In this document: positions 1 to 64,000 of the stretch, piece after piece
Position numbering within the stretch: the stretch's first letter is position 1
How the letters are laid out: each line of letters starts with the position of its first letter
From: Halogeometricum sp. S1BR25-6
GTDB lineage: Archaea; Halobacteriota; Halobacteria; Halobacteriales; Haloferacaceae
Direction of reading: 5' to 3'
Length of the DNA stretch: 64,000 nucleotides
NCBI RefSeq assembly: GCF_031624495.1
Contig: NZ_JAMQOP010000004.1
Coordinates: forward strand, 62,001 to 126,000
The notes under the pieces: model-generated
The model's database searches: none
Seen by the model: only the letters and a program-made list of their open reading frames with translations
Told to the model about the DNA's origin: nothing
Program-made: the position numbers and the translations under genes

Positions 1-347
1 GTTCCCCCGACGCCGAGGAGGAGCGTCGGCGCGACGACCGTTGTGAACCCGGTGGCGGACCCCCTGAGAACGTGGGCGACGCCGACCACGAGCAGTCCGA
101 CGCCGAGCGAGACCCGTGACCCGAGGCGGTCGATGACGAGACCGGAGACGAGCGCCAGCGGGATGTAGCTGAGTTGTACGGCGCCGGTGACGACGCCGGC
201 CTCCGTTCCCGATAGGCCGAGCGCGTCGATGATGGGCACGAGGTATGCGGCGAGGGAGAACCACGAGAACGTGTACAGGAAGTAGCCGAGCGTGGCGAAC
301 GCGAGTAGCACGTAGGATTCGGTCGAGACGTCGCCGTCGTCGGTCAT
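1..347 (-). CDS. MFS transporter, N-terminal part (cut by window edge)
   Basis: The leftward reading frame starts at an ATG at 347 and runs off the window after about 115 codons. The translation begins MTDDGDVSTESYVLLAF and shows hydrophobic segments at about residues 13-40, 48-70 and 78-95. The loop after the second helix reads DRLGSRVSLG, which resembles major facilitator motif A (G-x3-D-x-G-R). That supports a 12-helix secondary transporter of the inner membrane. The substrate cannot be told from this fragment. The next gene downstream would lie outside the window. Confidence 0.7.
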   Translation of the reverse strand, partial: MTDDGDVSTESYVLLAFATLGYFLYTFSWFSLAAYLVPIIDALGLSGTEAGVVTGAVQLSYIPLALVSGLVIDRLGSRVSLGVGLLVVGVAHVLRGSATGFTTVVAPTLLLGVGG

Positions 348-450
348 TCGGATACGAAGATACCGCGGCCCCACGTACATGGAGTTGACTGAACCGGCGG
401 CGGTGGCCGTCGTTTCGCAAAGAGCGCCCCGCGGCCCCGACTGCGACGGT

Positions 451-687
451 TCAGAACCGGTAGCCGTCCTCGGACGGTCGTTCGGTGTAATCCGCCTGCA
501 GACCGAGCGACCCTCGAACGGCGTCTCCGAGCGTGACCTCTCGTATCTCGACGCCGGCCTGCGAGCCGCAGACCGCCATCATCGACGTTCGCTGCCGTCG
601 TCGAAGGCCGGCGAGGAGGCCGAGGAACAGGACGGCCGGGGTGACGCTGAGAAGCGCCATTAGGAGTATCGCGTGGAGTACGGACAT
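451..687 (-). CDS. small single-span membrane protein, unknown function
   Basis: A 78-residue protein with one strong N-terminal hydrophobic segment (about residues 4-27, rich in Leu, Ala and Val) followed by a basic LRRRQR stop-transfer sequence and a short soluble tail. The topology would put the tail in the cytoplasm. The start at 687 is the only ATG before the hydrophobic segment, and an AT-rich stretch (about 722-738) that could hold the promoter lies upstream. No family is recognised. It could be a chance frame, but the clean membrane signature favours a real gene. Confidence 0.5.
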   Translation of the reverse strand: MSVLHAILLMALLSVTPAVLFLGLLAGLRRRQRTSMMAVCGSQAGVEIREVTLGDAVRGSLGLQADYTERPSEDGYRF

Positions 688-868
688 ACTCCCGGATTCG
701 GTAGAGATGGCGTAAGAACACTATCTAGGAGTATAGTACCCCTGTGAGACCGGGGCTAGTCGGGTACGGTCGGTCGAGCCCCGATTCGAGGGCGGCCGGT
801 CGAAACGGGCCTCGGCCCCGCGCGGGGCACCGGTGCCTCTATGTTCCGTCCCGAGCATCGCTACCGAA

Positions 869-1561
869 ATGGCGTCCGACCCGATAACCGTTCACCTGAT
901 CGGAGACTCCACCGCGGCGGAGAAGGCGGCGAGCGAGCGTCCCGAAACGGGCTGGGGAACGCCGTTCGCCGAACGCGTCGACGACTCGGTGACGGTCGAG
1001 AACCACGCCCGCAACGGGCGCAGCACTCGCACCTTTCTGGAAGAGGGGCGCTGGCATCCCGTCGTGACCGCCTTGGAGGCGGGCGACTACGTGTTCGTCC
1101 AGTTCGGCCACAACGACGAGGTTCCCTCGAAAGAGCAGTACACGCCGGAAGCGGAGTTCGAGGCCAACCTCGAACGGTTCGTCGCCGAGACGCGCGAACG
1201 AGGGGCGGAAGTGGTGCTACTCACGCCTCTCGCACGCCGTCACTTCGGCGAAGAGGGGATACCGGAGGACACGCACCGAGCCTACTCGGAACTCACCAGG
1301 GACGTCGCGCGACTGCACGACGTACCCCTCGTCGACGCGGACGAGCGAAGCCGGTCTCTCCTGCGCGAGTTGGGTCCCGAGGAGTCGGAATCCCTCTACA
1401 ACCATCTCTCGCCGGGCGAGCACCCGAACTACCCGGACGGCGTGACCGACGACACGCACTTCAGCGAGGCCGGCGCCCGCCGGATGGCCGACCTGATTCT
1501 CGACGGCGTCGAAGCGCTGGACCTCGGGTTGGCGACCCGCCTCGACCGGGATTCCGGATAA
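869..1561 (+). CDS. SGNH hydrolase, rhamnogalacturonan acetylesterase-like
   Basis: A 230-residue esterase that probably removes acetyl groups from rhamnogalacturonan or other pectic oligomers. The SGNH blocks are all visible: GDST with the nucleophile Ser near residue 14, the Gly block NHARNGRSTRTF, the Asn block QFGHND, and the terminal DDTHFSEAG holding the catalytic Asp and His. This block spacing is typical of the fungal and bacterial rhamnogalacturonan acetylesterase (CE12) group. The start at 869 gives GDST close to the N-terminus as usual; an in-frame ATG at 833 would add 12 unrelated residues. There is no signal peptide, so it would act on imported oligomers. The pectinolytic neighbours fit this role. 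Confidence 0.78.
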   Translation: MASDPITVHLIGDSTAAEKAASERPETGWGTPFAERVDDSVTVENHARNGRSTRTFLEEGRWHPVVTALEAGDYVFVQFGHNDEVPSKEQYTPEAEFEANLERFVAETRERGAEVVLLTPLARRHFGEEGIPEDTHRAYSELTRDVARLHDVPLVDADERSRSLLRELGPEESESLYNHLSPGEHPNYPDGVTDDTHFSEAGARRMADLILDGVEALDLGLATRLDRDSG

Positions 1562-1592
1562 TCGCCCCGTCTCGACGCGTGCAAAAACCGGA

Positions 1593-2246
1593 CTATCCCG
1601 GTCCGAACGCGGCGATGTCGGCGCCCACCGTCGCCAGCGCGTCCGCCGGGTTCGGGTCGCTGTCCGCCAAGTGCGTGTAGCGGTGGTCCGGGACGTTCGA
1701 CAGCGCCGCGGCGATGGCCTCGCTGTACGTCTCCACGCCCGGTTCCGTCGGGTCGTCGCCGCCCCAGACGTCCCGGATGACCGTCATCGAGTCGATGCGA
1801 ACCTCCAGACTGCGCGGCTCGTAGCGGGTCAGCAGCTCCGAAAGCCCGAGTTGGAGGGCGACGTACTCGGCGACGTTGTTCCCCGTCCGAGAACCGGCGG
1901 GGCGGCCGAGGCGTGCGAGTTGCGTCTCCTGGGAGTCCACGATGACGGCCCCCGCCCCCGCGGGGCCGGGGTTCCCGCGCGAACTGCCGTCGACGTAGAG
2001 CACGAAGGCGTCGCTCGCCGGTTCGACTGCGGGCGGTCGAGCGAGGTCCGACGCCGACAGTTCTTCGAGCGCTCCTCGCAACTCGGTCCGTTCGGTCGCC
2101 GGGTCGAAGAGGCCGCCGTGGCCGGGGACGGCATCGTCGATGACCTCGGTGGCGGCCGTCATCTCGTACCCGACGTCCGCGAGAACGTCGTCGACGCCCG
2201 CGGCGAGCGGCGAGAGGTATTCGGCCGGAAGTCCCTCGTCGGTCAC
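1593..2246 (-). CDS. rnhA: ribonuclease HI family protein
   Basis: A 217-residue protein with a haloarchaeal N-terminal extension (about residues 1-78) followed by an RNase H fold. Acidic active-site positions are visible: YVDGSSRGNPG (Asp near 86), NNVAEYVAL (Glu), RIDSMTV (Asp) and NPADALA (final Asp). It would cleave the RNA strand of RNA-DNA hybrids in replication and repair, and is probably a core gene unrelated to the sugar genes. The chosen start is GTG at 2246, because the frame upstream is unlike protein and related halophile proteins (from memory) begin near EGLPAEYLSPLA. A short ORF ends on this GTG. Confidence 0.85.
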   Translation of the reverse strand: MTDEGLPAEYLSPLAAGVDDVLADVGYEMTAATEVIDDAVPGHGGLFDPATERTELRGALEELSASDLARPPAVEPASDAFVLYVDGSSRGNPGPAGAGAVIVDSQETQLARLGRPAGSRTGNNVAEYVALQLGLSELLTRYEPRSLEVRIDSMTVIRDVWGGDDPTEPGVETYSEAIAAALSNVPDHRYTHLADSDPNPADALATVGADIAAFGPG

Positions 2247-2326
2247 GATGCCCGCCCCTCTTGCGCGTTCCGAGCCGTCTCCCTCTCCGCTCGGAGCGAT
2301 TCCGTCCGCGGCTGGTGCCGCTGCAT
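2243..2326 (-). CDS. possible 27-residue leader ORF overlapping the rnhA start
   Basis: An ATG at 2326 opens a 27-codon frame rich in Arg and Glu (MQRHQPRTESL...) whose TGA stop overlaps the GTG start of rnhA in a GTGA arrangement. A TATA-like sequence (ATTATG on the minus strand, near 2350) lies about 25 bases upstream of this ATG, so the ATG would be the first codon of a leaderless transcript. rnhA, about 80 bases further on, would then be translated by termination-reinitiation. Whether the peptide is functional or only couples translation is unknown. Confidence 0.33.
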   Translation of the reverse strand: MQRHQPRTESLRAERETARNAQEGRAS

Positions 2327-2707
2327 AGCGGCTCTCGGTGGCCGAGCGACATAATCTCTTTCGACGGCTTCGTCGAGTTCGTCCTCCGACCCCAGCGTCG
2401 AATCGACCGCTCAAACTCGAAGGGGTCCCGGAGACGGCACCGCGGAGTACGGCAGTCGGAGCGATAGTACCGCTCTGCGAGACATCTCCTGAGGGGTCTG
2501 TAACCGTATCCTCCGTATCTGAAACCGCAAGTGGCAAAGATAGATGTAAATATCGGAATACGAGTTCGCATTTCGACCGACCCCCTGATCCGGCTCTGCT
2601 CGGCGAACGGAGGAGCGGTAAACGGCGCTGCCGTCTCGAACCCCCTTGGGTCGAGAGCGTCGGGCGGGACCCACACCCTTATCCACCGGGTCGTCGTTTC
2701 TGCATCC

Positions 2708-3607
2708 GTGCCCACTGGCGCCGTCTCCGGACTCAAACACAGGCTCCCGCCGATTCCGATGATCGCGCTCGCGGTTCTCGCGGTCAGCACCAGCGCGATT
2801 CTGGTACGGTACAGTTCGGCACCGAGCCTCGTCGTCGCGCTCTACCGAGTTCTATTCACTACCGTTCTGCTGATTCCGTTCGCGGTCCGGCGGCATCGAG
2901 GCGCCTTTCGACGACTTTCGGGCCCGGACTGGGTCGCCGCGAGCGCTGCCGGTGTCGCCCTCGCCCTCCACTTCGCCTCGTGGTTCGAGAGTCTGGCGTG
3001 GACCAGCGTCGCCGCTTCGGTCACCATCGTCCAGGCGCAGGTCCTCTTCGTCGCCGCCGGAGCGGCGGTCTTCCTCTCCGAACGCGTCACGCGGGGGACC
3101 GTCCTCGGCGTCGTCTTCGCGCTCTGCGGCATCGCGGTGATGTCGCTGGGGGACGCGGTCACCGGCGTGGCCGTCACGGGGCGGGCGCCGCTCTACGGCA
3201 ACGCCCTGGCGCTGGCCGCCGCCGTCTGCATGGCCGGCTACCTCCTCGCCGGGCGTTCGCTCCGCCAGCGCGTTCCCCTCCTCCCGTACGTCGTCTTGGT
3301 CTACTCCGTCTGCGTGGTCGTGCTGCTCGCTCTCGTTACCGCCACCGGTACTCCCCTCGTCGACTACCCGCCGCATGAATGGCTGCTCTTCCTCGCGATG
3401 GCCGTCGGCCCCGGCGTCTTCGGCCACACCGTCCTGAACTGGGCGCTGGCCCACGTCGACTCCAGCGTGGTCAGCGTCTCGCTCCTCGCGGAGCCCATCG
3501 GAAGCACCGCCTTGGCGTTCGTCCTACTCGGGGAGGTGCCGACGGAACTCACCGTCGCCGGCGGCGTGGTCGTTCTCGTCGGTATCGCCCTCACCTCCGG
3601 GACGTGA
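2708..3607 (+). CDS. EamA/DMT-superfamily transporter
   Basis: A 299-residue integral membrane protein with about ten hydrophobic helices arranged as two EamA repeats. It begins PMIALAVLAVSTSAILVRYSS and has the typical conserved segment VSLLAEPIGSTALAFVLLGE near the end of the second repeat, matching the drug/metabolite transporter superfamily. These usually export metabolites or amino acids. The GTG at 2708 is preferred because the segment upstream is not protein-like and a TTATCC promoter-like element lies about 25-30 bases before it. It appears to be a single-gene unit; substrate unknown. Confidence 0.8.
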   Translation: MPTGAVSGLKHRLPPIPMIALAVLAVSTSAILVRYSSAPSLVVALYRVLFTTVLLIPFAVRRHRGAFRRLSGPDWVAASAAGVALALHFASWFESLAWTSVAASVTIVQAQVLFVAAGAAVFLSERVTRGTVLGVVFALCGIAVMSLGDAVTGVAVTGRAPLYGNALALAAAVCMAGYLLAGRSLRQRVPLLPYVVLVYSVCVVVLLALVTATGTPLVDYPPHEWLLFLAMAVGPGVFGHTVLNWALAHVDSSVVSVSLLAEPIGSTALAFVLLGEVPTELTVAGGVVVLVGIALTSGT

Positions 3608-3673
3608 CTCCAAACCCGACTCCGCATACGACCCGACCCGCGCCTGCCGACGACCGAATCGCTCACCCGTCGC

Positions 3674-4810
3674 TCACCGACCGATGGCGAACGGACCGAT
3701 GTCGAGCGAGGGCTCCTCGCCGCTCGCGAGGTCCGCGCCGAGTTCGCCGAGGACGCCGGCGAACTTGTAGCCGTGACCGGAGAACCCGCCCAAGACGACG
3801 ACCTCCGAGTGGTTCGGGAGCGTGTCGACGATGAAGTTTCGGTCGACGGTGTTCGTGTAGATACACGTCTCGAAGCCCAGCGGTTCGTCGGCGTCAACGG
3901 CGAGATACCGACCCGCGGCTTCGGCGAGTATCTCCCCGTCGCGTTCGGTGGCCTCCCGTTCCATCTCGTCGGGGTCGATTCGCTCGCGGAGGTGGTAGTG
4001 GCGACCGAACTTCACGCCGGGTCTACCGTAGGTCGGAAAGCCGTAGTGGACATCCTCCCCGTCGGAGACGAGGAATACGGGGTGAACTTCCGGGGCGAAC
4101 TCCTCGGCCCGCCTTGGTCGGAACCAACTGAGGACCTGCCGCTCCGGACTGACGGTCGACGCCAGCGAGTCGACGACCTTTCCGAGCCACGGACCGGCCG
4201 CGACGACGAGGCGGTCCGCCTCGTACCGCCCGGTCTCCGTGGTTACCTTCACGCCGTTCCGCGTCGACCGCCAGTCGGTGACTCTCGTTTCGGTTTCGAC
4301 GGTCGCGCCGAGTTCCCGCGCCAGTTCGACGTGCGCGACGGTGGCCGCCTCGGGCCGTACGAACCCTCCGTCGGCCTGGTAGACGACCTCGTACTCCTCG
4401 GGGAGCGTGAACCCGGGGAACCGCTCGGAGGCCTCCGCACCGCCGATTCGTTCGTGCGGAATCGAGTGTACCTCGCAGGTCCGCCGCGCGCCCGACACCA
4501 CGTCGCTCGCGGCGGGGCCGGCGGCGACCGACCCGGTCTTGAACAGCAGTTGCTCGCCGCACTCGTCCCCGAGTCGCTTCCAGTAGTCGTACGCTCGGTC
4601 GATCATCGCCGTGTACTGGGGGTGTTCGTGGTAGGCCCGCCGAATCATCCGCGTGTGACCGTGCGAAGACCCCCGCGAATGCGGGATTCCGTAGCGTTCG
4701 AGTCCGAGTACCGTCTTTCCTCTCCTCGCGAGTTCGTAGACCGTCGCGCTTCCGATTCCCCCGACGCCGACGACGATTGCGTCGAATTCCGGACTCGTTT
4801 CTCCCGTCAT
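3674..4810 (-). CDS. FAD-dependent amine oxidase, sarcosine/N-methyltryptophan oxidase family
   Basis: A 378-residue flavoprotein. The N-terminal dinucleotide site reads VVGVGGIGSATVYELARRG, followed by the acidic-tipped LGLERY and the HSRGSSHGHTRMIRRAY segment typical of monomeric sarcosine oxidase and N-methyltryptophan oxidase. The C-terminal FETCIYTNTVDRNFIVD contains the Cys (about residue 316) that binds FAD covalently in this family, and GGFSGHGYKFA completes the flavin site. It would oxidise a secondary amine or N-methyl amino acid and release hydrogen peroxide. A TATA element at 4831-4842 sits 27 bases before the ATG, supporting the start. It has no obvious link to pectin use. Confidence 0.82.
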   Translation of the reverse strand: MTGETSPEFDAIVVGVGGIGSATVYELARRGKTVLGLERYGIPHSRGSSHGHTRMIRRAYHEHPQYTAMIDRAYDYWKRLGDECGEQLLFKTGSVAAGPAASDVVSGARRTCEVHSIPHERIGGAEASERFPGFTLPEEYEVVYQADGGFVRPEAATVAHVELARELGATVETETRVTDWRSTRNGVKVTTETGRYEADRLVVAAGPWLGKVVDSLASTVSPERQVLSWFRPRRAEEFAPEVHPVFLVSDGEDVHYGFPTYGRPGVKFGRHYHLRERIDPDEMEREATERDGEILAEAAGRYLAVDADEPLGFETCIYTNTVDRNFIVDTLPNHSEVVVLGGFSGHGYKFAGVLGELGADLASGEEPSLDIGPFAIGR

Positions 4811-4830
4811 ATCCCTACGGTCGCCCGCCA

Positions 4831-4842
4831 GTAGTATAATGG
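4831..4842 (-). promoter_or_regulatory. TATA promoter of the sarcosine oxidase-family gene
   Basis: Read on the minus strand this is CCATTATACTAC, a good archaeal TATA box centred about 27 bases upstream of the ATG at 4810. It implies a leaderless transcript. Confidence 0.6.
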
Positions 4843-4934
4843 TGTGGGGGTAATACTCACGCGGCGTGCAAACCGGCGGAGCAGTACGCTGGTGGGAATG
4901 CGACTGACGCGCCCGCACCCGCCACATGATGATA

Positions 4935-4956
4935 ATTACACCCGTAGTATTGTAAT
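4935..4956. repeat. inverted repeat ATTAC-N12-GTAAT, possible operator
   Basis: Five-base arms ATTAC and GTAAT are separated by 12 bases. The spacer length and the right half (TAGTATTGTAAT) match two longer inverted repeats at 18485-18508 and 47060-47085. It lies about 125 bases upstream of the sarcosine oxidase-family gene. With only five-base arms it could be coincidence. Confidence 0.35.
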
Positions 4957-5186
4957 CTCTATCGGCTGTGGGCGGTGTCGACCCGTCCCGGTTGTTGGAG
5001 GCTCTCCCACTGCGGAGCATTCTTGAGTTTATATAGTTTGGCAATGTCGAACGGCGCTCTCCGCTCGTTTCTCTCGGACGTCGGACTTCGCCGAATCACC
5101 ACGGCTTCAAGAACGTGACTGCGACGAGGGTCGACCGAAATTCGAGATGCTCGAACCCGAGGGACGGGGGAGCGGGCAGTGAGCGT

Positions 5187-5951
5187 CTACGCGAGCGAAA
5201 GCTCCAACTCGAACTCCGCGACGGCGTCGGTGACGGTACGCGCTAGCTCTATCTCTCGGTCCGAGTCGGTCACCGCGTGCGCCGGACCGGTGACGCTGAA
5301 TCCGCCGACGACGTCGCCCGGACTTCGGGTCGCCGCGACGCCGATGCCGTAGAGTTCGTCGAAGTTCTCCGCCCGGTTGACGGCGTACCCCCGGTCGCGT
5401 ATCTCCGACAGTTCGGCGGCCAACGCTTCGCGGTCGGTGATGGAGTTCTCCGTCTCGCCCGGGAGGCCCCACCGTTCGACGACCTGTTCGACCCGCCGGT
5501 CGGGGAGTTCGGCGAGTATCGCTTTGCCCACGGCGGTGTTGTGGAGGTACAGGCGGTTGCCGAGTTGCTCGTGCGCCCACCCTATCTTTTCCCCGGAGAC
5601 GGTGTGGAGAAAGACGGCCCGCCCCCCCATCTCCACCGCGAAGATGGAGCGGAGACCGGTCTCCTCGAACAGGCGTTCGGTGAACGTGCGAGCCAGCACG
5701 TATCCGGTGTCGCGCGTTCGAACCTTGCTCCCCAGTCGGAGGAGTTCCGGGCCGAGAGAGTAGAAATCGCCCTCCTGGACCACGAACTGCTTTCGCTTCA
5801 GAGTCGCGAGATGGCCGTGAATCGTGCTCTTGGGTTTTCCCATTAGCTCGGCGAGTTCGGAGACTCTGGCCCCCTCGTGCTCTTCGAGCAGTTCGAGCAC
5901 CGCTATCGACGTGGCCGTCGTCTTCAGCCCCGCCGGCTCGTCGTCTGTCAT
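5187..5951 (-). CDS. IclR-family transcriptional regulator (first of three)
   Basis: A 254-residue regulator. Residues about 10-65 form the winged helix-turn-helix (VSELAELMGKPKSTIHGHLATL), and the remainder is the effector-binding IclR domain (HNTAVGKAILAELPDRRV, RDRGYAVNRAENFDELYGIGV, GGFSVTGPA). In haloarchaea such proteins commonly control sugar catabolism, and the adjoining leftward dehydrogenase at 6086-7192 is a plausible target. A TATA box at 5971-5980 lies 25 bases before the ATG. The helix-turn-helix is only partly like that of the 46043 regulator, so they probably recognise different sites. Confidence 0.9.
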   Translation of the reverse strand: MTDDEPAGLKTTATSIAVLELLEEHEGARVSELAELMGKPKSTIHGHLATLKRKQFVVQEGDFYSLGPELLRLGSKVRTRDTGYVLARTFTERLFEETGLRSIFAVEMGGRAVFLHTVSGEKIGWAHEQLGNRLYLHNTAVGKAILAELPDRRVEQVVERWGLPGETENSITDREALAAELSEIRDRGYAVNRAENFDELYGIGVAATRSPGDVVGGFSVTGPAHAVTDSDREIELARTVTDAVAEFELELSLA

Positions 5952-5970
5952 ACGTACCCATTGACGTCGA

Positions 5971-5980
5971 CCAATATAAA
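5971..5980 (-). promoter_or_regulatory. TATA promoter of the first IclR gene
   Basis: On the minus strand the sequence reads TTTATATTGG, centred about 25 bases upstream of the ATG at 5951. It supports a leaderless start. Confidence 0.6.
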
Positions 5981-6085
5981 ATTCGGGATATTCGAACGGC
6001 TAGCTGGCGGGTCGAATCGCCCCGTCCTGCCGGTGTTCGCCGCTCTGGAGGACGGTCGCGAGAAAAACCGGTCGGGACTGAGGGT

Positions 6086-7192
6086 TCAGTTGCCGACGTC
6101 GACCCAACCGCCCTGCTCGCCGGACTCGTAGGCCGCGTCGAGGACGCGGAGGAGTTGGAGGGCGTCGTCTACCGTCGCGGGCACGTCGCCCGTCTCGTAG
6201 CCCGCGAAGTAATCCTCGAAGTAGTCCTGCACGAAGTCACCCCACGCCGGGAACCGGTCGTAGGTGAACTCGAACTCGACGGTTCGCTTCGGCGCCGCCG
6301 TCCAGTCGGGGTGTTCGGACGTGATGTCGAGGGGGACCGTCGGTTCGTGCTGCAGAGAGTCGTGGTGAAGCGGCGTCAGCGCCTGCCCTTCGGTCCCGTA
6401 GAGGCCGAGATGCGTGTCCTTCCCCCGGTCGCTCAGGTAGTAGCCGGTGTGGTAGGTGCCGAGCGTACCACTCTCCGTCTCGAACTGCAGGACGGCGCCC
6501 GCTTCGACGTCGGCCTCCTCAGCCTCGTGGAATCGGGCGTTCACCCGAGCGATGGGGTCGTCGAGGATCCACGGCATCATGTCGACCCAGTGGGGACCGA
6601 TCCACTGGAGCGCCCCGCCGCGACTCGTCTCGCGGTCGTAGATGTAGTGGTCGGTGTCCCGGAAGGAGAGTTGACTGGCGTTGAACCGCCCGTCGACGGT
6701 CCACACGTCGCCGAAGAACCCCTCGGACACCCGGTCGCGCAGTTCCATCGCGACGGGATTTCGTCGGTAGTACATCGTCGGCGAGACGGTCACGCCGGCC
6801 TCGTTGGCCCGTTCGGCGACGTCCGCCAGGTCGTCCGCGGTCCGTGCGATGGGCTTTTCGCTGATGACGTGCACACCGTTCTCGACGGCGCTGTCGATGA
6901 TTGCCGGCGTCTCGTCGCTTCGGTAGGTGATCCAGACCACGTCGACCGTCCCGTCGGCGACGAGTTCATGCGGGTCCTCGTACACCGACGCGCCGGCGAC
7001 GAGTTCGGAGGCGTCCTGCCCCTCGGTCGTCACCTCGTCCGGCCGGTCGTCCATCGCCGCGATGTTCGCCACGTCGACGGTGCGTCCCGGTTCGCATACC
7101 GCGGTGACGGTGGCGTCGAGTTGACTCGCGACGGCGAAGTAGGGGTCGCGGTGGTGGTGGTCGATACCGACGTATCCGATGTTCACGCCCAT
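6086..7192 (-). CDS. Gfo/Idh/MocA-family oxidoreductase (1 of 5)
   Basis: A 368-residue NAD(P)-dependent sugar dehydrogenase-like protein. The N-terminal Rossmann part begins MGVNIGYVGIDHHHRDPY, an unusual form of the GxGxxG site. The family motif EKPIA is present as HVISEKPIARTADDL near residue 115. The C-terminal domain contains RGGALQWIGPHWVDMMPWI, where the His matches the usual catalytic GGGxxxDxxxH position in altered form. The degenerate first Gly motif may mean a changed cofactor or a different fold edge. A TATA element at 7211-7220 lies 25 bases upstream. Substrate unknown; the setting suggests a pectin-derived sugar or acid. Confidence 0.85.
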   Translation of the reverse strand: MGVNIGYVGIDHHHRDPYFAVASQLDATVTAVCEPGRTVDVANIAAMDDRPDEVTTEGQDASELVAGASVYEDPHELVADGTVDVVWITYRSDETPAIIDSAVENGVHVISEKPIARTADDLADVAERANEAGVTVSPTMYYRRNPVAMELRDRVSEGFFGDVWTVDGRFNASQLSFRDTDHYIYDRETSRGGALQWIGPHWVDMMPWILDDPIARVNARFHEAEEADVEAGAVLQFETESGTLGTYHTGYYLSDRGKDTHLGLYGTEGQALTPLHHDSLQHEPTVPLDITSEHPDWTAAPKRTVEFEFTYDRFPAWGDFVQDYFEDYFAGYETGDVPATVDDALQLLRVLDAAYESGEQGGWVDVGN

Positions 7193-7210
7193 ACACGGTG
7201 TTCACAGAAT

Positions 7211-7220
7211 ACAATATATA
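7211..7220 (-). promoter_or_regulatory. TATA promoter of the first Gfo/Idh/MocA gene
   Basis: The minus-strand sequence TATATATTGT is centred 25 bases before the ATG at 7192, an ideal leaderless haloarchaeal promoter. Confidence 0.6.
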
Positions 7221-7284
7221 AATGTGTTGTTCGTGCGGGTCGCGTCTCGCTATCGTCCCGTTCCGGCCGCCCGCGTCTGACGCG

Positions 7285-9381
7285 TTACCGGTCGGTTTCC
7301 ACCTGCCGGGTCATCGACCGCAGCCACGGCCGGGTGCCGCCGTTAGGAACGCTGAGTTCGCGCGACTCGACCGGCAGGTCGGGGTACCCGCCGACCTCCG
7401 TTTGACTGTCGACGAGGTAGCGCTCGCCCGCTTCGATGTTCTCCAGGATGCGCTCGTCGGTCGCCGTCCGGTCGGCCGGACGGGCGCCGACGTTCGCAAG
7501 GTTGTGGTTGAGCGTCTCCTCCGGCGGCATCGTCTCCAAGTCGTCGGGCCACAGCGGTCGTTCGTCGACCCGCGTTACGTCGTCGTCGACCATCGGCACG
7601 TCGCCGTCCGTGATATTGTCCTTGACGTACGCGACGGCGGTCTCGACGCCGTCCTCGGCGAAGACGTTCGCCTCGTCGGTGTTAGGTGCGAGGTAGGCGT
7701 TCCCGACGACGCTCGCCTCCGTGTCGGGGTCCATCCACGTTCCGTCCTCGAAGTCGTATATCACATTGTTGGCGACGACGCTCTCGGTTCCCTCCTTGAG
7801 TCGGGGGTGTCGGTCGGTGTTGAACGCCCAGACGTTCCCCAGCAGGGCGACGTTCTTCGCGTCGTTGCCTATCAGCGACCCGTAGCCGTGCTCGCCTTTC
7901 GGGTGAACGGAGTCGTTCAGCGCCTCCGCGATGAGGCAGTTCGAGACGGTCGTCTCCGACGTCTCGTACCCGACTGAGAGACACTCGTCGACGCTCCACG
8001 ACACGGAGACGTGGTCGATGACGTTGTTCTCCGTCCCGTCGGCAGTGTTGACCGCGTCGAGCGCCCAGTTTTCGTTATCCCCTTCGAACCCGGCGTCGCC
8101 GAGGCGCACGCGGACGTGGTGGAGGACGCAGTCGTCCGCCACGACGTTCACGCGGCCCTTGATGAGCGTGATTCCCGGCGACGGGGCGGTCTGTCCCGCG
8201 ATGTAGCACTTGTCGTACGCGACCGGGAGGTCGCGCACGCCGAGGTCGACGGTGCCGCTGGTCTCGAAGACGACCAGACGCTCGCCGTCGACGTTGACCG
8301 CCTTCTCCAGTTGGCGGCGCGTCGGTTCGGTAATCTTGATGACGGGCGTGTCGTCGTCGAGCCACGGCGCCGCGTCGGCGAATCCGTCGCCGGGGTCGAA
8401 GCGGGACGCGCTGTCCGGACCGGCGTGCGCGGGCGTCTTCGCGTTCGAGGGGTTCGGCGTGCTGAACACCTCGGTCGCCCCCCGCGCCGTGTCGCCGTCG
8501 CTCGTGTCCGTCACCGCCCGAACCTCGTAGTAGCGTCTCGCGGTCAGTCCTTCGACGTCGACGCCGAACGACCCGGGCGAGGTGAGCGTCGTCGACTCCG
8601 TGGTCTCCCAAGACTCGGTCGGCACCTTTCGGTACTCGAAGTGGCACTCGGCCGACTCCGCGCCCCCGAGGTCGGTCAGTTCGCCGTTGAACGTGGCCGA
8701 ACCGCCCCCCACGTCGGTTGCCTCGCCGGTCGAAACGAGGGGGACGCCCGTCGCAGTGTCGACGCCGCCCGCGACTGCCACGTCGCCGATATCCTGGCTC
8801 TTCTCCGGCGAGACGCCCGAGAGGTTCTGGAACGTCGCCGTCGCCAGCGTTCCCTTCAGATGGCTCGTCACTGCCAGTCCGACGTAGACGTCGTCGCTCA
8901 GGGTGATGTCTGACGCGTCGAGCGTTTTGATGGGCGTCCAGCTCTCGCCGTCCGTCGAGTGATAGGTCTTGACCGTGTCACCGCTTCGTTTGAGACGAAG
9001 CCAGTCGGCGGCCGTGCCGCCGCTGCTCTCCGTGTCGGCTCCGTCCTCGGGACGGTACTGCATCGAGGATTCGCCGTTGGGCCGTCGGCGGACCATCACG
9101 TTCTTCGAGTTGGGGTCGAGCGACTCGCGGACCATCGGTCCCGTTTTGGTCCAGCTTTCGATACTCTCGATTCCCGTGTTCTGGACGGCGACGTCGAAGT
9201 CGCCGCTCACCGCCGCGTAGTAGTAGTGGAACGCGTCGGCGGTCCCCCAGATGTCGTCGCCGCCCCCCTCCATCGTGATTACTGTCGCCGCCGCGGCGCT
9301 TCCGCCGACGAGACTTGCTGTCGTTACTCCGACACTTCCGGCTCCGAGTGCGCGCAGGAACGCGCGCCTGTTTGGCGTCAT
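7285..9381 (-). CDS. Tat-exported pectate lyase-like protein (PL1), multidomain
   Basis: A 698-residue exported enzyme. The N-terminus NRRAFLRALGAG followed by a hydrophobic stretch and AAAA is a twin-arginine signal. Residues about 40-200 form a beta-sandwich resembling DUF1349/concanavalin-like modules (WTKTGPMVRES, STDGESWTPI), about 215-325 look like a fibronectin type III domain, and about 330-698 are a parallel beta-helix pectate lyase domain (AGQTAPSPGITLI, HVSVSWSVDECLS, NTDRHPRLKEG). That last domain is closely similar to the whole protein at 39159-40391. It should cleave polygalacturonate outside the cell by beta-elimination, with the N-terminal modules binding substrate. The ATG at 9381 is favoured over 9405 because the AT-rich promoter at about 9413-9424 is too close to 9405. 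Confidence 0.86.
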   Translation of the reverse strand: MTPNRRAFLRALGAGSVGVTTASLVGGSAAAATVITMEGGGDDIWGTADAFHYYYAAVSGDFDVAVQNTGIESIESWTKTGPMVRESLDPNSKNVMVRRRPNGESSMQYRPEDGADTESSGGTAADWLRLKRSGDTVKTYHSTDGESWTPIKTLDASDITLSDDVYVGLAVTSHLKGTLATATFQNLSGVSPEKSQDIGDVAVAGGVDTATGVPLVSTGEATDVGGGSATFNGELTDLGGAESAECHFEYRKVPTESWETTESTTLTSPGSFGVDVEGLTARRYYEVRAVTDTSDGDTARGATEVFSTPNPSNAKTPAHAGPDSASRFDPGDGFADAAPWLDDDTPVIKITEPTRRQLEKAVNVDGERLVVFETSGTVDLGVRDLPVAYDKCYIAGQTAPSPGITLIKGRVNVVADDCVLHHVRVRLGDAGFEGDNENWALDAVNTADGTENNVIDHVSVSWSVDECLSVGYETSETTVSNCLIAEALNDSVHPKGEHGYGSLIGNDAKNVALLGNVWAFNTDRHPRLKEGTESVVANNVIYDFEDGTWMDPDTEASVVGNAYLAPNTDEANVFAEDGVETAVAYVKDNITDGDVPMVDDDVTRVDERPLWPDDLETMPPEETLNHNLANVGARPADRTATDERILENIEAGERYLVDSQTEVGGYPDLPVESRELSVPNGGTRPWLRSMTRQVETDR

Positions 9382-9521
9382 GGATGCGTCACTCCGTCGC
9401 AACACATTACCGAACTATTATTAAGGTTTACGCATACCGTCGCTTTCGCCCACATTCGGTCTCGACCGGACGTCCCCGGGACCGATGGATGGCACCCTTC
9501 GCCGACCGAAAGATTATTACA

Positions 9522-9540
9522 TCAGAGACGGAATCTCTGA
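9522..9540. promoter_or_regulatory. palindrome TCAGAGA-N5-TCTCTGA at the start of transcription
   Basis: A perfect seven-base inverted repeat with five-base spacer. It lies directly after the TATA-like AGATTATTAC at 9511-9520 and before the ATG at 9556, so it would cover the transcription start. That is a classic repressor-operator position for the dehydrogenase gene that follows. Confidence 0.5.
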
Positions 9541-9555
9541 GCAACGTATCCGCCC

Positions 9556-10704
9556 ATGCAAGAGATAGGCATCATCATGAACGGCGTGACCGGCCGGATG
9601 GGGACGAATCAGCACCTCATCCGCTCCATCCTGGCGTTGCGAGAGGAGGGTGGCGTAGAACTTCCCAGCGGCGAACGGGTCGTGCCCGACCCGCTTCTGG
9701 TCGGCCGGAACGAGCGGAAACTCCGCGAACTGAGCGAGGAACACGGCGTCGAACGGTGGGCCGCGGACCCGGACTTGGAGACGTGTCTCGACGGCGACGA
9801 CGAGATATACTTCGACTCGCAAATCACCCCTCGGCGCCCGGACGGTCTCCTGAAGGCGATGGAAGCCGGCAAGGACGTCTACTGCGAGAAACCCCTCGCG
9901 AGCGACTTGGACACCGCGCTCGAACTCGCGCGGGCGGCCGAGGAGCACGGCGTGAAACACGGCATCGTGCAGGACAAACTGTGGCTCCCGGGTCTGATGA
10001 AACTTCAGCGTCTCATCGACCAGGACTTCTTCGGCGACATCCTCTCTGTCCGCGTCGAGTTCGGGTACTGGGTGTTCCCGGGGCAAGTACAGACCGCACA
10101 GCGACCCTCGTGGAACTACCGCGCGGAGGACGGCGGCGGCATCGTCGACGACATGTTCTCTCACTGGAGCTACGTCCTCGAGAGCCTCTTCGGCGGCATC
10201 GAGACGGTCCGCTGCCTCCAGAAGACGCACATCGACGAACGCATCGACGAGTCCGGGGACGCCTACGAGGCGACGGCCGACGACGCCGCGTACGCCATCA
10301 TGGAGTTGGAGGACGACGTCGTCGCGCAACTCAACTCCTCGTGGACGGTGCGCGTCAACCGCGACGACCTCCTGGAGATACAGGTCGACGGGACGGAAGG
10401 CAGCGCCGTCGCCGGCCTCCGAGACTGCAAGACGCAGCACCGCTCGAACACGCCGAAACCCGAGTGGAACCCCGATACCCCGAAGGAGCACGACTTCTAC
10501 GACGACTGGACGGGCGTGCCGAACAACCAGGAGTTCGAGAACGCGTTCAAGGTCCAGTGGGAGAAGTTCATCCGCCACGTCGTCGCGGACGAACCGTTCG
10601 ACCGCGACTTCTCCGCCGGCGCGCGCGGCGTGCAGTTGACCGAGGCCGCGTACCGTTCCTCCGAAGAGGGTCGGCGCGTCGTCCTCGACGAGTTCGAGGG
10701 CTGA
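9556..10704 (+). CDS. Gfo/Idh/MocA-family oxidoreductase (2 of 5)
   Basis: A 382-residue NAD(P)-dependent dehydrogenase-like protein that starts IGIIMNGVTGRMGTNQHLIRSI, a variant N-terminal nucleotide site. The EKP motif is present in DVYCEKPLASDLDTALELA near residue 115, and GGGIVDDMFSHWSYVLE near 195 supplies the family Asp and His. The C-terminal part shows the beta-sheet domain with EIQVDGTEGSAV. It is transcribed rightward, divergent from the large pectate lyase at 7285, with a possible operator at 9522-9540. Probably acts on a sugar or sugar acid; substrate not determinable. Confidence 0.87.
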   Translation: MQEIGIIMNGVTGRMGTNQHLIRSILALREEGGVELPSGERVVPDPLLVGRNERKLRELSEEHGVERWAADPDLETCLDGDDEIYFDSQITPRRPDGLLKAMEAGKDVYCEKPLASDLDTALELARAAEEHGVKHGIVQDKLWLPGLMKLQRLIDQDFFGDILSVRVEFGYWVFPGQVQTAQRPSWNYRAEDGGGIVDDMFSHWSYVLESLFGGIETVRCLQKTHIDERIDESGDAYEATADDAAYAIMELEDDVVAQLNSSWTVRVNRDDLLEIQVDGTEGSAVAGLRDCKTQHRSNTPKPEWNPDTPKEHDFYDDWTGVPNNQEFENAFKVQWEKFIRHVVADEPFDRDFSAGARGVQLTEAAYRSSEEGRRVVLDEFEG

Positions 10705-10793
10705 ACTTCGGTTCACCACCGTTCGAAATATCCGAACGAACCGCCCCAAACGGTCGAAAGCGCGGCGGGTCCGGTGACTCGTCGTCGGCGAAA

Positions 10794-10802
10794 CATTTTA
10801 TG
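10794..10802 (+). promoter_or_regulatory. TATA promoter of the PPC-domain gene
   Basis: CATTTTATG is centred about 27 bases upstream of the ATG at 10825. It argues against the earlier in-frame ATG at 10774 as start. Confidence 0.55.
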
Positions 10803-10824
10803 TGCCCCCCGACGACGCCGAAAT

Positions 10825-11235
10825 ATGGACTACGTCGAAGAAGGTGACCGCGTCGTCGTGCGACTCGACCCGGGCGAACAGGTGCTCGACTCGCTGGCGA
10901 CGGTCCGCGAGGAACTCGACATCGAGAACGCCTTTCTGACCGGCATCGGCGCCGTCGATACGGTCACGCTCGGCCACTACGACGTGGACGAACAGGAGTA
11001 CGCCGAAGAGGAGTTCACCGGGCAGTTCGAGGTGACGAGTTTCCTCGGCAACGTCGGCCCGGACAAGATTCACACGCACATCCAAGTCGCCGACCGCGAC
11101 TTCGAGTCGTTCGGCGGCCACTGCTCGGGTGCGCGCGTCTCGGGGACGTTCGAGATGGTGCTTACGCGAGGCGAGATGCCGCTGACGCACCAGTTGGACG
11201 AGCGGACCGGTCTCGACGTGTTCGACCTCGACTGA
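10825..11235 (+). CDS. PPC/DUF296 domain protein
   Basis: A 136-residue single-domain protein of the PCC/DUF296 (plant and prokaryote conserved) family. Family landmarks are VREELDIENAFLTGIGAVDTVTLGHYD near the N-terminus and the metal-binding-like IHTHIQVADRDFESFGGH, followed by GTFEMVL. In plants the domain accompanies AT-hook DNA-binding regions. Bacterial and archaeal stand-alone versions are trimeric and of uncertain role, often suspected to bind DNA or a small ligand. It lies 121 bases after the dehydrogenase at 9556 with its own promoter, and 97 bases before the LarA-like gene. A regulatory or ligand-binding role in this sugar cluster is possible but not shown. Confidence 0.85.
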   Translation: MDYVEEGDRVVVRLDPGEQVLDSLATVREELDIENAFLTGIGAVDTVTLGHYDVDEQEYAEEEFTGQFEVTSFLGNVGPDKIHTHIQVADRDFESFGGHCSGARVSGTFEMVLTRGEMPLTHQLDERTGLDVFDLD

Positions 11236-11331
11236 CCGTCTCTGCGCGGTGCGGCCCGCGGACGATTCCGCTCGCGTCCGTCTCGTGCCCCTCCCGCAGT
11301 TTTTATGTCGAACTCGGCCGTCGCGCTTAGT

Positions 11332-12678
11332 ATGGACACAGACGGCGCGAACCCGAGCGAGTGGCTGTCGGTTCCGGAGGACGTCATCGTCGAGGCGTGC
11401 GGCGACCCGCCACTTCCCGAGATGGGAGTCATCGAACAGCAGTGGGAGACAGACCCGATTCCGTCCGACGAGGTCGCCGCGGCGGCCGCGGCCGCCGTCG
11501 AATCGCTCTCGTTCGCGGACGTCCTCGAGGGCGGCGAAGTCGCTCTCGGCGCCGGCAGTCGCGGCATCGCGAACCTCCCGGAAATCGTCGCTGGCGTCGT
11601 CGAGGCGGTCGCCGACGCCGGGTACGAGCCGTTCGTCTTCCCCGCGATGGGGAGCCACGGCGGCGCGACCGGCGAGGGACAGCGGGGGATGCTGAACGAA
11701 CTGGGCGTGACCGAAGAGCGAATCGGCTGCGAGATTCGCTCCAGCATGGACGTGGTGGAGGTCGGTCGCACACCGGACCGCGACGTGCCGGTCGTCGCCG
11801 ACGCCAACGCCGCCGACGCGGACGCCATTATTCCTATCAATCGGGTCAAACCCCACACGGACTTCGACGGCGAGGTGGAGAGCGGTCTCTCGAAGATGCT
11901 CGTCATCGGCATGGGCAAACAGCGCGGCGCGCAGATTGCCCACAAGTGGGCCGTCGACTGGTCGCTCCGGAACATGATTCCGGAGATAACCGAGCAACTC
12001 CTCGATTCGCTGCCCATCGTCGGCGGCGTCGCCGTCGTCGAGGACCAACACGACGACACCACGCTGATAGAGGGCGTCCCCCCGTCCGGCTTTCTCGACC
12101 GCGAGCGGGAACTGCTGGAACTCGCCTACGACCTCATGCCGAAACTGCCGTTCGACGAACTCGACGTCGTGGTGTTCGACCGGCAGGGCAAGGAGATAAG
12201 CGGGCAGGGGATGGACACGAACGTCATCGGACGGCGCCCCTTCGCCATCAACGAACCCGAACCGGAGAGCCCGGACATCAAGCGCATCTACACGCGCGGG
12301 CTGACCGAGAAGACGCACGGGAACGCCATGGGCGTCGGATCGGCGGACGTGATTCACGAGGACATCGCCGCGGAACTGGACGCGCAGACGACGCTCATCA
12401 ACGCGCTCACCGCCTCGACGATTCGGGGCGTGCGGCTCCCGCCGGTCGTCGCGACGGACCGCGCGGGTCTGGTGGCGTCGCTGTCGACCATCGGCGTCGT
12501 CGACCCCGAGACGGTCCGCGTGGTCCGCGCGGCCGACACGATGCACCTCCACCGGATGTACGCCTCGACGGCGCTCGTCGAGGCGGCGAAAGAGCGCGAG
12601 GACCTGCGCGTCGTCGAGGAGCCCTCGCCCGTCGAGTTCGACGAGGGGCAGTTCGCGGCGCCGTCGCTCCGCGAGTAA
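11332..12678 (+). CDS. LarA-like nickel-pincer cofactor-dependent isomerase
   Basis: A 448-residue protein of the lactate racemase (LarA) superfamily. Visible blocks are LGAGSRGIANLPEIV, FPAMGSHGGATGEGQRGML, ADAIIPINRVKPHTDFDGEVESGLSKMLVIGMGK and RGLTEKTHGNAMGVGSADV. The conserved His and Lys residues in these blocks correspond to positions that hold the nickel-pincer nucleotide and substrate in LarA. Family members racemise or epimerise 2-hydroxy acids, including sugar acids. In this cluster an aldonic or aldaric acid epimerase is an attractive guess. The start at 11332 is chosen because a TATA-like TTTTTATG lies about 28 bases upstream; an ATG at 11305 is part of that region. Activity would need LarB, LarC and LarE elsewhere in the genome. 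Confidence 0.72.
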   Translation: MDTDGANPSEWLSVPEDVIVEACGDPPLPEMGVIEQQWETDPIPSDEVAAAAAAAVESLSFADVLEGGEVALGAGSRGIANLPEIVAGVVEAVADAGYEPFVFPAMGSHGGATGEGQRGMLNELGVTEERIGCEIRSSMDVVEVGRTPDRDVPVVADANAADADAIIPINRVKPHTDFDGEVESGLSKMLVIGMGKQRGAQIAHKWAVDWSLRNMIPEITEQLLDSLPIVGGVAVVEDQHDDTTLIEGVPPSGFLDRERELLELAYDLMPKLPFDELDVVVFDRQGKEISGQGMDTNVIGRRPFAINEPEPESPDIKRIYTRGLTEKTHGNAMGVGSADVIHEDIAAELDAQTTLINALTASTIRGVRLPPVVATDRAGLVASLSTIGVVDPETVRVVRAADTMHLHRMYASTALVEAAKEREDLRVVEEPSPVEFDEGQFAAPSLRE

Positions 12679-12759
12679 CCTCCACCCCCGAACTCTCCGC
12701 CTCTCCCCCGACCGGTCCGGAGGCACCGCTAAGTACCCCGACGCGGAACGTCGACGCGC

Positions 12760-13779
12760 ATGGACGCAGACGGCATCCGGTTTCACAACGTGGAAGCGCT
12801 GGAACGAGTCGACTCCGACGGCGGTCGCCGGCTTCAACGGGTCCCCGAGTCGGTCCGAACGGAACTGAACGAGGGCGCGCAGACGCGGATGCGTCACCCG
12901 GCGGGCGCGGAACTCCGATTCGTCCCCGAGGGTCCGGTCGAAGTGACGCTCTCCTCGGACGTCCGGGACAGTCTCGTCCGCCCGTTCTGGGGAGACTTCC
13001 GGGCGGCGGTCGAGGAGGCTGTGATAGGGGAAGACCCGCAAACCGTGACCTTGTCTCCACCCGAGAAGCTCTCGACGCTCCGACCGTCGGTCGAGGACGA
13101 CCTCCGATTCGCGCCGCGGGTCTGCCGACTCGTCCTCCCCGGCGACCACCGCGGCGGTCACGTCCGGTTCCACGGCGTCGATGGCGACGTGCGACCGCCG
13201 ACGGCCGAGGAGGTGCCGAGTCGCCGATACCTCGCGTACGGGACGTCCATCACCGAGGGGGAGGCGCCGTCGGCCGAGATGCTCACGTACGTCAACCAGA
13301 CCGCGCGCCGCCTCGGCGCCGACGCGGTGAATCTCGGCTCCTGCGGGACGGCGTACTGCGACCCGGCGATGGCCGAGCACATCGCCGCCCGCGACGACTG
13401 GGACGTGGCGACGCTCTCGCTGTCGGTGAACATGGTCGGCCGGTTCTCCGTCGACGAGTTCCGAGAACGCGCCGCGTCGATGATAGATACCGTCGCCGGC
13501 GCGCACCCCGAGACGCCCGTCGCCTGCATCACGCTGTTCCCGCACGCGCGGGACTACCTCACCGGCGACGAGGAGGCGGCGCTGGCCGCAGAGTTCCGCG
13601 AGGCGCTTCGGGAGGCGGTCGCCGACTGCGGCCACGGAAACGTCCACCTCGTCGAGGGACCGGACCTGCTCCCGACGGCCGCGGGGATGACGACGGACCT
13701 CGTCCACCCCGGCGACGACGCGATGATTCGAATCGGCGAGGCGCTGGCAGGGAGACTCGAACCGCTCCTGGAGGGGTAG
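12760..13779 (+). CDS. SGNH/GDSL hydrolase family esterase
   Basis: A 339-residue protein with an N-terminal beta-sandwich-like region (about residues 1-150) and a C-terminal SGNH hydrolase domain. The nucleophile block is YLAYGTSITEG near residue 155, the Gly block NLGSCGTAYCDP near 190, the Asn block SLSVNMVG near 225, and the final VHPGDDAMIRIGEALA supplies Asp/His near 315. This two-domain layout resembles carbohydrate esterases that remove acetyl groups from polysaccharides. There is no signal peptide, so it probably acts on imported oligosaccharides. It lies 81 bases after the LarA-like gene and ends 4 bases from the convergent polygalacturonase gene. Confidence 0.78.
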   Translation: MDADGIRFHNVEALERVDSDGGRRLQRVPESVRTELNEGAQTRMRHPAGAELRFVPEGPVEVTLSSDVRDSLVRPFWGDFRAAVEEAVIGEDPQTVTLSPPEKLSTLRPSVEDDLRFAPRVCRLVLPGDHRGGHVRFHGVDGDVRPPTAEEVPSRRYLAYGTSITEGEAPSAEMLTYVNQTARRLGADAVNLGSCGTAYCDPAMAEHIAARDDWDVATLSLSVNMVGRFSVDEFRERAASMIDTVAGAHPETPVACITLFPHARDYLTGDEEAALAAEFREALREAVADCGHGNVHLVEGPDLLPTAAGMTTDLVHPGDDAMIRIGEALAGRLEPLLEG

Positions 13780-13783
13780 TCGC

Positions 13784-15349
13784 TTACCGTTCGGCGTCCG
13801 CCGCCGAGACGACGGCGTCGGCCATCGGTCCGTAGTTGCCGCCGAGGAGGACCGACGAGGCGTCGCCGTCGCGGAGGCGGACGAACGGGCCGCCGTCCGA
13901 CGGCGCCGTGCACCCGGCAACGCGGAGTCGGTCGACCCCGCCCGCCTCGACGACCGGTGCGGCGTCAGTTTCGTCTTCCTTCTCAGTCATCGCCTCGAAC
14001 CCCTCCAAGAGGACGGACGAACTCTCCTCGACGGTCAGCGGGGTCCCGTCGGGAACCGTCACGCGGACGTCTCGGAACGAGACGCTGCCGAGCGACTTGC
14101 AGAAGATACCGTGTCGCTGCTCGTACCCCGCCGCCATCGCCGGCGAGAGGTCCGTCGCGTCGAACGGTCGCGTGGCGTCGATGTCCACGTCGGTGAACGA
14201 GATTCCCTCGAACCGCTGTTCGGGGAGGCCGGCGAGGAAGGCGGCCGACTCGACTTCCTCGGCGGTGATGTGGTGGAAGTTCACGTTTCGGACGTTCGGC
14301 GTCGCCTCGTCCACCGGTTTCGGGTCGCTGTCGATGTCCGTCTGGTAGTAGCCGTTGAGGACGAACGGGCACGCGACGCGCCGCATCACGATGGTGTCGA
14401 ACCGGAGGTCCTCCACGGTCCCCCCGCGGCCGCGCTTCGATTTGATTCGGATACCCCTGTCGGTGTCGGTGAACGTGCAGTTCGTGACGGTGACGTGCCG
14501 CACGTCGCCGGCCGTCTCGCTCCCGACGACGACGCCGCCGTGCCCGTGTTCGACCGTGCAGTTGGTGACGACCACGTTCTCTGTCGGTCGACCCACCGCT
14601 CGGCCCTCCTCGTCCTTTCCGGACTTCAGACAGATGGCGTCGTCGCCGGCGTCGATGTGCGTGTCGCTGACGCGGACGAACCGCGAGGAGTCGATGTCGA
14701 TGCCGTCGCCGTTGGGCGCGTCCGGCGGGTTGCGAATCGACACGTCGTGTATCGTCACGTCCTCGGAGTAGACGACGTGCGTGTTCCAGAACGGGGAGTT
14801 TCGAAGCGTCACGCCCGAAACGGTGACGTTCTCGCATCCGTCTATCTGGAGGAGCGGCGGTCGAACGGTGAAAGTGCTCACCTCGTCCTGTCGGTGTCCG
14901 CTTCGAATCTCCGCCAGTCGCTCTTGGAGGCCCTCCGGGAACTCCGATTCCGGCGTCCCGACGAAGTCCCACCAGTAGGACCCGCCGCCGTCTATCACGC
15001 CCTCGCCCGTGACGGTCACGTTCGCGGCGTCCGCGACGTACAGGCAGGGGTGGAAGCCGTCCTGGTCCCACCCCTCCCAGCGGCTCTCTACCGTGGGGAA
15101 CTCGCGAAAGTCGCCGACGAACCGGAGTTCGGCGCCGTTCGCCACGCGCAGCGTTGTGTCGTCGCCGACGCGCAGGGGGGCGCTTCGGTACGTCCCGGGG
15201 GGGATATACACCTCACCCCCCTCGCCGGCGCAGTCGTCGAGCGCCGTCTGGATGGCCTCGGTGTCGAGCGAATCATCGTTCTCGATGCCGTACTCGCGCA
15301 CGTTCCGCTGATCGGGAGTCACGCTCGAAGCATCCCCGACGACCTTCAT
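13784..15349 (-). CDS. glycoside hydrolase family 28 polygalacturonase-like enzyme
   Basis: A 521-residue right-handed beta-helix enzyme. The start FPTVESRWEGWD and the family signature are clear: NGDGIDID at about 213-220 (catalytic Asp), DAGDDAICLKSG at 233-244 (two catalytic Asp), GHGG at 269-272 and RIKS at 301-304. It hydrolyses alpha-1,4-galacturonosyl bonds. The length, the YYQTDID segment and lack of a signal peptide resemble bacterial exo-polygalacturonases or rhamnogalacturonan-oligomer hydrolases that work in the cytoplasm. A promoter (ATTATAAACC on the minus strand, 15393-15402) lies about 50 bases upstream. It is convergent with the SGNH esterase. Confidence 0.9.
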   Translation of the reverse strand: MKVVGDASSVTPDQRNVREYGIENDDSLDTEAIQTALDDCAGEGGEVYIPPGTYRSAPLRVGDDTTLRVANGAELRFVGDFREFPTVESRWEGWDQDGFHPCLYVADAANVTVTGEGVIDGGGSYWWDFVGTPESEFPEGLQERLAEIRSGHRQDEVSTFTVRPPLLQIDGCENVTVSGVTLRNSPFWNTHVVYSEDVTIHDVSIRNPPDAPNGDGIDIDSSRFVRVSDTHIDAGDDAICLKSGKDEEGRAVGRPTENVVVTNCTVEHGHGGVVVGSETAGDVRHVTVTNCTFTDTDRGIRIKSKRGRGGTVEDLRFDTIVMRRVACPFVLNGYYQTDIDSDPKPVDEATPNVRNVNFHHITAEEVESAAFLAGLPEQRFEGISFTDVDIDATRPFDATDLSPAMAAGYEQRHGIFCKSLGSVSFRDVRVTVPDGTPLTVEESSSVLLEGFEAMTEKEDETDAAPVVEAGGVDRLRVAGCTAPSDGGPFVRLRDGDASSVLLGGNYGPMADAVVSAADAER

Positions 15350-15738
15350 AAACGTTCTGTCGAGACCGGAGCGCGGACGACCTCGATTCCGAATGGTTTA
15401 TAATGTCACGGGTCTTCGCTCCGATTGCGTCACAAGCCAGACGCATCAGCCATTCGACGACGAGACGCGCCGGACTTCGAAACGTGCCTCGCCCGCTCGC
15501 TTCCGAAGACGACGCGCCCCGTCACCGGTCGCTTTCGGCGACCGCTGGACGCCGCCGTCGCGCTGTCACTGCCACCGCCACCGCTCGCTGCCGGCGGCGT
15601 CCACTCGTGCCGCGACGCGGCTCGACCTGTTCTCGCCGTCCGGACCTACCGTTCGATACTTACGGTCAAGCCCGCCGAACGATGGCCTTCTATCCGGGAG
15701 TCGTCGAGACGGACCGCACCGTGCGGGCGACGCCGGCG
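15350..15738. other. intergenic region with the GH28 promoter
   Basis: Only the leftward promoter near 15393-15402 stands out. The remaining 330 bases are GC-rich, with no start/stop pattern or base composition that supports a gene on either strand. Confidence 0.5.
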
Positions 15739-16794
15739 TCAGAGGTGTTCGCTCACGAACGGCCACGCGCCCGCCTCGTAGAACCGGTGGCCGCCCTCCC
15801 CGACGAACAGACGGCACGCGTCACCGGCCTCCGCGCCGCGGTATATCTCCTCGACGCGGTCGTACGCGCGCCGCGTTCCCGCGACAGGGAAGAGTGCGTC
15901 CTCGTCGCCGGCGACGATACTCAGGGGTCGAGGCGCCACGAGACCCGCGAAATCCCACACCTCGCCGAGTCGCCGTACGCCGGGAGTGTAGTTGCAGGGG
16001 CAGTGGTCTATCGGGACGAGTGCGTCCTCGAACGGACAGACGGACGCGCAGACGACGGCGGCCCCGATTCGCTCGTCGAGGGCGGCGGCGAGGAGGGCGA
16101 CGGTTCCGCCGCCGGAGTGACCGCAGACGGCCAGTCGATTGGCGTCCAATGGTGGGTGACGCTCGATGAATTCGAGCAGACGGAGCGCGTCCCAGACGCG
16201 TTCGCCGACCAGCGTCCGCCCGACGAGGTGCGCCCGCTTCCGCCACCGAGTGCACGGACGACCGTCTCCCCCCGATTCGGACGCTTCCCCCGGAGGGCGT
16301 CTCGCGAGTTCGCCGAACGCGCGCAGGTCGGGTGCGAGCGCCGCGTACCCTCGTTCGGCGGCCTGTCTGGCGATATCGCGCCGCTCCTCGACGATGCCTC
16401 GACGGGCGGTTTCCCCGTCCGCGACGCCCGTGGCGAGGTCCTTCCCGTGCTTCGTGTGACCGTGGAGCGTAAGCACGACGGGGTACGGGGGTTCCGTGGA
16501 CGCCGGGAGGAGGAGGTGGAACGGCACGCGGAACCCCCGTTCGGTGGTGACCGTCCACGTCTGCCGCTCGTAACCGTCGTCTTCTGTCGCCCCCTCGCGC
16601 CGTTCGGGCCCGATGTCGGGAACGCCCACCTCGCGTATCGCCGGGAAGCCGAGCACGCCGCGCAGTTCCTCGCGGAACGACGCCTGCCACGCTTCGAACG
16701 CCGCCCCGGTCTCGCCGTCGTACGCGTACCGTCGCTCCGTGTTCCGGAGGACGCCGTCGAACCAGCCGTCGTAGTCGAATCCGTCGTCTCCCAT
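15739..16794 (-). CDS. alpha/beta hydrolase, acetyl-esterase/dienelactone hydrolase-like
   Basis: A 351-residue soluble alpha/beta hydrolase. The nucleophile elbow GHSGGG is at 225-230 (Ser 227). The oxyanion segment is LTLHGHTKHGKD near 109-119, the acid is in GDEDALFP near 296-302, and the catalytic His is in GEGGHRFYE near 336. The long N-terminal region (about 100 residues) before the core is typical of the acetyl-xylan-esterase-like and 'abhydrolase 7' groups. It most likely deacetylates sugars. It lies 86 bases downstream of the MFS gene and on the same strand, so the two may be co-transcribed and handle the same imported compound. Confidence 0.8.
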   Translation of the reverse strand: MGDDGFDYDGWFDGVLRNTERRYAYDGETGAAFEAWQASFREELRGVLGFPAIREVGVPDIGPERREGATEDDGYERQTWTVTTERGFRVPFHLLLPASTEPPYPVVLTLHGHTKHGKDLATGVADGETARRGIVEERRDIARQAAERGYAALAPDLRAFGELARRPPGEASESGGDGRPCTRWRKRAHLVGRTLVGERVWDALRLLEFIERHPPLDANRLAVCGHSGGGTVALLAAALDERIGAAVVCASVCPFEDALVPIDHCPCNYTPGVRRLGEVWDFAGLVAPRPLSIVAGDEDALFPVAGTRRAYDRVEEIYRGAEAGDACRLFVGEGGHRFYEAGAWPFVSEHL

Positions 16795-16880
16795 GCGTGT
16801 TCCCGAGTGACGACGCGGGCCACCGATAAGTGCGTGTCGACGCTCGGATTCCGCTCGTTCCGTCCGTCGTCACCGTCCGC

Positions 16881-18125
16881 TCACCGACCGGAGATTGTCT
16901 CGACGAGCGTCCGCGCGACGAGGCCGGCGGCGACGAACGCGAGGAGGCTGATGCAGACGAACGCCGTCGCGTAGTCGAAGCGGGTGGCGAGGACGCCGAC
17001 GACGAGGGGTCCGAGCACGCCGCCGAGGCCGCGCGCCGTCGAGCGGAGACCCATCAGTTCGGACTCGCGGTCGACGGGCGCGACGTCCCCGACGAAGGCG
17101 ATCGTACCGACGGTCAGCATCGAGAAGGTGACGGCGTGGACGACGAACGCGGCGCTGCTGACGCCGATGCGGAGGAGGTTCCCCTCGGGAACGAGCGCGA
17201 GGACGACGACCAGCGCTTGGACGCCGCTCCCGGCGAGTCCGCCGACGATGAGTTTCTTCCGCCCGACGGCGTCGCTCAGGCGACCGAACCCGTACATCGA
17301 CACCATCCGGACCGCCGGACTGACTGCGAGCACGGCGCCCATCGCCACGTTCGAGAGGCCGACGTCGGAGACGAGAAACACCGGAACGACCGCGATGAAG
17401 CCCTTCTCCGTCATGTTGCGGAGCACGATGCCGACGTAGAGCCAACCGAGTCCGGTCCGCCGGAACAGCGTTCGCTTCGCGCCGGTCGGGACGAGTCGCC
17501 CGCGGACCTCGCTCAGCAGTCGACGCGGTGTGAGCGTCGCCCCCGACGACGGCGTCGGGTCGCGGATGCGGAGCGTGCACACCGCCGCGACAAGACCGAG
17601 GACGACGACGAGGAGGTAGAGCCCCGTCGGCACCAACACTCCGACGAGGTAGCCGACGAACAGGCGACCGCTGATGGCTCCGGTCGAGCGAGCGCTGCTG
17701 TAGAACCCGACGGAGCGTCCGCGTCCGGTCTCGCCGCCGGTCTCGCTCACGATGGTGAGAATCACCGACTGGAAGCCGGCGGTGAACACGGCGAAGAGAC
17801 CCCGACAGAGGATTTCGAGCGGGACCGAAACGCGTACCGTCAACGGGACCACCGCGAGCGTCGAGAGGACGGCGGTTCCGACGAGTATCGCGCGCCGACG
17901 TCCCGTAATATCGGCGACCGCACCCCAGACGGGCGCGAACGCGAACAGACCGAAGGAGAACGCCGCGTAGGCGAGACTCACCGCGAACGGCGACCCGCGC
18001 CGACCGATGTAGACGGCCACCGCCGTCCCGAACAGCGACCCGCAGGCGACGCGGGAGATACCGATGAGAGCGATGGCACTCCGCTGTCCGCGAAGCAACC
18101 GCGTGACCGCCCTCACGTTCGACAC
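16881..18125 (-). CDS. MFS transporter
   Basis: A 414-residue membrane protein with about 12 hydrophobic helices in two halves. Motif A-like loops are visible as GAVADITGRRRAILVG (about residues 67-82) and GRLSDAVGRKKLIVGG (about 270-285). It is a proton- or ion-coupled carrier of unknown substrate, though the pectin context and the palindromic sites in the 500 bases upstream suggest a regulated sugar or oligosaccharide carrier. The ATG at 18125 is the first start before helix 1. Leftward, followed by the esterase at 15739. Confidence 0.88.
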   Translation of the reverse strand: MSNVRAVTRLLRGQRSAIALIGISRVACGSLFGTAVAVYIGRRGSPFAVSLAYAAFSFGLFAFAPVWGAVADITGRRRAILVGTAVLSTLAVVPLTVRVSVPLEILCRGLFAVFTAGFQSVILTIVSETGGETGRGRSVGFYSSARSTGAISGRLFVGYLVGVLVPTGLYLLVVVLGLVAAVCTLRIRDPTPSSGATLTPRRLLSEVRGRLVPTGAKRTLFRRTGLGWLYVGIVLRNMTEKGFIAVVPVFLVSDVGLSNVAMGAVLAVSPAVRMVSMYGFGRLSDAVGRKKLIVGGLAGSGVQALVVVLALVPEGNLLRIGVSSAAFVVHAVTFSMLTVGTIAFVGDVAPVDRESELMGLRSTARGLGGVLGPLVVGVLATRFDYATAFVCISLLAFVAAGLVARTLVETISGR

Positions 18126-18194
18126 TACTGTCGGGCGGTGTCACCCCTTGCGAATAAAGATTAGCGATGCGGAAGACGCCAATTACTCGGGCAT

Positions 18195-18211
18195 GTTCCC
18201 TTTGAGGGAAC
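18195..18211. promoter_or_regulatory. palindrome GTTCCC-N5-GGGAAC, candidate IclR operator
   Basis: A perfect six-base inverted repeat with spacer TTTGA, 70 bases upstream of the MFS start. The same motif, with identical arm and spacer length, lies directly upstream of the IclR gene at 46043-46813. Confidence 0.55.
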
Positions 18212-18484
18212 GACGTGGTGGGGAGGGACGTGAGATGGTCTGATGAGAGAGACGAAGAGGACGGGCGCCGGTGCACGGCAAAAACGTCGGTCGCTTTCCA
18301 TCGAAGACGTGATTGCTGTTCCCCCCACGCGAACGGATTTCGGTCGGTCTCAGAGTGACGAGAGCGGTGAGCGATTTCGTCCGAATGCGCCCAAAACGAC
18401 CGGCTCAAACAGTCACGGCCGGGTGTGTGTGCGTGTCTCACCTTTTCGTCCGGGGCCGCTGATAGTGTTCTCGGCACTCCAGTT

Positions 18485-18508
18485 CGTTACGATTCTAATA
18501 CTGTAACG
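18485..18508. promoter_or_regulatory. inverted repeat CGTTAC-N12-GTAACG
   Basis: Six-base perfect arms with a 12-base AT-rich spacer. A closely similar element, with seven-base arms and the same spacer length, is at 47060-47085. The right halves share TA(A/G)T-x-CTGTAACG. It is followed after five bases by a GTTCTC-N5-GGGAAC site. Confidence 0.5.
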
Positions 18509-18513
18509 CACAA

Positions 18514-18530
18514 GTTCTCCTATCGGGAAC
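18514..18530. promoter_or_regulatory. palindrome GTTCTC-N5-GGGAAC, candidate IclR operator
   Basis: Second copy of the motif in this intergenic region, with one mismatch between arms (T for C) and spacer CTATC. It lies nearly 400 bases upstream of the MFS start. Confidence 0.5.
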
Positions 18531-18624
18531 AGAAGCGCAGCGAGCGACGGGAGCGGTTGCGGTCCGGCGGTTCGACGCCGCCCCGAGAATTCGGATTTCG
18601 ACCTCCAGGGAGTGCGGTGGGCGG

Positions 18625-18867
18625 TTATTCGAACGTGTCGCCCAGGTAGTCACACTGCCAGAAGACGACGCTCACGATGAGAAGGAGTACGCCGGCGACG
18701 GCGAAGTCCATCATGAGTACGACGTACGACGCGGTACCCCGTTCGACGCTCGTCAGGGCCAACAGACCGAGCACGAGGGCCAGGAGGGTGAACGAGAGAA
18801 TACCGGTCCAGAGCATCTTTCGGCGGCAGATCCAGTTTTTGAAGTACGCCCGTTCTGAGTTTCCCAT
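18625..18867 (-). CDS. small two-span membrane protein
   Basis: An 80-residue protein (MGNSERAYFKNWICRRK at the N-terminus) with two hydrophobic segments, about residues 20-40 and 50-70, and a short acidic tail QCDYLGDTFE. The ATG at 18867 is chosen because codons further upstream belong to the antisense of the transporter gene's promoter. It is divergent from the ABC substrate-binding protein, whose start is 142 bases away. The family is not recognised; an accessory membrane role next to the transporter is possible. Confidence 0.55.
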   Translation of the reverse strand: MGNSERAYFKNWICRRKMLWTGILSFTLLALVLGLLALTSVERGTASYVVLMMDFAVAGVLLLIVSVVFWQCDYLGDTFE

Positions 18868-19009
18868 GACCGCAGCGTTCGTGAAACGGAACAATAGTCC
18901 TTTGGGACCGGGAACTCCGGCAGATTCCGTCCAGACGACCCAACGTTCTGTTTTAATAATCTCCATTATCGATAGATGTATATACGAGTATGGTAATTGG
19001 CAGTGTGTA

Positions 19010-21109
19010 ATGGATTCGCAAACTAGTGGTGAGTCCGACGAGTGGATCAGCGACGACGAGTGGGAGGACGTGTCTCCGCAGACGCGCCGTCGTCTGCTCA
19101 GGAACGCTTTCGGGGCGACGGCGGGCGTCGCCGCACTCGCGGGGTGTAGTGGAGAGGACGACCAATCGACGCCGACACCGCTCCAGAACGAGGGTGACGG
19201 CGGCGGAGGGACGTCGACTGACTCGGGGACCGCGGACGGGGGTTCGTCCGGGAAGACGCTCGACCACATCATCTCGCTCGCGCCGACGAACGCCCGGTTC
19301 AACCCCTACGGCAACGCGACGAACTGGTCGTTCCGGTGGTACTGGGCCATGTTCGACCAGCTCGCGGTCCACGACAAGGTGGCGAACAAGACGAAAGGGA
19401 TGGTCATCGAGGACTGGAATTACGCCGACAACGGGCAGGTCACGTGGAACGTCCGCGATTCGTACACGTGGCACAACGGCGACGACCTGACGGCGGAGGA
19501 CGTGGCCACGCAGCTGAAGATCGGACAGCTGATGCAGACGGTCCACAAGGGGTACGGCGCCCAACCGCTCTACGAGAACGTCGAGACGACCGGAAAGTAC
19601 GAGCTCACGTTCGACCTGAAGGAGGCGGACATCAGCCGCGAGATATTCGAGTTCGGGCACATGAAGCGCCGCGCGTGGCTCTGGGCTCACCGGGACATCT
19701 GGGGCAAGTACGCCGAGATGTTCGACGACGCCACGACGGAGGACGCGCGGACCTCCGCCCAGCAGGAGATGATGCAGGCGGTGCAAAAGGAGGTGTGGGA
19801 CAACTCGAACGTCCCCGGAAACTCCGTCTGGGAGTTCGTCAGTGGCGAGGAGAACATCGCGTACTTCGAGCCCTACGACGACTACTACAGCCCGTTCAGC
19901 GACGCCGAATGGGCGGACGGCGACATCACCGGGGACATGATCGACTACAACCTCCGGTGGCACCGCTACCCGAACCAGCAACAGCGAACGCAGGCGATGA
20001 AGCAGGGCACCATCGACGTCAGTTATCCGCCGGACTCCGAGTCCGCTCGGGAGGGCATCCGAGAGAAGGGCTGGGGCCCCGCCGACGACCTCTCGACGGA
20101 TCAGATCACTCCCTCGATGCGGAGCGGATCGATGTGCACGCTGTTCAACTGCCAGAGCGACATCACTGGCGACCCGCGCGTCCGCAAGGCGATTCACCAC
20201 ATCGTCCCGCGGAAACCGCTGGTCGCGTGGGTTCCCGATTACGAGTCCTACTGGGTGGAAGACCGGATCCCCTCCGGCATGGGTCAGGACAAGGAGGTTC
20301 CCTGGTACGGCGGGAACTCGAACTGGCCGAACGGAGCGCTCACGGATTTAGAGCGGTACGCCCACACGAAAGACGACGTCGACAAGGAACGGGCCACGCA
20401 ACTGCTCGAAGCCGCCGGATTCTCCAAGTCGGGTGGTCGCTGGCAGGACTCCGACGGGAACAACATCACGCTCCGGTTCTACACGGCGACGTCCGGCGAG
20501 GAACCCATGGCCCTGCGCTTCGCGCAGATAGCGAAGTCCTACCTGGACAACTTCGGCCTCCAGACGGAGGTCACGGCGCAGGAGGCTACTATCCGCGCCG
20601 GGAAGACGCTCGAATCCGGCAACTGGGAGATGCTGTTCGACACCTGGGGCGGCGCGAAGTCCGGCCCAGCGTTCCTCGACTTCTCGACGACGTTCCAACT
20701 CCAGCAGACGCTCTCCGGACAGCCGATCGGAACGAACGACAACTGGGCGATGAACAGGAAGGTTGAGGTGCCGTATCCGATAGGCGACCCGACGGGCGAC
20801 CTCCAGGAGGTCGACGTCATCGACAAACTCAACCGACTCCAGACGCGGATGTCCGACGAGAAGCGCCGACAGACGATCGGCGAGATGGCGTGGATATTCA
20901 ACCAGTCGCTGCCGATGATGCTGGTGAACGAGGAAGGCGGAACCGGCGGCTACTGGCTGGACCACAGCAAGTGGCAGACCCAACCCCCGAACAACAACCG
21001 GAACCCGGCGTACCGCTACGAAATCGTCGAGGTCGGGCAGTACTCGTACTGCCAGTACATGGCGAAGACGGGAACCGAATACTTCGGACCCGCAGAAGGG
21101 GGACAGTGA
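19010..21109 (+). CDS. ABC transporter substrate-binding lipoprotein, family 5 (Tat)
   Basis: A 699-residue extracellular binding protein. The N-terminus has TRRRLLRN (25-32) followed by a hydrophobic stretch and a lipobox LAGC (43-46), so it is exported folded by Tat and lipid-anchored at Cys 46. A Ser/Thr/Gly/Asp-rich linker follows. The body shows family 5 features (FNPYGNATNWSF near 100, VRDSYTWHNGDDLTAEDV near 155, DPRVRKAIHHIVPRKPLV near 390). Family 5 proteins bind peptides or oligosaccharides. The pectin enzymes around it favour an oligogalacturonide or rhamnogalacturonan oligomer. The start at 19010 lies about 31 bases after a TATA element (TGTATATAC, near 18977-18985). Confidence 0.87.
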   Translation: MDSQTSGESDEWISDDEWEDVSPQTRRRLLRNAFGATAGVAALAGCSGEDDQSTPTPLQNEGDGGGGTSTDSGTADGGSSGKTLDHIISLAPTNARFNPYGNATNWSFRWYWAMFDQLAVHDKVANKTKGMVIEDWNYADNGQVTWNVRDSYTWHNGDDLTAEDVATQLKIGQLMQTVHKGYGAQPLYENVETTGKYELTFDLKEADISREIFEFGHMKRRAWLWAHRDIWGKYAEMFDDATTEDARTSAQQEMMQAVQKEVWDNSNVPGNSVWEFVSGEENIAYFEPYDDYYSPFSDAEWADGDITGDMIDYNLRWHRYPNQQQRTQAMKQGTIDVSYPPDSESAREGIREKGWGPADDLSTDQITPSMRSGSMCTLFNCQSDITGDPRVRKAIHHIVPRKPLVAWVPDYESYWVEDRIPSGMGQDKEVPWYGGNSNWPNGALTDLERYAHTKDDVDKERATQLLEAAGFSKSGGRWQDSDGNNITLRFYTATSGEEPMALRFAQIAKSYLDNFGLQTEVTAQEATIRAGKTLESGNWEMLFDTWGGAKSGPAFLDFSTTFQLQQTLSGQPIGTNDNWAMNRKVEVPYPIGDPTGDLQEVDVIDKLNRLQTRMSDEKRRQTIGEMAWIFNQSLPMMLVNEEGGTGGYWLDHSKWQTQPPNNNRNPAYRYEIVEVGQYSYCQYMAKTGTEYFGPAEGGQ

Positions 21110-21297
21110 GACGGCGCGAGACGTACGCCTGACCTCCCCTCGTCCGCCACTGTTCCGCTACCGACCCGCGCCGCTTCGGGAGCCTTGATACCGCTCTCTC
21201 CGCGTTGCGGACGAAAGTGTAATGTGTCGTGATTGTTCCTCGGTGCGACCGTATCAGTAATTATTAAGTGTGCAGATGACTGCTAACAGATAACAGG

Positions 21298-23412
21298 ATG
21301 GTAGAGAAGAACTACTACGTCAGGCGGATAGTACAGTCTTTAGTGACTGTATTGGCGGCGATCACGTTCTCGTTCGTGACGATACGTCTCATCCCCGGTG
21401 GGCCGATGGACTACATCGCCGCACAGATACGGCAGCGCTCCGGCGGATCGGTTTCGACGGCGCGCCTCAACCAGATGGTCGAGATGTACTCGAACGTTAA
21501 TCCCTCGAAGCCGATGTGGGAGGCGTACGTCGATTACATCGTCTCGGTGGCGCAACTGGACTTCGGCCGGTCGATATTCTACGCCGACCCGGTCTGGGAC
21601 GTGCTCGGCCCGGCGATTCCGTGGACGATGTTCGTCTCGCTGTTCGCGCTCGTCATCGGGACGGTGATGGTGTTCCTCATCGGCGGCTTCCTCGCCGTCC
21701 ACGAGGGCGACACCTGGGACGTCGTCGGGAGCTACTTCGTCATCTTCTCCGACGCGGTACCCTACTACGTCGTCGGACTCGTGCTCCTGTTCGTGTTCGG
21801 ATTCGGGACGGAGTTCTTCCCCAACGGGGGGCGCTACGACAACTCCCTGACGCCCGGATTCAACATCGAGTTCATGGCCAGCGTACTCAGACACGCCGCG
21901 TTGCCCATCATGTCCTTCGCGCTCACCTCGTGGGGCGGCCTTGAGTTCCGCGCGCACTGTACGCGGATCATCGGCGAGGACTATGTGGACGTGGCCGAAC
22001 TCCGGGGACTCCCCGACAGCAGGATCCAACTGCGGTACATCGGCTGGAACTCGATGCTCCCGATGTACACGGGCCTCATGGCCGGCCTCGCCAGCCTCTT
22101 CGGCGGGTCGGTCATCATGGAGCAGATATTCCGCTACCGCGGCATGGGCTTTTACTTCTACGAGGCCACGATGGCGCGGGATTACACGACGGTGATGGCG
22201 GCGGTCATCCTCTTCACCGTCGTCACCGTCATCGGCCTCCTCATCGCCGACTTCACCTACGGCTTCATCGACCCCCGCGCCGGCCACAGCCAACGGGAGT
22301 CCTACTCGCGTTCGTACCGCGAACAGTTCCAGCGGTTCGTCAACCGCCTCCGGAACGGTCGCGGCGAGGAGAGCGAGACCATCGACGACCGCATTCAGGA
22401 CAGTCGCGTCTCGAAGAGCGGCGCGATGAGCTTCGACGTCGAGCAGTCGGACTTCTCGCGCGGCGACTACGTTCGCGAGCGCATCGACCAAAGCCTCCTG
22501 ACGCCGTTCCGCATTATCTGGACGTCGCCGCGGGCCCGCGTCGGCGCGATCATCCTCGCAATATTCGGGTTCATGGGGCTGTTCGGACCGTACCTCGTTC
22601 GGCCCGTCGACCCGATGCAGGGGCCGATTCTTCTGCAACCGCTGGAGAACCTGGCCTACCCGCTCGGCACCGACGACATCGGCCGCGACCTCTTCGCCCA
22701 GCAGGTGCGGGCGACGCGTCCGATGCTCATCATGATGCTGTCGGGCGCGGCGGTGACGCTCGGTCTCGCCATCCTCCTCGGCGTCACCGCAGGCTACCTC
22801 GGCGGCCTCATCGACAAGGTGCTGATGACCATCACGGACGTGATGATGAACATCCCCGGCTTGGCGCTGGTCATCGTCCTCGCCGTCATCCTCTCGCCGA
22901 AGAGTCCGGTGTTCGTCGGGGTCATCCTCGCCGTCGACAACTGGCCGCGGCTGGCGCGACAGCTCCGTTCGCAGGTGCTCACCATCCGCGGCGAGGCGCA
23001 CGTCGAGGCCTCCCGCGTCCTCGGCCTGCCGACCAAGAGCATCCTCTCGAAGAACGTCATGTCCCGGCTCATGCCGATGCTGACGATGGGGACGGTCGGC
23101 TCGATGCGGAACATCCTCATGGAGTCGGTCGGCCTGTACTTCCTGGGCATCCTCCCCTTCACGACGAACAACTGGGGCATCGTGCTCAACATCGCCCGCA
23201 ACGGCGGCGCGCTCTCGGGCGTGGACCGGTTCCACTGGCTCCTCGCGCCCATCCTGTTCATCGTCACGATGACGTACGGGCTCCAACTGTTCGCGCAGGG
23301 GACCGACCGCCTGTTCAACCCCCGCCTCCGCGCGCGGCACGCGGCGACCGTCTCGACCGACGAGACGGAGGAGGAAGGCCGCGGCGGGTCGTCCGCCTCC
23401 GCGGCCGACTGA
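21298..23412 (+). CDS. fused DppB-DppC type ABC permease
   Basis: A 704-residue polypeptide holding both permease subunits of a peptide/oligosaccharide importer. Residues about 1-330 match DppB: a first helix at 8-30, IRLIPGGP, and an EAA-type loop EDYVDVAELRGLPDSRIQLR near 225. Residues about 400-690 match DppC: the TDDIGRDLF segment near 460, an EAA-type loop GEAHVEASRVLGLPTKSIL near 565, and GLQLFAQGTDRLFNPR at the end. A polar linker (about 335-400) joins them. In most such operons these are separate genes. No stop or frameshift separates the halves. A TATA element at 21261-21270 precedes the ATG. It follows the binding protein by 188 bases. Confidence 0.9.
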   Translation: MVEKNYYVRRIVQSLVTVLAAITFSFVTIRLIPGGPMDYIAAQIRQRSGGSVSTARLNQMVEMYSNVNPSKPMWEAYVDYIVSVAQLDFGRSIFYADPVWDVLGPAIPWTMFVSLFALVIGTVMVFLIGGFLAVHEGDTWDVVGSYFVIFSDAVPYYVVGLVLLFVFGFGTEFFPNGGRYDNSLTPGFNIEFMASVLRHAALPIMSFALTSWGGLEFRAHCTRIIGEDYVDVAELRGLPDSRIQLRYIGWNSMLPMYTGLMAGLASLFGGSVIMEQIFRYRGMGFYFYEATMARDYTTVMAAVILFTVVTVIGLLIADFTYGFIDPRAGHSQRESYSRSYREQFQRFVNRLRNGRGEESETIDDRIQDSRVSKSGAMSFDVEQSDFSRGDYVRERIDQSLLTPFRIIWTSPRARVGAIILAIFGFMGLFGPYLVRPVDPMQGPILLQPLENLAYPLGTDDIGRDLFAQQVRATRPMLIMMLSGAAVTLGLAILLGVTAGYLGGLIDKVLMTITDVMMNIPGLALVIVLAVILSPKSPVFVGVILAVDNWPRLARQLRSQVLTIRGEAHVEASRVLGLPTKSILSKNVMSRLMPMLTMGTVGSMRNILMESVGLYFLGILPFTTNNWGIVLNIARNGGALSGVDRFHWLLAPILFIVTMTYGLQLFAQGTDRLFNPRLRARHAATVSTDETEEEGRGGSSASAAD

Positions 23413-23627
23413 ATCCCTTCGTTCCCCTCTTCTCTCTCCGTCGCGCTTCTTCGTCCGTTCAGCCTCGTGTTCTCGAACGCTCTCCTCGGTTTCGTCTCTT
23501 CGAACGCCGAGCGCCGTCCCTTCGCCGACCCGCTGTCGGTCGTTCCGCCAGTCTCCCGGCGCGTCCGCCGTACTCGGCGAAAAGATTAACTTAGGCGACG
23601 CGGACCCTTCGAACGGGTCTAACACCA

Positions 23628-23729
23628 ATGAAAGTGGAGAAAGAAGGGAACACCACGCGGTATATGATCGGCCTGATACTACTCGTTATCCTGCTCGTCG
23701 GGGTGTACTACGGATTCACCATGATGTGA
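23628..23729 (+). CDS. 33-residue single-span membrane protein in the ABC transporter cluster
   Basis: A short frame beginning MKVEKEGNTTRYMIGLILL, with a charged cytoplasmic end followed by about 20 hydrophobic residues and ending YYGFTMM. A TATA-like AAAGATTAACTTA at about 23580-23592 lies some 40 bases upstream of the ATG. It is placed between the fused permease and the ATPase genes on the same strand, so it may be an accessory subunit, or a regulator of the transporter. Its stop TGA abuts the stop of the opposite gene at 23730 with no gap. Too short for normal gene calling; no family recognised. Confidence 0.5.
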   Translation: MKVEKEGNTTRYMIGLILLVILLVGVYYGFTMM

Positions 23730-23951
23730 TCAGAACTGGTGGTACGCCCAGAGGAGGCCCCTCGATACGACGGCGACGGTGATCAGCAACCCGCCGATTA
23801 TTCCGAGCATCCCGGCCCAGACGCCCGTCTGAAGCATCGCGCCCGCCAGTATCAACAGTGCTCCGACGACGATCACGGACGAGGTGACCGGGCCGCCGAG
23901 TTTCGAGCGCACCGACCGTAGTCCGTTCTGTCGCGTTCTCGCTTGCGCCAT
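23730..23951 (-). CDS. small two-span membrane protein
   Basis: A 73-residue protein with a basic N-terminus (MAQARTRQNGLRSVRSKLG) and two hydrophobic segments (about residues 24-44 and 46-66). A TATA-like element (CTATAAGTTC on the minus strand, about 23974-23983) lies 28 bases before the ATG, supporting a real leaderless gene. It faces the 33-residue gene tail to tail and separates the permease from the ATPases. No family is recognised. Confidence 0.6.
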   Translation of the reverse strand: MAQARTRQNGLRSVRSKLGGPVTSSVIVVGALLILAGAMLQTGVWAGMLGIIGGLLITVAVVSRGLLWAYHQF

Positions 23952-24162
23952 ATCTCCGACGTTTAATTTGGTAGAACTTATAGCTTGCCGGTGGGTCGCC
24001 CACCGTTCGGTCGTCGCGACCGTCGCACCGCGTGCCAGGTCGGGAAAGTGTTAAGTGGGATTGACCGTGATAGTTTCGTATCGCAGCCATTATGTTGGGT
24101 ATTCACGCGCATCACGGACTGGCCCGGTCGAACGGCTCACACACCGACGAGACGGATTGACA

Positions 24163-25224
24163 ATGTCGACTCAGTACACCAGACGCGAGAGCAAGGACGA
24201 CGGCCGGTCGGCACACAACGTGCTCGAGATATCGAACGCGAGCGTCGCGTTCGCGATGGAGCGGGGGGATGCCCGCGTTCTCGACGATGTCTCGATAAAC
24301 GTCCGGCAGGGAGAGGTGCTCGGCGTCGTCGGCGAGTCGGGGTCGGGGAAGTCGATGCTGGCGGACTCGATGCTCGACGCCATCGACTCGCCCGGGACGC
24401 TCACCGGCGACGTTACGTTCCATCCGCCCGAAGGGGGCGACCCGATAGCGGTCAATCAACTGAGCAAGGAGGAACTGCGCCAGTTCCGCTGGGAGCGGGT
24501 GTCGATGGTCGTCCAGGGGGCGCTCGACTCGTTCAACCCGACGCTCAGCATCGGCGACCACTTCGTCGAGACGCTCCGCGCGCACGACTACGACGTAGCC
24601 GAGGGGATGGAGCGAGCGCGACAACTCATCTCGGACGTCCACCTCGAACCGGACCGCATCCTCGACGCCTACCCGTACGAACTGAGCGGCGGGATGACCC
24701 AGCGCGCCCTCATCGCGCTGAGTCTTCTTCTCGACCCGGACGTGCTGGTGATGGACGAACCCACCGCGGCGCTGGACCTGCTGATGCAGCAGTCGATTCT
24801 GAAGCTCCTCTCGGAGCTGAAAGAGGAGTACGACCTCACCATCGTCATCGTCACCCACGACCTGAGCCACGTCGCCCGCATCTCGGACCGACTGGCCGTG
24901 ATGTACGCCTTCGAGATTCTCGAACTCGGTCCGGTGGGGGACATCGTGGCGAACCCCTCGCACCCCTACACGAGGGAGCTTCTCAACTCGATTCCCGACA
25001 TCGACGCCGATTTAGACGAGATGGCGTCCATCGAGGGAACCAGTCCCGACCCCCTGAACGTCCCGAAGGGCTGTTCGTACCACCCGCGGTGTCCGCTCGC
25101 CGACGAGCAGTGCCGCGAAACCAATCCCGACCTCTTCGAGGTGTCGGGGGACCACAGCGCCGCGTGCTTCTACTCCGACGAGGCGCGCGAGACCATTCCG
25201 CTGAAAAAGGAGGTGACGAAATGA
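24163..25224 (+). CDS. ABC transporter ATP-binding protein, DppD/OppD type
   Basis: A 353-residue ATPase. Walker A is GESGSGKS near 60, signature LSGGMTQR near 170, Walker B VLVMDEPTAALD near 192, and the switch His is in IVTHDLSHVARI near 225. The C-terminus carries the oligopeptide-transporter extension with conserved Cys (CSYHPRCPLADEQC), which in this family can bind an iron-sulfur cluster. The start at 24163 gives the usual N-terminal length; an earlier in-frame ATG at 24055 would add unrelated residues. It is followed in ATGA overlap by the second ATPase. Confidence 0.9.
   Translation: MSTQYTRRESKDDGRSAHNVLEISNASVAFAMERGDARVLDDVSINVRQGEVLGVVGESGSGKSMLADSMLDAIDSPGTLTGDVTFHPPEGGDPIAVNQLSKEELRQFRWERVSMVVQGALDSFNPTLSIGDHFVETLRAHDYDVAEGMERARQLISDVHLEPDRILDAYPYELSGGMTQRALIALSLLLDPDVLVMDEPTAALDLLMQQSILKLLSELKEEYDLTIVIVTHDLSHVARISDRLAVMYAFEILELGPVGDIVANPSHPYTRELLNSIPDIDADLDEMASIEGTSPDPLNVPKGCSYHPRCPLADEQCRETNPDLFEVSGDHSAACFYSDEARETIPLKKEVTK
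25209..25216 (+). promoter_or_regulatory. strong Shine-Dalgarno of the second ATPase gene
   Basis: GGAGGTGA, within AAGGAGGTGA, is nearly a full match to the archaeal 16S 3' end and lies four bases before the ATG at 25221. Such strong sites are uncommon in haloarchaea and here decide the start and imply coupled translation within the operon. Confidence 0.7.
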
Positions 25225-26336
25225 GCTCCCGCCCGCTCTTGGAGGTGGACGACCTGAGCGTCCACTTCGGCGGCGACAGCGGGATACTCGACCGCTTCCT
25301 CGGCGACAACAAGGGCGTCGTTCGCGCCGTCGACGGCGTCTCCCTCGACATCGGCGAGAACGACGTGGTCGCACTCGTCGGCGAGTCGGGGTGCGGGAAG
25401 ACGACGCTCGGCAAGACGATGATCGGCCTCCAGCGCCCCACTTCGGGCGCCGTCCGCTTCCGCGGGCAGGACATCTGGAAGTCCGACCTCGAACCGGGCG
25501 ACATCCCCTACAAGGACATCCGCAAGTCCCTCCAGATGGTCCATCAGGACGCCGGCAATTCGCTGGACCCCAACCGCACGATATTCAAGAACCTCAACCC
25601 CGCGCTGAAGAAGTGGCGCCCGGAACTCAACCTCGTCGAGCGCCGGGAACTCGTCCATCAGATGCTCGATACGGTCGGTCTCACGCCCGCCGACGACTAC
25701 GCCTCGCGCTACCCGCACCAACTCTCCGGCGGGGAGGCCCAGCGCACCGTCATCGTCCGGTCGATGCTCCTCGAACCGGACCTCATCCTGGCCGACGAGG
25801 CCGTTTCGGCGCTCGACGTCTCACTGCGCGTGAACCTGATGGACCTGCTCTTGGAACTGCAGGAGATGTTCAGCACGTCGTTCGTCTTCATCTCGCACAA
25901 CATGGCGAACGCCCGCTATCTCGCCGGCCGCGCCGACGGTCGCATCGCCGTGATGTACCTCGGGCGCATCGTCGAAATCGGTCCCGCGGACGAGATAATA
26001 AAGAACCCCCAGCACCCCTATACGAAGAGCCTCCTGTGGGCCACCTCCGGTCTCTCGGAGATAAACGACCCCATCGAGTCGCCGCCGGTCAGGAAGATAG
26101 ACATCCCGGACCCGGAGAACCCGCCCAGCGGCTGTCGGTTCCACACGCGCTGTCCCGAGGCGCGCGAGTTCTGCACGGGGAACGACCCCCAACTCGAAGG
26201 GATGACCGGTTCGAGCGACAGACACGAGACGGCCTGCTTCGAGGCACACGAACGCGTCGAGTACCGCAACAGCGCGCCGCTTCCCGACGACCCCGAGGAC
26301 GTCGACGCGACCGGACGACCCGCCGACGCCGACTGA
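25221..26336 (+). CDS. ABC transporter ATP-binding protein, DppF/OppF type
   Basis: A 371-residue ATPase partner of the preceding gene. Walker A GESGCGKT near 58, the Q-loop LQMVHQDAGNSLDPN near 104, signature LSGGEAQR near 168 and Walker B LILADEAVSALD near 188. The switch region reads FISHNMANARYL, without the usual Asp of THDL but with the His retained. The Cys-rich C-terminal extension (CRFHTRCPEAREFC) is present. Its ATG overlaps the stop of the previous gene by four bases and has a strong ribosome site. The two would form the heterodimeric motor for the fused permease at 21298. Confidence 0.9.
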   Translation: MSSRPLLEVDDLSVHFGGDSGILDRFLGDNKGVVRAVDGVSLDIGENDVVALVGESGCGKTTLGKTMIGLQRPTSGAVRFRGQDIWKSDLEPGDIPYKDIRKSLQMVHQDAGNSLDPNRTIFKNLNPALKKWRPELNLVERRELVHQMLDTVGLTPADDYASRYPHQLSGGEAQRTVIVRSMLLEPDLILADEAVSALDVSLRVNLMDLLLELQEMFSTSFVFISHNMANARYLAGRADGRIAVMYLGRIVEIGPADEIIKNPQHPYTKSLLWATSGLSEINDPIESPPVRKIDIPDPENPPSGCRFHTRCPEAREFCTGNDPQLEGMTGSSDRHETACFEAHERVEYRNSAPLPDDPEDVDATGRPADAD

Positions 26337-26351
26337 CACCGACCGTCGCCG

Positions 26352-27485
26352 CTACTTCTCGCCGCCCGGTTCCGCGTCGACGTCGGCCGCCGGGAACCCG
26401 TCCGGGACGGACGCCGGTCTGTCACATCCCGCCGACAGTTCGACGTACTCCCCCTCGCCGGCCGAGTCGCGGATGCCAGCCATCGCCTCCAGCACGTGGT
26501 ATCCCACCTCGCCGCTCGTCCGGTGCTCCCAGTTCCGGTCGGACGACAGCGAGCGCGCGAGGTCGACGAGGCCCAGTCCGCGCTGCTGGCCGGGGTGGCT
26601 GCGCTCGACGGGCACCTCGCGCCACTCGCCCTCCTCGTCGTCGCGCAGGTGGACGCGCGGCGCTCCGTCGAAGCGGTTCGGGTCCGTCACGCTCAGCGTG
26701 CCCTCGGTGCCGTGTATCTCGAACCCCGGAAGCTCGGACCCCCACACGTCGAAACTCGTGAGGAGCGTTCCGGTCGCGCCGTTCTCGAAGGTCAGCACGG
26801 CCGTCTCGTGCGTCGGCACCTCGACGGGGATGCGCTCCCCGCGCCGCGGTTCGCTCGTTATCTCCCGTTCGGGAAACGGCGTCTGCGAGGCGCCCGCGAC
26901 GGACTGAATCGGTCCGAGCAGCGTCACGAGCGAGGTGAGATAGTACGGCCCCATGTCGAACAGCGGGCCGCCGCCCTCCCGATAGAAGCCGTCGGGGTTC
27001 GGGTGCCAGCGCTCGTGACCGTGGCTCGCCCAGAACGCCACTGCGCCGACCGGGTCGCCGATGACGCCGTCGTCGAGGACGTCCCGACAGGTCTGGATGC
27101 CCGTCCCGAGCACGGTGTCCGGCGCGACGCCGACGGTCAACCCCCGCTCCGCCGCCGCCTCGACGACTGCCGCACCCTGCTCGCGCGTCGCCGCCAGCGG
27201 CTTCTCCGTGTAGGCGTGCTTCCCCGCTCGGAGCGCCGCCAACAGCAGGTCGCCGTGCGACGCCGGCGGCGTGAGGACGACGGCGACGTCGACGTCGGGG
27301 TCCGCGAGCAGTTCGTCCGTCGGGAGGACTTGGGGAACGCCGTACTCGTCCGCCTTCGATTTAGCGCGGTCCTCGTCGAGGTCGGCGCACGCGACGGCGT
27401 CGAGGGCGTCGAACCGGTCGGCCGCCTCGAAGTAGACATCGCTTATCGCTCCACACCCGATGATACCGAGAGAGACTGGTTCCAT
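26352..27485 (-). CDS. Gfo/Idh/MocA-family oxidoreductase (3 of 5)
   Basis: A 377-residue dehydrogenase. The nucleotide site is LGIIGCGAISDVYFEAADRF, the EKP motif is HAYTEKPLAATREQG near residue 95, and GGGPLFDMGPYYLTSLVTLLG near 175 supplies the active-site Asp with Tyr-Tyr where the family often has His. That replacement is seen in some subfamilies. The C-terminal beta domain contains FEIHGTEGTLSV. It is 82 bases downstream of another leftward family member (27568), so the two are probably co-transcribed with the dehydratase genes upstream. It is convergent with the ABC ATPase (16-base gap). Confidence 0.9.
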   Translation of the reverse strand: MEPVSLGIIGCGAISDVYFEAADRFDALDAVACADLDEDRAKSKADEYGVPQVLPTDELLADPDVDVAVVLTPPASHGDLLLAALRAGKHAYTEKPLAATREQGAAVVEAAAERGLTVGVAPDTVLGTGIQTCRDVLDDGVIGDPVGAVAFWASHGHERWHPNPDGFYREGGGPLFDMGPYYLTSLVTLLGPIQSVAGASQTPFPEREITSEPRRGERIPVEVPTHETAVLTFENGATGTLLTSFDVWGSELPGFEIHGTEGTLSVTDPNRFDGAPRVHLRDDEEGEWREVPVERSHPGQQRGLGLVDLARSLSSDRNWEHRTSGEVGYHVLEAMAGIRDSAGEGEYVELSAGCDRPASVPDGFPAADVDAEPGGEK

Positions 27486-27567
27486 GCGGGAGAGTCGAAA
27501 GTGAGCGCCAAGTAGCTTTGCCCGCGGCGACGCGCTTCCGTCGACTCCTATCTCGGCGTCCCCGGAC

Positions 27568-28575
27568 TCACCCCTCGAACGCCGACGTCGGCACCCACTC
27601 GCCCCTGCGTTCCGAACGCTCGGCGGCGAACACGACGCTCAGCGCCTCCCGCGCGTCCTTCGCCGTGACCATCGGCGGCCGACCCTCGGTGACCGCGTCG
27701 ACGAAGTCGCGCATCTGCGTCGCGTGGAGACCGTCGGCCGGCGGGTCCGGGAGGTCGACCTCCGTTCGACCCACCGCAGTCTCGAAGGCGTCGACTCCCG
27801 ACTCCGTGACCCGAAGGGTGCCCTCGGTACCGTTGAACTCCAGCGAGATTGGCTGTTGGGGGCGCGTCGCCGTCGTCGCGGAGACGGTTCCGACCGCGCC
27901 GTCGGCGAACCGAACCGAGAGCGCGGCCGTGTCGGGGACCTCGATGTCGTGCGAACGGGTCTCGGTCGCGCCGGCGACGCGTTCGACGCCGCCGGCGACC
28001 CACTGCAACAGGTCGATACCGTGGAGCGCCTGCGTGAACAGGACGCCCCCGTCGAGCGTCTCGCTGCCGTGCCACGACGACTCGCCGTAGTAGGATGGGT
28101 CGCGGTGCCACTTCATCCGCGCGTCGGCGGAGACGAGGCGTCCGAGTCGGCCGTCGCGGACCGCCTCGCGGGCGAACTGCATCGACGGGAGCAGGCGACG
28201 CTGGAGCACGCACGCGAGGGTGACGCCCGCTTCGCGGCACGCCGCCTCCATCTCGGCGACGCGTTCGGGCGTGACCTCCAGCGGTTTCTCGCAGAACACG
28301 TCCAGCCCCGCGGCCGCGGCGTCGACGACCACCTCCCGATGGGCGCCGTTCGGCGTGCAGACGCAGACGGCGTCGAGCGAGGCGTCCGCGAACATCTCGG
28401 CGTGGCCCCCGTACGCGGCGCAGTTGCGCGCCGACCCGAACGCCCGCGCCGTCGCGGGGGTGTGGTCGGCGCAGGCGCGGAGTTCCGCGCCCTCGACGGC
28501 CTCGATTGCGTCGGCGTGCGTCGCACCCATGCTCGCACAGCCCACGATGCCGAACCGGATGGGTGCGTCGGTCAT
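27568..28575 (-). CDS. Gfo/Idh/MocA-family oxidoreductase (4 of 5)
   Basis: A 335-residue dehydrogenase. FGIVGCASMGATHADAI is the nucleotide site, FCEKPLEVTPERV the EKP motif near residue 92, and GGVLFTQALHGIDLLQWV near 180 has the His and Asp of the active site. The C-terminal domain includes LEFNGTEGTLRVTESGVDAF. The ATG at 28575 is preferred over an upstream one at 28677 whose extra 34 residues are strongly basic and unlike the family. It sits between the UxaA-family genes and the third family member and likely acts on a uronate- or aldarate-derived compound. Confidence 0.88.
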   Translation of the reverse strand: MTDAPIRFGIVGCASMGATHADAIEAVEGAELRACADHTPATARAFGSARNCAAYGGHAEMFADASLDAVCVCTPNGAHREVVVDAAAAGLDVFCEKPLEVTPERVAEMEAACREAGVTLACVLQRRLLPSMQFAREAVRDGRLGRLVSADARMKWHRDPSYYGESSWHGSETLDGGVLFTQALHGIDLLQWVAGGVERVAGATETRSHDIEVPDTAALSVRFADGAVGTVSATTATRPQQPISLEFNGTEGTLRVTESGVDAFETAVGRTEVDLPDPPADGLHATQMRDFVDAVTEGRPPMVTAKDAREALSVVFAAERSERRGEWVPTSAFEG

Positions 28576-28747
28576 CGGCGCACGCCTCCGGCGGGGGTCG
28601 ATTCGGCGCTCGGTCTCCGCGGGACGGCGTCGTCGCTCTGTCTCGTCATCGACTCGAATCTCTGCTGGGAGGAGCATAAGCGTTCGCGGGGGAGAGATGC
28701 GGGAGAAGGCGTCCGGCGCGGTTCGGGTCGAGTCGACTCGGTTCGAC

Positions 28748-29884
28748 TCAGGTGGACGGACCGGCGCGCGCGATGGCGAACTCGGTCAGTCCGTGCCGCT
28801 CGGCGCACGTCCGTTCCCCGTCGGCGACGGACCGCAGGCGCGCTTCGAGTTCCGCGGCGCCCGTCTCGCGGGCGTCGACGTCGATGTCGCCGGGAACGGC
28901 CGCGAGGGTGTCGGCGTCGCCCGAGAGCTTCACCACCGGGACGAGCGGGTGGCCGGCGGGCGTTCCGTGTCCGGTGACGTGGACCACGACGTGCGCGCCC
29001 GCGGCCGCGAGACCGGTCGTCGCCTCCGCGACGCGTGAGGGGGCGTCGAGCAGCGTCACGCCGCCGTTGACGTCGGCCGCCGCGCCGTACGCCGCGACGT
29101 CAACCACGGGAGCGTCGCCGAGGAAGCCGGTCGCCGCCTCGAATCCGCGTTCCGCCGCCTCGCTCCCGACGCGTGCGGCCCGCGCCGGCCGGTCGGCCGC
29201 GCCGAGCAGTCCGTCGAGGGCTTCGACGTCGGCGTCGCCGTCCCCATCGCGAAGGAGCGCCTGCGTCTCCTCGGGATGGGCGGCGAACCGCTCGTTGCCG
29301 GCGACGACGACCCGACCGCCGGCCGCCGTCACCCGCGCGACGAGTTCGCCGACGAGGGGGTAGGCGTGCGTCCGCGTCGCCGCCGAGAGGTCGTCGACGA
29401 CGACGCCGACGGTGAGGTCGCCGAGCGTCGCGGCCGCGTCCGTCGCCTCCGCGGCCCGGTCGCCGAGTTCGGCGACCGCATCGGCCCCCTGTTCGACGCA
29501 GGCGTCCGTCCCGCCCGCCGCCTGAATCGCGAGTTCGCGCACCGGAACCCCGCGCTCCTCGACGGCGGCGGCGACGACGTCGCTGCGGACCGTCTCGCAG
29601 CCGAGACCGACGACGAGCGTTCCGGCGACGTTCGGGTTCCCGGCGAGGGCGACGAGCGTTCGCTCGGTCTGCTCCGCGTCGGCGCCGAGTTGTCCGCACC
29701 CGTGGTCGTGCGGGGCGGCGACCGCGCGGGGGTTTCGGGCCGCTATCTCCTCGCCGACCACGTGCGAACAGATGACCGAGGGGAGGACGAGCACGCGGTT
29801 GCGGACGCCGAGGCGACCGTCCGGCCGGCGGAACCCCTCGAAGCCGTCTCGGCATCGTTCGGGCCGCGCGGTTTCTCGGCTCAT
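28748..29884 (-). CDS. UxaA-family dehydratase large subunit, paralog 2 (lacks the ECGGSD block)
   Basis: A 378-residue protein of the altronate/galactarate dehydratase C-terminal family. It retains GVRNRVLVLPS, HDHGCGQLG (59-67), the VVGLGCE block (91-97) and a C-terminal RTCAERHG. It lacks the family's ECGGSD-x3-G-x3-NP block: the position reads VVDDLSAATRTH (162-173). The ETPE and PSPGN segments are also missing. Its sister at 30186 shows the reverse pattern. The ATG overlaps the stop of the small subunit gene by four bases, so all three genes are translationally linked. It probably works only as part of a heteromer. The reaction would be dehydration of a hexonate or hexarate. Confidence 0.8.
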   Translation of the reverse strand: MSRETARPERCRDGFEGFRRPDGRLGVRNRVLVLPSVICSHVVGEEIAARNPRAVAAPHDHGCGQLGADAEQTERTLVALAGNPNVAGTLVVGLGCETVRSDVVAAAVEERGVPVRELAIQAAGGTDACVEQGADAVAELGDRAAEATDAAATLGDLTVGVVVDDLSAATRTHAYPLVGELVARVTAAGGRVVVAGNERFAAHPEETQALLRDGDGDADVEALDGLLGAADRPARAARVGSEAAERGFEAATGFLGDAPVVDVAAYGAAADVNGGVTLLDAPSRVAEATTGLAAAGAHVVVHVTGHGTPAGHPLVPVVKLSGDADTLAAVPGDIDVDARETGAAELEARLRSVADGERTCAERHGLTEFAIARAGPST

Positions 29885-30189
29885 CGCTCCGCCTCCGTCG
29901 CGACGTCGCCGCGGCCCCGCGTGCTCTCGATGTTGTGGGTGTGGACCCATTCGCCGGCCGCCACGTCGCGCGTCGTCCGACCGATGACCTCGCCGTACTT
30001 GCGCACCGTCTCGCCGGACGAGAGGGAGTCGAGCGCGAAGGTGTGACCGAACGGCACGTCGTCGGCCACCGTCACCATCCGCCCCTCGCCGTCGACGTCG
30101 CGTCCGGCGGCGAGGTCTTCGAGGGCCGTCGCCACGGTGTCATCCTCGTGCAGAACGAGGGCGACGCCGTCGATGAGCGTTCCCTTCAC
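29881..30189 (-). CDS. UxaA-family SAF-domain small subunit
   Basis: A 102-residue protein equal to the N-terminal SAF domain of altronate/galactarate dehydratases. Family landmarks are the VPFGHTFAL segment, KYGEVIGRTTRDVAAGEWVHTHNI and a start of the type LIDGVALVLHEDDTV. In E. coli this domain is fused to the large subunit; here it is separate, as in many archaea and bacteria. The start codon is GTG at 30189, overlapping the TGA of the upstream large-subunit gene (GTGA), and its own stop overlaps the next gene. It forms the substrate-binding N-terminal part of the dehydratase. Confidence 0.85.
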   Translation of the reverse strand: MKGTLIDGVALVLHEDDTVATALEDLAAGRDVDGEGRMVTVADDVPFGHTFALDSLSSGETVRKYGEVIGRTTRDVAAGEWVHTHNIESTRGRGDVATEAER

Positions 30190-31379
30190 GCGCGACGCAC
30201 CTCCTCGCCGAGTTCGCTCGGTTGCACCTCGGTGATGGCGAACTCCTCCATCCGGCGGGTCTCGGCGGCGGTCCGCTTCCCGTCGGCCGCGTCGAGCACG
30301 CTCCGAAAGACGCGTTCGCCGACGGCTTCGACCGCCTCCTCACCCTCGACGACCGTTCCGGCGTTGACGTCCATGTTCGCGCTCATGCGCTCCCACGTCC
30401 GCGGATTGCCGGTCACCTTCAGGACGGGTGCGACCGGATTCCCCGTGGTGCTGCCGCGCCCGGTGGTGAAGACGATTACCTGCGCGCCGCCGGCCACCTT
30501 CCCGACGACGCTCTCCACGTCGTACCCCGGCGTGTCCATCAGGACGAGGCCGCCGCCGACGGGGAGTTGCTCGGCGTAGTCGACGATTCCGCGCACCGGC
30601 GTCGTCCCGCCCTTCGAGATGGCGCCGAGGCTCTTCTCCTCGATGGTCGTCAGTCCGCCCTCCTGGTTGCCGGGGGAGGGTTGGGCGCCCCTGAGGTCGA
30701 CGCCCATCAGGTCGGCCGTCGCCTCGCGACGCTCGACGCGTTCGAGCAGGCGCTCCTTCGTCTCCGCGTCGACGCACCGCTCCGCGAGGACGTGTTCGGC
30801 GCCGATGAACTCCGGCGTCTCGCTGAACGAGGCGGTGCCGCCGGCGGCGACGAGGCGGTCGCACGCCTCGCCGACGGCAGGATTGGCCGCGATGCCCGAG
30901 GTGGCGTCGCTGCCGCCGCACTCGACGCCGACGACGAGTTCGCTCGCGTCGGCCGTCTCGCGGCGCGCCTCCGCGGCCGCCTCGTTCAGCGCCTCTGCGG
31001 TCGCCGCCCCTCGTTCGAGCGCCGGTCGCGTCCCGCCGACCGCTCGGACCGACAGCGTCTCGACCGGCTTTCCCGTCCGCGCGATGCGGTCCGCGACGTC
31101 GTCCGCGCGCACGTCCTCCGTCCCGAACTCGACGACCAGCGCCGCGCCGACGTTCGGGTTGCGGCCGACGCCGGCCAGCACCCGTTCGGTCTGGGCGCTC
31201 GCCTCCGGCGGTTGCGTCGTCCCCATCTGGTGCGGCGTCGCGCGCGCCCACGTCCCGGCCTCGTCCGCCACGCCGCGGGCGACGCTCGACGCCGCGACGG
31301 ACGTCGGCAGGACGGCGACGTGATTCCGCACGCCGATTCGGCCGTTTTCGCGTCGATAGCCCGTGAACTCGGTCTCCAT
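30186..31379 (-). CDS. UxaA-family dehydratase large subunit, paralog 1 (lacks the GCG/GCE motifs)
   Basis: A 397-residue protein with the classic ECGGSDATSGIAANP block (153-167), GGTASFSETPE (180-190), PSPGNQEGGLTTIEEKS (234-250) and FTTGRGSTTGNP. The two Cys motifs usual in the first third are replaced: HQMGTT (50-55) stands for HxxGCx and EFGTED (84-89) for GLGCEN. The C-terminal Cys (family GKQTC-like) is Ala in DGKRTAAE. It is the first gene of a leftward operon with the SAF subunit and paralog 2. With the uronate dehydrogenase and cycloisomerase nearby, galactarate is the more likely substrate than altronate. Confidence 0.85.
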   Translation of the reverse strand: METEFTGYRRENGRIGVRNHVAVLPTSVAASSVARGVADEAGTWARATPHQMGTTQPPEASAQTERVLAGVGRNPNVGAALVVEFGTEDVRADDVADRIARTGKPVETLSVRAVGGTRPALERGAATAEALNEAAAEARRETADASELVVGVECGGSDATSGIAANPAVGEACDRLVAAGGTASFSETPEFIGAEHVLAERCVDAETKERLLERVERREATADLMGVDLRGAQPSPGNQEGGLTTIEEKSLGAISKGGTTPVRGIVDYAEQLPVGGGLVLMDTPGYDVESVVGKVAGGAQVIVFTTGRGSTTGNPVAPVLKVTGNPRTWERMSANMDVNAGTVVEGEEAVEAVGERVFRSVLDAADGKRTAAETRRMEEFAITEVQPSELGEEVRRA

Positions 31380-31494
31380 CGACTCGCGGTTCGGGAGCGA
31401 CTCCCAAAGTCGTTTCGTCGGTCGAAGAGACGTCCGACCTCTCCGCCGTCCGCGGTCGGAACGCTCATACGACGCTCTCGCGTACCCGCGACCG

Positions 31495-32178
31495 ATGCGA
31501 ACCTACACCGTTCGACGCGTCGAGAGTGCGGTCGACGTCCCCTTGACCGGCGACGCCGACGACGCCGTCTGGCGCCGGGCCGAGGCGGCCGAACTCGACC
31601 GGTTTCAGTGGGGCGACGGCTCCGGCCCGGCGACGACGGTCCGTGCGCTCTCCGACGGCGAGGCGCTCTACCTCCAGTTCCACGCCGAGGATAGGGAGAT
31701 AACCGCCGCTGTGACCGACCTGAACGGGCCGACGTTCGAGGACAGTTCCGTCGAGTTCTTCGCCTCGCCCGAACGGCGGGCGGACGGGGCGCCGACGTCG
31801 TACTTCAACTTCGAGGCGAACTGCTGCGGGACGTTCAAACTCGCGTGGCAGGAACCGGGGTGGCGCGAACGCGGCGTCGGACGGACGCTCGTCTCCCCCG
31901 CGGACGCGGCGGCCGTCGACGTGGAGACGTCCGTCCCCGGCCCGACGAAGACGGCCGACCCGGACGACGAATCTTGGTGGCTCGCCGCACGGCTTCCGCT
32001 CTCGACGCTCCGTTCGCTGACCGGCCTCCCGTTGGCGCTCGACCCGGGAACGGTCTGGCGCGGGAACTTCTACCGGAGCGGCGTTCCCGACGAGGAGAAG
32101 GGGACGTGGAACCGCATCGACCTGCCCGACCCGGCGTACCACTCTCCCGAGTTCTTCGGCCGGGTCGAGTTCGCCTGA
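31495..32178 (+). CDS. carbohydrate-binding CBM9/DOMON-like protein
   Basis: A 227-residue protein with the start typical of CBM9-like sandwich domains: SAVDVPLTGDADDAVWRRAEAAEL, then the metal- or sugar-site strands ALYLQFHAEDREITA and DSSVEFFASPE, and a late WWLAARLPLSTL and WRGNFYRSG. Such stand-alone domains bind sugars or haem-like ligands in related proteins. No signal peptide or lipobox is visible, so a cytoplasmic binding or sensory role is more likely than wall binding. It is divergent from the UxaA-family operon, with 115 bases between starts, which suggests shared control. Confidence 0.75.
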   Translation: MRTYTVRRVESAVDVPLTGDADDAVWRRAEAAELDRFQWGDGSGPATTVRALSDGEALYLQFHAEDREITAAVTDLNGPTFEDSSVEFFASPERRADGAPTSYFNFEANCCGTFKLAWQEPGWRERGVGRTLVSPADAAAVDVETSVPGPTKTADPDDESWWLAARLPLSTLRSLTGLPLALDPGTVWRGNFYRSGVPDEEKGTWNRIDLPDPAYHSPEFFGRVEFA

Positions 32179-32210
32179 ACGGCGAACGCGAGGTGAGAAC
32201 GGGGGATGGC

Positions 32211-32291
32211 GGGACGGCCGACAGCGGAGCGGCGGGACGGCCGACAGCGGAGCGGCGGGACGGCCGACAGCGGAGCGGCGGGACGGCCGAC
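32211..32291 (+). repeat. 3.5 tandem copies of a 23-base GC-rich unit
   Basis: Units start at 32211, 32234 and 32257, each beginning GGGACGGCCGACAGCGG, and a 12-base partial copy follows at 32280. The full units are identical. The array ends directly before the TATA-like CTATTTG (32294-32300) of the PRC-like gene. It is a minisatellite rather than a CRISPR, because there are no spacers. Confidence 0.85.
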
Positions 32292-32328
32292 GGCTATTTG
32301 TCCGTCGTCACCGAACCACACGCCCGCG

Positions 32329-32574
32329 ATGGAACGACCGTTCAGCGACGACGACAGGGACAAAGACGTCGTCACGTCAGAGGGCGACCGAGTCGGACGC
32401 GTTCGCGACGTCGACGGCGACGGCGATAGCGCGACCGTCGAAGCCGACGAGAGCCTCTCGGAGAAGCTTCTCGACAAACTCGGCTGGAGCGACGACGACG
32501 GTCCGAACGAGATTCGGCGCGACCAGGTCGACAGCAACACCGCGGACTACCTCCGACTCAAGCAGAAGTGGTGA
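32329..32574 (+). CDS. small PRC-barrel-like haloarchaeal protein
   Basis: An 81-residue very acidic protein. The pattern KDVVTSEGDRVGRVRDVDGD followed by ATVEADESLSEKLLDKLGW and a final DQVDSNTADYLRLK resembles short PRC-barrel-type proteins common in halophiles. These are presumed to be adaptor or RNA/protein interaction modules, with no known enzyme activity. The ATG at 32329 lies about 30 bases after a TATA-like CTATTTG, itself right behind the 23-base tandem repeat. Not clearly linked to sugar use. Confidence 0.7.
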   Translation: MERPFSDDDRDKDVVTSEGDRVGRVRDVDGDGDSATVEADESLSEKLLDKLGWSDDDGPNEIRRDQVDSNTADYLRLKQKW

Positions 32575-32655
32575 GGTGCGGACCGGCGGGCGGCCGCCGG
32601 AGTCGCGGTTCGCGGCATCGAAACGACTTTTTCGGCGGGTGGCGAACCGAGCGCC

Positions 32656-33309
32656 ATGGAGACACCGACTGCGCTGGTACTCGGGGAGACGACGTTCCCG
32701 TTTCACGACCTCGCGGAGATGGGCCCGCACGTCGAGTCGGCCCTCGGCGACGCGGCCGACGCGACTCGTTCGACCGACAGAGACGACCTGCTCGACCTCT
32801 CGGAGTACGACCTGGTCGTCGACTACCTGACCGACAGCGAGTTGACCGACGACCAACTGGCGGGGCTTCTCGGGTTCGTCCGCGACGGCGGCGGCTACCT
32901 CGGCCTCCACTGCGCCGCCGACCTCACGAGCGTGCACGCGGGCGGCGGCGAACTAGAACACCGCGAGGAGCCGTTCCCCGAACTCCGCGAACTCGTCGGC
33001 GGGCACTTTCTCACGCACCCCGAACAGTCGGAGTTCGGCGTCGACGTCGTCGCCGAGCACCCCGTCGTCGACGGCGTCGAGGACTTCCGGGTGTTCGACG
33101 AACCCTATCAGGTGGAGGCCGACGACGACGTGACCGTCCTCGCCCGAATGGACCACCCGGACCTCGAATCCTATCCCGTCGTCTGGGTCCGCGAGTACGG
33201 CGACGGCCGGGTCTGCTACGCCTCGCTCGGTCACACGGCGGAGGCGTTCGAGAACGAGGCGTATCGACGGCTCCTCCGAAACGCCGTCGGGTGGCTCGTC
33301 CGCGACTGA
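32656..33309 (+). CDS. ThuA-domain protein (1 of 2)
   Basis: A 217-residue protein of the ThuA-like (trehalose utilisation) family, a class I glutamine amidotransferase-like fold. Landmarks: ALVLGETTFPFHD at the start, LLGFVRDGGGYLGLHCAADLT near 75-95, GGHFLTHPEQSEF near 115, PYQVEADDDV near 155 and GRVCYASLGHTAEAFENEAYRRLL near 190. In bacteria ThuA proteins are found next to Gfo/Idh/MocA dehydrogenases and act in 3-keto-sugar metabolism; recent work links related proteins to keto-glycoside chemistry. This window has five such dehydrogenases and two ThuA proteins. Substrate unknown. Confidence 0.82.
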   Translation: METPTALVLGETTFPFHDLAEMGPHVESALGDAADATRSTDRDDLLDLSEYDLVVDYLTDSELTDDQLAGLLGFVRDGGGYLGLHCAADLTSVHAGGGELEHREEPFPELRELVGGHFLTHPEQSEFGVDVVAEHPVVDGVEDFRVFDEPYQVEADDDVTVLARMDHPDLESYPVVWVREYGDGRVCYASLGHTAEAFENEAYRRLLRNAVGWLVRD

Positions 33310-33364
33310 ACCCCCGGCCCGAGCACCTGAGCGCTTATCCCGGTCGACCACGAACGCTGCGGGT

Positions 33365-33631
33365 ATGGGAATACGGAAAACAGACATAACCGTGTACGTG
33401 TACGTCCTCGGGGTGCTGCTCTCGGGGATGTGGCTGGCTCAGCAGCTCGGAACGGACTGGTCGCCGCTGATACTCACCGTCGTGGCCGTCGTGGCCGCTG
33501 GATGGACGCTCTACTATCGGTTCTCGATCGGTCCTCGCATCGAGACGAACAAGCGGGATGGCGACGAACACGACGGTGAGGACGCCGGACCGTCGACCGC
33601 CGCGAAGACGCAGACCGGCGAAGACGCCTGA
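33365..33631 (+). CDS. small two-span membrane protein
   Basis: An 88-residue protein with two hydrophobic segments (about residues 9-28 and 32-52) and a long polar acidic tail from residue 60 onward (TNKRDGDEHDGEDAG). A TATA-like CTTATCC near 33335 lies about 28 bases before the ATG. No family is recognised. It is one of at least four small membrane proteins in the window, but its tail is unlike the others. Confidence 0.6.
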   Translation: MGIRKTDITVYVYVLGVLLSGMWLAQQLGTDWSPLILTVVAVVAAGWTLYYRFSIGPRIETNKRDGDEHDGEDAGPSTAAKTQTGEDA

Positions 33632-33647
33632 CGGCGGCGCGCGGCGT

Positions 33648-34730
33648 CTACTCCTCGCGGAAGTACGGGATGATCTCCGTTTCGTAGTGGTGCATCGTCT
33701 CCTCGAAGTCACCCACGGGGATGAGGACGAGGTTGTCGACCCCGGCGTCTCGGAACGCTTCGATGCGTTCGATGGCGCGTTCGGGGCTCCCGGCGACGCA
33801 GATCTCGTCGACGGCCTCGTCGGGGATGCGCTCGGCCGCCGCGGCCAGTTGCCGTTCCTGCTCTTCGTCGAACGCCATCTGCCACATGATGGGCGTCTCC
33901 GCGGCGATGTCCTCGTACCCCATGTCTTCGAGGAGGGGCGGGCGGAGCGCGAGGTTCACTCGGTTGCGCTCGACGCCGGCCTCGCGGGCCGCCTCGCCGT
34001 CTTCGGCGACGGCCGTCGGAACCATGACTGCGCGCGAGATGTCGCCGCGGTCGCGGCCGCGCGACTCGGCGACGTCGAGCACCTTCCGCAGGTCGGCCTC
34101 GTACTGGTCGGGGGCGTACACCCACGGGAACCAGCCGTCGGCGACGGCGCCCGTCAGTCCGCGCATGCTCTCGCCGTAGCCCCCGATCCAGAGCGGCGGT
34201 CGCGGCTTCTGTACCGGTTTCAACCCCAGGTGCGCCTCGTCCAACTCGAAGTACTCTCCCGAGAAGGAGAGCGGTTCCTCGACCGTCGACGTCCAGAGGC
34301 CGTCGACGATCTTGACGCACTCCCTGAACCGCGTGTAGGGGTCCTCCCAGTCGATGTCCTCGATGGGGGCGAAGTTGAACGCCTCGCCCGCCCCGATGCC
34401 GAGGCCAGCGCGGCCGTCCGTCATCCGGTCCAGCGTCGCGGTGACGTGCGCGAGTTCCGTCGGGTGACGGCGCACGGAGTCGGAGACGCCGGGCATCAGC
34501 GTCACGTCCTCGGTTCGTTGCGCCATCGCGCCGAGCACGGAGAACGCCTCCCACGGCGGGTCGACGAGGTACTCCTCGGAGCCGGTCGGATGGAAGAGGT
34601 GGTCGGGAACCGTGACGGCGTCGAATCCGGCGTCCTCGACGCGGGCCGCCCGTTCGACGGCCCGCCCCGGGTCGCCGTAGCTCACTACCTGACAGCCGAA
34701 CGCGAGTTCGCTCGCTGGTGAGGTCGACAT
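33648..34730 (-). CDS. LLM-class flavin/F420-dependent oxidoreductase (1 of 2)
   Basis: A 360-residue luciferase-like monooxygenase family protein. The start ELAFGCQVVSYGDPGRAVERAARVEDAGFDAVTVPDHLF, the barrel segment TATLDRMTDGRAGLGIGAGEAFNFAP and WIGGYGESMRGLTGAVADGWFP are characteristic. In haloarchaea many of these use coenzyme F420 rather than FMN. Targets range from methylenetetrahydromethanopterin to sugar acids. A TATA box (AGTTATTTACC on the minus strand, about 34753-34763) lies 28 bases upstream. It ends 16 bases from the convergent membrane protein gene. Its role beside the galacturonate genes is unknown. Confidence 0.85.
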   Translation of the reverse strand: MSTSPASELAFGCQVVSYGDPGRAVERAARVEDAGFDAVTVPDHLFHPTGSEEYLVDPPWEAFSVLGAMAQRTEDVTLMPGVSDSVRRHPTELAHVTATLDRMTDGRAGLGIGAGEAFNFAPIEDIDWEDPYTRFRECVKIVDGLWTSTVEEPLSFSGEYFELDEAHLGLKPVQKPRPPLWIGGYGESMRGLTGAVADGWFPWVYAPDQYEADLRKVLDVAESRGRDRGDISRAVMVPTAVAEDGEAAREAGVERNRVNLALRPPLLEDMGYEDIAAETPIMWQMAFDEEQERQLAAAAERIPDEAVDEICVAGSPERAIERIEAFRDAGVDNLVLIPVGDFEETMHHYETEIIPYFREE

Positions 34731-34826
34731 CGGCCGTATACTCTCCGTGACGCGGTAAATAACTGGTCGTCGGGGGAAGCGAGGGCGGCGCCGTCCGGCC
34801 GCCTCGCGTCCCGCCGAGAGCGGCCG

Positions 34827-36260
34827 CTACCCGCGGAGCACCGACGCGTCGAGGTCGTAGGCCTCGAAGTACTCCCGCTCTCGCTCTACGAGTTCGGCGA
34901 ACAGGTCGCGCGCCTCTTCTCTCGAAACGGTGACCAGCGGTTCGTTGAGGAACGCCTGGAAGGCGAGGTCGAGGTCGCCGGCGAACCCGGCCTCGATCAG
35001 CGTCTCCTGATTGGCGACGTGGCGCGCCACCATGCTCTCCACTTCGGTCGGCAGGCCGCCCGCGCAGAGCGGCGACACGTCGTCGCCCGAGAGCAGGGCG
35101 TTCGTCTCCACGACGGCGCCCTCCGGAAGGCCGTCGACCTGCCCCTCGTTGGGGTAGTTGAGGTGCGTTACGAACGGTTTCTCGCCGACGAGCGCCCGCA
35201 TGATGTCGACCGCTTCCTCTCCCGATTCCCGGAACTCGAAGGCCGCGTCGCCGGCGAGGTACTGCTCCATCTCGTCGGGGCCGTCGGAGTCGTCGACGCG
35301 GGCCGAACTCGGCGTGAGGCGGATGCCGAACCGCTGCACCTCCTCGGGTTCGTCGATGCTCAGATACCAGGGGACGAACTCCGCGAGGTGGCGGTCGCCC
35401 GCCGCGCCGAGGACGCCGAAGCGGTTGTACAGGTCGAACGCGACCTCCTCGTTGTTCACCCAGTAGGATTCGCCGTCCAACGCGCCCGGTTCGCGGTCGA
35501 ACAGCGGCTTCCGCCGTTCGAGTTCCTCATCGAGGTATTGAAAGAGGTCGTGGTCGCGCCACGTCGCCTCGTCCACCCACGTGAAGTGGTTGATTCCCTT
35601 CACGTTGACTCGAACCTCGTCGCGGCTCACGTCCTCGGCCTCCTCGACGTACCGCTCGGCCATCTCCGCGAACAGTTCTTGAGTCTTGAACACCTCGTGA
35701 CAGAGTCCGATGGCCTTGATGTCGGGGAACTCCTCGTACAACGCCCGCGTGCAGACCGTCATCGGGTTGGTGTAGTTGATGACCCACGCGTCCGGACAGC
35801 GCTCGCGGACCGTCGCGGCTATTTCGCGGTACTGCGGAATCGCCCGCAGGGCGCGCACCGCGCCGCCGGGGCCGACGGTGTCGGCGACCGTCTGGTAGAC
35901 GCCGTACTCCTGCGGCACGTCGATGTCGTGGACGAACGTCTCCTCGGGGTCGTCCTGTATCGAGCAGACGACGAAGTCGGCGCCGTCGAGGGCGTCGCCC
36001 ATCTCCCGCGTCGCCTCGAACGTCCAGTCGCCGACGGCCTCCTCGCGCCGCATCACCTGGTTCGCGAGTTCGGCGTTCTGCTCCGCCATCTCGTAGTTCA
36101 CGTCGTACAGCGCGACGGTTCCGGCGAGGTCGGGGCACTGCGCGAGGTCGTTGATGAGCGTGTGCGCCCACCCCCGACTCCCGCCGCCGACGTAACCGAT
36201 CTTCAGATTCCGGGCCGGGCCCGACGGTGCGCGCTCTCCGCGCTCCGAGAGCTGATACAT
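34827..36260 (-). CDS. glycoside hydrolase family 4, alpha-galacturonidase-like
   Basis: A 477-residue NAD- and metal-dependent glycosidase. The nucleotide site GGGSRGW is at 25-31, the family NYTNPM at 162-167, the metal-binding Cys in LCHEV (Cys 187), and the metal His in NHFTWV (His 225). GH4 uses an oxidation-elimination-addition mechanism at C3. The acidic-residue substitutions and context agree with alpha-galacturonidases (LplD type) that release galacturonate from oligogalacturonides. The start at 36260 is favoured since a TATA element (AGTTATTTGC on the minus strand, near 36290) lies 30 bases upstream and the upstream ATG at 36290 lies in it. Located next to uronate dehydrogenase. Confidence 0.85.
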   Translation of the reverse strand: MYQLSERGERAPSGPARNLKIGYVGGGSRGWAHTLINDLAQCPDLAGTVALYDVNYEMAEQNAELANQVMRREEAVGDWTFEATREMGDALDGADFVVCSIQDDPEETFVHDIDVPQEYGVYQTVADTVGPGGAVRALRAIPQYREIAATVRERCPDAWVINYTNPMTVCTRALYEEFPDIKAIGLCHEVFKTQELFAEMAERYVEEAEDVSRDEVRVNVKGINHFTWVDEATWRDHDLFQYLDEELERRKPLFDREPGALDGESYWVNNEEVAFDLYNRFGVLGAAGDRHLAEFVPWYLSIDEPEEVQRFGIRLTPSSARVDDSDGPDEMEQYLAGDAAFEFRESGEEAVDIMRALVGEKPFVTHLNYPNEGQVDGLPEGAVVETNALLSGDDVSPLCAGGLPTEVESMVARHVANQETLIEAGFAGDLDLAFQAFLNEPLVTVSREEARDLFAELVEREREYFEAYDLDASVLRG

Positions 36261-36336
36261 ACGATAACAGGTGGCGCGACGAGCACGCAAATAACTGTCG
36301 TTCTCGGAGACCGTCCGTCCCGTTCGGAACGCCGAG

Positions 36337-37176
36337 CTAGGCCGGCGGTCCGTCCCACTCGTCGCCGTCGTCGCGCGGGCGGTACCCGATGCGGTTGCGG
36401 GCGCGTTCGATGTCGAACCAGCGGTTTCGGTTGTCGCTGACGCCGTGGAAGATGTCGAACTCGACGTCGTCGTCGTCGAGGCAGCATTCGACCATATGCG
36501 CGAAGTCGCGGCGCGACTGCCACATCGCCTTCATCCGGGCCGCCCAGCGCTCGTACTCCTCGCTGTCGCGCTCGATTTCCCCCTCCTCGGCCTTCTGCTC
36601 GGCATCGCCGTAGGGGTGGTCGTACTCGGCGTCGTTGACGGTGCAGATGCGGAGCGCGTAGAACCGCTTCGGGTACTCGTGGTTCTCGACGTAGTAGCGG
36701 CCGAGGTCCTCGCCGAAACTCTTCGAGGCGCCGTAGTAGGAGTCCGGACGGACGGGGTCGTCGTGCCGCAGGAGCAGGTCCGTCTCGCCGGTGTACAGTT
36801 CGGGTGCGAACTCCTCCTCGTACTCGCCCATCACGTGGTTCGTCGACCCGAAGACGAACGTCTCCACCTCGTTCTCGCGCGCGGCTTCGAGCGCGTTGTA
36901 CATCCCGACGATGTTCGGTTCGAAGACGTCCGCCCACGACCCCTCGGCGCTCGGATACGCCGCGAGGTGGACGAGCGCGTCGTGCCCCGCGGCCGTCTCG
37001 GCCAGTTTCTCGCGGTCCGTGACGTTCCCGACCACCGTCTCGTAGCCGCCGTACGGATGGTCGTCGGGGCGGTCCGAGCGGTTGTAGTAGGTGAAATCGT
37101 ACTCCGGTCGGTCGTGCAGGTGGTCAATGAGCGCGGTGCCGCAGCGTCCGTACACCCCGGTCAAGAGGACGTCCAT
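36337..37176 (-). CDS. udh: uronate dehydrogenase-like NAD-dependent oxidoreductase
   Basis: A 279-residue short-chain/epimerase-fold enzyme. The site GVYGRCGTALIDHL (7-20) binds NAD, HLAAYPSAEGSWADVFEPN is a family-like segment, VFGSTNHVMGEY holds the Ser/Thr and Asn, and YYGASKSFGE gives Tyr-x3-Lys. These features and length match uronate dehydrogenases, which oxidise D-galacturonate or D-glucuronate at C1 to the aldarolactone. It is 76 bases downstream of the GH4 promoter region and directly adjacent to GH4, fitting release and oxidation of galacturonate. A TATA (CGTTTTACCGC on the minus strand, about 37196-37206) is 25 bases from the ATG. Confidence 0.78.
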   Translation of the reverse strand: MDVLLTGVYGRCGTALIDHLHDRPEYDFTYYNRSDRPDDHPYGGYETVVGNVTDREKLAETAAGHDALVHLAAYPSAEGSWADVFEPNIVGMYNALEAARENEVETFVFGSTNHVMGEYEEEFAPELYTGETDLLLRHDDPVRPDSYYGASKSFGEDLGRYYVENHEYPKRFYALRICTVNDAEYDHPYGDAEQKAEEGEIERDSEEYERWAARMKAMWQSRRDFAHMVECCLDDDDVEFDIFHGVSDNRNRWFDIERARNRIGYRPRDDGDEWDGPPA

Positions 37177-37273
37177 ATCGACTACCCGCGGACCAGCGGT
37201 AAAACGATTCCGTCTGTTTCGAGCGACCGCGGCGACGCGCGCACGTCTCGCGCGCGCCTCCGGCGGCCGCGGC

Positions 37274-37738
37274 TCACCCCGTCAGAACCGTCACGGGACC
37301 GTCGAAGTTGAGCACGAGGCGCTGGGCGGTGTCGCCGAACAGCGCCTTCCCTGTGGGCGAGCGCTGCCGCCCGGCGACGTAAACGTGGTCGCACCCGCGT
37401 TCGCCGGCGACGCGGACCACCTCGTCCGCCAACTCGTCCTCCTCGGCGACGACGCTGACGACGTCGTACTCGACGGTGCCGTCGAGGCCCGCGAACGCCT
37501 CGTCGGCGGCCTCCTCGGCGAACCGGTCGGCGACTTCTCGGGCCGAATCGGAGTTGAGCGGGGTGTTGGCCGCCTCGCTCATCGCCTGCAGCGTCTCGGC
37601 GTTCTCGGCTATCTCCTCCTCCGTGATGCGCGTGAGCAGGACGAGCGGAGTGCCCGTTCCGGCGGCTATCTGCCCGGCCTCGGCGAGGAGGCGTTCGTGC
37701 GAGTCCGTACTATCGACTACGACTAGCGACGACTGCAT
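37274..37738 (-). CDS. universal stress protein (UspA) family
   Basis: A 154-residue UspA-fold protein. It starts SSLVVVDSTDSHERLLAEAGQIAAG and ends VYVAGRQRSPTGKALFGDTAQRLVLNFDGPVTVLTG, which has the G-x2-G-x9-G-(S/T)-like ATP-binding pattern in altered form (GRQRSPTGKALFGDTAQ). It probably binds ATP or a related ligand and modulates stress or transport. A TATA element (AGTTTTATGGG on the minus strand, near 37762-37772) lies 29 bases upstream. Haloarchaea have many copies; the placement between sugar genes may be incidental. Confidence 0.85.
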   Translation of the reverse strand: MQSSLVVVDSTDSHERLLAEAGQIAAGTGTPLVLLTRITEEEIAENAETLQAMSEAANTPLNSDSAREVADRFAEEAADEAFAGLDGTVEYDVVSVVAEEDELADEVVRVAGERGCDHVYVAGRQRSPTGKALFGDTAQRLVLNFDGPVTVLTG

Positions 37739-37830
37739 ACCGGTGACACGATACTTCCACCCATAAAACTATCCCGCCGGACGGGGCGAACGGCGCTCGT
37801 CACCCGTCGTTCTTCCTCTCAGGACGCTTC

Positions 37831-38967
37831 TCAGCGGTCGGCGCGGTAGCGTTCGACGGCGTCCTCGTCGACGTCGATACCCAATCCCGGTTCCTGCGGG
37901 ACGGCCACCTCGCCGCCCGTCGGGTCGAACGGGGTCTCCAGAATCTCCTCCCGGAGCGGGTTCTCGCTCCGGTCGAACTCGACCATCATCGGTTCGGGCA
38001 CGTTCCGCGTGTGGGGGTACTCCGAGACGCTCGCGGCGAACTGCACCGCCGCCGCCAGTCCGACCGCGCTGTTCCAGACGTGCGGGCGGACGGCGACGTT
38101 CTCCGTCGTCGCCAGGTCCGCGATTCGGCTCGCCTCGGTGAGGCCGCCGCAGCGACCGAGGTTCGGTTGGACGACGTCGACGGTCCGGTCGTCGACGAGG
38201 CGTTTGAACTCGAAGCGGCCGTAGTGCGCCTCGCCGGCCGCGAGGGGAACGTCGACGCGACTCTTCACCTCGCGGTAGCCCGAGAGGTTCTCCGGCGGGA
38301 CCGGTTCCTCCATCCACGTCACGTCGAACTCTTCGATGGCTTTGGCGGTCCGAATCGCCTGCCGCGGTCGGTAGTTGCCGTTGATGTCGACCATCAGGCG
38401 CGCGTCGTCGCCGAGCACCTTCCGGGCGGTCCGCACCCGTTCGACGTCGGAGTCGGTGCCGGCTCCGATTTTGATTTTCGCCGCGGAGAACCCCTCCTCG
38501 ACCGCCTCGTGCATCGGTTCGGCGATGTCGCGGTCCTCCTCGGTGAAGTACATCGTCGAGGCATAGGCGTCGAGCGTCTCGCGGGACTGTCCGCCGAGGA
38601 GTCGATGTATCGATTTTCCGGTGGCTTTCCCGACGAGGTCCCACAGTGCCACGTCGATGCCGCTCAGCGCGCTCTGGACGAAGACGCTCCCGCCGAAGTG
38701 GTAGGGGTCGGTGAACGATTCGTCGGCGAGACGCCGCACGTCGAAGGGGTCCATGCCGACGACGGCGTCGCGAAAGAACTCGTCGACGACGGGCGCGACG
38801 ACGCTCCCCGGTGCGAACGCCTCCCCCCACCCGGTCTCGCCCTCGTCGGTCTCGACCCGGAGGAGCGTCGTCGCCCGGTCGTGCCCGAACCCCCGCGCGT
38901 CTCCGAGTCCCCGCCCCTCGGCGAGCCTGTGCGATATCGGAATCACCTCGACGTCCGTGACCTGCAT
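37831..38967 (-). CDS. enolase-superfamily enzyme, D-galactarolactone cycloisomerase-like
   Basis: A 378-residue mandelate racemase/muconate lactonising subgroup enzyme. Lys residues are in KIK (164-166), metal ligands in VDIN (Asp 194), WMEEP (Glu 220 or 221) and AAGE (Glu 246), and a catalytic His in RPHVW (His 296). The sequence around 245-275 and the ends VEFDRSENPLRE and PGLGIDVDEDA are strongly like the Agrobacterium galactarolactone cycloisomerase, as recalled. That enzyme converts the uronate dehydrogenase product to a keto-deoxy lactone. The ATG at 38967 is supported by a TATA (AGCTATATTGG on the minus strand) 27 bases upstream. Alternatives: other acid-sugar dehydratases of the superfamily. 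Confidence 0.75.
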   Translation of the reverse strand: MQVTDVEVIPISHRLAEGRGLGDARGFGHDRATTLLRVETDEGETGWGEAFAPGSVVAPVVDEFFRDAVVGMDPFDVRRLADESFTDPYHFGGSVFVQSALSGIDVALWDLVGKATGKSIHRLLGGQSRETLDAYASTMYFTEEDRDIAEPMHEAVEEGFSAAKIKIGAGTDSDVERVRTARKVLGDDARLMVDINGNYRPRQAIRTAKAIEEFDVTWMEEPVPPENLSGYREVKSRVDVPLAAGEAHYGRFEFKRLVDDRTVDVVQPNLGRCGGLTEASRIADLATTENVAVRPHVWNSAVGLAAAVQFAASVSEYPHTRNVPEPMMVEFDRSENPLREEILETPFDPTGGEVAVPQEPGLGIDVDEDAVERYRADR

Positions 38968-39158
38968 GACCGATACACCGCGGAGCGCTCCAATATAGCT
39001 TCCGCCGAGCGATTCGTCGGTATCGCGTCGCGGGATTCCGCGGACCGCGTTCGGGTCGGCGCTTCCGGACCGTCTTCGGCCCGTGCGCAACTTCCGACAC
39101 GGCCGTGCGTACCTAACATTTATTTGCCGAGGTTCTGAACGGATGGTCGCCGCCCACC

Positions 39159-40391
39159 ATGTCATACGATAGACGTACGTTCATGCGAACGATCGGTGCA
39201 GGGAGTATCGGGAGCGCGTCCCTCCTCGCGAGCGGGACAGCCACGGCGGACCGCTCCGAGCGCGGTGATTCGGCCGCCGGGTCGTACTTCGACCCCGACG
39301 ACGGGTTCGCCAACGCAGCGTCGTGGCTCGACGACGACACGCCCGTGTACGCGGTCACCGAACCAACCCGCGAGGCGTTCGAGGCCGCCGTCAACCGGAG
39401 CGGACCGCGGGTCGTCGTGTTCGAGACCAGCGGCACCATCGACCTGGGCGCGGAACGACTCACCGTCGACGAAGACGAACTCTACCTCGCTGGGCAGACC
39501 GCGCCGTCACCGGGAATAACGCTCATCCGGGGCGGTCTCTGGGTCGACGCCGACGACTGCCTGCTCAGGCACGTTCGGGTACGCCCGGGTGACGCCGGAC
39601 AGGACGATGGGTGGATTCCCGACGGCGTGCGGACGGCCGACGGGACGGAAAACAACGTCGTCGACCACTGTTCGATCACCTGGGCGGTCGACGAGAACGG
39701 CTCACCGGGGTACGACTCGCGGCGGACGACGTACTCGAACTGCATCATGGCGGAGGGGTTAGCCGACGCCACGCACCCGAAGGGGACTCACTCCTACGGG
39801 TCGCTCGTCGGCGACGGCTCCGAGAAAGTCGCGCTGTACGGCAACATCTGGGCCCACAACATCGGCCGCAACCCGCGATTGAAAGCCGAGACGCGGAGCG
39901 CGGTCGTGAACAACGTGATGTACCACTACGACGAGGCGGTCAACCTCGACGACTCGACGGTGGCGAGCCTCGTCGGCAACTCCTTCCTCCGGGTCGACGA
40001 AGGGGATTACAACGTCGAAGGCGGCGGGGAGGTGTACGGCGAGAACAACACTACCGACCCGGAGACGCCGATGTACGGCCCCGACGTGACGCTCCTCGAC
40101 GACACGCCGCTGTGGCCCGACGGGCTCTCGCCGCTCTCGGCGGCCGACGCGGAGCGACACGCCCTCGCGTACGCGGGGGCGCGTCCCGCCGACCGGACGT
40201 ATCACGACCGGCGTGTCGTCAGCGACGTCCGAAACTTCGACGGCGAGTTCATCGATAGCCAGTCTGCGGTCGGCGGCTACCCGGACCTCGCCGAGAACAG
40301 TCGGGACCTGCACGTTCCGAACGGCGGCCTGCGCCGCTGGCTCGAATCGCACGCGATTCGCGTCGAACAGGGCGGCGCTCGTTCGCACTGA
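39159..40391 (+). CDS. Tat-exported pectate lyase (PL1), short form
   Basis: A 410-residue exported enzyme. The signal MSYDRRTFMRTIGAG is twin-arginine, with the cleavage region near residues 28-32 (GTATAD). The rest is a beta-helix lyase: LAGQTAPSPGITLIRG, HVRVRPGDAG, NNVVDHCSITWAVDENGS, THPKGTHSYGSLVGD and NIGRNPRLKAETRSAVVNNV. It parallels the C-terminal half of the 7285-9381 enzyme nearly along its whole length. Basic residues in GRNPRLK match the region near the catalytic Arg in PL1 lyases. It should cut de-esterified homogalacturonan outside the cell. It is divergent from the cycloisomerase gene with about 190 bases between starts. Confidence 0.88.
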   Translation: MSYDRRTFMRTIGAGSIGSASLLASGTATADRSERGDSAAGSYFDPDDGFANAASWLDDDTPVYAVTEPTREAFEAAVNRSGPRVVVFETSGTIDLGAERLTVDEDELYLAGQTAPSPGITLIRGGLWVDADDCLLRHVRVRPGDAGQDDGWIPDGVRTADGTENNVVDHCSITWAVDENGSPGYDSRRTTYSNCIMAEGLADATHPKGTHSYGSLVGDGSEKVALYGNIWAHNIGRNPRLKAETRSAVVNNVMYHYDEAVNLDDSTVASLVGNSFLRVDEGDYNVEGGGEVYGENNTTDPETPMYGPDVTLLDDTPLWPDGLSPLSAADAERHALAYAGARPADRTYHDRRVVSDVRNFDGEFIDSQSAVGGYPDLAENSRDLHVPNGGLRRWLESHAIRVEQGGARSH

Positions 40392-40454
40392 TTCGGTCGA
40401 CGGCGGCGAATCGACGGCGGCGTCGGAGCGTCCGTCGCCCCGGCTATTCTCTCG

Positions 40455-41702
40455 TCACTCGTCGTCGTAGCGGAATTCGGTCCACGGACCCTCCTCGAAC
40501 GGGTACTCCTCCAGGACGTCGAAGTCCACCTCGAATCCGAGTCCGGGGTCGTCCGAGAGCGTCAGCACGCCGTCCTCGACGTCCGGCGCGCCCTCGACGA
40601 TGTCGAACGCGAGGTCGAACGGGTACATGCCGGGGTCGTCTCCCGACCCGACGTCGAGCACCGGGTCGTCCTCGAAGACGGGGTATTCGAGGAGCGACAC
40701 GTCGGGCGCGGCGGCGACGAGGTGCGCGTTGGCGAGGAGGCCGACCCACGTCCCGAAGTTGTGCGGGACGAACTCCACGTCGCGACCGGCGCAGTACTCG
40801 ACGGCGTCGCGGCACCCGGTGTAGCCGCAGTGGTGGCGCACGTCCCCCTGTAGGAAGTCGACCGCGCCCGTCTCGCCGAGTTCGACCAACCCCTCGGGCG
40901 TCGGTTCGCTCTCCCCGCCGGCCAGCGGTGTCCCCGTCTCCGCGAGGTCGACGTACCCCGCGCGGTCGTCCGGCGCGACGGGTTCTTCCACCCAGTAACA
41001 GTCCCGGTCGCCGGCGAACGCGACGAGGTCCTGGACCGTCTCGCGGTCGTAGCCGTCGCGCACCTTCCACCACGTGTGCACGTCGAGCATCACTTCCATC
41101 TCGCCGGCCGCCTCGGAGACGAGTTCGACGGTCCGGCGGTCCCCGTCGGGGCCGATTCCCGGCCGGTACTTGTAGCCGAAGAAGCCGAGGTCGCGGATGG
41201 TCGCCGCCTGTTCGGCGTACGCCTCCGGTTCCATGTACATTCCGGCGCTGGCGTACAGCGGCATCTCCCGGGTCGGGTCCGTCCCGTACTCGTCGGCGAG
41301 AAGTTCGTATATCGGCGCGCCCACCTCCTTCCCGCGGAGGTCGTAGAGCGCCACGTCGACGGCCGAACGCGCCTCGTACCGCAGGTTGTCGGGGAGGTTC
41401 GTCGCCCGGAGCAGGTCGTGCGCGTCCGACACCTCCTCGACGGTCTCGCCTTCGAGGGCGTCCGCGACGGCGCCGTCGACCACGTCCGCGAAGGTGCCCT
41501 GCGAGTCGCCCTCGAAGTACTCCCGCATCGCGGAACTGCTCGCGCCGGCCGTCGCGGCGCCGTACCGCCCGTCGCTCGATTCGACGACGACGAGGACCAC
41601 GTCGCGCTTGCGCAGTCGGCGCACGCCGCCGTGGAACGGTCGGTCCTGCGGCGGGTCGATGGGCGAGGAGAGAGCGTATCCGCTGACGTTCGTGATTCGC
41701 AT
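40455..41702 (-). CDS. enolase-superfamily enzyme of unknown substrate
   Basis: A 415-residue protein of the mandelate racemase/muconate lactonising branch. Visible landmarks: SAVDVALYDLRGKEVGAPIYELL near 115-138, GYKYRPG where the family often has KxK, DVHTWWKV for the first metal ligand, YWVEEPV for the second, GGESEPTPEG for the third, and PHNFGTW supplying the general acid/base His. The Arg in place of the second Lys of KxK suggests chemistry other than mandelate racemisation; gluconate- or arabinonate-type dehydratases are candidates. The ATG at 41702 has a TATA (AGTTTTATCG on the minus strand) 30 bases upstream. It is convergent with the short PL1 gene. Confidence 0.8.
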   Translation of the reverse strand: MRITNVSGYALSSPIDPPQDRPFHGGVRRLRKRDVVLVVVESSDGRYGAATAGASSSAMREYFEGDSQGTFADVVDGAVADALEGETVEEVSDAHDLLRATNLPDNLRYEARSAVDVALYDLRGKEVGAPIYELLADEYGTDPTREMPLYASAGMYMEPEAYAEQAATIRDLGFFGYKYRPGIGPDGDRRTVELVSEAAGEMEVMLDVHTWWKVRDGYDRETVQDLVAFAGDRDCYWVEEPVAPDDRAGYVDLAETGTPLAGGESEPTPEGLVELGETGAVDFLQGDVRHHCGYTGCRDAVEYCAGRDVEFVPHNFGTWVGLLANAHLVAAAPDVSLLEYPVFEDDPVLDVGSGDDPGMYPFDLAFDIVEGAPDVEDGVLTLSDDPGLGFEVDFDVLEEYPFEEGPWTEFRYDDE

Positions 41703-41810
41703 ACTTCCACTGAACCGTCCACCACGATAAAACTCCGTCACTCGCGGCCCGGCCGTCCTCGGGTCGGGCCGTCCGCTCCCCTCGGAGGCGACGGTGCCGG
41801 CGCCGCCCGA

Positions 41811-42863
41811 CTACTCGAAGACGTCGTCGGCGAAGGGGTACAGGTCCGAGAGCGCGACGCGTTCGTTCCGGCGACCGGACTCGTAGGCGGCCATCGTCAC
41901 GAGCACCGCCTTGAGTCCGTCGCGGGCGGTGGCTGGCGGTTCCTCGCCCGTCTCGATGGCGTCGAGGAACGCGGTGCCCTTGCTCAGCCGTCGGTCGTAG
42001 CCTCGATACGGGTGGTGTTCGGTGCCGTCGCCGTCAATGACGTACCCCGTCCGGTCGTCCCACTCGTGGCCTTCGAGGTACACCGCGCCCTCTTCGTCCC
42101 AGACGTGGACGTGCTCGCGGGTCCGGGCGACGACGCCCGTGTCGGAGACGTTCACCACCGTATCTTCGGCGGTCTCGACGATGATGGAGGACTGTCGGTC
42201 GAACACTTCCTCGTCGTCGTGAAAGTCGACGTAGGCGTTAACGTGCGTCGGCGTGAGGTCGGTCGTCCAGAGAATGGCGTCTATCACGTGCGTCCCCACG
42301 TTCAGGAGGTGACCGCCGCCGCTCAGGTCGGGGTCCATCCGCCAGTCGGACATCTCCTCGTAGTAGGAGCGCCAGTCGTGCGTTATCTCGCCGGTGACGA
42401 ACCGCGGCGTCCGCTTCCCGAGCGCCCACTCCTCGCGGGCCTCCCGGTAGGCGGGGTTGAAGTGACGCTGGTAGCCGACCATCACGACCCGGTCGGAGGA
42501 CTCCGCCCGTTCCGTGATTTCGTAGGCGTCCTCGACGTCGGTCGCGAGCGGTTTCTCGCAGAGGACGTGCAGGTCCCGGTCGAGGGCGGCGGAGGTCTGC
42601 TCGTAGTGGAGGCCGTTGGGCGTCGCGACGGCCACGGCGTCCAGCGGTTCCGCGTCGAGCATCTCCTCGTAGGACTCGTATCTGGCGGTCTCGGGCACGT
42701 CCAGTTCCTCTCCGGCGTCTTCGAGTCCGTCCGGGTCGACGTCCGAGACGGCGACGAGTTCCGAGCGCGGGAGTTCGACGAACTGGCGACCGAGTCGGCG
42801 GCCGAGGCTCCCGAGTCCGACGAGTCCGACGGCGAGGGGGAACGGGTCGGTCTGTCGTTCCAT
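41811..42863 (-). CDS. Gfo/Idh/MocA-family oxidoreductase (5 of 5)
   Basis: A 350-residue dehydrogenase. The site VGLVGLGSLGRRLGRQF binds the nicotinamide cofactor, LCEKPLATDVEDAYEI is the EKP motif near residue 105, and GGGHLLNVGTHVIDAILW near 185 supplies the active-site Asp/His. The C-terminal domain includes AVYLEGHEW and HPYRGYDRRLSKGTAFLDAI. It is divergent from the DapA-family gene, with 127 bases between starts. Its TATA (CAGTTATCC on the minus strand) lies about 34 bases upstream. Together these two genes may act on consecutive intermediates of acid-sugar breakdown. Confidence 0.88.
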   Translation of the reverse strand: MERQTDPFPLAVGLVGLGSLGRRLGRQFVELPRSELVAVSDVDPDGLEDAGEELDVPETARYESYEEMLDAEPLDAVAVATPNGLHYEQTSAALDRDLHVLCEKPLATDVEDAYEITERAESSDRVVMVGYQRHFNPAYREAREEWALGKRTPRFVTGEITHDWRSYYEEMSDWRMDPDLSGGGHLLNVGTHVIDAILWTTDLTPTHVNAYVDFHDDEEVFDRQSSIIVETAEDTVVNVSDTGVVARTREHVHVWDEEGAVYLEGHEWDDRTGYVIDGDGTEHHPYRGYDRRLSKGTAFLDAIETGEEPPATARDGLKAVLVTMAAYESGRRNERVALSDLYPFADDVFE

Positions 42864-42958
42864 GATGACGGCTACGTATACAGAAATCCACGGGATAACT
42901 GTTTTGCCGGGCGCTCCGACGACTCTCCTCGGAGTTCCGTCCGACCCGTTCGTCCGAA

Positions 42959-42967
42959 GATTTTATG
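42959..42967 (+). promoter_or_regulatory. TATA promoter of the DapA-family gene
   Basis: GATTTTATG is centred 28 bases before the ATG at 42991. It fixes that ATG as a leaderless start and excludes the longer upstream frame. Confidence 0.6.
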
Positions 42968-42990
42968 CTGGAGCACCTGTAGTCTCGGGT

Positions 42991-43929
42991 ATGCCACTTT
43001 CCGAGAGCGGTGTGCGCGAGCACCTGCGTGGCGTCGCTGCCGGTCTCCTCACTCCGTTCGACGACGAACTCGTCATCGAGCACGAGAAGATAGAGGAGAA
43101 CGCGAATACGCTCTACGACGCGGGGATACGAACGTTCCTCGCGGCGGCGAACATCAGCGAGTACCACTCGCTGTCGCAGACGGAGCGAATCGCGGTGACG
43201 GAGACGGCGGTCGACGCCCTCCCGTCGGACGCCTGCATCCTCGCGGGCGTCGGCGGGAGCACGTCCGACGCACAGGAACTCGTCCGAGCGTACGACCGAG
43301 TCGGCGCCGACGCGATGATGATCATGCCCCCGGACCACTCCTACATCCACGAACGGGGTCTCATCCGGTACTACGAGAAACTCGACGCCGAGTCGGAGGC
43401 GCCGTTGGTCCCCTACGTGAAGGGGTTCGACCCGTCCGTCGGCTACCTCCGCGACCTTGCGGGCGTCGACGGCGTCGTCGGCGTGAAGTACGCCATCGAG
43501 GACGCGGTCAAACTCGGCGCGGCGGCCAGTTCCACCCCCGAAGACGTCGTGTGGGTCGACGGACTCGCCGAACCGTTCGCCGTCTCGTTCTGGAACGAGG
43601 GTATCGAGGGATTCTCCGCGGGCGTTAGCAACTTCCGCCCCGAGGTCGGACTCGAACTGTTCGACGCCCTTACCGATGGGGACTGGGACCGCGCGCGCCG
43701 CATCCGTAACATCTGTCTCCCCTATCAGGACTTCCGCGACGAGTCGGGCGAGGACAACACCCTGCAGGGGGCGATAAGCATCTCGGCGGTCAAGAAAGGA
43801 CTCGAACTCGCCGGCATGCACGGCGGCCCGGTCAGAGAACCGATTCAACCGCTCTCGCCCACCGACGAACGCCGCGCCGAAGAACTGTACGCGCAACTCG
43901 ACGACGACATCGCGCGCATCCTCGACTGA
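42991..43929 (+). CDS. DapA-family aldolase/dehydratase, possibly KdgD-like
   Basis: A 312-residue Schiff-base enzyme of the dihydrodipicolinate synthase family. The Schiff-base Lys is in GVVGVKYAIED (Lys 166); the barrel starts LRGVAAGLLTPFDDE and has ILAGVGGSTSDAQELV near 84-99. The usual Tyr-x-x-Pro of DapA/KdgA is replaced around PYVKGFDP. Size and context suit 5-dehydro-4-deoxyglucarate dehydratase (decarboxylating), which gives 2-oxoglutarate semialdehyde from the galactarate pathway, or a 2-keto-3-deoxy acid aldolase. The surrounding uronate dehydrogenase, cycloisomerase and UxaA-family dehydratase favour the former. No semialdehyde dehydrogenase is seen in the window. Confidence 0.8.
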   Translation: MPLSESGVREHLRGVAAGLLTPFDDELVIEHEKIEENANTLYDAGIRTFLAAANISEYHSLSQTERIAVTETAVDALPSDACILAGVGGSTSDAQELVRAYDRVGADAMMIMPPDHSYIHERGLIRYYEKLDAESEAPLVPYVKGFDPSVGYLRDLAGVDGVVGVKYAIEDAVKLGAAASSTPEDVVWVDGLAEPFAVSFWNEGIEGFSAGVSNFRPEVGLELFDALTDGDWDRARRIRNICLPYQDFRDESGEDNTLQGAISISAVKKGLELAGMHGGPVREPIQPLSPTDERRAEELYAQLDDDIARILD

Positions 43930-44106
43930 GGGCGACCCGACTGCGACCGACCGCGAGAACGGGACCGACCGACGGCGAGGAGACCGGCCTCGCTAACGTA
44001 GACGCGTTCGGCCGACGAGGTCCGCGAGACGCTTCTTCACGACTGTCCGAACGCGAGAGACCCGAACGACCCGAATATTCATGACCGAGGCCGCGTCTGT
44101 GAGCAC

Positions 44107-46035
44107 ATGCGCGAATTCGAGGCGACCACCGAGTCGGCCCATCCGCCGACGTGGGCGCGCCGGCAGCGAGCGTTGTTCGACGTGACGGCCGACGCCGTCG
44201 ACCGGTTCGTCGAGGACTACACCGGACCGGACGGGGACCCGTTCTGGCCGCCCGCGGACCACGTGGGCATCGACGGTTTCGACGACGTGGTCGAGGGGGT
44301 CTGCAACTGGCCGTTACTGTACGCGATGGGCGGCGACGAACGACTCCTCGACCACGCCCGGCGTGTGTACGAGTCGGCGCTCGAACGCGGCGCGGCGACG
44401 GAGACGCCGTTCGGTCACCCGATGGTCGTCGACGAGTTCGAGCAGTGCCGCGACTGGTTTCACCTCGGGGAGGGCAACCGCTACATCTACAACATGGGGC
44501 TGGCCGCTCCGGACGACGAGACGGTCAGAGCGCGCGCGACGCGGTTCGCCGACCTCTACCTCGGGGACGCGGCGGTCGACAACTACGACGCCGAGAAGCG
44601 ACTGGTTCGCGGCCCGATGAACGGGAGCATGGGGCCGGAGTACTGCGACTTCGCCGCGTACGAACACCATCCGTACGGCGCGGACTACCGCTGGGCGCGG
44701 CACGGCCTCCCGTGGCGCGACCTGGAGTTCGACGAGGCCGCGGACCTCCTCGACCCGGCGAACGAGGAGCGACTGTTCGAGGTGCTGAACGAGCGGTGTG
44801 CGACGGGCGACATCCCGCTCAACCTCGCCATCACGAGTCTGATGACGAACGCCTACCTCCACACGGGCGACGACGAATACCGGGAGTGGGTCACCGACTA
44901 CCTCGACGCGTGGCGCGAGCGGACGGCGGCGAACGGCGGAATCGTCCCCGACAACGTCGGGCGGTCCGGCGAGATAGGCGAGTGCACCGACGGCTCGTGG
45001 TACGGGGGGTACTACGGTTGGTCGTGGGGCGGGTGGCACTACGTCGGTATCGGCCCCACCGTCGCCGCGGAGAACGCCGTCCTCTTAGAGGGCGACGAGG
45101 AGTATCTGGAGTTCCCCCGCTCGCAGTTGGACCGCCTCGTCGAGAACGGCATCGAGGTGTCCGAAGACGACGTGCACAGTACGCTTCACATCCCGCACAA
45201 GTACGGCGGGGAAGGCGACTACCACTACGACGCCTCGGGCGTTCTCACCGAAGACGACGGCGAGGTGCTCTGGAAGGACGGCTGGTACGAGTTCAAGCCC
45301 CACCAGGACGACCCGTACGCCGTCCACCTCTGGTCCGTCTCGATGGACGAAGCGGACAGAGAGCGGATTCGTCGGCTTCGCGACTGGGGGAAGCAGGATT
45401 GGAGGCGGGTCGACCCCCGCGCGAAGACGAAGCACGGCGACGGCCACGAGTACGCGTGGCTCGCGTACCTCGACGGGGAGTTCCCGGACTATCCCGAGCG
45501 CGTTCTCGACGCGACGCGCGAGCACGTCAGAGAGCGGTTGCGCCTGTTCGACGCCGAAGGGAACGAACCGACGACCGTCGACGAGGACTACCTCCGGGAC
45601 CGAAACCCCGCCTTCCACGCGGCGCTGCTGCAACTCACGATGGGCGCGCCGCAACCGGTGTACTACGGCGGTCTCCTGATGGCGCAGGTGCGTCACTTCG
45701 ACGCCCGCAGAGAGCGCCCGGGACTCCCCGAGGGCGTCGCAGCGCTCGTGGAGTCGGTGTCGGACGACGGCATCGAACTGACGCTGGTCAACGTCGGCGC
45801 CGAGTCGGAGGAGGCGATCGTGCAGGCGGGCGCGTACGGCGAGCACCGATTCGACGCCGTGGAGACGAACGGGGACGCGAACGGCGACGAGGCGGGGGAC
45901 GCCCGAGAGAGGGACGAACCCGGCGAGGCGAACGCGGTACGGGTTCACCTGCCGGCCGGTAGTCGACTCTCGATGACGGCGGAAGTCGAGCGCTTCGCGA
46001 ACGACCCGAGCTACGAGTTCCCGTGGGCGGAGTGA
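44107..46035 (+). CDS. 642-residue protein of unrecognised family, alpha/alpha-barrel-like
   Basis: A soluble protein without signal peptide. The alternation of helices with aromatic turns (CNWPLLYAMGGDERLLDHARR, AYLHTGDDEYREWVTDYLDAWRER, YYGWSWGGWHYVGIGPTVAAENAVLL) looks like the (alpha/alpha)n-barrel of cytoplasmic glycosidases, epimerases or polysaccharide lyases. A small C-terminal beta domain (about residues 550-640) is suggested by repeated strands. Candidate acidic or His residues are many, so no active site is claimed. The ATG at 44107 lies about 31 bases after a TATA-like GAATATTC. It ends 7 bases from the convergent IclR gene at 46043. In context a glycosidase acting on pectic oligomers is likely. 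Confidence 0.6.
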   Translation: MREFEATTESAHPPTWARRQRALFDVTADAVDRFVEDYTGPDGDPFWPPADHVGIDGFDDVVEGVCNWPLLYAMGGDERLLDHARRVYESALERGAATETPFGHPMVVDEFEQCRDWFHLGEGNRYIYNMGLAAPDDETVRARATRFADLYLGDAAVDNYDAEKRLVRGPMNGSMGPEYCDFAAYEHHPYGADYRWARHGLPWRDLEFDEAADLLDPANEERLFEVLNERCATGDIPLNLAITSLMTNAYLHTGDDEYREWVTDYLDAWRERTAANGGIVPDNVGRSGEIGECTDGSWYGGYYGWSWGGWHYVGIGPTVAAENAVLLEGDEEYLEFPRSQLDRLVENGIEVSEDDVHSTLHIPHKYGGEGDYHYDASGVLTEDDGEVLWKDGWYEFKPHQDDPYAVHLWSVSMDEADRERIRRLRDWGKQDWRRVDPRAKTKHGDGHEYAWLAYLDGEFPDYPERVLDATREHVRERLRLFDAEGNEPTTVDEDYLRDRNPAFHAALLQLTMGAPQPVYYGGLLMAQVRHFDARRERPGLPEGVAALVESVSDDGIELTLVNVGAESEEAIVQAGAYGEHRFDAVETNGDANGDEAGDARERDEPGEANAVRVHLPAGSRLSMTAEVERFANDPSYEFPWAE

Positions 46036-46042
46036 GAGCGCC

Positions 46043-46813
46043 CTAGGAGAACTTGGTGTTGAGTTCGATGACGTTCGCCGCGCGGCAGACGTGTTCGGAG
46101 AGTTCGCCGTGGAGACGCTCCTCCGTGAACCGGCTCGTGGGACCGGAGATGCTGATGGCGCCGAGCACCGACTGCCCGTCCTTCACCGGCGCGGCGACGC
46201 AGCGGAGTCCCTGGATGTTCTCCTCGTCGTCGATGCCGTACCCGCGTTCGAGCGTGGCCTCCAACTCCGCGTACAGTTCCTCGGGGTTCGAGAGCGTGTT
46301 CGGCGTGTGCTGTTCGAAGCTGGACTGCTCGATTATCTCGGCCTGTCGCTCCTCGGGGAGGTGCGCGAGGATGGTCTTGCCGAGCGACGTGGAGTACATG
46401 GGCTGGTGGGTTCCGACGCGGGAGGCCGTCTCGACTGCCCTGGAGCCCCTCGCTTTGCAGAGGTACGAGACGCGCCCGTACTCCTCGATGCCGAAGTGGG
46501 CTATCTCGCCCGTCTCCGCGGCCAGTTCGTCGACCTCCTTTTCGATGACGTCGTAGTTACCGACCTGGTCGCGGACGTGCTTGGCCATGTCGAGGATGCG
46601 GAGACTCAGGCGGTAGCCGTCCTCCTCGGACACCAGTATCTCCTCGTCGACCAGCGTCTTCAGGTGGCTGTGCACCGTGCTCTTCGAGTGGCCGAGTTCC
46701 TCGGAGATATCGGTCAGCGTCCGCTTGTTCTCGTCCTGCAGAAGGTCGACGATGGAGAACGCTATCTTTACGCCCCGAATCCGCCGCCCCGTTTCCTCCG
46801 CCGGTGTGCTCAT
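46043..46813 (-). CDS. IclR-family transcriptional regulator (second of three)
   Basis: A 256-residue regulator. The winged helix-turn-helix is at about 20-70 (LTDISEELGHSKSTVHSHLKTL) and the effector domain follows (MYSTSLGKTILAHLP, ERGYGIDDEENIQGLRCVAAPV, LGAISISGPTSRF). The ATG at 46813 is used because a TATA-like GATTTAAGCC lies about 27-30 bases upstream and the first ATG at 46834 would fall too close. Directly upstream of this TATA is a perfect GTTCCC-N5-GGGAAC palindrome, which suggests self-regulation. Two more copies lie between this gene and the divergent ThuA gene. It probably controls the pectin genes carrying this motif. Confidence 0.9.
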   Translation of the reverse strand: MSTPAEETGRRIRGVKIAFSIVDLLQDENKRTLTDISEELGHSKSTVHSHLKTLVDEEILVSEEDGYRLSLRILDMAKHVRDQVGNYDVIEKEVDELAAETGEIAHFGIEEYGRVSYLCKARGSRAVETASRVGTHQPMYSTSLGKTILAHLPEERQAEIIEQSSFEQHTPNTLSNPEELYAELEATLERGYGIDDEENIQGLRCVAAPVKDGQSVLGAISISGPTSRFTEERLHGELSEHVCRAANVIELNTKFS

Positions 46814-46846
46814 AGTGCACACACTGGAACGCACCGGCTTAAATCT

Positions 46847-46863
46847 GTTCCCGTCCCGGGAAC
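46847..46863. promoter_or_regulatory. palindrome GTTCCC-N5-GGGAAC next to the IclR promoter
   Basis: Perfect six-base inverted repeat with spacer GTCCC, adjoining the upstream side of the TATA element of the IclR gene that starts at 46813. A site at this position usually helps activators or covers the TFB recognition element. Confidence 0.6.
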
Positions 46864-46978
46864 GAGGTTCGTGCTAGCAAACGGCGCATCCCTCCCGGAG
46901 TCGAACGCCTACGCCGCCCCGGCGGTCCGGTCGGCCTCAGACGTGACAGGAATCGGTACGCTGTCCCCCGACAAATCG

Positions 46979-46995
46979 GTTCCCCCTGTGGGAAT
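46979..46995. promoter_or_regulatory. palindrome GTTCCC-N5-GGGAAT
   Basis: Third member of the motif at this locus, with a single end mismatch and spacer CCTGT. It lies mid-way between the divergent IclR and ThuA genes. Confidence 0.45.
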
Positions 46996-47059
46996 TTTTT
47001 CCGGCGCTCGCGAAGACTCGAACAGGAGAATCCATCGGAAGACGGTTCGGAACGGCTGT

Positions 47060-47085
47060 CCGTTACTGATATAGTTCTGTAACGG
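47060..47085. promoter_or_regulatory. inverted repeat CCGTTAC-N12-GTAACGG
   Basis: Seven-base perfect arms separated by 12 bases. It is the longest of three similar elements; the one at 18485-18508 has the same core arms and spacer length. It contains an AT-rich centre (GATATAG) and lies about 200 bases upstream of ThuA. Confidence 0.5.
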
Positions 47086-47187
47086 AAACTCGCCGTCGTA
47101 TCAGACGGTGGTCATCGGTAATCGAGTGAAGTCGTAGAGAGAACTTCTCTGTCTCTCTCGGCACCGCACACGCGGGGAACGGACCCG

Positions 47188-47204
47188 GTTCCCGCATCGA
47201 GAAC
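47188..47204. promoter_or_regulatory. palindrome GTTCCC-N5-GAGAAC
   Basis: Copy with one internal mismatch in the right arm (spacer GCATC), about 50 bases upstream of the ThuA TATA element at 47253-47260. The adjacent CGGGGAAC at 47172-47180 could pair with it as well. Confidence 0.4.
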
Positions 47205-47282
47205 GCGCGCCGGTCGTCGGTCGTTCGGGAGAGAGGACGGGGCGACGGCAGCGTTTATGTCGGTCCGAGGTGACTACTCCGT

Positions 47283-48005
47283 ATGTCGATTCGAGTCACC
47301 GTCTGGAACGAGAACGTTCACGAGCGGGAGGAACCCGACGTGGCCGACCGGTACCCGAACGGAATCCACGGCGCCGTCGCCGAACACCTCGACGCGGAGG
47401 GGTACGACGCGGGGACGGCGACGCTCGGCGACCCCGAACACGGATTGGACGAAGAGACCCTCGCCGACACCGACGTGCTTGTCTGGTGGTCCCACTGCGC
47501 CAACGACGAAGTGCGCGACGACGTCGCGGACCGCGTCGTGGACCGCGTCCACGAGGGGATGGGGTTCGTCCCCCTCCACTCGGGGAAGAACTCCAAGCCG
47601 TTCACGCGACTGATGGGGACGACCTGCAACATCAAGTACCGCCACGGCGGCGAACGCGAACGCGTGTGGGTCGTCGACCCCGGTCATCCTATCGCGGACG
47701 GCCTGGACGAGCAGTTCGTCATCCCGGAGACGGAGACGTACGGCGAACCGTACGACATTCCGGAACCCGACCGGACCGTCCTCGTCTCGTGGTTCGAGGG
47801 GGGCGAGGTGTTCCGTTCGGGGGTCTGCTACCGTCGCGGACGCGGCCGCATCTTCGCGTTCCGACCGGGGCACGAGGAGTACCCCATCTTCCACCAGGCG
47901 GAGGTCAAGCGGGTGATAGCCAACGCCGTCGAGTGGGCCGCCCCGAATGAAGGCGCCTCGGCCCGATGGGGGGAGACCGACCCCCTCGAAGCGGTCGACG
48001 AGTGA
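47283..48005 (+). CDS. ThuA-domain protein (2 of 2)
   Basis: A 240-residue ThuA-family protein, closer to the canonical bacterial ThuA than the one at 32656. It begins IRVTVWNENVHEREEPDVADRYPNGIH; other segments are DVLVWWSHCANDEVRDDVADRVV, GMGFVPLHSGKNSKPFTRLMG and the C-terminal RGRGRIFAFRPGHEEYPIFH. The family acts in disaccharide or keto-sugar use, often with a Gfo/Idh/MocA partner. It is divergent from the IclR gene at 46043 across a region with many palindromes, so is likely to be under that regulator. The TATA element lies 27 bases before the ATG. Confidence 0.88.
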   Translation: MSIRVTVWNENVHEREEPDVADRYPNGIHGAVAEHLDAEGYDAGTATLGDPEHGLDEETLADTDVLVWWSHCANDEVRDDVADRVVDRVHEGMGFVPLHSGKNSKPFTRLMGTTCNIKYRHGGERERVWVVDPGHPIADGLDEQFVIPETETYGEPYDIPEPDRTVLVSWFEGGEVFRSGVCYRRGRGRIFAFRPGHEEYPIFHQAEVKRVIANAVEWAAPNEGASARWGETDPLEAVDE

Positions 48006-48055
48006 GCGCAGACACGTCCGCGCGGACGTCGTCGAAATCTCTCCGCTCGCCGCGG

Positions 48056-49114
48056 TCAGACTCCGTCCGCCGAACCGTTCCGGCCGCGCCGATACCACGC
48101 CGTCGCGGGTCGTCGGTCGCCGCGCCCGGCGAGGACGTTCTCGGGCGCGTAGTCTTCGGCCTCCGCCGCGGTCAGTTCGGTCGACCAGGGGACCCGGTCC
48201 GCCCGCGCACCGCCCGGCCCCCCGCTGTCGTACTCGGCGTAGCGCACCGTCTCCTCGACGTCCGGCCGCGACCAGTTGTGCCACCCTTCGGGACGAACGT
48301 GCGCACCCATGTGACACCGGACGAACGCGGTCCGGGCGTGGTCGCGCCACGGCCGTCCCAGATACACGTCGGTGACCTCCGGGTCCGCGGTCAGCGCGCA
48401 GTCCGAGAAGACGAACCCGAAGGGGACTCGTTCGGGCGTCGACGCCGCCGTGACGTAGGAATCGTCCTTCGAGTGGATTCGACAGTCCTCGAAGACGGCG
48501 GTAGCCCCCCCGAAGACGAAATCCGTCGTCCCCTCGACGTAGCAGTCCCGGAAATACTGGCGAGACCCCTCGCCGGCGGCGTACACGGTATCCTGATTCC
48601 CCAGAAACCGGCAGTTCTCGAACGTGGCTCGGTCGCTCTCGACGTGGAGTGCGACCGCTTGGCCGACGGGACCGGCGGCGTTCTCCACGGTCACGTTCTC
48701 GAGGTGAAAGTCGTTCCCGCGCGCCCGCAGCGTGTACGTGAAGAATGTGCTGTTCCGACCCCGGTCGACCCGCTCGAAGTGGTCGTCGTGCGTGATGACC
48801 GTTCCTTCTCTGCTCTCACCGACCAGCGAGACGCTCGGGTTCCACGCGTGAACCGACACTTTCTCGTCGTACACGCCGTCCCTGACGAAAATCGTGACCC
48901 GCTCCCGAGGGAACGACTTCGCGTCGTCGATGGCGACCTGAATCCGTCTGTAGTCCCCGTCCCCGCCGGCGTCCACGACGCAGTCGTAGTCGTCTCCACC
49001 GCCGGCCCTCGGAACCGCCAAGAGGACGACGAGCAGGATACCCAACCGCGCGACCGCGCGTTTCAAAAGTGTCATCAGTACCATCACGAGACGGACGTGA
49101 ACCCATCGCGTCAT
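48056..49114 (-). CDS. pectinesterase (CE8)
   Basis: A 352-residue right-handed beta-helix esterase that removes methyl groups from homogalacturonan. Family landmarks are GQAVAL (151-156), GNQDT (172-176; acid/base Asp 175), TDFVFG (197-202; nucleophile Asp 198) and LGRPWR (252-257; Arg 254). The N-terminus has a hydrophobic stretch (LGILLVVLLAVPRAGG, about 24-39) preceded by basic residues but no twin-arginine motif, so export may be by Sec, or it is membrane-anchored. The TATA-like ATAAACAT lies just upstream of the ATG at 49114, so the true leaderless start may be Met 11 at 49084. Products would feed the PL1 lyases. Confidence 0.88.
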   Translation of the reverse strand: MTRWVHVRLVMVLMTLLKRAVARLGILLVVLLAVPRAGGGDDYDCVVDAGGDGDYRRIQVAIDDAKSFPRERVTIFVRDGVYDEKVSVHAWNPSVSLVGESREGTVITHDDHFERVDRGRNSTFFTYTLRARGNDFHLENVTVENAAGPVGQAVALHVESDRATFENCRFLGNQDTVYAAGEGSRQYFRDCYVEGTTDFVFGGATAVFEDCRIHSKDDSYVTAASTPERVPFGFVFSDCALTADPEVTDVYLGRPWRDHARTAFVRCHMGAHVRPEGWHNWSRPDVEETVRYAEYDSGGPGGARADRVPWSTELTAAEAEDYAPENVLAGRGDRRPATAWYRRGRNGSADGV

Positions 49115-49893
49115 ATGTTTATCGGGGATACGGACGGTTCGGGACGGCGGCGCCCCGGCTTCGATTTCTCATCCGGTATCACCGGAAACTCGGCTAAACT
49201 ACGTCGCACCGCCATATACCGGACGATGAGAGACGAGAGAGATACATTTGAACAGCTCCGGACCGGGAGCGACCAGTCCGCCCGTACGGTCGATGTCAGA
49301 GCTCTCTTTGTTTGCACGAACGATAGTAGGAATGTCATGGAACGTCCCCGAGGCCCGCACCGATATATACTCACCTTTACTGAGAAATGTTCTTAGCGCA
49401 GGTCGACCGAAACCAATGGTCGGCGGAGTGCTACGTGGGTGGTCGCCCCGCAGTTCCGAACGGAGACCACCCGTTCGCCGAATCTTCCGGCATCGTCGGA
49501 ACACCGTACGGCGTCGTCGTTTCGTCGTCCGAGAGACGGGCGGATTCGTATCGGGGCCCGCGTTCCGGTACGCTTCGAGTCCGACACGCCGACTCGAAGC
49601 CCGCTCCCACCTCGATTCTTCGAATGCCGGAGTCCGCACCTCCTGCTTTTCGGTTCTGTCGTCCGTTCTTTCGCGTTTCGCTGCCTCCGACTTACGACGC
49701 TGATGCGGTCTCGGTCCTCCGCTAGTCTACTGAAGCGTTCCGGAGACCCCGCGCGAGGTTGCGTTCCGACACGTGAGCGTTTCTCTACTGATGTCCGCTC
49801 TCGTCGGAAACCCCGACTCCAGCGGGCGGACTCCGGTCCGTACGCGACCACGGGTGGTTCAGCGACCCCGCGCGCGTCGGGTGCGGCCGTCCC
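49115..49893. other. 780-base gap without a recognised gene
   Basis: Several frames of 60-150 codons exist on both strands but none shows family features, a clean promoter-start arrangement or the acidic composition of neighbours. Base composition is more AT-rich between about 49180 and 49400 (for example the TATA-like GATATATACTC near 49362). The gap may hold an untranslated RNA or the remains of a lost gene. Confidence 0.45.
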
Positions 49894-50196
49894 TCACGTC
49901 ATCCGGTAGACTTCGTCCATCCACTGGTCGTCCTCCTCCATCAGGATTCCGTCCATCACCTCGTCCCAGTCGGCCTGCGCGTCGCTCTCGGCCATCACCT
50001 CGCGGATGGCTTCGGGGTCTTCGACCTCCATGTAGCCGAAGACGTGTCCGCCCTTCTCGAACACGCTGTACGTCTCCAATCCGGCGTCGGAGTCGAGGTA
50101 CGCCGACTCCAACGCCTCGGACACGTTCTCGTGCTTCTCTCGGTACTCCTCGCCCCGTCCGTCCTCGATTCGGAGGTGGAACGCTATTCGCTCCAT
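49894..50196 (-). CDS. rhaM: L-rhamnose mutarotase
   Basis: A 100-residue protein of the rhamnose mutarotase (DUF718) family. It starts RIAFHLRIEDGRGEEYREKHENV and has the family segment LETYSVFEKGGHVFGYMEVED and the end WDEVMDGILMEEDDQWMDEVYRM. It interconverts alpha- and beta-L-rhamnose so that the dehydrogenase receives the right anomer. The ATG at 50196 gives the usual family length of about 104; 26 extra upstream residues would be needed otherwise. It is divergent from the amidohydrolase gene with 76 bases between starts. Confidence 0.85.
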   Translation of the reverse strand: MERIAFHLRIEDGRGEEYREKHENVSEALESAYLDSDAGLETYSVFEKGGHVFGYMEVEDPEAIREVMAESDAQADWDEVMDGILMEEDDQWMDEVYRMT

Positions 50197-50272
50197 GCGC
50201 GGTCGTTCGCGGGCGCCGGGTTTAGTTCTTCGTCGGGGAAGATTTACTACCGGAACCGCCGTGGTCTCTCGC

Positions 50273-51142
50273 ATGCTCGACTCTCATACGCACGCCTGGG
50301 GTCACGCGAGCGAGGCGCATCCGTGGACGAACGGGCCGTTACTGGACGTGCTGGACGGTTTCGACGTGCACACCGTCTTCACGGCCGACCGACTGCTCTC
50401 CGACATGGACCGGCACGGTGTCGACGAGGCGGTGGTCGTCGGCTACCCCATCTGCGAGTGGACGGACAACTGGTACACCCTCGAAGCCGCCGCGGAGCAC
50501 GACCGACTGCACGGCATCGTGATGCTCGACCCGTTCGCCGACGACGCGGCCGAGCAACTGCGCCGCTGCATGGACACCGAAGGAGTTCTCGGCTTCCGAC
50601 TCGGCGCCGCCTGCCCGTCCGACCGGATGTGGGAGACGTTCGACCCGAGCGTGACGTGGCTCCGAGACGCCGTCGAGGAAACCGAGTTCTGGGAGGCGGC
50701 CGTCGAGACGGACGCGGCGGTTCAGATACTCTGCGACCACGCACAACTGGACCAGGCGCTCGAACTCGTCGAGACGTACCCCGACCTCTCGTACCTGTTC
50801 GACCACTTCGCGCACGCCGGGCCGGAGACGCCGACCGACGAGGGAACGTTCACGCGATTTGCCGACCTCGCCGAGTTCGACTCCGTCGCGGTGAAGGTCT
50901 CGGAGATTCCGCACATGTCGGAGACGACGTTCCCCTACGAGGACATGCACGACCACGTTCGGTGGTTCCTCGACACGTTCGGCCGCGAACGCGTCGTCTG
51001 GGGGTCGGACTACCCGAACGTCAGCGACGTGGCCTCCTACGCGGAGACGTTCAACTGGCTCCGGCACGTGGATTCGCTGTCGGAGGCGGACAGGGAGTGG
51101 CTGACGGAAAAATCGTTCAGACGGCACGTCGGACTCGACTGA
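50273..51142 (+). CDS. amidohydrolase family 2 protein, probable sugar lactonase
   Basis: A 289-residue TIM-barrel metal hydrolase. MLDSHTHAWGH at the start holds the metal His-x-His, LFDHFAHAGPETP contains further His, and VVWGSDYPNVSD near residue 242 has the catalytic Asp. This subgroup includes rhamnono-, fucono- and 2-pyrone-lactonases. Between the rhamnose mutarotase and the rhamnonate dehydratase it is a good candidate for L-rhamnono-lactonase, the second step after the dehydrogenase. A TATA (GATTTACTAC, about 50241) is 28 bases before the ATG. It ends 26 bases from the convergent Lut gene. Confidence 0.78.
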   Translation: MLDSHTHAWGHASEAHPWTNGPLLDVLDGFDVHTVFTADRLLSDMDRHGVDEAVVVGYPICEWTDNWYTLEAAAEHDRLHGIVMLDPFADDAAEQLRRCMDTEGVLGFRLGAACPSDRMWETFDPSVTWLRDAVEETEFWEAAVETDAAVQILCDHAQLDQALELVETYPDLSYLFDHFAHAGPETPTDEGTFTRFADLAEFDSVAVKVSEIPHMSETTFPYEDMHDHVRWFLDTFGRERVVWGSDYPNVSDVASYAETFNWLRHVDSLSEADREWLTEKSFRRHVGLD

Positions 51143-51168
51143 CGCGACTCGGCGCGCCGGGTCTCAGT

Positions 51169-53400
51169 TCACTCGACGAGCAGTTCGACCGGGTGCCGCG
51201 GCTTTCGCGTCAGGAGCGAGTCGATCTGCTCCAGACAGGAGGTGCCGCTGGCGACCACCCGCCTATCGCGGACCCCGTCGGCCTCCAACTCGTCTCTGAG
51301 GCGGTCGCCGACGTCCATGCTGAGTTCGTAGTAGTCGGACTTGTAGCCGAAACTCCCCGCCATCCCGCAGCACTCGGCTTCGGAGGTGACCACGTCGTAC
51401 CCGAGCGATTCGAGCACCGCGACGGTGTACGTCTCGCCGCCGAGCGTCCGCTGCTGACAGTGGCTGTGGTAGGCGATTTCCTCCCCGTCTCCGGCGGAGA
51501 GCGACCCGGGGTCCGCGCCGTTCTCCAGCAGGCCGTAGACGTACTCCAGCACCTCGTAACTGTGCTCCGAGAGCGACGCGAAGGCCTCCTCGCTCACGAG
51601 TCGCTCGTACTCGCGCGCGAACATCGCGTGGTCCGAGGGTTCGACGACGACGACGTCGCGGCCGTCCGCAACGTAGGGCGCGAGCGTCTCGGTGACCTGT
51701 TCGGCGTGGTCCGCCGCGGTGGCGACCATCCCCTGCGAGAACGGGGCGCGGCCGCTGGAGGCGACGGACGGGACGACCACGTCGACGCCGAGCGTTTCCA
51801 GCGCCCGCACGGCCGCCTTCCCGCGGTCGACCTGCACGTGGTTCGTGTAGAGGTCCGGGTAGACGACGGCGCTGCGGTCGGCGTCTCGACCACTCGACTC
51901 CCGCCCCGCCCGCGCCTCCGCCGCTCGCCGCTCCGAGGCCGCCTGGCCGCCCCGGTTCTCGAACCACTCCACCAGCGTCTCACGCTCGAACTCCGGTAGG
52001 TCGCGGCGCGGGTCGATGCCGAACGCCTTCTCTAAGGCCCACCGGGAGAGTTCGGTGTCGGCCAGCCAGTTCGAGACGGGTGCCGTCGCGCTTCCGAGTT
52101 TCGCCGCCGTCTCGAAGTTGCCGAAGAACCGCTTCTGTAGCGGTGCTCCGTCGTCCTCCTCGTCGGGGGTCAGCCCGTCGACCAGCCAATCGAGTTCGCC
52201 GTCCACGCCGCGATTCACCCTGTCGCGGACGACGGTGTTTATCCACGGGATATCTATCTTCACCGGACAGGCGTTCACACAGCGCGTACACCCGGTGCAG
52301 AGGTCGTTGAACTCGGCGGCGGTGTCGAGTCCCTCGATGCCGGCCTCCCACCCGGTGGCGATGCCGCCGGAGTACGTCTCGCCGCCGAAGGCGTGCCCGC
52401 CGACGCTCTGGAAGTTCGCACAGGAGTTCGAACACGCCGAACACCGGATGCAGTACAGCGTCTCCCTGAGTTGGTCGTCCTCGCGCATCGCCATCCGACC
52501 GTTGTCGACCAAGACGAGGTGGAACTCGCGGTCGGCGTCGAACTCGGAGAGCGGCGTCGTCTCGTCGTCGAAGTCCACGACGGGTGTGTCGACGGGCGGC
52601 GTCAGGAGCGAGACGTAGGAGGTGATATCCTGCCCGGTGCCGGAGCGACCGATGAGTTCGATAAACGGGTGCAGGTCCTCGACGGTCGGAATCACCTTCT
52701 CGACGCCGGCGACCGTAATCTGGGTGTCCGTCGCGGCGACGGTCTTACGGGCGTTCCCTTCGCTGGTCACCAGCGCCATCGTCCCCGTGTCGGCGGTGAG
52801 GAAGTTCGCGCCGGTGATGCCCACCTCCGCGTCGGTTATCTGCTCGCCCAACTTCTCGCGCGCGAAGTAGGTGAGGTCCTCGGCCGTCTCCAGCGGTTCG
52901 TCGGGGTCGAACCGCTCCTCGAACAACTCGGCGATGGCGTCGCGCGATTTGTGGATGGCGGGCGCGACGATGTGCGAGGGCGCCTCCTCGGCGAGTTGGA
53001 GTACCCACTCGCCGAGGTCCGTCTCGACCACGTCGACGCCGTCGGCTTCGAGCGCGTCGTTCAGGTCCAGTTCCTCGGTCGTCATCGACTTCGACTTGAC
53101 CGCGCGCTCGGCCCCTCGGTCGGCGACGACCGAACGGACGTACTCGTTGGCGTCCGCGGCGTCGTCTGCGACGTACACCGTCCCGCCGTTCGCCTCGACG
53201 GTCTCGCGCAGTTCGTCGATCAAGTCCGGGAGGCGCGCGATGGCGTCCTCCTTGATGGCCCGGGCCTCGTCTTTGAGGTCCTCGTAATCCTCCAAATCGG
53301 CGACCGACCGATACCGCCCCTCGTTGAAGGCGCGGGTGTTCTCCGCCACCGTGGCGCCCTCGGTCCGCATCAGTCGGCGCAGGTCGTCGGCTTTCGACAT
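51169..53400 (-). CDS. LutB-LutA fusion, L-lactate oxidation iron-sulfur protein
   Basis: A 743-residue fusion. Residues about 1-300 are a LUD domain (ITGANFLTADTGTMALVTSEGNARKT). Two 4Fe-4S motifs follow: CIRCSACSNSC near 320 and CTGCTRCVNACP near 370. The C-terminal part (about 500-743) is a cysteine-rich domain like LutA or GlpC. In that part the second CCG motif is intact (AECCGMAGSFGYK, with CQQ and SGTSC partners), but the first has lost its Cys (SSGRAPF). With LutC it should oxidise L-lactate to pyruvate and pass electrons to quinone or another carrier. Rhamnose breakdown makes L-lactate, which explains its presence here. Confidence 0.87.
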   Translation of the reverse strand: MSKADDLRRLMRTEGATVAENTRAFNEGRYRSVADLEDYEDLKDEARAIKEDAIARLPDLIDELRETVEANGGTVYVADDAADANEYVRSVVADRGAERAVKSKSMTTEELDLNDALEADGVDVVETDLGEWVLQLAEEAPSHIVAPAIHKSRDAIAELFEERFDPDEPLETAEDLTYFAREKLGEQITDAEVGITGANFLTADTGTMALVTSEGNARKTVAATDTQITVAGVEKVIPTVEDLHPFIELIGRSGTGQDITSYVSLLTPPVDTPVVDFDDETTPLSEFDADREFHLVLVDNGRMAMREDDQLRETLYCIRCSACSNSCANFQSVGGHAFGGETYSGGIATGWEAGIEGLDTAAEFNDLCTGCTRCVNACPVKIDIPWINTVVRDRVNRGVDGELDWLVDGLTPDEEDDGAPLQKRFFGNFETAAKLGSATAPVSNWLADTELSRWALEKAFGIDPRRDLPEFERETLVEWFENRGGQAASERRAAEARAGRESSGRDADRSAVVYPDLYTNHVQVDRGKAAVRALETLGVDVVVPSVASSGRAPFSQGMVATAADHAEQVTETLAPYVADGRDVVVVEPSDHAMFAREYERLVSEEAFASLSEHSYEVLEYVYGLLENGADPGSLSAGDGEEIAYHSHCQQRTLGGETYTVAVLESLGYDVVTSEAECCGMAGSFGYKSDYYELSMDVGDRLRDELEADGVRDRRVVASGTSCLEQIDSLLTRKPRHPVELLVE

Positions 53401-53401
53401 C

Positions 53402-53923
53402 TCACTTCTCCTCCACGACGACGACGTGAACCTCGCGGGGGCCGTGCGCTCCCTTCACCAACGCGCCCATATCCGCCGTCGAACTCGGCCCGGTGGCGAT
53501 GACCGCGCTCCCGCCCGTCTCGCGAAGCTGGATTCCCAGCGCGTCGACGGCCGACGCCATGTCCGCCTCGACGTCCTCGGCGCGAATCACGGCGACGTGG
53601 CGCTCGACGAACAGGCTCGCCAGTTCGCTCGCGCGGTCGGTGGCGGTGAGCACGACGGACCCGTAGTCGGCGATACCGAGCGTCGCGCCCGTCACGCCCG
53701 TCTTCGCCTCCCGGAGCGTCGCGGGCGCGGGGTCGACTTCGACGGACGTCTCTTCGAGCGACAGCGCCGGGTCGTCGAACGTCTCCGTCAGGTCGACGCC
53801 GACGGCGTGCGGTCGCACGACTTCCTCAACGTGCGCTCGAAACTCCTCCCTCCCGACGCGACTCACGGTCACGTCCAACTCCTTCAGCGCGGACTCGAAC
53901 CGCGAAAGCGTGGCTGCGGACAT
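53402..53923 (-). CDS. lutC: LutC-like LUD-domain protein
   Basis: A 173-residue LUD-domain protein equivalent to LutC (LldG), the third protein of the L-lactate utilisation complex. Landmarks are TGATLGIADYGSVVLTATDRASELASLF and GPSSTADMGALVKGAHGPREVHVVVVEE at the C-terminus. Its stop is one base from the ATG of the LutB-LutA gene, so the two form an operon. A TATA element (AAACTAAATAGTC on the minus strand, about 53949-53961) lies about 33 bases before the ATG. The gene is divergent from the zinc dehydrogenase at 54101. Confidence 0.87.
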   Translation of the reverse strand: MSAATLSRFESALKELDVTVSRVGREEFRAHVEEVVRPHAVGVDLTETFDDPALSLEETSVEVDPAPATLREAKTGVTGATLGIADYGSVVLTATDRASELASLFVERHVAVIRAEDVEADMASAVDALGIQLRETGGSAVIATGPSSTADMGALVKGAHGPREVHVVVVEEK

Positions 53924-54100
53924 CGGTACGCCAACGCAGGCACCACGCGACTATTTAGTTTGGGTTGCGGCATTTGGGGCGCCGCCGGCCGACGAGACGT
54001 TCGGAGCGGTTCCCCGACGCTATCCCGGCTACCCAAAATTATTAGCCTACATACCTGTATGGCTTTACTGAGTCGAGTAAGCCGAACTCTACCAGCAACT

Positions 54101-55135
54101 ATGAAAGCAATCGTTCAAACTGGGCCCCGTTCCGTGGAGACACAGGAGCGAGACGCCCCCTCTCCGGCGGCAGACGAACTGCTCGTGAAAGTACACACGG
54201 CCGGCCTCTGCGGCAGCGACGCGCACGCGTACAAGTACGACGGCGGGTACGAGTGGATTCCCATCCCGCGGGTGATGGGCCACGAGTACTCCGGCGAAGT
54301 CGTCGAAATCGGGACGGACGTCGAGGGATTCGTCGAGGGTCAGAAAGTCGTCGAGGAACCGATACACGACTGCGGACACTGCTTCCAGTGTAAGAACGGA
54401 CAGCCGAACGTCTGTCAGAACTTCTCCATCACGGGGATGCACCGCGATGGCGCCTACACCGAGTACGTCACCGTGGCGCCCGAACACGTCCACGCCGTCC
54501 CCGACGCCGTACCGCTCGACCACGCGGCCATCACCGAACCGACGAGCATCGCCACGCGCGCCGTCCTCACGCGGTCGAATGCGACGCCCGGCGACAACGT
54601 CCTCGTGGAGGGGCCGGGACCCATCGGCGTCCTCGTCGCCGCCGTCGCGGACTCCCTCGGCGCGAACGTCGTCGTCTCGGGACTCGAACAGGACACGAGA
54701 TATCGACTTCCGCTCGTCGAGGAGTTGGGTATCGAGACGGTGAACGTGCAGTCCGAGACGGGCATCGACGACTACGTCGACTCGCTCACCGACGGCGTCG
54801 GGTTCGACGTGGTGTTCGACGCGACGGGCCACCACACGGGCGTCGGAACGGCCACCGAAGTCACCCGGAAGGGCGGACAGGTCGTCGTCGTCGGCATCCC
54901 CAATGACACGAGCGAGGTCAGTCTCACTCCCGTCGTCCGCGGCGAGATATCCGTCGACACCTCCTACGGGTCGACATGGACGAACTTCGAGCAGGCGCTC
55001 CGCCTGATGGAACGCGGCGAGATAGCCGTCGACAAGATACTCGACACCTCCTACAGCGTCGACGACCCGGCGTCCGCCTTCGAGGCGTTCCTCGGGTCCG
55101 AGACCTGTAAGCCGGTGTTCCAGTTCGACTACTGA
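54101..55135 (+). CDS. zinc-dependent alcohol dehydrogenase (MDR), probable sugar or acid-sugar dehydrogenase
   Basis: A 344-residue medium-chain dehydrogenase. The catalytic zinc site is in GLCGSDAHAYKYDG (Cys 38, Asp 41) with GHEYSG downstream; the structural zinc loop is CGHCFQCKNGQPNVC; VEGPGPIGVLVAAV is the NAD(P) site. Sorbitol, threonine and galactitol dehydrogenases have this pattern. The start at 54101 gives the normal MKAIVQTG N-terminus; an in-frame ATG at 54059 is possible. Located between Lut genes and rhamnonate dehydratase, it may be the rhamnose dehydrogenase or the 2-keto-3-deoxyrhamnonate dehydrogenase of the diketo-hydrolase pathway. The sequence alone does not decide. Confidence 0.85.
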   Translation: MKAIVQTGPRSVETQERDAPSPAADELLVKVHTAGLCGSDAHAYKYDGGYEWIPIPRVMGHEYSGEVVEIGTDVEGFVEGQKVVEEPIHDCGHCFQCKNGQPNVCQNFSITGMHRDGAYTEYVTVAPEHVHAVPDAVPLDHAAITEPTSIATRAVLTRSNATPGDNVLVEGPGPIGVLVAAVADSLGANVVVSGLEQDTRYRLPLVEELGIETVNVQSETGIDDYVDSLTDGVGFDVVFDATGHHTGVGTATEVTRKGGQVVVVGIPNDTSEVSLTPVVRGEISVDTSYGSTWTNFEQALRLMERGEIAVDKILDTSYSVDDPASAFEAFLGSETCKPVFQFDY

Positions 55136-55266
55136 GCGTCCCCATTTCGCCGCTCATCTCGTCGTCCCGAGCGCCCGAGTAGACGCTTCTTCGCCGCGCC
55201 GTCGTCCGGTCTCCGACGGAAAATACTATACGTTCCCGAGTGGACGTGCGAGTAACCGCACGAACC

Positions 55267-56472
55267 ATGGAGATAACAGACGTTTCAGCGACGAAAGTCA
55301 GCAACGAGTCGTGGGGCGAGTTCATCGAGTTCCCCCTCGTCACCATCATGTCGAAGTACGACGAGTACCGCAACGTCGACGGCGAGAACCCGCAGGCCCG
55401 CCGGAAGTGGATGGGTCCGGTGGGAGACGTCGTCGTCGAAATCGAGACCGACGCGGACATCACCGGCATCGGCGTCGGGAACTGGGGCACCGGCGCCATC
55501 GCCACCGTCGTCGAGGAGACGCTCTCGAAGATCGTCCACGGCGAGGACCCGATGCGGCGCGAACACCTCTGGGAGCAGATGTACCGCGCGACGCTACCCT
55601 TCGGGCGGAAAGGCGTCGCCGTCATGGCCATCAGCGCCGTTGACCAGGCGCTGTGGGACATCGCCGGGAAGGAGGCCGGCAAGCCCGTCTACGAACTGCT
55701 CGGCGGCCCGACGAAGACGGACATCCCCGCCTACGCGTCGAACCTCCACCCCGTCGACATGGAGACGCTGGAGCGCGAAGCCATCGAGTACGCCGAAGCG
55801 GGCTTCGACACGATGAAACTGCGTTTCCTCCACGGACCCGAGGACGGCCGCGCCGGCATGCAGAAAAACGAGGAGATAGTCAGCACCGTCCGGGACGCCG
55901 TCGGGGACGACATCGACATCGCGGGCGACGCGTATATGGGCTGGTCGGTCAAGTACGCCAAGAAGATGACCCAGCGCCTCTCGAAGTACGACATGGCGTG
56001 GGTCGAAGAGCCGGTTATCGCCGACGACATCAGGGGCTACGCCGAGGTCCGAGAGGCCGCCCCGATGCCCATCTCCGGCGGCGAGCACGAGTTCACGCGC
56101 TGGGGGCACGAGGACCTGCTCGAACGGGAGGCCGTGGACATCCTCCAACCCGACGTCGGTCGCGTCGGCGGAATCACGGAGCTTCAGAAGGTCGCGGACA
56201 TGGCGGAGGTCCACGACGTGCCGGTGATTCCCCACGCCGGGACGAATCCGACGCTGCACGCCATCGCGGGGCACACGAACATGCCGATGGCGGAGTATTT
56301 CCCGACGCCCGAGTGGTTCCAAGAGCAGCAGGAGGAAAAGGAGTCGACGTACGCCGACGCCATCTTCCAGAACCCGCCCTCTCCCGAGGGCGGTTCGATT
56401 CCGCTGCCCGACGAACCCGGTCTCAGCACGCAGTTGAACCACGAGGCGCTCGAACACTTCGCCGTGGAGTGA
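55267..56472 (+). CDS. rhmD: L-rhamnonate dehydratase-like enolase-superfamily enzyme
   Basis: A 401-residue enolase-superfamily enzyme with features recalled from L-rhamnonate dehydratases. It has YASNLHPVDMETLEREAIEYAEAGFDTMKLRF (two catalytic-region segments), the metal ligands in AGDAYMGW, VEEPVI and GGEHEFTRWG, and HAGTNPTLHAIAGHTNMPMAEYF near 320. It would dehydrate L-rhamnonate to 2-keto-3-deoxy-L-rhamnonate. The ATG at 55267 is chosen over 55240. It is separated from the LLM oxidoreductase gene by only two bases, so the two form an operon. Confidence 0.82.
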   Translation: MEITDVSATKVSNESWGEFIEFPLVTIMSKYDEYRNVDGENPQARRKWMGPVGDVVVEIETDADITGIGVGNWGTGAIATVVEETLSKIVHGEDPMRREHLWEQMYRATLPFGRKGVAVMAISAVDQALWDIAGKEAGKPVYELLGGPTKTDIPAYASNLHPVDMETLEREAIEYAEAGFDTMKLRFLHGPEDGRAGMQKNEEIVSTVRDAVGDDIDIAGDAYMGWSVKYAKKMTQRLSKYDMAWVEEPVIADDIRGYAEVREAAPMPISGGEHEFTRWGHEDLLEREAVDILQPDVGRVGGITELQKVADMAEVHDVPVIPHAGTNPTLHAIAGHTNMPMAEYFPTPEWFQEQQEEKESTYADAIFQNPPSPEGGSIPLPDEPGLSTQLNHEALEHFAVE

Positions 56473-56474
56473 TC

Positions 56475-57506
56475 ATGAGCGGAGACATCAAATTCGAGTA
56501 CAACGTCCCCGTCTTCGCCGGCGCGCCCGAGTCGGGCACCGACCCGGTCCACCGCGACACGCCCCGGTACGAGTCGCTCGACTGGGAGACGACCAAGATG
56601 GGCGTCGAGACGGCCGAAGAGCTAGGATTCGACGCCGTGTGGGCGCCCGACCACCTCATGCTCGGCCGCGACAGCGCCGAGTACGAGGTGTGGACGCTCC
56701 TCTCGGCCATCGCGGGCTTCACCGAGGACGTGAACGTCGGGTCGCTCGTGCTCTGCAACGACTACCGAAATCCCGCCCTCCTCGCCAAGATGGCGGCGAC
56801 GCTGGACGTGATTTCGGGCGGCAGACTCGAACTCGGTCTCGGCGCCGGGTGGCACGAACCCGAGTACGACGCCTACGGCTGGGAGTACCGGGGCGGCTTC
56901 GAGCGCCTGATGCGCCTCGACGAGTCCATCCGCCTGATGAAGCGCATGTGGGAGGCCGGCGGCGAGGGTGCGAGTTTCGACGGCGACCACTATCAGATAG
57001 AGAATGCCCCCTGCGCGCCCCCGCCGGTGCAGGACCCCCATCCGCCCATCCTCGTCGGCGGACAGGGCGAGGAGGTGACGCTCAAACTCGTCGCCAAGCA
57101 TGCCGACGTGTGGAACACGGACGTCTTCAACGGCGACGTCGACACGTTGGAGCACAAAATCGGCGTCATCGAGGGCCACTGCGAGACGGTCGGTCGCGAC
57201 CCCGACGACATCGAGTACTCGTGGGACGGGCACGTTATCTGCACGCGCGACGAGGAGACGCGCGACGAACTGCTCGACCTGATGCTCCCCATCCAGTTCG
57301 AAGAGGAGTACCAGGACCAAGCGCCCATCGAGACCATCGAGGACGCCCGCGAGTACTTCGTCGTGGGCACGCCCGAGGAGTGCGCCGAGGCCATCCAGCG
57401 GCGTATCGACGTCGGCGTGACGAAGTTCCAGGGCTGGTTCCTCGACTTCCCGGCGACGGACGGGATGGAGTTGTTCGCCGACGAAGTGATACCCGAGTTC
57501 CGGTAG
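56475..57506 (+). CDS. LLM-class flavin/F420-dependent oxidoreductase (2 of 2)
   Basis: A 343-residue luciferase-like oxidoreductase. Landmarks are FGFDAVWAPDHLMLG-like region at 50-66, KMAATLDVISGGRLELGLGAGWHEPEYDAYGWEY near 100-135 and PPILVGGQGEEVTLKLVAKHADVWN near 190. It is two bases behind the rhamnonate dehydratase stop, so it is co-transcribed and probably part of rhamnose breakdown. F420 is the likely cofactor in a haloarchaeon, but the step is not known. It shares little beyond the family core with the 33648 protein. Confidence 0.86.
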   Translation: MSGDIKFEYNVPVFAGAPESGTDPVHRDTPRYESLDWETTKMGVETAEELGFDAVWAPDHLMLGRDSAEYEVWTLLSAIAGFTEDVNVGSLVLCNDYRNPALLAKMAATLDVISGGRLELGLGAGWHEPEYDAYGWEYRGGFERLMRLDESIRLMKRMWEAGGEGASFDGDHYQIENAPCAPPPVQDPHPPILVGGQGEEVTLKLVAKHADVWNTDVFNGDVDTLEHKIGVIEGHCETVGRDPDDIEYSWDGHVICTRDEETRDELLDLMLPIQFEEEYQDQAPIETIEDAREYFVVGTPEECAEAIQRRIDVGVTKFQGWFLDFPATDGMELFADEVIPEFR

Positions 57507-57715
57507 GCTTCGGCGCCGAATCTCTTCTCGTCCCTCTCTCTGTACCGCCCCGTAGTTCTCCACGTTCTCCTCGGATAGCACGGCATGTTCGCTCCAGAGA
57601 GCGCGGACCGCCTCGGCGCAGGAGGACCTGGCGCTCCGTCCCCGAGAACGCTCCTTCGCCGTCCGTCCTGATTCGACAGGGACACTTTAGTCCGACCGCC
57701 GCGGAGTCATCTCGT

Positions 57716-60700
57716 ATGGTCACACACGACGGGGCAACACATCGACACCTTCCGACGGGCCTTCGCGTCGAGTACGAAGAATCGCCGGAGAACGTCGACC
57801 CGACGGAGACGCCGCGGTTCGCCTGGCGGGGTGGGACCGACCGACGCGGAGGGAAACAGCGCGCCTACCGAGTGGTCGTCGGCCGCGACCGCTCGGCCGT
57901 CGAAGCGGGCCGAGGCGGCACGTGGGACTCCGGCCGCGTCGACGACGGGCGGGCGACGAACGTCGCCTACGACGGACCGCAGTTGGACTCCGACGCGACG
58001 TACCACTGGTCGGTGAAGCTCTGGACCGACGCCGGAGAGACCGGGTGGGCGGACCCCGCGCGGTTCTCGACGGCCCTCGAACCCGAAGACTGGCGCGGCG
58101 AGTGGATCAGTCACCAACCCGAAGGGGGAGACTCGAACGGGTGGCGAAGTCAGTGGCGAGACGAGAGATGGGACGGCGAGGAGTGGGTACAGGTCGACCT
58201 CGGAGAGCGTCGTTCGATCGACACCGTCGGTCTTCACCCCGCCGAACCCGTCGACATCATGCGGACGCCGGACGACACCGTCGTGACGATGTCGTGGCGG
58301 GAGAACCCGCTCGCCGGGTTCGGGTTCCCGGACGGCTACCGTATCGAGGTGAGCGACTCGCCCGACTTCGAGAACGCGACGGTCGTCAGCGACCCGTCGG
58401 ACTCCAAGAGCGTCGTCACCCAAGGTGAGGGACGAAACGCGGGAAACGAGACAGTGTCCTCGGCGACGCACGACCACCTCGACGTCGACGGTCGGTACGT
58501 CCGGGTGACCGCGACGGACCTCTTCGAGATCAGTCCGCTGGTCGAGTCGCCGTTTCGGGAAGATGATTCTGCAGAGCGCACAGTGCAGTCCGAGAACGCC
58601 TGGCGGTGCTTCGCCCTCGCGGGGCTCACGGTCCGTGACTTGAACGGGAACGAACTCGCGCGCGACGGCGCCGTCGAGGCGTCCTCGACGGTCGAGTCCG
58701 GCACGTGGGGTCGCGGACATCTCGTCAACGGTCACACGCGCTCGACCGTCGGGTCGACCTCCCCGCTGCTCCGGACCGAACTCACGCTCGACAAACCGGT
58801 TCGGTCCGCGCGCATCCACGTCGCGGCGGTCGGCTACGGCGAACTCTACGTGAACGGCGAGAAGGTCGGCGACGGCGTCCTCGACCCCGCCTGGACCGAC
58901 TACGAGCGGCGGGTGCTCTACTCCAGCCACGACGTCACCGACCGACTCACGGAGGGTGAGAACGCCCTCGGTCTGTGGCTCGGGCGCGGGTGGTTCTCGA
59001 AGACGCACGCCTACTGGGTGAACGACGGCTCTCCGCGGGGTCGGGCCACGCTCTCTGTTGAGTTCGAGGACGGAACCGAACGGCGCCTCGCCACCGACGG
59101 CAGTTGGCGGGCGGCCGCGAGCCCCATCCGAGAGAACGACATCTACAACGGCGAGCGGTACGACGCGAGACGCGAATTCGACGGGTGGGCCTCGCCGGCG
59201 TTCGACGACGATTCTTGGGACGGTGCGGCGGTGGTCGACGCCCCCGGCGGGACGCTGCGTCCGGAGCGCATCCAATCGATGGGCGTCGTCGACGCGTTCG
59301 AGGTCCAGGAGGTCCACGACCATCCGAACGGACCCATCCTCGACTTCGGCCAGAACCTCACCGGGTGGCTCGAACTCACCGTCCGCGACCCGGACGCCGG
59401 CGACGAGGTGACGCTCAGACACGCCGAGGCGCTCACCGAGGACGGCGACCTCTCGACGACGGACCTCCGCACCGCGGACGCGACGGACACCTACCTCGCC
59501 CGCGGCGACGCGACGGAGACGTACGAACCGCGGTTCACCTACCACGGCTTCCGGTACGCGCAGGTGAGCGGCTACCCCGGCGACCTCGACTCGAGCGACG
59601 TGACGGCGAAGGCCGTCCACACGGCGATGGACCGACGCGGGGAGTTCGCCTGCTCGAACGACGACCTGAACCAACTCCAGCACAACTCGGTGTGGGGCCT
59701 CCGGAGCAACACCCACTCCATCCCGGAGGACTGCCCGCAACGGGACGAGCGGTTCGGCTGGACCGGCGACGCGCACATCTCGACGCGGTCGCTGCTGTTC
59801 AACTTCGACGCCGTCCGGTTCGACGAGAAGTGGGCGCGAGACCACGACGACGCGGCGTCTCCGATGGGCTACGTCCCCGACGTCATCCCGAACAAGAACC
59901 AGGAGGACCCCGCCGACCCCACGTGGTCGATAACGCGCGTGATGATTCCGTGGTATCTCTACCTCCACGACGGGAACGAGCGACTGCTCCGCGAGCAGTA
60001 CGAGGGGATGCGCGATTACCTCGACTACTGGTACGACGTGAGCGAGGACGGCATCGTCACCGACGAGTACGGGAAGTTCGGCGACTGGCTGACGTTCGAG
60101 AACGCCGACGGCCGGCGTGGACTCCCGCACGACCTCTACAACACCGCGTTCTGCTATCAGGTGACGGATACGTTCGCGAAGATTGCCGACGTCGTCGGCA
60201 GCGAGGCGGACGCGGAGAACTACCGCGAACGCGCCGAACACATCAAGACCCGGTTCAACGACCGGTTCTTCGACGCCGAGGAGAACGTCTACGGGCCGGG
60301 GACGCAGTCGTCGTACGCCGTCCCCCTGTTCCTCGGGATGGTCCCCGAGTCGGCCGTCGACGCCGTCGCGTCGAACCTCGCGGAGAAGGTGCGCTCGGAC
60401 GGACGAAAGCTGAAGACCGGATTCCTCGGGACGCGACCTCTGATCCACACGCTCGCCAACCACGGCTACGACGAACTCGCCTACGACGTGGTGAGCCAAC
60501 CCGAACAGCCGGGGTGGGTGTACATGGCGCGCAACGGCGCGACGACGATGTGGGAGCGGTGGAACTCCGACGAGAGCGTCGGGTCGGGGATGAACTCGCT
60601 GAACCACTCGCCGTACACGCACGTCTCGGAGTTCTTCTACGAGGTCCTGGCGGGCATCAAACTGGGCGACGAACCCGTCACCGACCACGTGACCGTCGAA

Positions 60701-60991
60701 CCGTCGCTGGTCGACGACTTGGAGTGGGTCTCCGCGAGCGTCGACACGTCGGCCGGCGAGTTGGCCGTCGAGTGGGAACGCGAGGAGGAGAGCTACGAAC
60801 TCGACGTAACGGTGCCGTGGAACGGGAGTGCGACCGTTCGGCTTCCGGACGCCGCCGGCGCGTCGGTGACGGAGTCGGGTGACGACGTCACCGAGGGCGC
60901 TCCCGACGGGGTCTCCGCCGTCGAACGGGACGGCGACGACGTGGTCCTCGACGTCGGCGCCGGGTCGTACTCCTTCTCAGTCGCCGAATAA
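57716..60991 (+). CDS. glycoside hydrolase family 78 alpha-L-rhamnosidase
   Basis: A 1091-residue rhamnosidase with no signal peptide. The signature CPQRDERFGWTGDAH is at about 672-686, where the Asp and Glu serve as catalytic residues in GH78. N-terminal beta domains precede it, including a discoidin-like insertion (about 150-340: WVQVDLGERRSIDTVG, DVDGRYVRVTATDLFE). The catalytic (alpha/alpha)6 barrel and a C-terminal beta domain follow. It would release L-rhamnose from rhamnogalacturonan oligomers or flavonoid glycosides in the cytoplasm. A TATA-like CACTTTAG (about 57683-57690) lies 29 bases before the ATG. It begins the supply line for the rhamnose genes at 49.9-57.5 kb. Confidence 0.93.
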   Translation: MVTHDGATHRHLPTGLRVEYEESPENVDPTETPRFAWRGGTDRRGGKQRAYRVVVGRDRSAVEAGRGGTWDSGRVDDGRATNVAYDGPQLDSDATYHWSVKLWTDAGETGWADPARFSTALEPEDWRGEWISHQPEGGDSNGWRSQWRDERWDGEEWVQVDLGERRSIDTVGLHPAEPVDIMRTPDDTVVTMSWRENPLAGFGFPDGYRIEVSDSPDFENATVVSDPSDSKSVVTQGEGRNAGNETVSSATHDHLDVDGRYVRVTATDLFEISPLVESPFREDDSAERTVQSENAWRCFALAGLTVRDLNGNELARDGAVEASSTVESGTWGRGHLVNGHTRSTVGSTSPLLRTELTLDKPVRSARIHVAAVGYGELYVNGEKVGDGVLDPAWTDYERRVLYSSHDVTDRLTEGENALGLWLGRGWFSKTHAYWVNDGSPRGRATLSVEFEDGTERRLATDGSWRAAASPIRENDIYNGERYDARREFDGWASPAFDDDSWDGAAVVDAPGGTLRPERIQSMGVVDAFEVQEVHDHPNGPILDFGQNLTGWLELTVRDPDAGDEVTLRHAEALTEDGDLSTTDLRTADATDTYLARGDATETYEPRFTYHGFRYAQVSGYPGDLDSSDVTAKAVHTAMDRRGEFACSNDDLNQLQHNSVWGLRSNTHSIPEDCPQRDERFGWTGDAHISTRSLLFNFDAVRFDEKWARDHDDAASPMGYVPDVIPNKNQEDPADPTWSITRVMIPWYLYLHDGNERLLREQYEGMRDYLDYWYDVSEDGIVTDEYGKFGDWLTFENADGRRGLPHDLYNTAFCYQVTDTFAKIADVVGSEADAENYRERAEHIKTRFNDRFFDAEENVYGPGTQSSYAVPLFLGMVPESAVDAVASNLAEKVRSDGRKLKTGFLGTRPLIHTLANHGYDELAYDVVSQPEQPGWVYMARNGATTMWERWNSDESVGSGMNSLNHSPYTHVSEFFYEVLAGIKLGDEPVTDHVTVEPSLVDDLEWVSASVDTSAGELAVEWEREEESYELDVTVPWNGSATVRLPDAAGASVTESGDDVTEGAPDGVSAVERDGDDVVLDVGAGSYSFSVAE

Positions 60992-61031
60992 CCGGGCGAC
61001 CGACGACCGGTCCGTCGGCCCTTCTTTCGCC

Positions 61032-63149
61032 TTACCGCATGACGCTCGTCCGCGTCCGGATATCGCGCGAGGACCGACCGACCTCGACGGCGTACTCCCC
61101 GTCGTCGGTCGTCCAGCCCCCGTCTTCGTCCTCATCCTCGTCGTAGCGGCGGAACGCCAGTTCGTCCAGCGAGACGCTCACCGTCGTCGACTCGCCCGCG
61201 GCGAGTTCCACGGCGGCGTAGCCCGCGAGTTCGCGTTCGGGTCTGTCGACGCCGTCGACGGCCGGTGCCGCGACGTACGCCTGCACGACTTCGCGGCCGT
61301 CGCGGTCGGAGACGTTCTCCACCTCGACCTCGACCGTCGACTCTCCGGCCATCTCGGCGTCGCCGTACGCGAACTCCGCGTAGGAGAGACCGTGGCCGAA
61401 CGGGTACGTCGGTTTCTCCTCGGCGGCGTCGAAGTGGCGGTAGCCGACGAACACGCCCTCGTCGTAGTCCGCTTTGTAGTCGACGCCGGGGAACCGCTCC
61501 TCGGTGTTCGCCGGGTACGACCCCTCGGGCGCGAACGTCACCGGGAGGCGACCCGCGGCGTCGGCGTCGCCGTACAGCACCGCCGCGGCGGCGTCGCCGT
61601 CGGCCTGTCCGGGGTACCACGTCACCGCGACGGCGGCGACGTCCTCGCGCCACGGCATCTCGACGGGGCCGCCGGACTGGACGAGGACGATCGTCCGGTC
61701 GTTCGCCGCGGCGACCGCTTCGACCAGTTCGTCCTGCTCGCCGGGTAGACGGAGGCTCTCGCGGTCCTCGGCCTCGGAGTTCGCGTCCCGGACGACGACG
61801 ACGGCGACGTCCGCCTCGGCGGCGCGTTCGACGGCCTCGTCGAGACTCGGTTCGTCGTCTCCGGTCTCGGGTTCCTCCTCCGACTCGTGGTCGAAGAACG
61901 ACGGCGTCCGTATCCTCGCGACGCCCTGTGCGTACTCGACGGTGCCCTCCGAGCGCGCTCGAATCCCGTCGAGCGTCGGCGTCTCGCGCGCCGATTCGAC
62001 TTCCGAGGACCCGCCGCCGCCGAGCATCGCGTCTTCGGCGCCTGGACCGAGGATGGCCACGTCCGCGTTGGCGTCGAGCGGGAGGACGCCGTCGTTCTCC
62101 AAGAGGACGGTCGCCCGCGCGGCGATGGTCTCGGCGAGCGACCGGTGTTCGGGCGTGTCGACGGCGCCGTCGTCGCGTTCACCGTCTAAGAGGCTCACGC
62201 GCTCCATCTGTCGCAGGATGCGCGTCACCATGTCGTCGAGGCGGGACTCCGGAACCTCGCCCGACTCGACGGCCTCCTCCAGTGAGGCGGCGAACAGCCC
62301 CGCCTTTGCGTCGGGGCCCGGAAGCGCCTCCCCGTCGGCGTCTTCGAACAGGTCGGTGTCGGGATCCATCTGGAAGGCGTCCTTCAACTCCTCGAAGGTG
62401 ATGCCCGGCATCTCCAGGTCGAGACCGGCGTTCGCCGACCCGGCGACGCTGTTCGTCCCGAACCAATCGGAGACGACGTAGCCGTCGAAGCCCCACTCCT
62501 CTTTGAGGACGTCGGTGAGCAGGCGGCGGTGGTCGCTCATGTGCGTCCCGTTGACGCGGTTGTACGAGGTCATCACCGACCCCGCGCCTGCCTCGACGGC
62601 CGCCCGGAAGCCGGGGAGATAGAGTTCTCGGAGCGTCCGCTCGCTCATCTCGGCGCTGACGCGGAGTCGTTTCGTCTCCTGATTGTTGGCGACGTAGTGC
62701 TTCGGCGTCGCGATGACGTCCTCGGACTGGATGCCCTCCACCGCGGTCGCGGCGAAGTCGGCGGTCAGCACGGGGTCTTCCGAGTAGTACTCGAAGTTCC
62801 GCCCGCAGTGGGGGACGCGAATCAGGTTCAGGCCGGGACCGAGTATCGAGTCCTGTCCTCGCGCCTTCGCCTCGCGGCCCATCGCGACGCCCTGGCGTCC
62901 GGCGAGTTCGGAATCGAACGTCGCCGCGAGGGCGATAGCGGCCGGAAACGCCGTCGCGGTCTGACCGGGAACGCGAACGCCGAGGGGGCCGTCGACCAGT
63001 TTCAGTTCGGGTATGTCCAGCCGTTCGACGCCCGGTAGGTATCCCGTCGCGGTTCGTTCGGGGTCCACGGCGCCGTGAACGAGGCTCACCTTCTCCTCGC
63101 GCGTGAGCGCGCCGACCAACTCTTCCACGCGTCCGCTGGGGTTCGTCAT
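61032..63149 (-). CDS. glycoside hydrolase family 3 beta-glycosidase
   Basis: A 705-residue enzyme with full GH3 layout: an N-terminal barrel with KHYVANNQET (150-159) and the nucleophile Asp in VVSDWFG (Asp 228), a middle beta/alpha sandwich (PGAEDAMLGGGGSSEVES), and a C-terminal fibronectin-like domain (about 590-700). It has no signal peptide. Beta-glucosidase or beta-xylosidase activity is typical; galactan or gluco-oligosaccharide side chains are possible targets here. A TATA (AATATTAATC on the minus strand, 63177-63187) is about 33 bases upstream. It is divergent from the third IclR gene. Confidence 0.93.
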   Translation of the reverse strand: MTNPSGRVEELVGALTREEKVSLVHGAVDPERTATGYLPGVERLDIPELKLVDGPLGVRVPGQTATAFPAAIALAATFDSELAGRQGVAMGREAKARGQDSILGPGLNLIRVPHCGRNFEYYSEDPVLTADFAATAVEGIQSEDVIATPKHYVANNQETKRLRVSAEMSERTLRELYLPGFRAAVEAGAGSVMTSYNRVNGTHMSDHRRLLTDVLKEEWGFDGYVVSDWFGTNSVAGSANAGLDLEMPGITFEELKDAFQMDPDTDLFEDADGEALPGPDAKAGLFAASLEEAVESGEVPESRLDDMVTRILRQMERVSLLDGERDDGAVDTPEHRSLAETIAARATVLLENDGVLPLDANADVAILGPGAEDAMLGGGGSSEVESARETPTLDGIRARSEGTVEYAQGVARIRTPSFFDHESEEEPETGDDEPSLDEAVERAAEADVAVVVVRDANSEAEDRESLRLPGEQDELVEAVAAANDRTIVLVQSGGPVEMPWREDVAAVAVTWYPGQADGDAAAAVLYGDADAAGRLPVTFAPEGSYPANTEERFPGVDYKADYDEGVFVGYRHFDAAEEKPTYPFGHGLSYAEFAYGDAEMAGESTVEVEVENVSDRDGREVVQAYVAAPAVDGVDRPERELAGYAAVELAAGESTTVSVSLDELAFRRYDEDEDEDGGWTTDDGEYAVEVGRSSRDIRTRTSVMR

Positions 63150-63176
63150 GGTTACTTCGGATTCGAGTACTCGCCC

Positions 63177-63236
63177 GATTAATATTCTGGTCGCGCTTCG
63201 TCAACTCCGTCCGACGATGGCGGAAAGCTTTTATCG
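63177..63236. promoter_or_regulatory. divergent promoters of GH3 and the third IclR gene
   Basis: AATATTAATC (minus strand, 63177-63187) serves GH3 and GCTTTTATCG (plus strand, 63227-63236) serves the IclR gene, 25 bases before its ATG. The palindrome CGAGTACTCG just to the left (about 63164-63173) may be a shared operator. Confidence 0.5.
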
Positions 63237-63256
63237 AAACAATAGTGATAGAGACT

Positions 63257-64000
63257 ATGGCAGGCACGGCACCCATCAAGGCGGTCAAAGTCTCCTTCGA
63301 GCTCATCGAACTCCTGCGGGAGCTCGACGGGGCGGGCGTCTCGGAGGTCGCACAGCGACTCGACAAGCCGACGAGCACCGTGCACGACCACCTCCGCACG
63401 CTCGAACGGGAGGAGTATCTCATCAAGGAGGGTGACACCTACCACGTCAGCACGCGTTTTCTCCAGTTGGGCGACCAAGCGCGCTCGCGCAAGAAGGTAT
63501 TCAAGATAGCCCGCCCGGAGATAAACCAACTCGCGCAGACCTCCGGCGAACACGCGAATCTGATGATCGAAGAGCACGGGATGGGCGTGTTCCTCTACCG
63601 CTCTCGCGGCCCCGACGCCGTCCAGTTGGACACGCACGCCGGGATGCGCGTCCCCCTCCAGACGACGGCGCTCGGCAAGACCATCATGGCCAACCGACCG
63701 CGCGAGGAGGTGGAGGCGATACTCGACAGACACGGCCTGCCGCAGGTCACCGACAGCACGATAACCGACAGAGAGGAACTGTTCGAGGTCTTAGAGGAGG
63801 TCCGAGCGCGCGGGTACGCCTACGACGACGAGGAACGCGTCAAGGGAATGCGCTGCGTCGCCGCGCCGATAACCGACGAGGAGGGGTACGCCATCGCGGC
63901 CGTCAGCGTCTCCGGACCCAAGAGCCGGATGCGCGAGCAGCGTTTCACCGAAGAGGTCCCCGAGCAGATTCTCCGGAGCGCGAACGTCGTCGAGGTGAAC
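63257..64000 (+). CDS. IclR-family transcriptional regulator (third), cut at the window end
   Basis: The reading frame of 248 codons is open at 64000, so only a few C-terminal residues are missing. The winged helix-turn-helix is at about 15-62 (VSEVAQRLDKPTSTVHDHLRTL), and the effector domain contains TTALGKTIMANRPREEV, ARGYAYDDEERVKGMRCVAAPI and AAVSVSGPKSRM. It is more like the 46043 regulator than the 5187 one. It is placed to control the divergent GH3 gene and perhaps the rhamnose genes, as an IclR-type regulator does for rhamnose use in Haloferax volcanii (recalled). The start is supported by a TATA 25 bases upstream. Confidence 0.88.
   Translation, partial: MAGTAPIKAVKVSFELIELLRELDGAGVSEVAQRLDKPTSTVHDHLRTLEREEYLIKEGDTYHVSTRFLQLGDQARSRKKVFKIARPEINQLAQTSGEHANLMIEEHGMGVFLYRSRGPDAVQLDTHAGMRVPLQTTALGKTIMANRPREEVEAILDRHGLPQVTDSTITDREELFEVLEEVRARGYAYDDEERVKGMRCVAAPITDEEGYAIAAVSVSGPKSRMREQRFTEEVPEQILRSANVVEVN

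Follow-up and report, generated by a model that had tools for sequence, protein, structure and literature searches.

Small proteins that act on transporters have been described in several systems, such as: AcrZ, MgtS, MgtR, MgtU, SgrT, and LucB with a mycobacterial ABC importer (PMC10710835, in the portion of that source available); and sP36, which acts on AmtB1 in an archaeon (PMC10714827, likewise in part). The initial annotation of the DNA studied here had held that short single-span proteins tune transporters in bacteria, and AcrZ, MgtS, MgtR, MgtU and LucB are precedents for this (PMC10710835, same portion). In the open-licence literature, we found no such small protein for a haloarchaeal ABC importer. 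Here we report a candidate from Halogeometricum sp. S1BR25-6, encoded in the window, by which we mean the whole stretch of 64,000 nucleotides analysed (contig NZ_JAMQOP010000004.1, positions 62,001 to 126,000). The importer cluster has the following features:

18625..18867, minus strand: m80, an 80-residue membrane protein with two spans, its gene pointing away from that of the binding protein
19010..21109, plus strand: substrate-binding protein, with weak, sub-cut-off similarity to Opp/Nik binding proteins in NCBIfam
21298..23412, plus strand: fused OppB-OppC type permease of 704 residues, with two stretches matching BPD_transp_1, and with an Opp4B half followed by an Opp4C half in NCBIfam, both scoring under the cut-off
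23584..23590, plus strand: GATTAAC, a consensus promoter-like (TATA-type) element of putative function, beginning 44 bases upstream of the ATG of the next feature
23628..23729, plus strand: gene for a predicted single-span membrane protein of 33 residues, with an ATG at 23628 and a TGA ending at 23729
23730..23951, minus strand: m73, a 73-residue two-span membrane protein, convergent with the 33-residue gene and present in 11 of 11 loci
24163..25224, plus strand: OppD-type ATPase, with ABC_tran and oligo_HPY domains
25224..26336, plus strand: OppF-type ATPase, with ABC_tran and oligo_HPY domains

The binding protein starts with RRRLLRNAF...LAGC, which we take to be twin-arginine and lipobox-like motifs. 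The OppB and OppC halves are fused in the window permease and are two separate genes in many related haloarchaeal importers; a permease was counted as fused only when its frame had no inner stop. A hydropathy-based helix count on eight permeases, bearing on the idea of a split-off permease helix, was noisy, four of the eight (L119-L121, L123) being an unfused OppB alone.

The 33-residue frame (MKVEKEGNTTRYMIGLILLVILLVGVYYGFTMM) begins 215 bases past the stop of the permease gene, and is flanked by that gene and the first ATPase gene. Its placement between permease and ATPase genes, as initially claimed, stands, with the qualification that a further small membrane-protein gene, m73, intervenes on the minus strand. 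A hydrophobic span covers approximately residues 12-31 (Kyte-Doolittle maximum 2.38 over 19 residues), and AlphaFold predicts a single helix over residues 5-32 with a mean pLDDT of 86.5, the block means being 67 for residues 1-10, and 96 and 97 for residues 11-30. Thus, coordinates, hydropathy and predicted helix agree with the ATG-initiated, membrane-spanning frame first proposed. With 33 residues and one predicted span, the protein belongs to the class of at most 50 residues with a single membrane span, and its gene is of a length below the reach of most gene finders. The positive charges K2, K5 and R11 lie before the span and none lies after it, the C-terminus being uncharged; as the positively charged side of a span stays inside (the positive-inside rule), the N-terminus is probably inside.

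Searches of Pfam, NCBIfam, PHROG and PDB returned no family match for the 33-residue protein: the best matches had E-values of 0.35 (Pfam, FixQ), 0.12 (PHROG) and 0.14 (PDB). A CcoQ/FixQ identity was considered and rejected, as the FixQ match scores 11.3 bits, short of the cut-off of 29, and the context is an importer and not a cbb3 oxidase. The family is hence new to the libraries searched, and the kind, small transporter partners, is already known.

The frame recurs in 11 genomes, the window's included, which belong to four genera, with seven of them from one genus. The proteins of the other ten loci are 100, 88, 88, 88, 88, 85, 85, 85, 73 and 67% identical to that of the window, and 17 positions are invariant in all 11 sequences (M1 V3 E4 E6 G7 T9 R11 Y12 G15 L22 L23 G25 V26 Y27 Y28 F30 T31), some of them within the polar N-terminal part and others within the latter half of the span (GVYY-FT). 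Between Halogeometricum pallidum and the window the frame differs at seven bases, all at third positions and all silent. The dN/dS values lie between 0 and 0.37 (15 pairs, six sequences), and across ten distinct DNA sequences the variable columns number 12, 5 and 23 of 32 at the first, second and third codon positions, respectively. When alignment columns were shuffled, a procedure that keeps column contents and ignores relatedness, none of 2000 shuffles was as conservative as the observed alignment (232 residue differences against a shuffle mean of 402), and 88 of 2000 were free of stops.

Spurious ORFs of this length are frequent in G+C-rich DNA, and 99 ORFs of at least 25 residues, genuine genes included, occupy the surrounding 12 kb. 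A chance hydrophobic ORF is nevertheless refuted, to the point of a negligible likelihood, by the retention of start, length and residues across four genera together with the shuffles. A conserved regulatory RNA or leader in which the ORF is incidental would accord with the promoter-like element and with the partly conserved stretch upstream of the frame; against this, most changes are silent, with a concentration at third codon positions, and no Rfam match rises above threshold (one weak match has an E-value of 0.73 and scores 18.6 bits where the gathering score is 50), making such an RNA very improbable. The frame, with its start, length and residues kept and its bias to silent sites, is under selection at the protein level as judged from these comparisons, and that it is a gene is near certain. 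The initial suggestion of a genuine small membrane-protein gene is thereby upheld: neither the frame nor its hydrophobic pattern is lost in any of the 11 genomes.

The distribution of the gene is narrow. A protein search of 170 whole genomes of the window's family recovered ten with full-length matches, all with E-values of 1.2e-11 or better, and Halosimplex aquaticum, which lies outside this family, also carries a full-length copy (MQVEKEGSTARYLIGLITIVLLLMGVYYVFTVAF). Strong matches were obtained in 8 of 392 sampled genomes of the order, all within the window's family, in 1 of 146 genomes of the Halosimplex family, and in 2 of 374 genomes of a phylum sample, both already among the 11; the order, genus, family and phylum samples overlap, and these counts are not additive. 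Weak partial profile matches, mostly within long frames, were not counted as relatives; they number 18 in the order sample of 392 (E 0.011-0.1) and 3 among the 146 genomes of the Halosimplex family (E 0.003-0.008). No match was found in the viral contigs searched, and plasmid records held nothing matching the intergenic DNA, the permeases there all being below 60% identity.

Wherever found, the gene is present in a single copy, and the genomes searched gave no strong match outside the importer locus. These observations bear on the possibility that it encodes a sugar- or membrane-stress peptide, induced with the pathway and acting on the membrane at large, in the manner of YohP or of type I toxin-like hydrophobic peptides. 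Small size and a single hydrophobic span are typical of such peptides, and the convergent transcription with m73 could yield an antisense RNA. Type I toxin-like peptides, however, usually move about, and a single copy beside the importer, the lack of matches in the viral contigs searched and the strong conservation of the polar N-terminus all tell against this reading, which we regard as improbable.

The link to the importer is strict. In 11 of 11 loci the order is: fused OppB-OppC permease, 33-residue ORF, convergent m73, ATPase, ATPase; the gene is thus genetically linked to one transporter throughout. Among the genomes of the window's family it is present in 10 of 10 with a permease of at least 86% identity and in 0 of 160 of the rest, in keeping with its proposed membership of the ABC importer cluster. 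Permease matches at E 1e-100 or better occur in 18 family genomes, and the eight weaker ones lack the 33-residue gene. A permease scan of named genomes recovered nine loci of at least 75% identity (Halogeometricum pallidum, six Haloferax, Halobonum tyrrellensis and Halosimplex aquaticum). Within Haloferax, the 7 of 15 genomes with the gene are the same seven with a close permease ortholog. Halosimplex retains the importer, the 33-residue gene, m73 and m80, whereas its 18-kb locus yielded neither of the two Gfo/Idh-type genes that adjoin the importer in the ten other genomes; the 33-residue gene therefore follows the importer and not those neighbours. On this comparative evidence we consider it very likely that the gene is tied to the importer, and the linkage could partly reflect common descent of the whole cluster, since 11 genomes are involved and seven are of one genus.

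More distant importers are organized differently. We scanned 34 loci with distant permeases and found an ATPase start in 21, the other 13 being uninformative as the available stretch contains no ATPase. The gap between permease and ATPase is -15 to +35 bases in 18 of these 21 (610, 638 and 2014 in the other three), so that the 33-residue gene and m73 occupy a space that most relatives do not have. None of the 21 has a plus-strand small membrane ORF in this gap, and one, L050, has a minus-strand one. This ORF (L050 3818-4129, minus strand; the same place as L122 7140-7451, minus strand) belongs to a paralogous fused importer of genome G100, in which the permease-ATPase gap is 638 bases; it is different from m73 and sits where m73 sits here. 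As related importers with approximately 40-50% permease identity do without the 33-residue gene, its product is not part of the core machine.

The gene appears to be set apart in its transcription. The promoter-like element noted initially is indeed there: GATTAAC at 23584-23590, with TTAAC at most 44 bases 5' of the ATG in 10 of 11 loci and CTAAT at -40 in Halobonum; TTAAC occurs five times in the whole window, counting both strands. Such an element suggests independent transcription of the gene. Moreover, m73 lies on the minus strand ahead of the ATPase genes with its stop abutting that of the 33-residue ORF, so the latter is not simply co-transcribed with them; with its own promoter-like element and an opposing gene before the ATPases, it is not a simple operon member. 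A 22-codon frame (24092-24160, plus strand) ends with a stop two bases ahead of the ATPase ATG. In 9 of the 11 loci it lies at -71 and has this exact length, its residues being only partly conserved, and it is absent in that form from Halobonum and Halosimplex; it is possibly an upstream ORF controlling translation of the ATPase.

The two neighbouring mini-proteins, which the initial annotation did not mention as part of the locus, are equally persistent. For m73, dN/dS is 0.12-0.43 (15 pairs), a TATA-like CTATAAGT lies upstream, and a Pfam search returned no family. The stops of m73 and the 33-residue gene directly adjoin (gap 0) in 9 of 11 loci; they are 6 bases apart in Halobonum and 101 in Halosimplex. 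Relatives of m73 (G100:C5:141315, G087:C13:62140, G114:C2:152781; P 1e-11 in a profile comparison with the m73 group) lie approximately 1.6 to 2.8 kb beyond the second ATPase gene of three distant, unfused importers that lack the 33-residue gene. Hence, the 33-residue protein might work with m73 (or m80) and not with the permease, as a mini membrane complex co-inherited and co-induced with the importer. The constant pairing with m73, the abutting stops and the occurrence of m73 relatives beside other Opp-type importers speak for such a complex. Yet m73 is itself found beside importers, so that the pair still points to the importer, and in Halosimplex, where the two genes are 101 bases apart, both are still between permease and ATPase; we view this partnership as unlikely.

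Each of the 11 loci encodes m80 (the ten besides the window at 49-95% identity), and the protein bears a weak likeness to 65-residue proteins of G100, G087 and G114 (hhalign probability 51, P 1.6e-4). Its PG(S/T)-Y look-alikes are seen near many distant haloarchaeal Opp-type importers. A two-span mini-protein with the loop (D/E/Q)(P/R/K)G(S/T/A)..(Y/F) occurs in 19 of 20 loci of greater length (15-18 kb, with the window among them; L122 is the exception). This count is not independent, since the window and its orthologous loci make up 11 of the 20 and several examples had been seen before the motif was defined. Such a mini-protein occurs in 1 of 25 short loci (about 4-5 kb) and 0 of 33 control loci (100.8 kb). 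As a tentative idea that we would sooner doubt than accept, haloarchaeal Opp-type sugar importers may carry dedicated mini membrane subunits: the PG(S/T)-Y two-span type, the m73 type and, in this sub-group, the 33-residue type, together forming an accessory belt around the permease. If true, this belt would be an extra layer undescribed for this importer class in the literature searched.

The neighbourhood also hints at the cargo. In the window, GH28, GH4 and altronate dehydratase genes lie near the importer, and the Halosimplex importer has as neighbours genes of GH4, family 2 pectate lyase and DHDPS type. These pectin-type enzymes fit the pectin setting initially envisaged and support pectin oligomers as the probable cargo. 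Pectin enzymes are described in three of ten haloarchaeal genomes compared (PMC3102087, in the portion available), and in the open-licence literature on pectin uptake in haloarchaea we did not find this importer.

Since the gene occurs at the same place in one importer cluster across four genera, its small product probably assists or regulates the importer. The 17 invariant positions would be needless for a mere membrane anchor and are of the kind needed for contact with a protein, for which the importer is the obvious partner. We therefore put at roughly 60% the reading in which the protein, with its single pass, acts on the importer by direct contact as an accessory subunit or a regulator. 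Under this proposal, the protein would be made separately from the permease and ATPases, from its own promoter-like element; the helix (residues ~12-31) would be inserted with the charged N-terminus inside and would pack onto the lipid-facing side of the permease; near the N-terminus, the conserved segment VE-EG-T-RY would lie at the cytoplasmic face, near the side at which the ATPase docks; and the protein would stabilize the complex or set its activity when pectin oligomers are present. Of the importer-tuning role first suggested, the real gene and the strict importer linkage are thus secured, and the tuning itself is an extrapolation from them. Should binding to the importer prove true, sequence alone would have revealed a small subunit with a regulatory role in an archaeal ABC importer of sugars, and haloarchaeal ABC importers, usually read as a binding protein, a permease and ATPases, would have overlooked small subunits.

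The acrZ gene is located apart from acrAB, unlike the 33-residue gene inside its importer cluster. By description, AcrZ of Escherichia coli (49 residues) is like the 33-residue protein in being a single helix, and acts with a large transporter, the AcrB pump (PMC10710835, portion available); this partner is an RND efflux pump, unlike the Opp-type importer here. LucB of the Mycobacterium tuberculosis lipid-uptake ABC transporter is comparable, again by description, as a conserved small transmembrane protein proposed to regulate an ABC importer (PMC10710835, same portion), but pertains to another importer class and organism and was found in a structure, whereas the 33-residue protein is known from genes alone. 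MgtS, MgtR and MgtU (28-31 residues) share its size of approximately 30 residues and stabilize, inhibit or direct the turnover of Mg2+ transporters (PMC10710835, same portion); they differ in being bacterial and FtsH-linked, with P-type ATPase and PitA partners. Finally, sP36 of Methanosarcina mazei is an archaeal small protein controlling a transporter, AmtB1 (PMC10714827, portion available). Unlike the 33-residue protein, it has 61 residues, is spread in the cytoplasm and moves to the membrane on nitrogen upshift, and its target is an ammonium transporter and not an ABC importer.

Follow-up and report, generated by a model that had tools for sequence, protein, structure and literature searches.

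The stretch of DNA that we analyzed (the window; 64,000 nucleotides, positions 62001 to 126000 of contig C4) belongs to a 4.5-Mb haloarchaeal genome, the contigs of which are referred to here as C1 to C4. The genome is of the same genus as Halogeometricum pallidum, whose IclR-family protein is 94% identical to the one encoded at 46043 of the window. Gene calls and domain searches located a GH28 gene (at 13784), a pectinesterase gene (48056) and a GH4 gene (34827) in the window, together with two galactarate/altronate-dehydratase halves (28748 and 30186), a DHDPS-family aldolase or dehydratase (42862), three MR/MLE dehydratases, five Gfo/Idh/MocA oxidoreductases, two ThuA genes and a PepT ABC transporter (from 19010 onward). 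Around the orthologs of the 46043 regulator in other genomes we likewise found genes for GH28, pectate lyase, GH4, UxaA and a DHDPS-family aldolase. The region around 46043 is a pectin/galacturonate gene island. It also contains a single 704-aa ORF (21298 to 23412) with two BPD_transp_1 domains, 97% identical in H. pallidum, which is apparently a fusion of two PepT permeases. A 642-aa protein encoded at 44107 to 46035 had no relatives in Pfam, NCBIfam or PDB; its gene is kept beside iclR/ThuA and the aldolase gene in several genera, and it is probably an uncharacterized pathway enzyme. The genes and palindromic sites at the center of the analysis, the latter listed as putative operators, are as follows.

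46043 to 46813, minus strand: IclR-family regulator, proposed reader of the palindrome (HTH_IclR and IclR_C; start taken as the ATG at 46813)
46838 to 46843, minus strand: iclR TATA box, TTTAAG, approximate coordinates (by inspection; leaderless layout, the ATG following after about 25 nt)
46847 to 46863, unstranded: putative operator at the iclR promoter, also distal ThuA operator at -436 (3 nt upstream of TATA; position shared by ortholog loci)
46979 to 46995, unstranded: putative middle ThuA operator at -304, imperfect, ending in GGGAAT (pattern match, ortholog comparison)
47188 to 47204, unstranded: putative proximal ThuA operator at -95, 49 nt upstream of TATA (pattern match, ortholog comparison)
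47283 to 48005, plus strand: ThuA-domain gene downstream of this array (Pfam ThuA, 5.2e-33; ThuA-like PDB entry 1t0b, 2.4e-88)
16881 to 18125, minus strand: MFS transporter gene, preceded by the second array (Pfam MFS_1, 9.1e-45)
18195 to 18211, unstranded: putative proximal MFS operator at -86, 36 nt upstream of TATA (pattern match)
18318 to 18334, unstranded: putative one-mismatch MFS operator at -209 (one-mismatch search; rank 5 by matrix)
18514 to 18530, unstranded: putative distal MFS operator at -405 (pattern match; likely H. pallidum counterpart GTTCCCGTCAGGGGAAC at a contig end)
1878 to 1894, unstranded: further strict match to the palindrome, judged to be chance (within the RNase H-like gene at 1593 to 2537, minus strand; ranked after the six array sites)

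The preliminary description had placed three copies of the palindrome GTTCYC-N5-GRGAAY between iclR and ThuA and two upstream of the MFS gene, and all five were found where it put them (46847, 46979, 47188, 18195 and 18514). The copy at 46979 is nevertheless imperfect (GTTCCC...GGGAAT) and fits the pattern on one strand only, and at the MFS gene a third site with one mismatch had been missed, at 18318 (GTTCCCCCCACGCGAAC). The copy at 46847, said to abut the iclR TATA box, ends 3 nt before TTTAAG. That there is no other intergenic copy in the window was also correct for the strict pattern, because the sole further strict match lies inside the RNase H-like gene. Altogether, the strict pattern gave 11 strand matches in the window, corresponding to 6 places, compared to 0.15 expected from dinucleotide shuffling. 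When two mismatches were allowed over the window, the counts were those expected by chance, and the signal is therefore confined to near-exact copies.

Genome-wide, the strict pattern occurred at 10 places and a reversed control pattern at none, and the matches were not spread over coding DNA, an outcome that the preliminary description had named as refuting its proposal. Six of the 10 lie within the 64-kb window (P of ∼2e-9, a rough figure, as it was this finding that led to the choice of window). Eight were judged to be intergenic (P of ∼9e-6, again rough, given an assumed 15% of noncoding genome and with one site, C2:910770, that is doubtful as intergenic). A matrix trained on relatives alone placed the six array sites at ranks 1 to 6 in the window (16.8 to 22.2 bits; the 18318 site at rank 5), followed by the coding match at 1878 and then a gap, while 0.07 sites would be expected at ≥16 bits. 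The other island promoters in the window showed no clear site with this matrix. Matrix scanning covered the window, and the genome-wide counts are from pattern searches.

Orthologs of the 46043 protein, 64 to 94% identical, were present in 16 other genomes (17 including its own) of a family-wide sample of 119. In all 17, the palindrome was found just upstream of the iclR start, and in the ortholog loci inspected it ended 2 to 3 nt before the iclR TATA box. We then included eight plasmid-borne orthologs from named taxa (Halopiger, Haloarcula marina, Haloterrigena, Halomontanus, Halostagnicola, Halocatena, Natrinema zhouii and Halosolutus); here the palindrome was intact in three, off at the first base in three and degenerate at the same place in two. 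Over 24 such autosites, the arm columns carried 1.3 to 2.0 bits and the N5 columns 0.3 to 0.8 bits, and nearly invariant arms around five variable central bases are the pattern expected of a dimer on two half sites. Genomes with an ortholog (n = 17) had 4.94 strict sites on average, compared to 1.37 in those without (n = 102; P = 9e-9, kinship ignored), with no difference for the reversed control (0.41 and 0.44, respectively). Among the 16 IclR genes of the genome, that at 46043 is the only one with the palindrome at its own TATA box. The proposed role of the palindrome as operator for the 46043 regulator thus gains support from both the footprint in orthologs and the co-occurrence, and, judged from sequence comparison, we consider it highly probable.

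Relatives 54 to 55% identical to the 46043 protein have similar palindromes. Two IclR paralogs, at C4:350737 and C4:437275, carry GTTC-type palindromes of differing sequence (GTTCTCTAGACCAGAAC; GTTCC-N7-GGAAC) in the corresponding position by the TATA box, which hints that the half sites of haloarchaeal IclR proteins may follow a readable code. Since the outer arms resemble the sites of other IclR proteins, paralogs could share some of the sites.

These shared GTTC-type half sites, and the location of one strict site (C3:273561) next to a paralog with 43% identity, are what would be expected if a different regulator, either an IclR paralog or a cotraveling factor, controlled both iclR and ThuA through the palindrome. 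We regard this as unlikely, given that presence of the site follows that of the 46043 ortholog from genus to genus, whereas the neighboring genes change; moreover, the two other IclR genes of the window, 5187 and 63485, were rejected as owners, the palindrome being absent from their promoters. Still far less probable are chance palindromes or RNA hairpins and terminators. Palindromes can indeed act as hairpins, and one strict match is coding, but the sites at iclR, ThuA and MFS lie upstream of TATA boxes, their arms and not their loops are conserved, and the enrichment over shuffled sequences and the reversed control is large.

The preliminary description had also proposed a regulon of transport and ThuA. 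This is supported by ThuA orthologs with sites, the MFS branch being lineage specific. Such ThuA orthologs, with iclR adjacent, occur in Halogeometricum, Halobonum and Haladaptatus, and further ones in a genus that we call Haloarcula-like as a guess from its gene neighborhoods (genomes G028, G084, G101, G106, G111, G292 and G314). In the latter, iclR, where it could be located, is far from ThuA, and a gene of the 642-aa family lies upstream of ThuA instead. ThuA orthologs in the rest of the order, 72 to 78% identical, are mostly without sites, which speaks against the proposal. At the MFS gene, we found three sites here and one in Halobonum, while its orthologs in the Haloarcula-like genus (G028/G084/G111 type) have no site within one mismatch, which is why we consider this branch lineage specific. 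In relatives, the palindrome, partly with one mismatch, was additionally found upstream of orthologs of the GDSL gene 12760, the Gfo gene 41811, the DUF1349 gene 7285 and the esterase gene 15739.

Outside the island, a perfect palindrome at C2:229078-229094 precedes a Gfo/Idh/MocA-like gene by 64 nt and a TATA-like stretch by 18 nt; this gene, which follows an apparent sugar ABC transporter operon, is a possible extra member of the regulon. Another perfect palindrome, at C3:273561-273577, has the 43% IclR paralog on one side and a PepT-type ABC operon on the other and is plausibly either a regulon site or the paralog's own. The strict site at C2:910770 may fall inside an N-terminally extended frame, and that at C1:408652, inside an ORF of an AT-rich element, was discarded as chance. 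In a further genome (G044), a set of three sites, one strict and two with one mismatch, with spacings of 124 and 220, sits between GH3-like and aldo/keto-reductase-like genes (contig C13; L100:7328-7688).

New here is that three putative operators lie upstream of ThuA at a spacing that is kept across genera, while the DNA between them is not. The sites are at -436/-304/-95 in the present genome, -434/-304/-94 in H. pallidum, -444/-302/-94 in Halobonum and -429 to -433/-302 to -306/-94 to -97 in the Haloarcula-like genus, where the imperfect last base of the middle site (GGGAAT) recurs. The Haladaptatus set is displaced to -539/-395/-189, with spacings of 144 and 206. In all genera compared, the distance between the proximal and middle operators was 206 to 210 bp, with a distal spacing of 127 to 144 bp; the spacings of the MFS array are 123 and 196. 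After gapping, the DNA between the 206- to 210-bp pair was 44 to 58% identical, compared to 48 to 53% for shuffled sequences, with z of >4 in two within-genus pairs only and z of >2.5 in one other pair. As this DNA is about as dissimilar as shuffled sequence at a constant distance, it is the distance that is kept and not the sequence. An operator array with spacings of 208 and 129 in genome G034 (contig C5; L104:6455-6808) is located beside the 642-aa gene without an adjoining ThuA gene and looks like a relic of rearrangement.

The ThuA and MFS upstream regions contain a second palindrome, RTTAC-N12-GTAAY, at the following places.

47062 to 47083, unstranded: GTTAC-N12-GTAAC at -221 of ThuA (alignment of ThuA upstream regions)
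18486 to 18507, unstranded: GTTAC-N12-GTAAC in the MFS upstream region (pattern match)

In its 22-bp form, RTTACA-N4-TA-N4-TGTAAY, it has a third copy in the window, at 4935 to 4956. In Halogeometricum and the Haloarcula-like genus, it lies at -221 to -225 relative to ThuA, whereas Halobonum and Haladaptatus lack it in the alignment of ThuA upstream regions. The genome holds 33 copies, versus none of the reversed pattern; 23 of the 24 copies inspected fell outside called genes, and 23 had a central TA. Several copies adjoin other IclR genes, and the pattern is common in many, although not all, haloarchaea. At ThuA, it is probably the site of another regulator. TrmB was considered as its owner; the reported Haloarcula TrmB motif is a 19-bp partial palindrome. 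Only tentatively do we suggest that three IclR operators and one site of this second type, read by a haloarchaea-wide regulator (at about -430, -303, -222 and -95), form a looped, enhanceosome-like assembly at ThuA that integrates pectin and general carbon signals, a possibility to which we give less than even weight.

How the regulator might act can be sketched as follows. One dimer of the 46043 protein would read one 17-bp palindrome, and the inducer would probably be a breakdown product of pectin or galacturonate. At iclR, the operator covers the BRE, where TFB would be placed, 2 to 3 nt from the TATA box, so that binding there most likely results in autorepression. For ThuA and MFS, where the nearest operator is 36 to 49 nt upstream of the TATA box, the regulator is most likely an activator, by analogy with XacR, GacR, RhcR and MscR, the haloarchaeal IclR regulators of sugar catabolism, which are activators (PMC11519228). 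The proximal operators at both genes are backed by two more, each about 120 to 210 bp further up. With the spacing kept, the bound dimers would meet as tetramers across a DNA loop, and perhaps the operators do interact by looping. Both the sign of regulation and the loop are uncertain, because, according to a 2020 review (PMC7408454), the sites of archaeal activators are frequently adjacent to the BRE or overlap it in part, and DNA looping is a presumption in archaea rather than an established fact.

The first of these points would favor opposite signs, that is, a regulator that activates its own gene while repressing ThuA and MFS or affecting them only weakly, as would the position of the proximal ThuA site, 48 to 49 nt from the TATA box and thus beyond what is usual for a direct archaeal activator. 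Yet the palindrome at iclR reaches to within 2 to 3 nt of the TATA box and overlies the BRE itself, as would be expected if TFB were excluded, and the characterized haloarchaeal IclR regulators activate catabolic genes; we therefore consider opposite signs rather improbable, if a serious alternative. Much harder to set aside, and in our view not far from an even chance, is that the arrays are multisite platforms raising the local concentration of the regulator, the spacing being kept for reasons of promoter length or chromatin and not of looping. The distances to the start codon (-95 and -303) are as constant as the distance between the operators, the distal spacing ranges between 127 and 144, and the MFS array has spacings of its own. 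Against this, the 206 to 210 bp are held in several genera over DNA that mostly aligns no better than shuffled sequence, and Haladaptatus retains 206 bp even though its whole array has shifted to -189. If the 208-bp spacing does reflect looping, the locus would offer a tractable test of distance action by archaeal IclR regulators; whether archaeal regulators act over a distance was still described as an open question in the 2020 review (PMC7408454).

The assignment of the 46043 protein to the IclR family is clear (HTH_IclR, 40 bits at a cutoff of 22, 3.4e-10; IclR_C, 141 bits at a cutoff of 24, 3.3e-41). Its scores against the NCBIfam equivalog models remained below the cutoffs for KdgR (137.9 versus 275 bits), PcaR/PcaU (138.1 versus 284.75) and BhcR (155.8 versus 350). 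As in IclR group 1, whose operator consensus is GKTYCRYW3-4RYGRAMC (PMC8222616), the predicted operator is a 17-bp inverted repeat upstream of the regulator gene with a GTT.C outer arm; the 24 autosites have the geometry GTTCC...GGAAC with GKTYC outer arms. The group also shares autoregulation together with control of one or two adjacent operons, and the layout expected for autoregulation, with a site at the regulator's own promoter, is present in this genome and in the orthologs. Unlike in group 1, positions 6 and 12 are not R/Y but C (23 of 24 autosites) and G (22 of 24), the core is unconstrained rather than A/T, the proteins are haloarchaeal, and the operators are 120 to 210 bp apart instead of the 18 to 22 nt of tandem group 1 sites. 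Enterobacterial KdgR is likewise an IclR-family protein associated with pectin-related genes; the 46043 protein nevertheless falls far below the cutoff of the KdgR model, and KdgR sites are A/T-rich palindromes (PMC8222616), whereas those described here are G/C rich. With XacR, GacR, RhcR and MscR (PMC11519228), it has in common that the IclR protein is encoded within the catabolic cluster that it is thought to control, in this case a pectin/galacturonate cluster, the comparison being one of cluster context. The arrays resemble the AraC and LacI looping systems in that a single promoter is preceded by multiple operators for the same regulator at fixed spacing; they differ from these in the archaeal TATA/BRE promoter, the unrelated protein family and a loop that we only infer. 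As an IclR-family member without a known equivalog, with a site that departs from the group 1 consensus, the 46043 protein and its palindrome represent, as far as the sequences tell, a new regulator-operator pair within a known class, with an array that is unusually wide and keeps its spacing; it would be a pair for haloarchaeal pectin use that may be read in many genomes from one 17-bp pattern.
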